DNA of 28,738 nt from a virus, in IMG/VR virus record IMGVR_UViG_3300047557_001972, positions 1 to 28,738 of that record; one strand, written 5' to 3'. Position 1 is the first letter of the stretch. The number at the start of each line of letters is the position of its first letter. Below the pieces are notes generated by a model. That model saw nothing but the letters and a program-made list of their open reading frames with translations, did not search any database and was not told the DNA's origin. Below are positions 1 to 28,738 of this stretch, one piece after another. The position numbers were made by a program, and so were the translations under genes.

Positions 1-96
1 AAAGATATTGAACATTACCAAATTAATATAAGCCGTTACCAAGATAATTTGCGCGAAATGAAATAATTTGGTAACGGCACAATGAATAGTACAAAA
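1..96. repeat. Non-coding phage-end region with TTACCAA motif cluster
   Basis: This stretch beyond the tape measure stop has no gene. It holds attaccaa at 14-21, gccgttaccaa at 32-42 and the exact inverted copy ttggtaacggc at 68-78, so the last two form a perfect 11-bp inverted repeat with a 25-base spacer. The 14-mer cgttaccaagataa at 34-47 recurs exactly at 28689-28702. Multiple sites in mixed orientation at an end resemble the transposase-binding sites of Mu ends. That role is an inference; no terminal TG/CA pair or host duplication could be identified. Confidence 0.5.
34..47 (+). repeat. 14-bp terminal direct repeat, left copy
   Basis: The sequence cgttaccaagataa is identical to 28689-28702 at the other edge of the window and in the same orientation. 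Shorter internal matches exist on the opposite strand at 24727-24739 (13 bases of the right copy) and 11666-11676 (11 bases), both within coding sequence, so the motif is not unique to the ends. The two-end placement is what makes it notable. Confidence 0.5.
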
Positions 97-3000
97 CTAC
101 ACAATACGACGGCGATATGACTGTTCTGCCGCTTTAACAATAAGCATAAGGTCATTGCCACGAAGCTCACCAACAATCACACCGGACTCAAACGCTGCAC
201 GTAATGCACGCACCTCAGCAACCAAAGGCACGGCAACAGCACTCGAAGACATTTGCACAATAGTCTGCAACTGTTTATCAGTCGTCACCCATTCACGGTT
301 GCTGCCACCTAAACGTGACGCATCACCAATAACCGCTACTGTAGGTTGGTCAATGCGACCACCTGTCGCAAACGATGTTAAACCATCAATGATAGGTGAG
401 GCGAGTGCGTTCACACCTGCATAGACAGTGCCATATATTGCGGCGGTAGTGATTGGTGCAAGGAACCCGGTTGCTGCAATAGCTGACTTGATAAGCGGTG
501 ATGAGAGTACAATCTCTAATACAAACGAACTAAGGTATGCCTTGAGTGCACCTGCGAGCTTACCAAATATCTTGCGGTATGAATCATCGAACGCTTCATC
601 ATCTCCACCTATACCGGACGCAATGGCTGATGTAACATCTTCACCGAGCGATTGCGCAAGGGTATTGAGGATATTGCCTTCTTCGGTTAAGCGCGCTTTC
701 AAACCTTCAAGACGCACATTTGCTTCTTCCACAGCTTTGGCATCGTTCACTGATTTGGCAATGCTTATCTCTTTCTCGGCTTGTTCAATCTCAAGGTCTA
801 AGCGTTTACGTGCTGCCGCTGCTGATGCAATCAATGCCTTAGACTGCGCTTCGCTTTCGAGTCGCAATGTACGCTGCCTTGCCTCTTCTGCAATGCGTTC
901 ACGCTGCTCTTGTGCCTCTTGCTCTATGCGGAGCTTCTCGGCTTCGGCTTGTTTAGTCAAGGTAATCTTCTGCTCGTCATAGCTGCGTTGGCTGAGTATG
1001 CCTGCACTCTTTGTGTTCTCAAGGGCTGCAAGCTCTGCATTGAATCTCTCATCATAGGCTGCAAGTATCTTAGTGGTCTCATCATCAATGGCTTTGGTAG
1101 AGTCTGCCAGTTGCTCTTGGTTGAACTTATCTTTCATAGACTGTTCAAGACCGAAGGACACACTTAACTTAGCTATACGCTGTTCAATTCGTTTGTCATA
1201 CTCGGCAAGCTCTGCCGATGCAACCGAACGCAATGTTTCAATTTCTTTCTGTTTGCTCTCTTCAATGATAGCTGTCTTTTCGCGCTCGTAACCTTGACGC
1301 TCTCTGATAAGCTCAAGGAGTTGTCGTTTGTATTGTTTGGTTGTCTCCGGGTCAATTTCAGGTGTGAGCTTCTTACGCAACTCTGCAATCTGACCGTCAA
1401 CCGATTGTATCTCTTGGTCAAGTGCTTGACTAAGGCTGCTATTGGTTGCAAATCCAAGCTCAATGTCAATGGAAATTTGCTCGCGTTCAAAGGCTCTGAG
1501 TTCTTTTTGGAATGCTGCATCATCAATCTTTGATGTCAAGCGTATCTCTGCAACGGCATTGTCTGACTGCGCTATGTCACGGCTTAACTGCTCAAGGTCA
1601 GCTTCAAACTTGGCTTTGTCTTCTTTCTTGAGACCTTTTAAGGTAATCTCAAACTCACCGTTTGACTCTTTGACTATGGCTTTCTTTTGGGCAAGTTCAT
1701 CAAGTAATGCTTGTTGTTTGCGAGTTTGTATCTCAAGTGTCTTTTCGGCAATTGCAATCTCATCACCGGCATTGCGCTCACGCCCTTGGGCAAGCCTTGT
1801 ACTTTCGACTGCTATGCCATAGATTTGCTCTTCAATGTCAAGAGCGGCAGCACGTTTGTCATAAGCAAGTTGAATCAGCTCCGCAATGGTCTTGTATTCC
1901 GGTTTGATTTGTCCGGTAATCTTCTGTATCTGTTCTTCGGTCTTAGCTGCTGCCTCACGTTGCTTAACTTGGTTACGTGTCTCTTGAACAAGCTTCTTAA
2001 ACTCTTCTGTATTGCGTCCGCCTTCCTTAGCCATCTGTGATAGCTTTGCAGTATTGCCGGATATACCATTGTCCAACTCTTGCTTTGCCTTATTCCATTC
2101 CGCTGCCAAATCTCGTGCTGCTTGTTTGGCGGCATTGGTCTCGGCAGCAAACTTCTTCGTGTTACCTGCCATCTTAGCCGCTTCTTCGGCTGAAAGCCCT
2201 GCTTGCTTGGCTATTTCTTCAAGATTGTCGGACGTGATGCCAAGACCTTTGCCCTCGTCAACAGTAGCTTCAAGTACCTTACGGCTCTCTTCGGTTGCTT
2301 CGGCTACTTTGTTGTACTCTTCGGTTAACTTGGTCACGTCCTTGCCCGCAATGGCTTGAGCAACTATCTCTTTTCGGAGTTGCTCGGCTTTACCTTTGTT
2401 CTGCAAATATGTGTCACCTTGTTCCTTGAGCAAAGTAACAAAGGCTTTCTGTGAGCCTTGCAATTGTCCTGTCAAGGCTTGCTCTTGTGCTTCGGCAAAC
2501 TTGCCTGCCTCTTCTGCTGCAACTCCAAACTCTCTGCCGATGACCTCGGCAATGTTCTGCTTCTTCACAGTATCAGTTGTCTTTGCATAGTTGTCTGCAA
2601 GTTCTTTCAATCGGTTGTTCTTATCAAGATTGCCTTTGATTTCAAACCCTGCTTCAACTTGTTTCTGCAATCCTTCAAGCCTTAACTCCTTTGATTTTTC
2701 CTGTACGCCTTTGTTGAAGGCATTGCCTACTTTATCACCCAAATTCGACGCGGCGGACAATGCTCCGGTGATGTCACCATCTAAGAGTTTCGACAGTATC
2801 TCAAGCGCACCTTCACGCAATGCGGTCATAGCTTCGGTGACACCGCGTATGGTGATTGATACTTTGTTGAATGATGACTCAAGCGTACTTACTGTGTCTG
2901 TTAGCCCTTGACCTTCGGTGGATAAGCCAAAGAAATCGCTCAAGGAACCAGCCAAATCAACCACCTTATCAATGATCAGACCGATAAACTCTCCAACGAA

Positions 3001-4845
3001 GGTCACATTGCCTATCACGTCCTCAACAATAAAGCCGAACACTTCACTAAACAAATCACCAACGGCGGTGAGTGCAGGCTCAATGCGTTCATAGAGCTTT
3101 GTTGCTCCATCGCTAAGATCGTCCCATATCTTCTGACCTCGCTCGGTTTGTGTGAAGAAGAGTGCCAAAGCTGCAACGGACGCACCAACACCGAGCACCA
3201 TCGGGTTAGCGAGTGCAGGACCTAACTTACTGAGTGCCGGTGCAAGTTGGTCTTTGGCTTGTGTGGCAATCTTGCCAAGGTTCTTTTCAAATGCTTCGGC
3301 AGCTCCGGGTGGGAGTATCTGTTTGACAGCTGCCAACTGTGGAGCTGCTGCCGTCAATGCCTGTGCGCCCTTCGCGAGCGGCAATAATGCTGCACTTGCT
3401 TGCTCTTGAAGGAATGTAAGTTGCTTGGTAATCTTGTCAGTGATGGAAGGGTTGAATGACTCTTGAACAATAGCAGCGGCATTGCTTGCCTTTGCACTTA
3501 TCTCATCTGTATTGATAGGAGCACCAAAGAGTTTTGCATAAAGCTCTGTACCAAGCTCTTCTGCCGGGCTGCCGCTTATACCTACTTGAATCTGTGAACG
3601 TAACTGCTCGCTGATTGTACCTTCTTTGACGGCGTTCTCTGTTGCCTCTGTGACACGGAACATCAAGTCTTTGACAGAGATTTCACCTGTTTTCGCTGCT
3701 TTGGCAATGTTGGCAATCTCATCTTGCAGACCTTTGGGAACATTTGCAAGACCTGCCAAAGCTGCATCAATATCACCTGCATTGAGGCGTATCTGTGTCT
3801 CCTTGATAGCATCGGCAATCTTATCTGTGGTAAAGCTACCTGCCTCACTGCCACGTGTCATGATGCCGATGAACTCCTCTGCGCTTAACCCTGCTTGCTT
3901 CATCAAAAGTGGATACTCTTGAATTGTATCAAGGACATCGCCTGCGGCTACTTTACCATCACGCATTGCCAAGGTCAATAAATTGCCTGCCTCATCAGCA
4001 TTAAGCCCGAACGCTTGTATGAATCCTTGACTCTTTTGCAATACCTCATTCACGTCAACATCAAACGCTTTGCCTGCATTGTTAGCAGATAGGATAAAAC
4101 TATTCAGCTCGTCACCATCAAAGAACTTACCCACCGTCTGCTTTGCTTGCCCTATAACTTTGATTGCATCTGATGCCGATTCACCCACACCATTGACAAA
4201 CGCTTCACGTGCTTGGTCTTTAAGTACTGACATCTCTTCGGCTGTCGCTCCGGTCTGTGCTCTCAAGGCTTTCTGCGCTTCGGCAAACTCGGAACCGGAT
4301 TCCACAATAGACCCGAACGATTCATTGAGTGTTCCAAGTGCTTCGGACAATGCAAGGAAACCAAGTGCACTGTCACCGGCATCAGGCATTGGTACATCGT
4401 TTTGGTCTTGCAGTTCGGCTGTCACTTTGGCTTCGGCTTTGGCAATGTCGTCAACAGCTTGCTTACGTTCACGGAGCAAGGCAATGGCTTGTTCATACTC
4501 TTCGGTTTGTTGTTTACCTTCACGAGCTAATTTAGCAACTGCCGCAAATTGTTCATTGTAAGCATCATTAGCACCATTCTTGATATCGTCCCATTGTGAG
4601 GCAATCTTATTGATTTCACTCATAACGTCGCTACCATCAGCCGTCAATTCAATGTCATCAGCTGATAAGTTATCTATAGCCCATTGAAGCTTGTCAAGAC
4701 TATCTGTGTCCGCTTCGATTGAGAGCTGCACAGTCTCGGCTATCTTCAAAGCCGACTCAGCCATCTTGATTGCTTTTTTGAGTTGCTCTTCAAACTCTTT
4801 TTGGTCGAGTTCGGGCTTTACCTTTACTATTAGTTGTGTAGCCAT
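97..4845 (-). CDS. Tail tape measure protein
   Basis: This 1582-residue protein would set tail length and occupy the tail lumen before DNA ejection. Residues about 180-460 look like the conserved PhageMin_Tail core (an alternating Ala/Gly-rich helical region including FGLNADEAGNLL and GLSAEEFIGIMTRG). Hydrophobic segments follow near residue 550 (MVLGVGASVAALALFF) and near 1470-1510. Between them lie long charged coiled coils rich in E, K, Q and R. The C-terminus has the TGGRIDQPTVAVIGDA motif common in tape measures. The start has GGAG six bases upstream and overlaps by 16 bases the frameshifted chaperone frame. It is the last gene transcribed, leaving no tail-tip genes after it. By the rule of about 1.5 angstrom per residue, the tail would be roughly 230-240 nm; this is an inference. 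Confidence 0.92.
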   Translation of the reverse strand: MATQLIVKVKPELDQKEFEEQLKKAIKMAESALKIAETVQLSIEADTDSLDKLQWAIDNLSADDIELTADGSDVMSEINKIASQWDDIKNGANDAYNEQFAAVAKLAREGKQQTEEYEQAIALLRERKQAVDDIAKAEAKVTAELQDQNDVPMPDAGDSALGFLALSEALGTLNESFGSIVESGSEFAEAQKALRAQTGATAEEMSVLKDQAREAFVNGVGESASDAIKVIGQAKQTVGKFFDGDELNSFILSANNAGKAFDVDVNEVLQKSQGFIQAFGLNADEAGNLLTLAMRDGKVAAGDVLDTIQEYPLLMKQAGLSAEEFIGIMTRGSEAGSFTTDKIADAIKETQIRLNAGDIDAALAGLANVPKGLQDEIANIAKAAKTGEISVKDLMFRVTEATENAVKEGTISEQLRSQIQVGISGSPAEELGTELYAKLFGAPINTDEISAKASNAAAIVQESFNPSITDKITKQLTFLQEQASAALLPLAKGAQALTAAAPQLAAVKQILPPGAAEAFEKNLGKIATQAKDQLAPALSKLGPALANPMVLGVGASVAALALFFTQTERGQKIWDDLSDGATKLYERIEPALTAVGDLFSEVFGFIVEDVIGNVTFVGEFIGLIIDKVVDLAGSLSDFFGLSTEGQGLTDTVSTLESSFNKVSITIRGVTEAMTALREGALEILSKLLDGDITGALSAASNLGDKVGNAFNKGVQEKSKELRLEGLQKQVEAGFEIKGNLDKNNRLKELADNYAKTTDTVKKQNIAEVIGREFGVAAEEAGKFAEAQEQALTGQLQGSQKAFVTLLKEQGDTYLQNKGKAEQLRKEIVAQAIAGKDVTKLTEEYNKVAEATEESRKVLEATVDEGKGLGITSDNLEEIAKQAGLSAEEAAKMAGNTKKFAAETNAAKQAARDLAAEWNKAKQELDNGISGNTAKLSQMAKEGGRNTEEFKKLVQETRNQVKQREAAAKTEEQIQKITGQIKPEYKTIAELIQLAYDKRAAALDIEEQIYGIAVESTRLAQGRERNAGDEIAIAEKTLEIQTRKQQALLDELAQKKAIVKESNGEFEITLKGLKKEDKAKFEADLEQLSRDIAQSDNAVAEIRLTSKIDDAAFQKELRAFEREQISIDIELGFATNSSLSQALDQEIQSVDGQIAELRKKLTPEIDPETTKQYKRQLLELIRERQGYEREKTAIIEESKQKEIETLRSVASAELAEYDKRIEQRIAKLSVSFGLEQSMKDKFNQEQLADSTKAIDDETTKILAAYDERFNAELAALENTKSAGILSQRSYDEQKITLTKQAEAEKLRIEQEAQEQRERIAEEARQRTLRLESEAQSKALIASAAAARKRLDLEIEQAEKEISIAKSVNDAKAVEEANVRLEGLKARLTEEGNILNTLAQSLGEDVTSAIASGIGGDDEAFDDSYRKIFGKLAGALKAYLSSFVLEIVLSSPLIKSAIAATGFLAPITTAAIYGTVYAGVNALASPIIDGLTSFATGGRIDQPTVAVIGDASRLGGSNREWVTTDKQLQTIVQMSSSAVAVPLVAEVRALRAAFESGVIVGELRGNDLMLIVKAAEQSYRRRIV

Positions 4846-5138
4846 GCTTGCTCCGCGTTAAGTTTAATGGTGTTGAATATATCTGACCAGAGTATCTGTC
4901 TTGCTTGGTGCAATTCCACCGGATTACTAAATAACTTGACAAAAAAAGGCGAACGCCGGGACTCGACTATTCGCCTTTGCAATTCATTTTCCTGATAGAC
5001 CTGTGCTATTGCGACGAGTTGTTTTGTGTAGCTATCTGCTTTTCTATCATTTTGAGTGCTAATTGTTCGACTAAGGCGGCGTTGCTCCGCTGCTTCGACG
5101 GCATTATTGGTTTGCTCAACAACCCCTCTGGCAATTGA
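4830..5138 (-). CDS. -1 frameshift extension of tail assembly chaperone (GT-like domain)
   Basis: After a -1 slip on the nine-T run, reading continues at 5138 for 102 codons without a stop to TAA at 4832-4830, giving a fusion of about 212 residues (110 from the zero frame). The extension begins SIARGVVEQTNNAVEAAEQ and ends EQAWLHN. This frame has no ATG, and its only GTG or TTG codons are late, so it is unlikely to be an independent gene. It bridges the otherwise empty 160-base gap before the tape measure and overlaps its first 16 bases. This is the known architecture of gpG/gpGT tail chaperones of siphophages. The slip itself is inferred from reading-frame structure. Confidence 0.75.
   Translation of the reverse strand, partial: SIARGVVEQTNNAVEAAEQRRLSRTISTQNDRKADSYTKQLVAIAQVYQENELQRRIVESRRSPFFVKLFSNPVELHQARQILWSDIFNTIKLNAEQAWLHN
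4941..4978 (-). terminator. Terminator-like hairpin between chaperone and tape measure
   Basis: On the minus strand a 9-base arm (AAAGGCGAA, 4978-4970) pairs perfectly with TTCGCCTTT (4953-4945) across a 16-base loop, followed by further T to 4941, giving seven T in all. It looks like an intrinsic terminator or attenuator directed at the tape measure gene. It lies inside the -1 frameshift extension, so ribosomes that shift frame would pass through it. The loop is longer than usual for a terminator. Confidence 0.45.
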
Positions 5139-5467
5139 AAAAAAAACTCTACTTTGCTCTTCAATACCTGCACAAAGCTGTGAGGCAAGCTCATAAGTAA
5201 TGTCTTCATCTCACTGTGAGAGATTATATCGTATGGCTTTGCTTTGCCTTCTTTGTCAACAAATCTGAACAGAGCTGAACAGCACTCAAACAACCATGAG
5301 ACCTCGCCAGATCGTATGCGTTCGGTCACGGACACATTGTCTTTCATGTTTTGTGTCATGTCCACAAAGTAATTGTATGCCGTGTTTGCTACACAGTACA
5401 TCTCTGCCGTAATTAGCATCTCATCAAAGACTACTTTGACTTCTTCATTTTCAAAAATCACTTCCAT
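5006..5467 (-). CDS. Tail assembly chaperone (gpG-like, zero-frame product)
   Basis: A 153-residue protein directly upstream of the tape measure, the standard position of the tail assembly chaperone that coats the tape measure during tube assembly. The protein is acidic and mostly helical by eye, and I do not recognise its family by sequence. The start overlaps the preceding stop as TAATG. Codons 108-110 are three consecutive TTT (5146-5138), giving a T TTT TTT slippery run; the normal stop is a TAG at 5008-5006. The call rests on position plus the open -1 frame described separately. Without the frameshift it would simply be a small unknown tail protein. Confidence 0.7.
   Translation of the reverse strand: MEVIFENEEVKVVFDEMLITAEMYCVANTAYNYFVDMTQNMKDNVSVTERIRSGEVSWLFECCSALFRFVDKEGKAKPYDIISHSEMKTLLMSLPHSFVQVLKSKVEFFFQLPEGLLSKPIMPSKQRSNAALVEQLALKMIEKQIATQNNSSQ
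5138..5146 (-). promoter_or_regulatory. Slippery site for programmed -1 frameshift
   Basis: Nine consecutive T on the coding strand are read as three in-frame TTT codons (Phe108-110). Both tRNAs could re-pair after a -1 step on T TTT TTT, the classic X XXY YYZ arrangement. After the step the frame stays open for 102 codons. No strong downstream pseudoknot was recognised by eye. Confidence 0.7.
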
Positions 5468-5967
5468 TAGAGAGTCCCATTGAATAGTATGTTACCAATT
5501 GTACAGATAGTGCTGCACGTCACAATAAGTCGCTGCCGCTGCTCCGGTGATTCATATCGCAATGATATACTCCATCGTTCTGTGGTAGTGTCAATAAGCG
5601 ATAATAATGCACCACCTTCATGATTGTTTGCTGTAGCACCTGCATTGTAATTCGAGCTAAAACCGGACATGTCACCAAGCATCACTTCAACATTGCAACC
5701 TTTACGAGCTTTGCTTAAATACTCAAGGTCAGATGCGAACTGTTCAAAGTTGTTCTGCGGCATATAGATTGTTGCGGTTACTCTATACGCTTCGTCAAAG
5801 GTTGTGCCCATGCCTGTTGTCACCGTAATCGGGTCTATGGTGAGTGAGGATTCACCTTCGGCATTGTGAATGAAGATTGAATCTGTATCATCAATCTCAT
5901 TGATTCGCACTCCTTTGATTGGTCTGCGATGTACCTTGTTTATCGCGTTAAGGACTATATCTGCCAT
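5467..5967 (-). CDS. Tail protein, possible tail tube (position before chaperone)
   Basis: A 166-residue protein between the 124-residue protein and the tail assembly chaperone. In most siphophages this slot belongs to the major tail tube protein. The sequence alternates short hydrophobic and polar stretches compatible with beta structure (SLTIDPITVTTGMG, AYRVTATIYMP, WSISLRYES) and ends with a beta-like segment. I do not recognise the family. A competing tube candidate is the 265-residue protein at 13965-14762. The start overlaps the previous stop within the tightly coupled tail operon. Confidence 0.45.
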   Translation of the reverse strand: MADIVLNAINKVHRRPIKGVRINEIDDTDSIFIHNAEGESSLTIDPITVTTGMGTTFDEAYRVTATIYMPQNNFEQFASDLEYLSKARKGCNVEVMLGDMSGFSSNYNAGATANNHEGGALLSLIDTTTERWSISLRYESPEQRQRLIVTCSTICTIGNILFNGTL

Positions 5968-6341
5968 TATGCAATCTCCACCATGTTTAATGTGACAACA
6001 GGCAATATCTTGATACCTTCCAGATACTCGAACGGTTCAAAACCGCCTGCAAGCGATACGTTTATCCAAGCATCTTCATTGCGCAATTTGAAGCGGCGAA
6101 GCTCGGCTTTGTGAAATGCGACAAAGAAATCCTTTTGCATATTCGCAAAGGCAGGTCGGACAACCACTGTAAAGTTCCTTTGATTGAACATTAGTACATC
6201 GTATTGCTTACCTCGTAGTGTCGTACCTTGCCTGCGTGTCACATTGTTGCGAGCATCATAGTCACTAATGTCTGCAATCAATTCAGTCCACGTACTACCA
6301 GCATTATTCGAATATGAGAGATAACAGTAATATGGATACAT
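5967..6341 (-). CDS. Small tail-module protein, unknown
   Basis: A 124-residue protein downstream of the G-like morphogenesis gene; its ATG overlaps that gene's TGA (TGATG). It is aromatic-rich (YPYYCYLSYSNN at the N-terminus) with alternating hydrophobic strands (FTVVVRPAF, INVSLAGGF) suggesting a beta-rich virion component. By position it could be a tail completion or tube-associated protein. No family motif is recognised. Confidence 0.5.
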   Translation of the reverse strand: MYPYYCYLSYSNNAGSTWTELIADISDYDARNNVTRRQGTTLRGKQYDVLMFNQRNFTVVVRPAFANMQKDFFVAFHKAELRRFKLRNEDAWINVSLAGGFEPFEYLEGIKILPVVTLNMVEIA

Positions 6342-6856
6342 CAGACCACCTTCACTAATTTGATGAACTGTTCAACAAGCTCACTTGTTTCCTTCTTTGA
6401 ATGACCAAGGAACATACGCCCACGGTCAATGTTGTACTGTGCAATCCGAGCAAGCTCAGGGCGTGCCCAGCCAAGAGTCACTTCACCTTTGTTTTCCTTC
6501 ACATCAATTACCGTGAGAGCATCCATCATCTTACCTGTTGCGCGAAGGTTTACAATGCCGCCGTCATACTCGTCCGGGAAAGCAACACTCTTCCACGTGT
6601 CATAACCATTGATAAGTGCCCAGAGCTTTTGACCGTCTTTCATGATGTACTCAGCTTTGTTCTCTTTCACGAGCTTTGCAAGTGCGGCACGCTGTTTCGC
6701 TGTCAAGCCGCCAACCGGTCGAAAAAAGGTCTTTGTGCTATATGGCTTAAAGGGCTTACCTTCTGCATCAATACCTTTGGCAGTCCGCTCACGAATCATC
6801 TCGGCAGCATATAAGCCAAGCGCATTAAGTTGCTCGTATGTGAGTGTAAGTTCCAT
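6341..6856 (-). CDS. Mu G-like virion morphogenesis / tail completion protein
   Basis: This 171-residue protein resembles the phage virion morphogenesis family (Mu gpG, HK97 gp10-like), which completes head-tail joining. Supporting features are the N-terminal R-T-x-K-G-I-D-A-E-G-K-P-F-K-P-Y-S segment (residues about 24-40), a central LRATGKMMDAL motif and the late NIDRGRMFLG segment, where family members usually have an R-x-F-L-G-like stretch. Its place just after the portal matches Mu-group gene order (portal, F, G). The stop overlaps the next start. Confidence 0.7.
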   Translation of the reverse strand: MELTLTYEQLNALGLYAAEMIRERTAKGIDAEGKPFKPYSTKTFFRPVGGLTAKQRAALAKLVKENKAEYIMKDGQKLWALINGYDTWKSVAFPDEYDGGIVNLRATGKMMDALTVIDVKENKGEVTLGWARPELARIAQYNIDRGRMFLGHSKKETSELVEQFIKLVKVV

Positions 6857-8025
6857 CAGAACAAGCTCGCTTTCGGTGCAATAACAGGTTCAACTCCTTC
6901 AGGTAGCTTCATGCCGATTCTTTGATAGACCTGTGCAGCATCAAGACTCAAGCCGGCTTTAAGGGCGGTGTCAACTATGCGTACTTCTTTCTCTCTGTCA
7001 ATCTCTTCGTCAATGTTGAACTCAAAGTAATATGGCACATCTTCGGACGCTTTTAGACTGCGATAGTCAGCAACAAGTATCTGATCATTGATGACATTCA
7101 TAGCCCTTTGCATGTCTTGCCAGAGGATGTCACCCCTCACAAGATTGAGCACTTGCATTGCTGCTAAGCCGCTACCCTTTGGCAACTCTGCCGTGTTGGC
7201 TTGACCAAGGAAAGCAATAGCAATGTCTTTCTCTAACTCGCTTTTGATGTCCTTATATGTTGCACTACCTTGCCCGGACACGAACTCTTTGAAATCGAAG
7301 TTAATGCCATCTGATGTGGCAGCATAGTTCGTTGTTTGCAATGTGGCAATAACATTCTTTGCCATCTCTTTCTCTTCGGGTGCAGCACCTTCATTCCATT
7401 GCGCTAATGCCAAGCCCATCAATTTGCGAGCGAAGTTTGCCCAGTTCTGCAAGTTGTCATTGAGCATCACTTCATGGATTGCGATTGATGGTAAGATTGG
7501 TTTCTTACGGCTCAAATCAATCACATAGAAGTTTGCTGATGTCGCATCATTTACAAGTGGTATCTTGGTAATGGTCGAAGTACCTTGAAGCTCATACACA
7601 TTGTCACCATCGCGCTCAATTTCTGTCGCATCAAATATCTTGGTAATCTTCCACGAATTGCCGAGCACCGGGTCATAGCTCCATTCGAGCTGCATCACGA
7701 AGCAACCAAAGGCAGGCGCGAAGACAACATTGTCAAGATAGGTATTGATAATCTTCTTCAAACGCCTTGCAGCGTCCTGAGCTTGTTGCTCTGCCGCAGG
7801 GTCTTTGGCAACGATACGCCAACCATAACCCGTGACGGCGGCGGTGCGAACATCCATGTGCCCTTGAGTACGCGGATCGGCTTCAAGTATGCGGTTACAC
7901 ACACTCATAAGTGGTCTGACATCACGACTGCGTATGTCTGTGTTGCGATATGATGAGTACATACCCATCAGCTTTGACAGCGTCGGGAAACGCTTATTGA
8001 GTAATGAGCTATCAATGTAAATCAT
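6856..8025 (-). CDS. Portal protein, DUF935 (Mu gp29-like)
   Basis: A 389-residue protein expected to form the dodecameric portal ring through which DNA enters and leaves the capsid. The N-terminal region (RSRDVRPLMSVCNRILEADPRTQGHMDVRTAAVTGYGWRI in outline, given here by key blocks RPLMS, DPRTQGHMDVR and GYGWRI) and the central TSDGINFDF and QGSATYKDI blocks match the DUF935 style. The C-terminus has the usual E-I-D-R-E-K and L-x-L-D-x-A-Q-V-Y segments. It is slightly shorter than Mu gp29 (about 510 residues). It begins one base after the large terminase stop, as expected for a packaging module. Confidence 0.85.
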   Translation of the reverse strand: MIYIDSSLLNKRFPTLSKLMGMYSSYRNTDIRSRDVRPLMSVCNRILEADPRTQGHMDVRTAAVTGYGWRIVAKDPAAEQQAQDAARRLKKIINTYLDNVVFAPAFGCFVMQLEWSYDPVLGNSWKITKIFDATEIERDGDNVYELQGTSTITKIPLVNDATSANFYVIDLSRKKPILPSIAIHEVMLNDNLQNWANFARKLMGLALAQWNEGAAPEEKEMAKNVIATLQTTNYAATSDGINFDFKEFVSGQGSATYKDIKSELEKDIAIAFLGQANTAELPKGSGLAAMQVLNLVRGDILWQDMQRAMNVINDQILVADYRSLKASEDVPYYFEFNIDEEIDREKEVRIVDTALKAGLSLDAAQVYQRIGMKLPEGVEPVIAPKASLF

Positions 8026-8026
8026 G

Positions 8027-9595
8027 TCAGAACGAATATGAGTTAGTTAAAGTAAACACTTCTATTGCTGTACTTGCCTTGAGGCGAACAAGATGCCTTT
8101 CGTGTGCTAATTCGTGCGCACTTATCATCACATCAGGTCCGTCGTCCTTTTTGTTTGCCGTCTTGCCACTAAAAGCAAACACTTGATTAAGGAACACTTT
8201 GCCTTCATCAGTCCGGGCGATGCTTTTATGAAACACAATATCACCTTTGTCCCAGCCGAGCTTCACATTCTTTGCCAGCAAATCCACTTTGTACCGTTTG
8301 TATTCAATCCGTGGGAAAGGAGTATCGTTCAACTGACACCAATTGCGAATAAAGTTTGTCCACGTTGCCTCTTGAGTAACATTACCGTCCCAGCCACAAG
8401 CGAAGATGTACTTCTTATACTTTTGATAAAGTTCAAAGTACGATTCGACAAGGTCATTGCTATTGCTGTACGATTTGCAGCGGAGTTCCGGTATGTAATA
8501 CTTTTGGTTTTTAGCACTGTGCAAATAGACAACGATAGCACCTGTATCACCTTGCCCAGTCAATGAAAGGTTCGGGTCAGCGAATATCACACCCTTACAA
8601 TCGCTGGGCAATGCTCCATCATACTCATGATGCGGACGTTTGAAGTAAAATCCATCCGGTGGAATCGGGTTTTGTTGAAAATCACCTTGCCATTCCGCCT
8701 CATCCAAGGGTTTTAGCTTGGCACGTAGTTCGGCTTCGGTCTTTACCGGATAGCGAGACTTCCAAAGCGGTTTGCCTTTTTCCCATGCCTTATAGACATG
8801 TACCTTCCAACCTTCACCGATGATGTTTTTCTTTTGCTCTTCAAGCAGCACATTGATATAGCCGCTTCGGTCAAAGTTGTTACCAAGACATACAAGAGTG
8901 CCATTGTCCACCAATGACTGATAGGATTCGCCAAGCAATCTGATACGTGATTTCGTGTGCTCTCCACCGATCGGAGTTGTCCGGGTTTCTAAATCATCGT
9001 AAAGAATGAACTGCGGACGGTCAAAACCAGACGAAGCCGAACGTACCGAGCGACCTTCGGAAAATGGTTCTACGATACGTTTGCCTGTCAGCCCTTCGAC
9101 GTAAAAACTAAATTGATCAGCATTGTCTGTATCAATGACTACCTTGTAATCATACATGATGCGAGGATTGTCACGGATAAGCGTAGCAACATCAGACAAG
9201 ATATTCCGTGCGTTTGGTTCCAAAACCGAAGAAGCAACAGCGGCATAACGCAATTGACCTGTGAGCAACTTGTATATCAGATACTTTTTCATTGTTGCTG
9301 TCTTGCCATGCTTCCTTGGACCTGCAACAATTTGAACGCCCGGAGTGTCGGCAATCTTTACAAGGTCTTTGTGGAACTTTGCCGGCTGACTGAATCCATC
9401 AGAGTACATCGCGTTAGGGAAGTATATTCCATCGAACTTCCAGAAATCACGTTTGGACTCTGACAAGCGGTGAACACGTCGCTCTTCAATCATGTCAGCA
9501 TCCGGGAACGGCTTTGCAGCTTGCATCTGTGATTTGTTCTGTGCCGCCTTTTCAAACTCCTTGAAGCTATGTGCTAAACCACTGAATGTTTCCAT
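8027..9595 (-). CDS. Terminase large subunit
   Basis: A 522-residue packaging ATPase/nuclease. Walker A is GPRKHGKT at residues 92-99. Walker B is FILYDD at 196-201, followed by E203 as the probable catalytic glutamate. The C-terminal RNase H-like nuclease has acidic candidates D340 (VIFADPNLSL), D403 (GWDGN) and D488 (DDGPDVMISA). It is the motor that fills the capsid; in Mu-type phages it packages by headful, including host DNA. The start overlaps the small terminase by 22 bases, implying translational coupling. Confidence 0.92.
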   Translation of the reverse strand: METFSGLAHSFKEFEKAAQNKSQMQAAKPFPDADMIEERRVHRLSESKRDFWKFDGIYFPNAMYSDGFSQPAKFHKDLVKIADTPGVQIVAGPRKHGKTATMKKYLIYKLLTGQLRYAAVASSVLEPNARNILSDVATLIRDNPRIMYDYKVVIDTDNADQFSFYVEGLTGKRIVEPFSEGRSVRSASSGFDRPQFILYDDLETRTTPIGGEHTKSRIRLLGESYQSLVDNGTLVCLGNNFDRSGYINVLLEEQKKNIIGEGWKVHVYKAWEKGKPLWKSRYPVKTEAELRAKLKPLDEAEWQGDFQQNPIPPDGFYFKRPHHEYDGALPSDCKGVIFADPNLSLTGQGDTGAIVVYLHSAKNQKYYIPELRCKSYSNSNDLVESYFELYQKYKKYIFACGWDGNVTQEATWTNFIRNWCQLNDTPFPRIEYKRYKVDLLAKNVKLGWDKGDIVFHKSIARTDEGKVFLNQVFAFSGKTANKKDDGPDVMISAHELAHERHLVRLKASTAIEVFTLTNSYSF

Positions 9596-10083
9596 TTCTC
9601 AAGTTCCTCGTAATAGATTTTGATAACTCGGTCATCGGTCGCATCAGGTTCATAACGTCGTATAATGGCAGCAATCAAGACCGCATCAGTTGTCTTGAGA
9701 TGCGCTTCGATGGACATCTTTTGCGCTTCTTTCTTTGTAGCAGCTAACTTGTGCAACATAGTCACACGGTCAACCGGATTCATTGCAACATCCACATCCA
9801 ACTGTGCCGCTGCATACTTGATTTGGTCATTGAGTATTTCATCAAAACCTTTTTCAAGTGCTTTGGTCAAATCCTTCTTACGTGTGAGCACGTCCGGTGC
9901 AGCAAGTTTACCACCTTTCCCTTTACGCATGATGTTACGTGCTTGATTGTACGTGATGTTCTTACGGTCGGCAAGGTCAGCAACACTCCAGTTGTTGTCA
10001 ATCGCATCAGCATAATAGCGTTCACGTGTCTTGTCAGTCAAGGCAGGACGTTTCTGTGCTCGTGTGGCAAGTGTCTTAGGCAT
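9574..10083 (-). CDS. Terminase small subunit candidate (Mu gp27-like position)
   Basis: About 169 residues from the ATG at 10083; an upstream ATG (10089) and GTG (10095) in the same frame are alternatives. The N-terminal third holds a helix-turn-helix-like stretch (WSVADLADRKNITYNQARNIMR), fitting recognition of phage DNA. The remainder is helical with a short C-terminal region that could contact the large subunit. It sits directly upstream of the large terminase with a 22-base overlap. Function is assigned from position plus the HTH. Confidence 0.7.
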   Translation of the reverse strand: MPKTLATRAQKRPALTDKTRERYYADAIDNNWSVADLADRKNITYNQARNIMRKGKGGKLAAPDVLTRKKDLTKALEKGFDEILNDQIKYAAAQLDVDVAMNPVDRVTMLHKLAATKKEAQKMSIEAHLKTTDAVLIAAIIRRYEPDATDDRVIKIYYEELEKWKHSVV

Positions 10084-10498
10084 CTGCATTCTCACTTTCT
10101 AAGAGATAGTGGTAATACTCTTCTGTACAGTAATGGAAGGTGAACGTGACCATGACAGCACTTTTGTAGGTAAGACCTTGCAATGGTTGTGCAGGCTGCA
10201 CAGTTTCAATGCCCTGCACAGACATCAAACAGTTTTCGACCTGCTCGGCAAGACTGATACTGTTTAAGTAACTGTCATACGTTTCAGCATCAGGTTCACC
10301 AAGACAATACACATATCCTATGCCTTGGCGAAGGAACTGATGTGCCGGGTGGAACTCTTGCGGTGCGACATAGATTATACAAGCAGGTGCCGTCACAGTG
10401 ATATTGTCGAACTGACCACGATAGACAGTTGCATAAGGTGCGCTATCTGCAACCTCGTGCATTAGCTCGGTCATCAATGCTCTCATAGATTTTACCAT
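10076..10498 (-). CDS. Tail terminator candidate (Mu gp37/DUF1834-like)
   Basis: A 140-residue protein after the adaptor candidate. It opens with an amphipathic helix (MRALMTELMHEVADSAPY) followed by a strand-rich core and a late VMVTFTFHY strand, a pattern typical of tail terminator or neck proteins that cap the tube and join it to the head. The likely start is the ATG overlapping the previous gene by seven bases; Met5 is an alternative. The family assignment is tentative. Confidence 0.5.
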   Translation of the reverse strand: MVKSMRALMTELMHEVADSAPYATVYRGQFDNITVTAPACIIYVAPQEFHPAHQFLRQGIGYVYCLGEPDAETYDSYLNSISLAEQVENCLMSVQGIETVQPAQPLQGLTYKSAVMVTFTFHYCTEEYYHYLLESENADA

Positions 10499-10845
10499 TC
10501 GACACCGCCTTCCATTGTGCCATAAGCAGATGCAACAGTTGAAGGAACAACACGATGTGCACGCAATGTCTTGAGAGCTTCGGCATAGTCACGCTCTATA
10601 CGTGCGATAATCGGCTCTTGGATTGCATCAATCTTTGGTTGCACAAGCTTTGAAAGGATAGCGGCACATGGTCTAATCATCCACTCTTCGGTATCTTCAA
10701 CATCATCAGGTGCATCAATGTTTGCCTCTGCTTTGATGATTTGCTGCATTGCAAGTTCAAGAGCTTCAAACAACTCTACATCGCCAAGTAGCTTATGGAC
10801 TACTGCATCCACAAAAGGCGTTATCATGCTACGATTAACAAACAT
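10492..10845 (-). CDS. Head-tail adaptor candidate (Mu gp36/DUF1320-like)
   Basis: A 117-residue, mostly helical protein that starts in a TAATG overlap with the 822-residue gene. The helical N-terminus (ITPFVDAVVHKLLGDVELFEALELAMQ in outline: key block KLLGDVELFEAL) and a central WMIRPCAAILSKLV helix fit the small helical adaptors that dock under the portal. Followed immediately by the terminator candidate, as in Mu (gp36, gp37). No diagnostic motif is visible, so position carries most of the weight. Confidence 0.45.
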   Translation of the reverse strand: MFVNRSMITPFVDAVVHKLLGDVELFEALELAMQQIIKAEANIDAPDDVEDTEEWMIRPCAAILSKLVQPKIDAIQEPIIARIERDYAEALKTLRAHRVVPSTVASAYGTMEGGVEW

Positions 10846-13313
10846 TAGTACTCCATGATATAGGGTTCTGAAATGTCCACTTTCATTAAGCCAAATGGCA
10901 AAGCTGTGCCGAGCGATTGATACAAGTGTTCGCCTGCGTCCGGTGCTGTTATAGGTTCATCACCGATATTGCCGTCAAGGTCACGAATCCATACTCTACT
11001 ACCGACTGTCAAGTTCAAGCGAGCATCACAGATACCGGACAAACATACATCAATGAGCTTTCGCTCAAGTTCTTCGGCTTCGGGGTCGAACTCTGTAAGG
11101 CATATACCTATGATGCGACCATAGAAATCTTCTGTAGGGAAGGCTCTTTCGGCAATACCACCAGAGCCAAGCGCAATAGGATCGCCAACAAAACATGGTC
11201 CTTCTATCACAAACCGTGCAACTGTACTCGCTTCAAAATCCTTTGTCGAAGTTAAGTTGTCAGACTCGGATAGTATCTCATCACCATCGCCGGTGTCCGG
11301 TACGGATTGACTTCCATCGTACTGCTCAAGCAATCGCATCTTGAGCGAGGTGGTAAAGTTGTTCAAATCACGTTCGACAGATACAATGCTATAATCCTCA
11401 GAATCAATGATACTTGTTCTGCCGGGTTGAACATTGAAGTATGATTCACTGCCTGTTGGCGTTGCTCTGAATCGTGTCAGATATGGCACTTCAACACTGT
11501 ACTCTTTCTTGAGAAATGAACCATCACGACCAATCAGCTCGTTAAGATACTCGGCAATAGTGTCGAACTGTTTAGTCACTCCATCCACGGCTATTTGGAT
11601 GCCGGATACAGGTCTCCAACATTCATAGGTTCCACTTGCCTCTGTGAAGAACGCCGCTCCCTTTTCTTGGTAACGCCCTTCAAGGTCAACAGATGATACC
11701 CAGTCTTTGTCAAGTGTCTTGATATATATTCCGGTATGCGTTTCTGCATACCTTATTTGGTCATGGTTGTTGGTTGCTTCGGCAGTCGCATCACGTGGAT
11801 AGCATACCGCATTGTGAGCTATCTCACCAATACCGCTATACCAATTGTCAGACACAGCAGGCAAACCTGTTCCGGGGTCATAATCTATTGCGCACAATGA
11901 ACGGCGATGCGGTATATTCAAATCCATGCCCTTGTTGGCAATGGTGTCAACCTTGTAAATCGTAGGGCTAATGGTAAACAGTAACTTGTTGTCATTGCCG
12001 ACATACTCTTTGTACAAATCCGATTGCTTGCCCGGGTCTGCAATGTCACGCTTTTCGTACTTGTCGAAACCGTCTGCCGCATAAGGATTGCTTATGCCTA
12101 CCCATTTTTCGGTTGTTTCACTGATTACTATCGGCTCGGATGTGATACTTGCTTTGTCGGCATCGGCAAAGTATGTCCGCAATAGCTCGCCTTCGCTGTC
12201 ATAGAATACCTTTTCTCTACTGACAAAAGCGATATGCAACACACCGTCATCATCATAGTTCAATTGCAGAAACATTGCGAAACTCCGAGCGACCTCATAG
12301 AACAATGACAGCAATGTTTTCTTTGCAATGGCACTCAGAGCTTTCTCTTGTGGGTTTCTCGGTCGGAACATGAAGTAATTGACGAAAGGGCTATTGTCAG
12401 CAACATCAAGTGTGGTGGAATCACCTGTAATCGGTGATATTGACTCATCACGTCCGCTATCGCCAAGTGTTAAGAATCCACCATTGGTTGCTTCACGCTC
12501 ATAAAGGAATACAGTTCTCACAGTCTGTTTACCAAGGTCATTCCATCTGCGTGTGTACCAAGGTTGTATGCGAGGATAAGTGAAGCGATAGGGCAACACA
12601 GTACGGTCAATCACCGCTTCAAAATTCAAGCCCATGTAGTAATACTCGGCATAATCCAAGCATAAGCGAAGCATTGTATTGAGGTTCACCAATGCACCAA
12701 ACCAAGCTCCAAACGTCTTGCCTGTTGCTGCTCCGGTATGGTCTTTCAATTCCGTGAGTGCATAGCCGGGACGGTTTGCGACATTGGCAACTTCAAAAGC
12801 GTTCATGCTTACGCTGTCAAGTGCAGGTAACAGTGTATCAATGGGCACATCAAGTACGGCATTGTTATAGACACGTGCGTTCAACTTCCAGACACGTTGT
12901 GGATTCTGCGACGTGCCAAAGCTCGCACCTTGCCACAGATAGTCATCTGCGGACATCTTTGAATCCAAAACACCTCTGAAAATCTGCTTATAGTCGGCAC
13001 TACCTTCTTTGATAAAGAGAATAACAAAGCGTGCAATGTTCGGATTAACCGCTTGCAACAACATGGTGAAGCAGGCGGAGTCATCAGAGTTAGCAACTGC
13101 CGCTCGGTCAAGGACAATCTCAAGCTCGTCTTCGCTAAACTTGGCAGTTTCGGGGTCAATTGCTTGCTTGAGTTTGCCAAATGAAAGGCAATTCACAAGT
13201 GCTGCGGTTGCTGATGTAAACAACTCAGAGTAAGTGTCAGTGACAACTGCTCTGATGGTTGTTTCATTCAAACCATCTTCCACACGTGACCATTCCATAC
13301 GGTAAGCCGCCAT
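10845..13313 (-). CDS. Large tail/baseplate hub candidate
   Basis: This 822-residue protein is the second largest in the window and is not recognised by family. It has no signal peptide or membrane segment. The sequence mixes aromatic-rich strands (YAEYYYMGLNF, YFMFRPRN, FAMFLQLNYDDDGVLHIAFVSREKVFY) with a C-terminal region of short beta segments (ARFVIEGPCFVGDPIALGSGG, GSRVWIRDLDG), compatible with a tail hub or distal tail protein with a beta-rich appendage. It lies between the C1q-like fibre protein and the adaptor, and overlaps both neighbours by one base. A tip or hub protein is otherwise missing in this genome, which favours the call. Confidence 0.45.
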   Translation of the reverse strand: MAAYRMEWSRVEDGLNETTIRAVVTDTYSELFTSATAALVNCLSFGKLKQAIDPETAKFSEDELEIVLDRAAVANSDDSACFTMLLQAVNPNIARFVILFIKEGSADYKQIFRGVLDSKMSADDYLWQGASFGTSQNPQRVWKLNARVYNNAVLDVPIDTLLPALDSVSMNAFEVANVANRPGYALTELKDHTGAATGKTFGAWFGALVNLNTMLRLCLDYAEYYYMGLNFEAVIDRTVLPYRFTYPRIQPWYTRRWNDLGKQTVRTVFLYEREATNGGFLTLGDSGRDESISPITGDSTTLDVADNSPFVNYFMFRPRNPQEKALSAIAKKTLLSLFYEVARSFAMFLQLNYDDDGVLHIAFVSREKVFYDSEGELLRTYFADADKASITSEPIVISETTEKWVGISNPYAADGFDKYEKRDIADPGKQSDLYKEYVGNDNKLLFTISPTIYKVDTIANKGMDLNIPHRRSLCAIDYDPGTGLPAVSDNWYSGIGEIAHNAVCYPRDATAEATNNHDQIRYAETHTGIYIKTLDKDWVSSVDLEGRYQEKGAAFFTEASGTYECWRPVSGIQIAVDGVTKQFDTIAEYLNELIGRDGSFLKKEYSVEVPYLTRFRATPTGSESYFNVQPGRTSIIDSEDYSIVSVERDLNNFTTSLKMRLLEQYDGSQSVPDTGDGDEILSESDNLTSTKDFEASTVARFVIEGPCFVGDPIALGSGGIAERAFPTEDFYGRIIGICLTEFDPEAEELERKLIDVCLSGICDARLNLTVGSRVWIRDLDGNIGDEPITAPDAGEHLYQSLGTALPFGLMKVDISEPYIMEY

Positions 13314-13789
13314 TAGTCACCTACCCTGATAAGGTTCATGTAACAATAATAGTCCGTACCTGTCATGAAGATGCTACGTGATGCCCCATTGCCATGAAAT
13401 ACTTGAAGCGAGACAGTATCATTCACACCATCGAAATAGAACAAGCTCATACCGCTTGCATTGTCCTCGGCATTGTTAGCACAAATACCAATCGCATCAA
13501 TTCTGTCTGTGTGATTGAGGCGTATCTTTATCATTCCGATCGCTTGATTACTCGTATAGAACGCAAACTGCACAGCATACGTGCCGGCTACAAGCGGCTT
13601 CACCGTGTTCGCTGAAAGCGTGAAGTTGTCCGTGTTGCTATTGCTGTTGAAAGGAATGTTTGTCCACGTCGCATTGGGTATTGATGTGTTTTCAGTCACA
13701 TTATGAATACGTGCAAAGTAGCTGCCGGGTGTTCCGGGCTTCATCTCTTTCTGCTTCGTGTCGGAATTATATGTCAGAGTATAAATCAT
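13313..13789 (-). CDS. C1q/TNF-like receptor-binding tail protein
   Basis: A 158-residue protein whose body resembles C1q-like jelly-roll tips of phage fibres and spore filaments: a strand-rich core with AGTYAVQFAFYTSN (residues near 68-81), RLNHTDRIDAIG, the polar GMSLFYFDGVNDTVSLQVFHGNG and a C-terminal YYCYMNLIRV strand. Such domains trimerise and bind receptors. The start overlaps the preceding 62-residue frame by 23 bases and has no evident ribosome site of its own, suggesting coupled translation. It is probably part of the adhesion apparatus with the neighbouring fibre proteins. Confidence 0.6.
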   Translation of the reverse strand: MIYTLTYNSDTKQKEMKPGTPGSYFARIHNVTENTSIPNATWTNIPFNSNSNTDNFTLSANTVKPLVAGTYAVQFAFYTSNQAIGMIKIRLNHTDRIDAIGICANNAEDNASGMSLFYFDGVNDTVSLQVFHGNGASRSIFMTGTDYYCYMNLIRVGD

Positions 13790-13955
13790 CGAACGGTGTT
13801 TTGACTTTGATTTCGGAAAGCGATTTGATTGCTGTTATCTTAATTGGTTCTTTCGGTAGCTTAATCAAAGGGGTGAGCGAACTCACCCCTTGCTTCGTAG
13901 GTGTGCGCTCTCTATGTCCTGCGCACTTAGGTTGATTCAGTTTCTTTGGCGGCAT
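13767..13955 (-). CDS. Small basic protein, possibly coupling peptide
   Basis: A 62-residue Lys/Pro-rich frame starting ten bases after the stop of the 265-residue gene, with AGGTG about seven bases upstream of its ATG. It overlaps the start of the C1q-like gene by 23 bases. Its middle is traversed by a perfect 10-bp hairpin (13868-13891). Either it is a real small protein that couples translation of the next gene, or this is a structured intercistronic region. No homology is recognised. Confidence 0.4.
   Translation of the reverse strand: MPPKKLNQPKCAGHRERTPTKQGVSSLTPLIKLPKEPIKITAIKSLSEIKVKTPFDDLYSDI
13868..13891. repeat. Perfect 10-bp inverted repeat with 4-base loop
   Basis: The arms aaggggtgag and ctcacccctt flank cgaa. 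On the minus transcript this gives a very stable stem with a UUCG loop. It is followed by TTTGATT rather than a clean T run, so it is at most a weak terminator; an mRNA processing or stabilising element behind the abundant 265-residue protein is equally possible. Confidence 0.5.
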
Positions 13956-13964
13956 GGCTTACAC

Positions 13965-14762
13965 CTATGCTGCCGCTTTGAAGATAATCTCGCCGGCACA
14001 GAGCTTTTGCAATTCAGCAATACTCAATGCAGGTGGTGTGTAGGTAACGCCAGCCGGGCTGCCCGAACTCAATGAGCGAGGCAAGAGCTGACCGCCAAGA
14101 GTTAAGCTATTTGCAGGGCTTGTCGGTGTGCCCGGTGTTCCTGCCTCTGCAACACCTTCTGTCGCGTCAAGAGTACCGATATTGATGCTCTTTGAACTGA
14201 ATGAGAGAGTGACGGCAGGGTTCGCATAAGCACCAACGGCATGACTTGCATCCGTGTCAAGTGTGCCGATAATGAAAGCATAGCCCGGCGTTGCTGATTT
14301 GTCACCGTTGGCAGTGTGACCAACAGGTACGCACACAAGACATTCACTTGCATGAATGGTTTTGAGCTTGTTCAAGTAGCTTACGTACTTGTCTGATGCG
14401 GAACCGGAATCATAATCACCTTGGGTTGCCACGAATGAGATTTTGCCCTTGACCGTACTCGAAGCGGAGTTCGTGTCAGACACAACTGCACCGGTCTTGT
14501 CGAGAATAGTCTTTGATTTCTCAAAGCGCAACGTCGTATTGTCAGCAGTGACTATCTCAAGATATTCAACCGCTGCCGAAGTGGATTCAGGTCGAACAAA
14601 AGCGATAGTCGTGTTCTGTGTGTTTACAAATCGGGCGCGCTTGGTAGTGGTAGTGTCATGCACAATAAGTGTATCACCACCGACTGCATATTCGATAGGG
14701 CATACCCATGCGACGGGTAAGCCATTTATGATGATCATGTCATCAAAGTGAGGAGCTGCCAT
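13965..14762 (-). CDS. Major tail (tube) protein candidate
   Basis: A 265-residue, Thr/Ser/Ala/Gly-rich protein without membrane segments. The pattern of beta strands and loops (YAVGGDTLIVHDTTTTKRARF, AVEYLEIVTADNTTLRF, GKISFVATQGDYDSG, and GYAFIIGTLDTDA followed by VTLSFSSKSINIGTL) fits a tail tube protein with a C-terminal loop domain rich in Pro/Gly. Its leader shares the sequence TTTATACATA plus an AAGG ribosome site with the major capsid gene, suggesting comparable high expression. A fibre or decoration protein is the alternative, because it sits among fibre genes. Confidence 0.5.
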   Translation of the reverse strand: MAAPHFDDMIIINGLPVAWVCPIEYAVGGDTLIVHDTTTTKRARFVNTQNTTIAFVRPESTSAAVEYLEIVTADNTTLRFEKSKTILDKTGAVVSDTNSASSTVKGKISFVATQGDYDSGSASDKYVSYLNKLKTIHASECLVCVPVGHTANGDKSATPGYAFIIGTLDTDASHAVGAYANPAVTLSFSSKSINIGTLDATEGVAEAGTPGTPTSPANSLTLGGQLLPRSLSSGSPAGVTYTPPALSIAELQKLCAGEIIFKAAA

Positions 14763-14775
14763 TTTAGTGTCCTTC

Positions 14776-14785
14776 TATGTATAAA
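14776..14785 (-). promoter_or_regulatory. Shared leader motif upstream of 265-residue gene
   Basis: TTTATACATA on the minus strand sits 13 bases before the ATG, with GAAGG between. The same ten bases occur 12 bases before the major capsid ATG (19333-19342), and CAACTAA precedes both. It is probably a translation-enhancing leader, because a promoter here would start transcription inside the ribosome site. Confidence 0.4.
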
Positions 14786-14822
14786 AAGTTAGTTGCTAAT
14801 TTTATATATCCATTTGCGTGTA

Positions 14823-15002
14823 TCAGCCATTGTTTTCGCCTTGGGTTATAGTGAATGCTCTTTCGGCAATCTCTATGGCTTGTTCAACATTGTTTGCTCC
14901 GCTCGGATTATCTTCCGCCCATGCACCCACAGTCATCTTGCCGTGGTCAGGATGCCGCAAAACATAGTCACCGTTTTCGTTCATTTGTTCAAATGTCCAC
15001 AT
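14823..15002 (-). CDS. Small 59-residue protein in fibre module
   Basis: A short frame, MWTFEQMNENGDYV to ENNG, fills the gap between the 153-residue and 265-residue genes and begins three bases after the former's stop. The text includes YVLRHPDHGKMTVGAWAED and a helical NNVEQAIEIAERAF. The ribosome site is weak, with GGGAG overlapping the preceding gene's end. No family is recognised. A 13-codon frame follows in the next 50 bases and is too short to call. Coding status rests on tight packing and plausible composition. Confidence 0.5.
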   Translation of the reverse strand: MWTFEQMNENGDYVLRHPDHGKMTVGAWAEDNPSGANNVEQAIEIAERAFTITQGENNG

Positions 15003-15004
15003 AC

Positions 15005-15466
15005 TTACTCCCTTACTGCTACTAATTTAGAACGTGACTTAAGTGTCAAGGCAGTGGCGCTGCTTGTACCTTGTGCCCATTGTAATTGCACAGCGCCTGC
15101 CGTTGAGCTACTTGTGACTTTCGCAAATATTTGATAGTGCGCGTGATTTGAGCCCGAAGCTGCACTTGTCGTCGTCGTTGTGCCGGCTGTTGCATCGCTT
15201 ATATCTGCGCAGGTACTGTTGTTCGGAACCTTTACATGGGCAGCCGCTGCCGCACCCGATGGTACGCTCAGCTCCCACTTAAAATTGGTGGATGCACCAA
15301 CGGTGAGAAAAATGTCATATTGAATAAGCCATGTTTCACTCGCTCCAACATTAAAGACAAGATGGTCATCGTTCTGCGATGTCGTGCTACTTGTTACGCT
15401 TTCATCGCCTGACTTTGACTTGGCACAAAACCCTGTATGCCTATTTGCTACTTTGGTTTCCGGCAT
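15005..15466 (-). CDS. Beta-sandwich phage structural (fibre-type) protein
   Basis: A 153-residue protein with a jelly-roll-like layout seen in uncharacterised phage structural proteins: DDHLVFNVGASETWLIQYDIFLTVG near residues 33-57, a KWELSVPSGAAAAAHV block, and VQLQWAQGTSSATALTLKSRSKLVAVR at the C-terminus. These are characteristic for a recurring phage/prophage adhesion or decoration domain, named here from memory of its pattern only. It lies between the 273-residue fibre protein and the tail-tube candidate, in the receptor-recognition cluster. Confidence 0.55.
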   Translation of the reverse strand: MPETKVANRHTGFCAKSKSGDESVTSSTTSQNDDHLVFNVGASETWLIQYDIFLTVGASTNFKWELSVPSGAAAAAHVKVPNNSTCADISDATAGTTTTTSAASGSNHAHYQIFAKVTSSSTAGAVQLQWAQGTSSATALTLKSRSKLVAVRE

Positions 15467-15476
15467 GAATCACCCC

Positions 15477-16298
15477 TTACTTCCTGTACGATACACAAAT
15501 GAACTCACCGCTGAGTGGTGCTGTTGCCATCGTGATTGTCGTGCCGGTGATGGTATAATCATTACCGGCACCTGAGCGCATGAGTAAGCCGTTCAAGTAA
15601 ACATGCTCAGAACCTGAGACAGGTGTGTTTGCAAGCGTGAACGATGTATTGCTGCCATTGATGGAGCCTGATGGAACCTCTTTGTCCACGAAGTTGGAGG
15701 ACACAAGCCCGCCGCTACCATCTTGCGAGTAAGTGATTGCCGTGCTGCCAAGTGTGCCGCCGCTGTTGGCTGTGCAATAGTATGCAGTGTCAGCGTTCGT
15801 GGTTCCTTCGTCCACAAAGACAAGCGTACCTGTAATCTCGTCCCAAGCGTCCGAGTCTGTTGCTCTTGTAAGTGCTGCGCCTGCCGAGGCAAAGACATAG
15901 ATACCGTTCTGACTTTGTGTGCTTTGATTTTTGAGCAATAGTCGGTTATTTGCTGCAAGTGTCACACCGTCGAGTGTCGAAGGTGCTGAGGAAGTGTCCA
16001 CATTACCTGTTGAAGCTGCTCGAACGTTGCGGTATTTGTACGCGCTTGGGAGCGATGCAACCGCTGTGTCCACATAGCTTTTATTCGCCGCGTCATTGTT
16101 CGATGACGGTGTGCTGACATTCACAATACGGTTGTTGCCTGCGTCGAAGTTACCTGTCATCGCAGCCGAACCATCGCGTAGCACAATCGTACCGTTGAGC
16201 GCAAGTTTGCTTGTTGCTATGGCTGCGCCTGCCGCCACTTTGCTGTTGTCTATTGCACCGTCTGCAATCTGTCTTGTCTGTATCTGTGTAGCTGGCAT
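15477..16298 (-). CDS. Tail fibre protein
   Basis: A 273-residue protein. Residues 1-35 (QIQTRQIADGAIDNSKVAAGAAIATSKLAL) are a fibre-type repeat with the A-x-G-A-I-x-x-S-K pattern found in trimeric tail fibres. The middle has NDAANKSYVDTAVASLPS, the same type of hinge motif as in T4-like and lambda-like fibres, followed by NVRAASTGNVD and a beta-rich body that includes NGIYVFASAGAALTRATDSD. Residues 207-273 form a domain that is also present in the adjacent 110-residue protein (residues 44-110). Probably a side fibre or baseplate-attached adhesin for host recognition. Confidence 0.75.
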   Translation of the reverse strand: MPATQIQTRQIADGAIDNSKVAAGAAIATSKLALNGTIVLRDGSAAMTGNFDAGNNRIVNVSTPSSNNDAANKSYVDTAVASLPSAYKYRNVRAASTGNVDTSSAPSTLDGVTLAANNRLLLKNQSTQSQNGIYVFASAGAALTRATDSDAWDEITGTLVFVDEGTTNADTAYYCTANSGGTLGSTAITYSQDGSGGLVSSNFVDKEVPSGSINGSNTSFTLANTPVSGSEHVYLNGLLMRSGAGNDYTITGTTITMATAPLSGEFICVSYRK

Positions 16299-16300
16299 TG

Positions 16301-16633
16301 TTAAGCCTTTTGATAGTTGATTGTTAAAGTTTCACCCGAACTTGGCGAAACGTTGAGTGTAATTGTCTCAGTCCCTGATGTGTTGTAATCTTGAACACGC
16401 TTTTGAATCATACCGTTAAGTATCACTTGCACCGTTTCTGGCACAAAGTCAAATGCTGTTGTGAATGTTGCGTTCGAGCCATTGATTGTGCCCGTTGGTA
16501 CTTCGCCATAGACTGTCTCCGCTGCATTGCCATCAACACTCACCACCGCACCATCAATGCGAGCTTCAATGACATTCTCTCGCAAATCTGCTTTGATGAT
16601 ATTGTTCGCTATGCGTGCAACTATATCGCTCAT
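16301..16633 (-). CDS. Small fibre/attachment protein sharing the fibre C-terminal domain
   Basis: A 110-residue protein with a short helical/strand N-terminus (MSDIVARIANNIIKADLRENV) and a 67-residue C-terminal domain starting EVPTGTINGSNATFT that aligns with the last 67 residues of the neighbouring fibre (EVPSGSINGSNTSFT). The shared L-N-G-(M/L) turn and the closing (I/V)-x-Y-(Q/R)-K strand support common descent. It overlaps the preceding gene by four bases. Likely links the 111-residue base protein to the fibre. Confidence 0.6.
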   Translation of the reverse strand: MSDIVARIANNIIKADLRENVIEARIDGAVVSVDGNAAETVYGEVPTGTINGSNATFTTAFDFVPETVQVILNGMIQKRVQDYNTSGTETITLNVSPSSGETLTINYQKA

Positions 16634-16965
16634 CTTCGCGTCACCTCTGCAATCACTTCAAGTTTGCCTATGAGTAATGTCTTTACATTTGAACCATTTT
16701 TGAACTGTATGTCAAACACATACGTGCCCGGCTCTAAGTTTTTCGTTGCGCTTGGTGGTATGTCAAGCAATGTTTCACCGTTCGCGGCATCTGTATGAGT
16801 TGACCAATCAATACTGATAGCTGCATCAGCATCAGCATCATTGACCGATTCCTTCGCGGTAAACTGAAATGTGTATCCGGTGATATTCAATGGCTGACCA
16901 TCCTGATAACACTTCACGATCTGTGGTGCGCTGTCACCTTGCACTATGCGTAACACTGCACTCAT
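16630..16965 (-). CDS. BppU N-terminal-like baseplate/fibre base protein
   Basis: About 111 residues from the ATG that overlaps the lipoprotein stop (ATGA), the most economical start. The body VLRIVQGDSAPQIVKCYQDGQPLNITGYTFQFTAKESV followed by the ISIDWSTHTDAANGETLLDIPPSATKNLEPGTYVFDIQ region (key blocks QGDSAPQI, YTFQFTAK, LEPGTYVFDIQ) resembles the beta-sandwich N-terminal domain of upper baseplate proteins (BppU_N), which anchor receptor-binding proteins. It heads the fibre cluster. Confidence 0.65.
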   Translation of the reverse strand: MSAVLRIVQGDSAPQIVKCYQDGQPLNITGYTFQFTAKESVNDADADAAISIDWSTHTDAANGETLLDIPPSATKNLEPGTYVFDIQFKNGSNVKTLLIGKLEVIAEVTRR

Positions 16966-17315
16966 GGTTTTACCACCTTTACAGTATCCGGTACAATCTC
17001 GGCAACAAGGATTGCTCGGTTTTGCCCAGCCCATCGTACCGTCATTAAGTCACCACTATTAAGCCGATAGGTAGAATCCACATTTGCATAGAGATTCACC
17101 ACCGTGCCCGGATAAGTGCGGATGACTGTGATGGTGTCGGCATTGCGTTCAATCTTCACTTGAGCGTTGCGACCTGCGAAGGCTCTTTGCAGTGTGTTGG
17201 CTACGTCTGCTGTGGTTTGCAGGAATCCACACCCTGCGACTGCTAACAGGAGTGATATGAGTAGTACCATCACGGACAAACGAAGCAAGTGACCACTTCC
17301 TTCGGGTGACGGCAT
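16962..17315 (-). CDS. Lipoprotein, possible outer-membrane spanin
   Basis: A small lipoprotein: a short basic N-region (HLLRL), the hydrophobic VMVLLISLLLAVAG stretch and the lipobox LAVAGC at residues 24-29 of this start. Mature part of about 88 residues is beta-prone (VKIERNADTITVIRTYPGTVV, MTVRWAGQNRAILVAEI). It overlaps the endolysin gene out of frame over 167 bases, an arrangement familiar from Rz/Rz1. The start is uncertain: ATGs at 17324, 17315 and 17270 all keep the lipobox. An o-spanin role is inferred from the lysis context; no partner i-spanin is evident. Confidence 0.5.
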   Translation of the reverse strand: MPSPEGSGHLLRLSVMVLLISLLLAVAGCGFLQTTADVANTLQRAFAGRNAQVKIERNADTITVIRTYPGTVVNLYANVDSTYRLNSGDLMTVRWAGQNRAILVAEIVPDTVKVVKP

Positions 17316-17772
17316 CCGAGACATTGCCGCCGATGAGCGTAGTGTCTGATTCGATAATATCCACATGGTTGCCACCTTTTCTTGCTTTCACCCGTAAATC
17401 ACCGGGCTTTGGTTTGTAAATGTTATAGATAACTGACTTGATTGAGTAACTCTGTTTTGTTACAAAGTCCCGCGCTCTTGCAGACCCTCGCATCTTGACA
17501 TTTGCATGTCGAAGTTTTGCCGAAAGCCAAGTAGCGCACCAAGGAACTTTGCGAAGACCGAAGTGTTTATTCCATCGGTCAATAGAATCACCGGAGTTCG
17601 AGCGTATCGGGCGTTCCCTGATGCCCTCGTCCTTCAGTGCCAGAGCTAAGTGGAGCGGTACTTGTTTGTATCTGCTCGCTTGGCGGTGGTGGAACTTGCA
17701 CCAAAGCGGAACCTGCCACAACGCTACCAACGATAAGAACGCAAAAGCTAAAGAATACAAGAGCTGTCGCAC
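17149..17772 (-). CDS. Endolysin, CHAP/NlpC-like cysteine peptidase
   Basis: No ATG is available upstream of the domain. I choose the GTG at 17772 because GAGG lies about seven bases before it and it gives an N-terminus MRQLLYSLAFAFLSLVALW, a single hydrophobic segment like a signal anchor. The catalytic domain follows: ALKDEGIRERPIRSNSGDSIDRW, the nucleophile Cys79 in PWCATW, and His136 in GGNHVDI with KPGDL before it, plus GGNVSDAVTRR near the end. This matches peptidoglycan-cleaving amidases/peptidases. The start overlaps the holin candidate by 185 bases. A TTG at 17829 is an alternative start. Confidence 0.75.
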   Translation of the reverse strand: MRQLLYSLAFAFLSLVALWQVPLWCKFHHRQASRYKQVPLHLALALKDEGIRERPIRSNSGDSIDRWNKHFGLRKVPWCATWLSAKLRHANVKMRGSARARDFVTKQSYSIKSVIYNIYKPKPGDLRVKARKGGNHVDIIESDTTLIGGNVSDAVTRRKWSLASFVRDGTTHITPVSSRRVWIPANHSRRSQHTAKSLRRSQRSSED

Positions 17773-18070
17773 GGCTATCCTCGCTAATTTTTTGGAATGT
17801 GTCCGCTTCCGGGAAAACGAACTTGTCAATGACTAATAACAGTAATGATGAAAGCCCAACAAAGAACACCACGAACGATGGTATGAAAGCAACCGGAGCG
17901 GCGAAGTAGCTGCTCGTCACTGCTGTCAAGCCAAGTGTGAACAAGATGCCTGCAAACTTGAAGCGTGCCGCATCATTGCTGTTTGTGGTCGGTTCTTTTG
18001 TTTGCTCAAGTTGTTCCATCAGCTGAGTGAGAACTATCTTTTGTGCTTCGGTAAAATTGTCAAGTTTCAT
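17588..18070 (-). CDS. Membrane protein, holin candidate
   Basis: A 160-residue protein with a cytosolic helical N-terminus (about 40 residues), two closely spaced transmembrane segments (FAGILFTLGLTAVTSSYF and FIPSFVVFFVGLSSLLLLVI), a polar loop, a third segment (TALVFFSFCVLIVGSVVAG) and a Pro/Ser/Thr-rich tail. Three membrane segments next to an endolysin fit a class I holin that sets lysis time. It overlaps its neighbours: four bases with the upstream 77-residue gene (ATGA) and extensively with the endolysin. It is somewhat long for a holin. Confidence 0.55.
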   Translation of the reverse strand: MKLDNFTEAQKIVLTQLMEQLEQTKEPTTNSNDAARFKFAGILFTLGLTAVTSSYFAAPVAFIPSFVVFFVGLSSLLLLVIDKFVFPEADTFQKISEDSRATALVFFSFCVLIVGSVVAGSALVQVPPPPSEQIQTSTAPLSSGTEGRGHQGTPDTLELR

Positions 18071-18300
18071 GGTTTTGCCTTTGCTTTAATTACTGCAATG
18101 TCTGTTTGCATACTACTGATTTGCTCTTCGAGATGACTGATTCGATTATCAAAATCACCATGCCGTTTATCGCCTTGTGATAGCTTTTCATCAATCACTG
18201 CAATGCTCTTTTTTATGTCAACAACTGCCGAAGCAATCCAACTGATGAAAGCAACAAGCAATGCACTGATGACACCGAGTGCCCATACCAATATTTCCAT
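18067..18300 (-). CDS. XhlA-like membrane/coiled-coil lysis protein
   Basis: A 77-residue protein with one N-terminal membrane helix (ILVWALGVISALLVAFISWIASAVV) followed by a heptad-like coiled coil (DIKKSIAVIDEKLSQ, FDNRISHLEEQISSMQTDIAVI). The layout resembles XhlA-type holin partners, although those usually carry the membrane helix at the C-terminus. AAGGAG stands eight bases before the ATG. It leads the lysis cassette downstream of the capsid gene. Confidence 0.5.
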   Translation of the reverse strand: MEILVWALGVISALLVAFISWIASAVVDIKKSIAVIDEKLSQGDKRHGDFDNRISHLEEQISSMQTDIAVIKAKAKP

Positions 18301-18317
18301 GTAGTCTCCTTAAAGTG

Positions 18318-18339
18318 AGGGGTGGTGAAGCCCACCCCT
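18318..18339 (-). terminator. Hairpin between capsid and lysis genes (weak terminator or stabiliser)
   Basis: Arms AGGGGTGG and CCACCCCT, 8 bp, with a 6-base loop, lie 20 bases after the capsid stop. The minus-strand transcript continues CACTTTAAGG, without a T run, so full termination is doubtful. It may partly insulate or protect the capsid message. A similar GGGGTGG stem occurs at 19923-19954. Confidence 0.4.
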
Positions 18340-18360
18340 TTGACATTATAGTTAGGATGA

Positions 18361-19320
18361 CTACGCTAACTTGATGCCCTGCATCACTGCAATAGCCTTA
18401 TCATTTTGAAGCAATGTACCAGCATCAAACTCTACGGATGTGTTGTACTTGTTGCCAACCAATCCAAGATCTTTGACATTCAATCCATTTGTGGTAGCAA
18501 TTGACAAGTCAATGCGCTCACCAAAACGGATTGCATAAAGCGAAGAGCAAACACCGGAGCTTGTACCCAGCGTTTCGGTGTTGGTGATGATTTTAGTGGT
18601 ACCGTCTTTTTTGTAACCGGCATCAATAAGCGGAATGCCATTGTAGGAAACAAGCTGCATCGGCTGACCCATCGCATCTGTGATTGTTGTTACCGTCACA
18701 TATTCACGTAGAACAGATTGCAAGCGAGCACGTACCTTGTCATTGCAGATTAACACAGTCGCACCACCGGAGACCATACTGATTAACTCGTCAAGTGCTT
18801 CGATGAAGTTTTGCTGTGTGGTCTTGTTGGTGTCCGAGTTGCCAAGCAGCACAGTCCCACCATTATTACCACCGTACTTCAAAATCTGACCTGAAGGCAT
18901 AAGTGATTTTACGCCTGTCAAAGCATTAGATGTACCATCACCATTGACAATCTGATCGGTGAAGAAACGCCCCATGCCTCGGCAAAACTCTTCGAGCTGG
19001 CGAGCACGCTCAGAAGTAACTGTGTAACCACGTCGCTCAAGTGCTTGGTCAGTGGCAATCATGTCACCAAGTATTGTCAGAGTCGCATCAGCAAAAGCAA
19101 CTGTGGTATTAGTTGCTTCGAAATCATCGTTAATTGCACGAACTGCACCACCTTTGGCAGTGCTTGCTTTTGCTACCTTGTCAGCATTACCGACCATTGT
19201 GTAGAACTCGGCATAGTTCAGTATCGGAGCGGCTGCCGTCATAGCAGCTATTGCGAGCGAACGCAATGCAGGGTTATCGCCTGGTTGCCCGTCCGAAGCA
19301 TTGATTTGGTTAAGTCTCAT
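18361..19320 (-). CDS. Major capsid protein (HK97 fold candidate)
   Basis: A 319-residue protein that would form the capsid shell. Features consistent with HK97-fold capsid proteins are the N-terminal region leading to NAEFYTMVG-like and FEATNTTVAFADATLTILGDMIATDQALERRG (key blocks VAFADATLTILGD and DQALERRG), a spine-helix-like ERARQLEEFCRGMGRFFTDQIVNGDGT, the P-domain segment VLICNDKVRARLQSVLRE, and the YNGIPLIDAGYKKDGTT loop near the C-terminus. This order (N-arm, helix ending in a NGDGT turn, I-P-L/I-D) is common to many capsid proteins. AAGG and a shared leader precede the ATG. The upstream gene is the scaffold candidate. Confidence 0.85.
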   Translation of the reverse strand: MRLNQINASDGQPGDNPALRSLAIAAMTAAAPILNYAEFYTMVGNADKVAKASTAKGGAVRAINDDFEATNTTVAFADATLTILGDMIATDQALERRGYTVTSERARQLEEFCRGMGRFFTDQIVNGDGTSNALTGVKSLMPSGQILKYGGNNGGTVLLGNSDTNKTTQQNFIEALDELISMVSGGATVLICNDKVRARLQSVLREYVTVTTITDAMGQPMQLVSYNGIPLIDAGYKKDGTTKIITNTETLGTSSGVCSSLYAIRFGERIDLSIATTNGLNVKDLGLVGNKYNTSVEFDAGTLLQNDKAIAVMQGIKLA

Positions 19321-19332
19321 TGTGACTACCTT

Positions 19333-19342
19333 TATGTATAAA
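19333..19342 (-). promoter_or_regulatory. Shared leader motif upstream of the capsid gene
   Basis: TTTATACATA, 12 bases before the capsid ATG with AAGG between, is identical to the motif before the 265-residue gene (14776-14785). The pair of highly expressed structural genes would share a translation-boosting leader. Confidence 0.4.
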
Positions 19343-19352
19343 TGGGAAAATC

Positions 19353-19895
19353 TTAGTTGTTTGAGAATGCCTCAGCAGCAGCACGGCGTAAATCTGCGAC
19401 AGGTGGAGTCCCTGTACCGGCGGTTCCTTGACCGGGCTGTTGTTGCTGTTGGCTTTGTGACTGCGATGTGGTTTTGGCAGGCAAGCTATCAAGCACCTTA
19501 GCCGACTCATCAAATTGCTTTTTCCAAAACGCCTCATTAGCATCATCCTTCGCTGCAATCCGACCGGTTTTCTTTGCCTCTTCAAGTTTTGCTGCAATCT
19601 TTTGCTCAAGTTCTTTTTTAGTTTGAGCCTCGAAAGCGGCAGACCGATCATCTTGTGCCTTCTTCATCTCCGCAATGGTTTTGGTCAAGTCTTCAATCAT
19701 TTTTGATTGTGCCAAAATCGTTTGCTGTGTTTGGGAGTCCGTAGCTCCTGCAGCAGGCGGAGTAGCTCCGGCAGCAGGTGGAGTAGCTCCGGCAGCAGGG
19801 AACTCAGGCGGATCACCGAGTGCAGCAATGGCAGCGGCACGCTCCGCTTCGGGCTTTGAAAACGCTTCAAGGAGTTTTTTGAACCATTCTTTCAT
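19353..19895 (-). CDS. Scaffolding protein candidate
   Basis: About 180 residues from the ATG at 19895, chosen because MKEWFKKLLEAFSKPEAERAAAIAAL looks like a native N-terminus; in-frame ATGs at 19973 and 19955 are alternatives, and none has a clear ribosome site. Three PAAGATP repeats near residues 30-55 give way to a long charged coiled coil (TQQTILAQSKMIEDLTKTIAEMKKA, KKELEQKIAAKLEEAKK), a Gln-rich linker and a short C-terminal helix (VADLRRAAAEAFSN). Acidic coiled coil immediately upstream of the capsid gene is the scaffold pattern, with the C-terminus likely to touch the capsid protein. Confidence 0.65.
   Translation of the reverse strand: MKEWFKKLLEAFSKPEAERAAAIAALGDPPEFPAAGATPPAAGATPPAAGATDSQTQQTILAQSKMIEDLTKTIAEMKKAQDDRSAAFEAQTKKELEQKIAAKLEEAKKTGRIAAKDDANEAFWKKQFDESAKVLDSLPAKTTSQSQSQQQQQPGQGTAGTGTPPVADLRRAAAEAFSNN
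19741..19803. repeat. Three tandem 21-bp repeats in the scaffold gene
   Basis: The unit gtagctccggcagcaggtgga occurs nearly three times (19741, 19762 and 19783). It encodes P-A-A-G-A-T-P repeats as a flexible linker. The unit length is a codon multiple, so copy number could vary without breaking the frame. Confidence 0.8.
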
Positions 19896-19922
19896 ACGAG
19901 TAAACAAAATAAGGTTAAAGTT

Positions 19923-19954
19923 TGGGGTGGAAGTTTTCTCATCAAACCACCCCA
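19923..19954. repeat. Inverted repeat in the scaffold leader
   Basis: TGGGGTGG (19923-19930) and CCACCCCA (19947-19954) form an 8-bp stem with a 16-base loop, upstream of the chosen scaffold start. It has no T run. If the scaffold begins at 19895 it lies in the 5' leader; if at 19973 it would be coding. Confidence 0.4.
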
Positions 19955-19984
19955 TAGATGATGTGTGAGTCATCGTTTGTGGTG

Positions 19985-20020
19985 CGAAATTAAAGCAGTA
20001 AAACAGGGTATAAAAGGCAG
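19985..20020 (-). promoter_or_regulatory. Possible promoter restarting transcription of head genes
   Basis: TAATTTCG (19992-19985 on the minus strand) is one base off the Bacteroidota -7 element TAnnTTTG and is followed by CACC as in the early promoter. A T-rich but imperfect -33 region lies about 20 bases upstream. It sits just after a strong terminator, so a new promoter would be needed here for the scaffold and capsid genes. Confidence 0.3.
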
Positions 20021-20033
20021 CGGTACATATAAC

Positions 20034-20059
20034 AAAAAAGCCCGCTTTTGACGGGCTTT
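20034..20059 (-). terminator. Intrinsic terminator after the cargo gene
   Basis: On the minus strand AAAGCCCG pairs with CGGGCTTT over a 7-base loop, followed by three more T, giving six T in a row. It is 37 bases after the stop of the exported-protein gene. This is the cleanest terminator in the window. Confidence 0.85.
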
Positions 20060-20095
20060 GAGAGTGACCATGTTGTCGGAATCAGCAAGAAGGTT

Positions 20096-20611
20096 TTAGC
20101 GTTTCACCCATATCATGCGTAATGTGGGAGTATGCTCCGGGTTTGCCCATGACACATAAAGATATACTGTGAATTTGCCTTGTTTCCATTCAGCGGCATA
20201 CTCGGTTTTCTCTTGCATTATTGCCTTGTAGAGTTCTTGGTCAGTCTTGTACTGTTTGACCTTTTTCTCTTTGCTTGGCTTACCATACTTTGCCGTGAGT
20301 TTTTCTTTCATCGAATAGAAGAGTCGGACATTGTTCTCATCAATGTAGTCAATGATGACATCTTGACCTACAAGTGCATTCTTGCGAAAGTTGTAATTGA
20401 TTGATTGTACTCTCATAGTGTCAAGCATTGGTGAGCTATATGAGTGATAGAGCATATTGCCTTCTTCGGACTCTTCGTAGCCACGACCACAAATGGCTTC
20501 AACTTCTTCAGGTAGTTTGCCGACCAATGAGAAATCAAAGGTGTGAATGTAAGGTTGCTTTTGCGCTTGCATAGCGATTGTGATAAAGACAAGTAATAAT
20601 AACGTTTTCAT
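20096..20611 (-). CDS. Exported protein of unknown function (moron/cargo candidate)
   Basis: A 171-residue protein with a Sec signal peptide (MKTLLLLVFITIAMQA, probable cleavage before QKQPY; no lipobox Cys). The mature region is Lys/Glu/Tyr-rich and includes LPEEVEAICGRGYEESEEG, a central YNFRKNALVGQDVIIDYIDENNVRLFYSMKEKL and a C-terminal WKQGKFTVYLYVSW. I do not recognise the family. GAGG precedes the ATG. It is the only exported, non-lysis protein, and it is bracketed by two intrinsic terminators between the F-like and scaffold genes, as typical of a moron expressed separately from lytic genes. It could modify the envelope of a lysogen. Confidence 0.65.
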   Translation of the reverse strand: MKTLLLLVFITIAMQAQKQPYIHTFDFSLVGKLPEEVEAICGRGYEESEEGNMLYHSYSSPMLDTMRVQSINYNFRKNALVGQDVIIDYIDENNVRLFYSMKEKLTAKYGKPSKEKKVKQYKTDQELYKAIMQEKTEYAAEWKQGKFTVYLYVSWANPEHTPTLRMIWVKR

Positions 20612-20626
20612 AAATACCTCATAAAT

Positions 20627-20649
20627 AAAAAAGGGAGCATTACGCTCCC
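20627..20649 (-). terminator. Intrinsic terminator before the cargo gene
   Basis: GGGAGC and GCTCCC form a 6-bp stem with a 5-base loop, followed on the minus strand by six T (20632-20627). It lies between the F-like gene stop and the cargo gene start and would stop read-through from the early/middle operon. Confidence 0.75.
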
Positions 20650-20674
20650 AAAGTTAAGAAAATAATGGTTTCCA
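20649..20674 (-). promoter_or_regulatory. Possible cargo-gene promoter overlapping the F-like gene end
   Basis: TAACTTTG (20656-20649 on the minus strand) matches the Bacteroidota -7 element and is identical to that of the early promoter. A TTG lies 16 bases upstream, shorter than the usual spacing. The element overlaps the F-like stop codon, so transcription would start within the terminator stem; that makes it doubtful. Confidence 0.3.
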
Positions 20675-21286
20675 ACGGTGACGGCAATTGTAACCACCAC
20701 AGTGAACATGTGCAGGCAGACCGTGCCCATTGTCCATCTTTTTGATTTCGTCAAGTGTCCACGATTCACCACGTGCTGACAGCTCCATCAGGTCTTCGCA
20801 AAAAGCGCGAGTATTCGTTTTCGGACCGTCGTAGCGAAAACGTGAGATGCCTGCTTTCTCTGCTGATGCCAAGGTTGACACTCGGTCAAAGCCGCGAGCT
20901 GATGTTTCGATAATCGTGTTCATGACATCTTTGCGAACATTCAAAGCATATTCAAGTTCGTTCATCAGTTGACCTGTGCTTTTGCCTGCCGCGAAGCCAT
21001 CAGTGAGTATGCGATTGACATCTTGCACCACACGTCCTGATTGACGTGCTACCTGCGATTGAGAATTGCGATACAGTTCACCAATGTCACTACGAAAGGC
21101 AGGTGATGCTGTATTGCGTAATAAACTTTCGGAAAAGCTAAAGTCTTCGAGCTTGTTCCGAACGGCGAAAGAGAAATTTGATGTATATAATGAGACAGTG
21201 TCGGTAATCTCTTGCAGAGTCTTACCTTCAACAACCATTTGCTCAATCAGCAAACGGATAGTCCGTGTTATCTGTGCAATGGTCAT
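20654..21286 (-). CDS. Mu F-like / SPP1 gp7-like minor head protein
   Basis: A 210-residue protein. The C-terminal two thirds carry the family layout: helical SQVARQSGRVVQDVNRILTDGFAAGKSTGQLMNELE, then ISRFRYDGPKTNTRAFCEDLMEL, and the Cys/His end GLPAHVHCGGYNCRHRW. The Cys/His motif (C-E-D-L and H-C-G-G-x-N-C-R-H) is the signature of these proteins, which help package portal and ejection functions into the head. It is about half the usual length (about 400 residues), lacking a long N-terminal part. Its start overlaps the 55-residue gene by ATGA. Confidence 0.8.
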   Translation of the reverse strand: MTIAQITRTIRLLIEQMVVEGKTLQEITDTVSLYTSNFSFAVRNKLEDFSFSESLLRNTASPAFRSDIGELYRNSQSQVARQSGRVVQDVNRILTDGFAAGKSTGQLMNELEYALNVRKDVMNTIIETSARGFDRVSTLASAEKAGISRFRYDGPKTNTRAFCEDLMELSARGESWTLDEIKKMDNGHGLPAHVHCGGYNCRHRWKPLFS

Positions 21287-21450
21287 TGTGTTGCCTCTAT
21301 CTCATGAATTAGTTTATCAATCTGATTAGATTGAACGTAGTATCCATTATCACTTTTCTCAAGCGATGTACCACCCCAGAAGTACTCACTCGCAACCACA
21401 TGATACCGTTGTAAACCCTTGAGTCTTTCAAGTATCTCTTCGACCGTCAT
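21283..21450 (-). CDS. 55-residue protein upstream of the F-like gene
   Basis: A short frame fills the 160-base gap between two longer genes: MTVEEILERLKGLQRYHV at the start and KLIHEIEATQ at the end. Both its start and its stop overlap neighbours by four bases (ATGA), a strong sign that it is translated in the operon. It has an N-terminal amphipathic helix, a small aromatic middle (YFWGGT) and no recognised family. Confidence 0.7.
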   Translation of the reverse strand: MTVEEILERLKGLQRYHVVASEYFWGGTSLEKSDNGYYVQSNQIDKLIHEIEATQ

Positions 21451-21782
21451 TTGACACCTACTTTCTTTTTCATTTTCTTGATGGCAGCGATTTGTTCTTT
21501 GCGTTTTTCTCGGAGTTTATCAAGGACTACTTGTGCCCTTTGCATTGTATCAAAGAGTAAAGGTCTGCCACGATACGTTGCGTTAAAAGCTCTTAGAGTT
21601 TTGTACTTGTCTTCAAGAGAATAACGGATACCATAAACATGTGCAAGATTATTCTCGTCAAGGAACGTTGTGATGCCCATACCTTGAATTTTATTCAAAG
21701 GTGGTACGTATTTATCAATGGCAGCAAGCAGCTCATAAATCTCTTGCTCATTGTACGGTTTGTAATCAATTGTGATTGCCAT
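21447..21782 (-). CDS. Unknown early/middle phage protein
   Basis: About 111 residues from the ATG at 21782, chosen because AAGGAG lies eight bases upstream inside the end of the preceding gene. The body starts ITIDYKPYNEQEIYELLAAIDKYVPP, has a Y-L-like middle (GIRYSLEDKYKTLRAFNATYRGRPLLF) and ends in a Lys-rich tail (AAIKKMKKKVGVK). No family is recognised. The basic tail hints at nucleic-acid contact, which is only an inference. Confidence 0.6.
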   Translation of the reverse strand: MAITIDYKPYNEQEIYELLAAIDKYVPPLNKIQGMGITTFLDENNLAHVYGIRYSLEDKYKTLRAFNATYRGRPLLFDTMQRAQVVLDKLREKRKEQIAAIKKMKKKVGVK

Positions 21783-21783
21783 G

Positions 21784-22140
21784 TTAGTCTCCTTGCTCAT
21801 CATCAATAGAGTCCGTGGCAATATCACGAGGCGTTCTCTTTACAAATCCGATTGTTTGCGTCTCATCACCATCAGAGTCAGTGTCCACATCTTTTGCTAT
21901 CTGCTCCCATTGTTCAAATATCCTCTCAAGTTGCATAGTGTTTACAGCCTCTACAGGATTGTTGAATAGAGCATCACGCACAGCTTCTGTCTCAAAGCTA
22001 TGTTGAATATAGTCAGGTTGCTTCCTATCATTTAGGAAAAACTGTATCATGATAGCAGGATCACCATCATTATCACATTGCTTAATGAATAGTATCTGCC
22101 GTTTATCTGTTTCGATTATTCGGAATCTTTGTTCAATCAT
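21784..22140 (-). CDS. Unknown acidic early protein
   Basis: A 118-residue protein beginning in an ATGA overlap with the zinc-ribbon gene. The N-terminal half has beta segments (FRIIETDKRQILFIKQCD, AIMIQFFLND), the middle is helical (AVRDALFNNPVEAVNTMQLERIFEQWEQIAKD), and the C-terminus is acidic (DVDTDSDGDE, DDEQGD). No family is recognised. Part of the early/middle operon. Confidence 0.6.
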   Translation of the reverse strand: MIEQRFRIIETDKRQILFIKQCDNDGDPAIMIQFFLNDRKQPDYIQHSFETEAVRDALFNNPVEAVNTMQLERIFEQWEQIAKDVDTDSDGDETQTIGFVKRTPRDIATDSIDDEQGD

Positions 22141-22406
22141 TGTTTTTTATCAAATATGTTAATTTGTGAAGGGTGCTTTTTGAGGTCGAGCACTACATCT
22201 CTCCACCCCTCACTGTTAAATCGTTTAAGTTCGATGTGCTCTTTGCGCTTGACTTTGCCGTTCAATACTTGCACGTGAGTTGTGGACTCCGTGGTGTCGA
22301 AGTGTGTGTTGCAGTCCTTACAGTAGCGTTCACGGAAAACACACGTTTCGTGACGTTCTGTTTTGATTGTTTTCAAATTCCGACTCTCACACACCGGACA
22401 ATTCAT
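22137..22406 (-). CDS. NrdR-like zinc-ribbon protein
   Basis: An 89-residue protein with four Cys in two pairs, MNCPVCESR (C3, C6) and YCKDCNTHF (C29, C32), the classic C-x2-C...C-x2-C zinc ribbon. Spacing and the ETCVFRERYCKDC stretch recall the N-terminal ribbon of NrdR-type regulators and of phage Ogr/Delta-like activators. The ATP-cone domain of NrdR is absent. It overlaps both neighbours (ATGA), sits at the early-to-late transition and is a candidate for a middle/late transcription regulator; that role is inferred. Confidence 0.6.
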   Translation of the reverse strand: MNCPVCESRNLKTIKTERHETCVFRERYCKDCNTHFDTTESTTHVQVLNGKVKRKEHIELKRFNSEGWRDVVLDLKKHPSQINIFDKKQ

Positions 22407-22867
22407 TTGTATCTCCAGACAGGTTGACCATCACGTTCAGATTTGATTAAGCGTAAATTGACCTTAGCACCATACACTTGCACTTGTTCCAAGTACCATG
22501 CGTAATCGTTCCATCCATCGTGATTGATTGCTGATGCAACCTTTTGCCCTTCTTTCGCTCTCAGCTGATACTCACGGCTTCGCTCGGCTTGACGGCGTGC
22601 ATCTTGTTGCTTCCAATGTTCCAACTTAGCCGCCGCTTGACGGCTAAGTATTTGTGATTTGACCTTCCATTTGCCCATGTAGGACTTCCAATTGCGAATA
22701 GCCATCAATGCACCGTCCTCGCGCGTGATCACCCAGTTAAATGAGTCATAATGGAAGTAATACAAAGCACACTCTTCTTCGGATAGCCCGATGACTTGAC
22801 CCCATGCGATGCAGTCTTCGACACATGAGGGCTTATCAGCAAGTTGTTCAAGTTGCTCAATTGTCAT
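22403..22867 (-). CDS. Unknown early protein after the ParB-like gene
   Basis: About 154 residues from ATG 22867, which overlaps the ParB-like stop and has GGAG nine bases upstream. The sequence has an N-terminal acidic helix (MTIEQLEQLADKPSCVEDCIAW), an aromatic middle (EEECALYYFHYDSFNWVI; W-K-S-Y-M-G-K-W-K) and a basic helix QAAAKLEHWKQQDARRQAERSREYQLRAKE. The basic helix and the aromatic block resemble small DNA-associated phage replication proteins, but no family is recognised. Confidence 0.6.
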   Translation of the reverse strand: MTIEQLEQLADKPSCVEDCIAWGQVIGLSEEECALYYFHYDSFNWVITREDGALMAIRNWKSYMGKWKVKSQILSRQAAAKLEHWKQQDARRQAERSREYQLRAKEGQKVASAINHDGWNDYAWYLEQVQVYGAKVNLRLIKSERDGQPVWRYK

Positions 22868-23846
22868 CTTCAATCTCCGATGCAGCATTGAATGTGTTGA
22901 AGAGTTCCGTCATGTCGAAAAAGAAGCGGAAGGTAGGGACTTCAAAAGGTAGCTTGTGAGCCTTACATAGTTTCTTAATCTTGGCATTGTACGCATCAAT
23001 GAAATCAACTTCATTGTCAGACAAATATGTGCTCTGTTCTTCTGCAATCACCGGCGATGGCATCGTTACCTTTGTCGGCTTTGTTGCCTTTGTCGGTTTC
23101 TCTTCGAGTTTCTTTTCGAGAGCTTTCACTTCGGAATCAAGAAGAGCCAGCGGTATTTCGCCGTTCATTGCTTGATGCTCAAGTTGTTCCCACACTTTAC
23201 GTACCTTTGTGCGATGTTTCTCATTTTTGATTGAAGCGAGAACAGACTCACGATACTTGGTGTCACAAGCGCGTGTGAGAACCTCTTGTTCGCGGCGTGA
23301 GAACCCTGTTATCATCTCAATGATTTCCCATCTCCGCCAACCCTTCGTGCTACTTTCACCCCATTTTTGCAAGATGTGCACGAAAAGCGTATTTGCGAGT
23401 TCATCATCATTGTAAGTGCTTGATAATTCTTGACCGCTTTTGATTTGGTACAGAAATTGATTGACCGCCTTAAAAAAGCGTATTTTGTAATGCTCTTTCA
23501 GCCCTCTTCCAAGGTTGTTATGGAAGAGCATGACGAGTTCTTCATCATCGTTCACGGAGATGATTTCACATCTCATTAAATAGATGTGATTGCGAATAAG
23601 AGCCTCACGACGGCGATGCCCTGATACCATCCGCAATACACCGTCCGGACGACGGTTCACGATTGCTGCTTGAAGTTGTCCAAGGTTGGAGATAGAGATT
23701 GCAAGTTCATCATCTTCTTGGTCATCGGTGTCAAACATGGCATTTTCGGGGTGAGGTTCTATTGTTCTGACATCAAGTACATAGATATTGCTATCATGCA
23801 CCAGCTCTTCATTGGTAATTTGGTTTGATAATACCGGAACTTCCAT
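22857..23846 (-). CDS. ParB/Spo0J-domain protein
   Basis: A 329-residue protein. The N-terminal domain (residues about 20-110) has VRTIEPHPEN, a helical LGQLQAAIV stretch, and the family signature SGHRRREA at 75-82, where ParB proteins bind CTP. A central region (KEHYKIRFFKAVNQFL and EMITGFSRREQEVL) could hold a helix-turn-helix. The C-terminus is Lys/Thr-Pro-rich and then acidic. There is no ParA ATPase nearby, so plasmid-type partition is unlikely. In transposable phages, ParB-like early proteins are common, with roles in DNA binding or regulation rather than partition. A GAGG site precedes the ATG. Confidence 0.75.
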   Translation of the reverse strand: MEVPVLSNQITNEELVHDSNIYVLDVRTIEPHPENAMFDTDDQEDDELAISISNLGQLQAAIVNRRPDGVLRMVSGHRRREALIRNHIYLMRCEIISVNDDEELVMLFHNNLGRGLKEHYKIRFFKAVNQFLYQIKSGQELSSTYNDDELANTLFVHILQKWGESSTKGWRRWEIIEMITGFSRREQEVLTRACDTKYRESVLASIKNEKHRTKVRKVWEQLEHQAMNGEIPLALLDSEVKALEKKLEEKPTKATKPTKVTMPSPVIAEEQSTYLSDNEVDFIDAYNAKIKKLCKAHKLPFEVPTFRFFFDMTELFNTFNAASEIEDDN

Positions 23847-23853
23847 TGTTACC

Positions 23854-24456
23854 TCACACTGCTGAAAATGACAAAGGGACTAAGACATAATCTTCATTCT
23901 CATCACGTCGCATTATCTTAATGTACTTCTTCGATGACTGCACATCAATTGATTGCTTTAGTTCTTCCATCGCACGCTTCCACAATGGATGCTCTATCTC
24001 GTATTGGAACAGAGAGAACAAGCGAGCTTTGTCAAGTTGTCCTTTGCGTGTCTTGAATGCTGATTGTACAAGCACTTGTATGTCGCTGCTTGCTTGGTTG
24101 GTAACATCTTCAATGTACTCGTCAAGTAATTGCTTCACAACATTGATATTGTCATCGAAGGTGACAGTATCTGCACGGCTTATCTCAATTTTCCATTCAC
24201 GGTCGAATGAGTAGAGAGTGTAGTTCTCTTTACGTTCGCCGGGTTCTATGCCTTTGATACGTAAGTGTTCATTGTAGAGCTTGTTCACATCACTTTCTGT
24301 GATTGCCTTCAATTCAACAAGTAACTTGCTGACAGTAAGTGCTTGCTTTGCAATTTTTAAGACCACTTTCTCTTTCTTTTTATCGTGTGCCGATACGACC
24401 TCGGCAGGTACGATTTCACCTTTGGCTGTTTTCCAGACCTTTTTCTCTTTAGCCAT
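23854..24456 (-). CDS. DUF3164-like early protein of transposable phages
   Basis: A 200-residue protein. The W-K-T-A-K-G-E-I-V-P-x-E opening, the GERKENYTLYSFDREWKIEISRADTVTFDDNI block and the QVLVQSAFKTRKGQLDKARLFSLFQYEIEHPLWKRAMEE block are the conserved parts of the DUF3164 family found in the early region of many Mu-like phages. Function is unknown. Its leader (CTAAGGAG...CCGACAATGGC) nearly repeats that of the 127-residue gene at 25964. Confidence 0.75.
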   Translation of the reverse strand: MAKEKKVWKTAKGEIVPAEVVSAHDKKKEKVVLKIAKQALTVSKLLVELKAITESDVNKLYNEHLRIKGIEPGERKENYTLYSFDREWKIEISRADTVTFDDNINVVKQLLDEYIEDVTNQASSDIQVLVQSAFKTRKGQLDKARLFSLFQYEIEHPLWKRAMEELKQSIDVQSSKKYIKIMRRDENEDYVLVPLSFSAV

Positions 24457-24468
24457 TGTCGGCTCTCC

Positions 24469-25128
24469 TTAGTTTAATGAATAATTGTTATTTGAAACGG
24501 GACGGTAACGCTCTTGGATTTGGTTGTACATCTGACTGAAATAGCGTATGATTTCATCGGCTTCTTCGCGCTTGATGTCTGACCATTGTATGTAAATCTT
24601 TGACTCCCAGTCTTGGTTGTTGTAGGTCCTCAAACCTTTTTCTGCGAGCAATCTGTGTATCTTCGGTATAGCCCATCGGTAGCATGTATGCTTGCAACTG
24701 CTGCTCAATCCATTGCCACTCTCAAAATCTTGGTAACGTCTGTTTCTTAGGGCATCACCTTCGAGCACGATTTCACCAAACTTGGTTGGCAATGTCGGTG
24801 CATAGTGGATTGCACAACCAAGCAACAGATAGTGCATCTTTTTGATTTGCGGTTGTGTAGCATACTTGTTCCGTCCGGGTTCATCTATACGCTTTAAGCC
24901 GGATAGAGCGGCACGCCCTTTTTCGAGATAGTTCTTTGCAGCTATCAATTCCGCAATGGTGCAGTTCTTATATTCGACAGTCCATCTATCGCCGCGAGTG
25001 ATTGTTGTGACTTCTTTGATTGCCATGTCACGGCGTTCTCGGATATACTCACGGTCGGTTGTTCCGGACGTGGACATTGATGTCATGTATAGCTGCTTGT
25101 AAAGCTGTTTGCGTTTATCTTCTGCCAT
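24469..25128 (-). CDS. Early protein, possibly GemA/Mu gp16-like
   Basis: A 219-residue protein with AAGGAG nine bases before its ATG. Residues about 95-215 include PQIKKMHYLL and SDIKREEADEIIRYFSQM, which resemble the Q-I-K-K-I-H and L-T-x-x-E-A-x-x-L-I parts of the GemA (DUF1018) family, known to affect host gyrase and replication in Mu-like phages. The match is short, and the middle (KHTCYRWAIPKIHRLLAEKGL) looks unlike the family. The N-terminal half is helical and charged. Confidence in the gene is high, in the family low. Confidence 0.5.
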   Translation of the reverse strand: MAEDKRKQLYKQLYMTSMSTSGTTDREYIRERRDMAIKEVTTITRGDRWTVEYKNCTIAELIAAKNYLEKGRAALSGLKRIDEPGRNKYATQPQIKKMHYLLLGCAIHYAPTLPTKFGEIVLEGDALRNRRYQDFESGNGLSSSCKHTCYRWAIPKIHRLLAEKGLRTYNNQDWESKIYIQWSDIKREEADEIIRYFSQMYNQIQERYRPVSNNNYSLN

Positions 25129-25300
25129 GTCGTAACTCCTTTCTTAAGCGCGGTGATAGAATGTCATGCTGTCTTTGTCTGATTTTGTACACTATCCACA
25201 TCGAGAGATGATAAGCCATAAGCCCGGACAAGAACAGAGCTGATGCGGCGAGTGCGGTTAGTAGTATGAAGCTAATTAAAAGCATGAGGTTTTCCATCAT
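25115..25300 (-). CDS. Small membrane protein
   Basis: A 61-residue frame with one long hydrophobic segment (MLLISFILLTALAASALFLSGLMAYHLSMWIVY) that is long enough for one extended or two short helices, followed by a basic tail (RQRQHDILSPRLRKELRHGRR). GGAG lies before the ATG, which overlaps the preceding stop; Met2 is an alternative start. A membrane protein in the early operon could act in superinfection control or host takeover, which is speculation. Confidence 0.55.
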   Translation of the reverse strand: MMENLMLLISFILLTALAASALFLSGLMAYHLSMWIVYKIRQRQHDILSPRLRKELRHGRR

Positions 25301-25584
25301 CGTACTCCTGCCGGTATTTCTTGCAAAACTTCGCCTGTGTCGGTATCAATGATGCTGATGTTGCGCAACATGTTGTAATACTCATCGCGTACTTTCTTTT
25401 CTGCGGCTATTGTGTGCAATGACTTGTTCACGGCGGTGAATAGCTCTGCAAACTTGAGCGAGCGACCATAGATTGTGGCGAAAAGCAACACGAACTCATC
25501 ATCAGTCATTTCGCGGCTGACAGAGAAATTGAGCACTTTGCCTTTGTCATCAAACTGCGCTTCTATGATGAGTTTCTTTCTCAT
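25297..25584 (-). CDS. Unknown early protein
   Basis: A 95-residue protein starting in an ATGA overlap with the coiled-coil gene. Opens RKKLIIEAQFDDKGKVLNFSVSREMTDDEFVLLFATIY, a two-strand then helix pattern, and has a helical middle (RSLKFAELFTAVNKSLHTIAAEKKV). No family is recognised. Confidence 0.6.
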   Translation of the reverse strand: MRKKLIIEAQFDDKGKVLNFSVSREMTDDEFVLLFATIYGRSLKFAELFTAVNKSLHTIAAEKKVRDEYYNMLRNISIIDTDTGEVLQEIPAGVR

Positions 25585-25964
25585 CTTTCACCTCGTAAAG
25601 TCTTTGCTTTTTCGGTTAGCGTTTTACCTTCGACATGCTCAAGTGCTTGAGTGAGAGTTTCGTTCATGCTAAAGCCAAGCGAGTCAATGAGTGCGCTCAT
25701 CTGTTTAATTTTTGTTTTCAATTCGCGCTGCTGTGCGAGTAGCTTTTGCAACTCTGTCATGTTATTGATGCGAGCTTGTATGCGTTCATATTCACGCATC
25801 AATTCAGCCTTTTGGATACTTGCAGAACGCAACTTGCTCTCACTTTTTTGGAGTAAAGTTGCAATCTCTTTGCTCACGGACTCTGCAAGAAAGTTTGTTG
25901 CAGGGAACTCGGACGCTAAGTCCGTCGGTTTGCTCATCATTAGAGCGGTGTTCGCTTTTGCCAT
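25581..25964 (-). CDS. Coiled-coil early protein
   Basis: A 127-residue protein. Residues about 30-95 are almost entirely helical and heptad-rich (SKEIATLLQKSESKLRSASIQKAELMREYERIQARINNMTELQKLLAQQRELKTKIKQM, quoted by its key blocks LLQKSESKL, MREYERI, ELQKLLAQQ), consistent with a coiled coil. Strong ribosome site AAGGAG nine bases before the ATG. It is the first gene after the transposase, the position of B in Mu, but it has no nucleotide-binding motifs. Confidence 0.6.
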   Translation of the reverse strand: MAKANTALMMSKPTDLASEFPATNFLAESVSKEIATLLQKSESKLRSASIQKAELMREYERIQARINNMTELQKLLAQQRELKTKIKQMSALIDSLGFSMNETLTQALEHVEGKTLTEKAKTLRGER

Positions 25965-25984
25965 TGTCGGCTCCTTAGTAATAA

Positions 25985-27826
25985 TTAGAATAAATCAATG
26001 TCGAGCTTGAACTCGTCATCGTTGGAAGTATCTTCGGTAATTGGTTCATCATACACAGTTGCATCAATCACATACTGCTCATCCATCGGCAAACTGATGA
26101 TTGTTGCAGGTGCGGTCACTTGTTTTGGTGCAAGCGTTCTGCTCTTTATGAGTTCATCAGCACTGACACCTGCTTTTGCGTAGGTCGCTTCGGTTTCGGC
26201 TTCACGTTTGGCACGGTATCCTTCGCGCAACTGCCTTGATTGTTGGCGGAATCTGATGTCTTCGGCTTGTGTGACTGTGTAATCTTCGGCTATGCAGACA
26301 AGTTGCGGTAACTCGGTCTTTGTTGAAGGAATGAACACGAGATAGCGGTCATCGTTCGGTATGGCGCACACGTGCAGCTTTGCTTTGAGTAAAGAATAAT
26401 CATACAACTCTTGAGCACGAAGATTGAGCTTTCTGTTGTTCATTGTGACACGTAGCGAACCAGCTTCTGTGAGTTGCACTTGATGTATAGGCATAGAGTA
26501 ATACAACAAGTTAGCAAGTTGAACAGGCGAAGGATAAACCTTTGTCTCAGGCATATAGTATTCCATCATTGCCGTATATGTCGGCTCGGATTTGTGAGCT
26601 ATAGCCCATTCCTTCAGTGAGTCACGTTGTACATTAAGATGCTCAGAGTATGCGTAGTTATAGAGTGTATCAAAGTATTCAGATGCGTTAGGTGTGTATG
26701 CTCCGAGTATAGGCATTTGCTTACGTTCGAGCTGCACGGCTTCATGCAGACCTGCGCCATGGAATGATTGAGGGAAGTTCAATGAGTCACTGCGCTTGAT
26801 TTCAGCGAATAAGCGTTCACCTTTTGCTTTACCAAGGTCACGTGGTATATGCGGACAATTGCGGACAATACCGGATTCACTACGGAATAACATTTTGTAT
26901 TGTTCTGATGCAAGTACTTGGCGGTCACTGTCATTGTAAAGTGATTTGACCACACCTTCAACTTGATCAGCAATTGCGGCACGTGAGTTCTCCATGAAAA
27001 ACACCGGACAATCAAGACCATGAGCATAGATTGTATTGACAATTGCACGAACATAGGTCTGTGCCGTGACTGTTTCGCATTGTTCAACCCACAATAAAGC
27101 ACCAGTCAACACGCACCAAGCATACACACCATAACGCATCTTTGTCGCACCTGTGTCTTTGTCAAGTGTCCACGCATCTCCTTTGCGGTCATCAAGCATG
27201 ATGAACCGAGCAAACCCACGACCACGACCACAACCAAGGTCATTCTCTGCGAGCTTCCAGAAGTTGTACTTGACGTGACCGGTAGTGAGAGCATCAGTGT
27301 GTTTGTGCCATTTGAGCGTGTGTTTCTGTTGCCAACCATCAGTATAGACAGGTCCTTTGAAGTACTTGTCCGAACGTGCAACGTGCTTTTTGTACAACCA
27401 TTCATTCTCTGCGCAAACGCGAATGTCATCAATGGTGAACTGAATAGCATTACCGGATTCGACAAGATGAACCGCTTGAACGATTGCACGACGGCAGGCG
27501 GAGCGGACATCCTTCATTGCATTCGACATATACTCAGCGAAGGAGAGAGCAACAAGCCATTCGACACATTGTTCATTGCGAGTACGTGTTTTGCCTTTAT
27601 CGTTGCGGTTCTTTCGCACCGATGTTGCAGCCGCTTGCTCCGGTTGCCAAAGGCGTAGAGCTTCTTTACGATAGATTCGAGTAGGTCTGCCATCAGTCTG
27701 TATAAATCCTAAGCATAAAGAAGAGTTGCGAAGGCGTTTGTTTACCGCCTGTGGGCTTACTCTTGCTAAAGCGGCGAGATGATCGGCAGTGTAATACTCA
27801 GCCGTTTGGAGTTGTGCACTATACAT
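25985..27826 (-). CDS. MuA-type DDE transposase
   Basis: A 613-residue transposase, close to the 663 of MuA. N-terminal residues about 8-60 contain a helix-turn-helix domain (ADHLAALARVSPQAVNKRLRN) expected to bind the enhancer or ends. A second helical region spans about 90-150. The catalytic core starts near 200 (ARFIMLDDRKGDAWTLD); D212 aligns with MuA D269. E279 (FFMENSRAA) sits where MuA has D336, and E337 (GKAKGERLF) matches E392 in AKPVER. Spacings of 67 and 58 agree with MuA (67 and 56). The C-terminal part (about 400-520) is the basic beta-barrel region, followed by a variable acidic tail. It integrates the phage and replicates it by transposition. The 72-residue upstream gene overlaps its start by eight bases. 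Confidence 0.9.
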   Translation of the reverse strand: MYSAQLQTAEYYTADHLAALARVSPQAVNKRLRNSSLCLGFIQTDGRPTRIYRKEALRLWQPEQAAATSVRKNRNDKGKTRTRNEQCVEWLVALSFAEYMSNAMKDVRSACRRAIVQAVHLVESGNAIQFTIDDIRVCAENEWLYKKHVARSDKYFKGPVYTDGWQQKHTLKWHKHTDALTTGHVKYNFWKLAENDLGCGRGRGFARFIMLDDRKGDAWTLDKDTGATKMRYGVYAWCVLTGALLWVEQCETVTAQTYVRAIVNTIYAHGLDCPVFFMENSRAAIADQVEGVVKSLYNDSDRQVLASEQYKMLFRSESGIVRNCPHIPRDLGKAKGERLFAEIKRSDSLNFPQSFHGAGLHEAVQLERKQMPILGAYTPNASEYFDTLYNYAYSEHLNVQRDSLKEWAIAHKSEPTYTAMMEYYMPETKVYPSPVQLANLLYYSMPIHQVQLTEAGSLRVTMNNRKLNLRAQELYDYSLLKAKLHVCAIPNDDRYLVFIPSTKTELPQLVCIAEDYTVTQAEDIRFRQQSRQLREGYRAKREAETEATYAKAGVSADELIKSRTLAPKQVTAPATIISLPMDEQYVIDATVYDEPITEDTSNDDEFKLDIDLF

Positions 27827-28037
27827 TGACCACTCCTATCATTAGATTGTCAAGACACTCTTCAAGAGTACCAACAAAGAAAGCACCTTTGTCACGCATA
27901 AACACAGAGTACTTGTCATCCTCTATTTGATTGACATCACCCCAGTGGTATGCGTCAAGGAATAGGACATTGTAGAACCTGTCAGAGATAAGGACACTCG
28001 AAAGTTCCGGTACGATGTTTGGGAATAAGCCGTTCAT
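27819..28037 (-). CDS. Small unknown early protein
   Basis: A 72-residue protein starting at ATG 28037, which has a near-perfect AGGAGGT ribosome site and overlaps the HTH gene stop by four bases. The longer frame up to 28148 has no ribosome site. Sequence: beta-like FYNVLFLDAYHWGDV, then a C-terminal acidic helix (TLEECLDNLM). No family is recognised. It overlaps the transposase by eight bases, suggesting coupled translation and a regulatory or accessory role. Confidence 0.65.
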   Translation of the reverse strand: MNGLFPNIVPELSSVLISDRFYNVLFLDAYHWGDVNQIEDDKYSVFMRDKGAFFVGTLEECLDNLMIGVVNV

Positions 28038-28237
28038 TGTGTACCTCCTAAATGCTGTTGAAGTTTCATCCATTCCGATTTTCGCTGATCCATCAAAGCA
28101 TTGTATCGCTGCATGTATTTTGGGCTTCCACGCTTGACTCCTTGCCATACCGTGTTTATGCCTACATTCATTTCTTCAGCGATTTGCTTAAAAACACCCC
28201 ATCTCTTTGGCATTGTTTTTGTAATTTTCAACTTCAT
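28034..28237 (-). CDS. Ner/Cro-like HTH regulator
   Basis: A 67-residue protein from ATG 28237, preceded by CGGAG seven bases upstream; an in-frame GTG at 28270 lies within the promoter region. The core GVFKQIAEEMNVGINTVWQGVKRGSPKYMQRYNAL is a helix-turn-helix, and the C-terminus is basic. First gene of the leftward early operon and divergent from the repressor, it occupies the position of Mu ner, which turns down early transcription and repressor synthesis. Confidence 0.7.
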   Translation of the reverse strand: MKLKITKTMPKRWGVFKQIAEEMNVGINTVWQGVKRGSPKYMQRYNALMDQRKSEWMKLQQHLGGTQ

Positions 28238-28260
28238 AAATACTCCGTAAGTAATTCGTA

Positions 28261-28283
28261 TTAACTTCACGGTGCAAAGTTAA
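28261..28283. promoter_or_regulatory. Candidate operator, inverted repeat
   Basis: TTAACTT and AAGTTAA, 7-base arms 9 apart, overlap the -7 element and transcription start of the leftward promoter. A second, shorter palindrome-like AATC...GATT lies at 28326-28339 before the repressor ATG. Either could be bound by the repressor or the Ner-like protein. Confidence 0.4.
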
Positions 28284-28306
28284 GCTATATTGTTGAAACA
28301 TGCAAA
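28275..28306 (-). promoter_or_regulatory. Leftward early promoter (Bacteroidota-type)
   Basis: TTTG (28306-28303) and TAACTTTG (28282-28275), 20 bases apart, match the Bacteroidota -33/-7 consensus TTTG and TAnnTTTG. It would drive the Ner-like gene, the transposase and the early operon, with a leader of about 35 bases. Confidence 0.65.
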
Positions 28307-28320
28307 TATTTTTGTATAAT
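28293..28320 (+). promoter_or_regulatory. Repressor promoter (sigma70-like)
   Basis: TTGAAA (28293-28298), a 16-base spacer and TATAAT (28315-28320) form a good sigma70-type promoter pointing right. It overlaps the leftward early promoter, so the two compete. The leader to the ATG is about 12 bases with no ribosome site. In a Bacteroidota host its activity would rest on the A/T-rich region rather than TATAAT. Confidence 0.45.
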
Positions 28321-28339
28321 TTTTTAATCTAAATTGATT

Positions 28340-28702
28340 ATGGATACTATCGGCGACCGACTAAGACACTTTGCTAAGACAAAATTTGGTTCAACTTCTG
28401 AATTAGCAAGGCAAATGGGCTTACAACCTCAAGCGTTAACGGCTTACTTATCTAACCGTACAACTCCGGGCAATGTTACACAGTCTAAGCTAAGAGAATT
28501 AGGATGTGATATAGAATGGCTTATGACGGGTAAACAATATGAATTAAACGAATCGGACACATCCACAGCATCAAACGCAACTGACTTTGTTAAACTTGTA
28601 GAGGAACAAGAAGCCATCATCTATCGGTTGACAAACGAAGTTAAAATGTTAAGGGAAGAAGTGGACGAGTACAGGGCAAAGAGAGCCACGTTACCAAGAT
28701 AA
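28340..28702 (+). CDS. XRE-family phage repressor
   Basis: A 120-residue protein, the only gene on the plus strand, starting at ATG 28340. The N-terminal half is an HTH_3 domain: helix pair SELARQMGLQPQALTAYLSN, then TPGNVTQSKLRELGCDIEWLMTG. A Ser/Thr-rich linker leads to a coiled coil (VKLVEEQEAIIYRLTNEVKMLREEVDEYR, key block LTNEVKMLREEVDEY). No S24 peptidase domain, so RecA-type self-cleavage is unlikely. Its position divergent from the Ner-like gene and the transposase fits the Mu c repressor, which maintains lysogeny. The last codons carry the 14-base end repeat. Confidence 0.8.
   Translation: MDTIGDRLRHFAKTKFGSTSELARQMGLQPQALTAYLSNRTTPGNVTQSKLRELGCDIEWLMTGKQYELNESDTSTASNATDFVKLVEEQEAIIYRLTNEVKMLREEVDEYRAKRATLPR
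28689..28702 (+). repeat. 14-bp terminal direct repeat, right copy
   Basis: cgttaccaagataa, identical to 34-47 and in the same orientation, overlaps the last codons and stop of the repressor gene. Only 36 bases follow in the window; they contain two copies of gtttcaaaag-like sequence (28705-28724) and no gene or terminator. Together with the left cluster this may mark the phage ends. Confidence 0.5.
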
Positions 28703-28738
28703 GTGGTTTCAAAAGTTTCAAAAGGTAGGTTTCTTTAG

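Follow-up and report, generated by a model that had tools for sequence, protein, structure and literature searches.

A probable tail chaperone-type -1 frameshift at a nine-T tract upstream of the tape measure gene in a phage without recognisable chaperone sequence

Tail assembly chaperones form a class with low sequence similarity between phages, in which homology is not a defining requirement, and both the function and the conservation of the lambda G/GT pair have been described (PMC5009743). Some frameshift sites of tailed phages work without stimulators, and in E. coli the U_UUU_UUU sequence is much less shifty than A_AAA_AAG (PMC5009743). Poly-T slip sites in the gene preceding the tape measure are found in P2 (T6G), Smp131 (T7G) and related prophages (T7C) (PMC3931495), while for SPP1 17.5/17.5* a putative slip was assigned to UUUUUUC, after 112 shared residues of the 173-aa product (PMC6316719). 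In this study we analysed a viral gene located at the corresponding position, which contains a tract of nine T residues and is followed by a long open -1 frame.

The window, by which we mean the whole analysed stretch of DNA, is a virus record of 28,738 bases with phage structural genes on the minus strand. The record stops just beyond the tape measure gene and is therefore probably a fragment. The features used in this work are listed below.

97..4845, minus strand: tape measure protein, 1582 aa, PHROG match; contains the -1 frame stop 16 nt inside
5138..4830, minus strand: -1 frame extension (T-like), 102 codons and a stop; predicted fusion of 110 + 102 = 212 aa
5137..5006, minus strand: overlap read in both frames, 43 zero-frame codons and a stop; coding score favours the -1 frame
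5146..5138, minus strand: putative T9 slip site, three in-frame TTT codons (codons 108-110), with the phased heptamer T_TTT_TTT
5467..5006, minus strand: zero-frame ORF of 153 aa with an ATG start; putative tail assembly chaperone (G-like), from position and architecture
5467..5967, minus strand: 166-aa ORF directly upstream of the pre-tape ORF; candidate major tail tube protein, from position only
6856-8025, minus strand: portal, PHROG match
8027-9595, minus strand: terminase, PHROG match
18361-19320, minus strand: capsid, PHROG match

The phage looks like an orphan, Mu-like one. Searching a phage collection by tblastn with eight window proteins gave no match of at least 60% identity (0/8), and among named phages the closest terminase is that of Winogradskyella phage Peternella_1, 25% identical across 60% of the protein. 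Scans of viral contigs with one protein at a time (chaperone, tape measure, terminase, DUF3164 or putative transposase) found no close relatives, nor did terminase and capsid motif patterns in viral contigs or the terminase motif in genome contigs. A 613-aa ORF (25985-27826, minus strand) sits where a Mu-type transposase would be expected; it had no credible Pfam, PHROG or NCBIfam match, its tblastn against the phage collection was empty, and we call it a putative transposase from its position and motif-like residues only. The 35 minus-strand ORFs checked for start codons open with ATG in 33 cases and GTG in two; TTG was not used. Shine-Dalgarno-like motifs (AGGA, GGAG or GAGG) precede 17 of these 35 ORFs, i.e. 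about half. This share is above our expectation for a typical phage of Bacteroidota.

The pre-tape ORF directly precedes the tape measure gene, which was recognised by its PHROG match, and the 166-aa ORF upstream of it gave no tail tube match in family and sequence searches. The sequence-only reading of this DNA had placed nine T's, as three in-frame TTT codons, in this gene, and these coordinates are right on the minus strand (the tract is A9 on the plus strand). After T9 the zero frame continues for 43 codons up to a stop at 5008..5006, and a gap of 160 nt separates the 153-aa ORF from the tape measure ATG at 4845. The -1 frame is free of stops from 5210 to its own stop at 4832..4830. The first codon after the predicted slip is TCA at 5138 and, with it counted, 102 codons follow, which span the gap and continue for 16 nt within the tape measure ORF, exactly as had been proposed. 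The claim that this frame lacks an ATG also held on recomputation; its only GTG or TTG codons are TTG 4982, GTG 4919 and TTG 4913, all well 3' of the slip site, which leaves the extension without a credible start of its own.

The same reading regarded the slippery site as a bare poly-T tract. The T run is indeed there but it is not bare, as T_TTT_TTT within T9 is a canonical XXXYYYZ heptamer in the exact phase for -1 slippage, and for this reason the site is more conventional than was first held. It is the sole phased heptamer within the overlap. The minus-strand genes, about 7,900 codons together, have just fourteen in-phase XXXYYYZ sites, and only the T9 one is homopolymeric. T9 is likewise the only homopolymer of at least eight nucleotides in the 28,738 bases, the second longest being A7 at 4941-4947. 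On the minus strand this second tract is a T7 inside the extension, also phased as T_TTT_TTT in the -1 frame, where an extra slip would soon run into a stop.

Neither the 153-aa ORF nor the extension matched a known tail chaperone in Pfam, PHROGs or NCBIfam, and phage tblastn with each of them separately returned nothing meaningful. At the protein level, muconolactone isomerase and dehalogenase matched weakly (E 0.03-0.4), as did a myelin factor domain (E 0.004, under the curated cut-off for that domain), and we took these matches as chance. A single-sequence structure model of the 153-aa ORF carried no usable information (mean pLDDT 41). Predicted RNA folding past the slip site was no better than that of shuffled sequences (z = -0.34 and +0.49, for folds without pseudoknots).

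The open -1 frame was next compared with a chance model, in which the zero-frame residues were kept and codons redrawn, and the gap was generated from the window's dinucleotides (20,000 trials). Of the simulated -1 frames, 1.9% were open across the overlap, 4.9% across the gap and 0.095% across both. Permutation of the overlap's own codons left the -1 frame always open, so that control was uninformative. We also applied a codon log-odds score trained on the window's other genes. In the overlap the -1 frame scored +6.9, which corresponds to the 24th percentile of true coding windows and exceeds at least 99.9% of off-frame windows, while the zero-frame tail after T9 scored -0.7 (1st percentile of true coding windows). 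The gap part of the -1 frame alone scored +1.4 (2nd percentile of coding); it looks coding-like, though less clearly than the overlap part. The whole extension reached +8.3, more than all 4,000 off-frame samples, yet at the 2.5th percentile of coding.

These values bear on two simpler accounts of the locus. In one, the open -1 frame is coincidental and the 153-aa protein is the sole product, in agreement with the lack of homology or conservation support for the window's own extension. We find this very improbable, given that the chance of such an open frame is about 0.001, that the window's only T9 is correctly phased and falls in precisely the gene in which the family leads one to expect it, and that the -1 frame scores coding-like. 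In the other, no fusion is made and the -1 frame is an independent small gene, with its start in the gap (TTG 4982, about 50 codons) or expressed by coupling. AGGA is located about 7 nt ahead of TTG 4982, but the -1 coding signal is strongest upstream of that codon, in the overlap, and TTG opened no ORF of those checked (0/35), which makes a separate gene hardly credible.

Sixteen phages with a readable upstream ORF, linked to the window solely by terminase or tape measure similarity, were surveyed for the same layout; three further contigs (L130, L131 and L134) had no usable upstream ORF in the stretch and were left out of the count. In 13 of the 16 a -1 frame runs from within the pre-tape ORF to between -27 and +20 nt of the tape measure start, a count pooled from several overlapping samples in which some contigs are near relatives of one another, so that the draws are not independent. 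A phased heptamer stands at a plausible site in 11 of the 13 phages showing the extension. The sites observed were as follows.

A_AAA_AAG: Peternella_1 and five contigs (L107, L108, L109, L110, L128)
G_GGA_AAG: three contigs (L132, L133, L135)
A_AAG_GGG: Porphyromonas phage007a
A_AAA_AAA: gut phage L092
CCCTTTC and CCCTTTT in the overlap: Bacteroides phage p00, true site uncertain

The site of p00 is uncertain because its extension resembles that of the Porphyromonas phage only from a later point. In contig L129 the -1 frame is open, without a strict heptamer. The three exceptions (BKO1-3, TCUEAP2 and L090) all have a longer pre-tape gene of 235-258 aa. Profile comparison of the window extension with those of the Peternella and the Porphyromonas/Bacteroides groups gave no significant match. 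The extensions of phage007a and p00 look mutually related (SHSPFG.VWQIA.ATGWS...), and part of the -1 region in each (L089:12684-12836 and L091:14095-14295, respectively) is annotated as a separate small hypothetical protein. In Peternella_1 (MT732475.1) the 240-nt pre-tape gap (L002:26649-26888) holds an unannotated 87-codon -1 extension with A_AAA_AAG, and the deposited record gives the short ORF only.

The survey bears on one more account, in which T9 is a phase-variable site of replication slippage or a miscounted tract, and the real genome, or an alternate form of it, carries T10 and a single fused gene. Poly-T tracts are mutable and the zero-frame tail scores poorly as coding. Against that, distant phages whose sites are not homopolymeric, e.g. 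GGGAAAG, have the same off-frame arrangement as a rule, and we consider a T10 genome very improbable.

Taken together, the T9 gene very probably yields a short and a long protein by slippage, and a tail chaperone frameshift of the G/GT type is the best explanation, which we hold with good though not full confidence. It fits best because the locus agrees with this type in its position and frame, the phasing of the heptamer, the length of the extension and a stop shortly after the tape measure start, the shifted frame being open to about that start, and it is further supported by the same layout, with varied heptamers, in the distantly related phages. The likeness to the lambda gpG/gpGT arrangement suggested by the sequence-only reading is thus upheld. 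The layout of the locus and the extension's coding signal are established, whereas we infer the production of the fusion, its route and its function.

According to the proposed mechanism, the 153-aa G-like protein would be the main product of the gene 5467-5006, and in a minority of expression a one-base backward slip at T9 would give a GT-like fusion of approximately 212 aa with a 102-residue C-terminal domain from the -1 frame. By analogy with lambda (PMC5009743), the tape measure protein would be coated by both products, with the extension serving to recruit tail tube subunits to it. Ribosomes completing the extension would terminate 16 nt beyond the tape measure ATG, and this may couple both genes. 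The ribosome is the most likely agent of the slip, through tandem tRNA-Phe shifting on T_TTT_TTT without a strong stimulator; a ribosomal -1 frameshift at T9 is thus likely rather than established.

The shift may be transcriptional instead of, or besides, ribosomal, because nine T's are long enough for RNA polymerase to slip; polymerase adding a single T to the tract may be a contributor or the principal route. Ten-U transcripts translated normally would then give the GT-like protein, while eight-U transcripts would yield a short truncated product. This possibility competes with the G/GT explanation on the route only, and overlaps it. In vivo, slippage on runs of nine A or T is efficient in bacteria (PMC5009743), and T9 exceeds the threshold for programmed transcriptional realignment on Tn tracts, n > 8 (PMC3711429). 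Moreover, seven T's suffice for the ribosomal heptamer and the tract has nine, and U_UUU_UUU is the weaker ribosomal site in E. coli (PMC5009743). That no RNA stimulator was detected in the downstream sequence agrees with polymerase slippage, and is compatible with the ribosomal route too. On the other side, ribosomes are credited with the shift in the known G/GT cases, the distant phages have slip sites on which RNA polymerase would hardly slip efficiently, being too short, and the additional TTT may be a mere Phe codon. Within our limited literature search, we know of no G/GT system with transcriptional slippage as the main route. Production of the fusion through RNA polymerase slippage is therefore possible but rather unlikely in our estimate, and it appears slightly more doubtful still that the fusion comes mainly from it, with the chaperone stoichiometry set at transcription.

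The T9 gene is a good new example of a device known from lambda and many tailed phages, not a new device. Its unusual point is the tract length of nine T's, poly-T sites being otherwise precedented (P2, Smp131, related prophages, SPP1), and only the transcriptional alternative would surprise a specialist. On the preferred G/GT reading, this type of frameshift would extend to an orphan phage without recognisable chaperone sequence, and the pre-tape chaperone gene would be findable from architecture alone. The survey indicates that -1 extensions have been overlooked in records such as that of Peternella_1. Should the slip at T9 be transcriptional, two different machines would have arrived at the same protein ratio in different phages.

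Comparison with known systems places the locus as follows. In lambda gpG/gpGT, as in the window, the chaperone stands ahead of the tape measure and has a -1 extension without its own start; the slip sequence differs (GGGAAAG in lambda), and the window protein is without a detectable chaperone family match. Peternella_1 and its related contigs have distantly related terminase and tape measure proteins and a -1 extension filling the pre-tape gap, but their slip site is A_AAA_AAG and the extensions are not significantly similar. Thermus dnaX and Shigella mxiE share with the window a coding A/T run, nine in dnaX, which leads to frame-shifted products (PMC5009743, PMC3711429), though there RNA polymerase slips and the genes are not phage tail genes. 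P2 E/E+E' and Smp131 orf27/27.1 have a poly-T slip site in the pre-tape gene (PMC3931495), but these are myophages with shorter T runs. SPP1 gp17.5/gp17.5* differs from the window in the tract (T6C versus T9) and in the extension (about 185 versus 102 codons), with no sequence similarity detected, and its tail tube - chaperone - tape measure order is paralleled in the window by a positional tail tube candidate only (PMC6316719). As in the window, its putative -1 T-run heptamer (UUUUUUC) lies about 110 codons into the gene, a long zero-frame tail follows the slip, and the extension ends at the tape measure start (PMC6316719).
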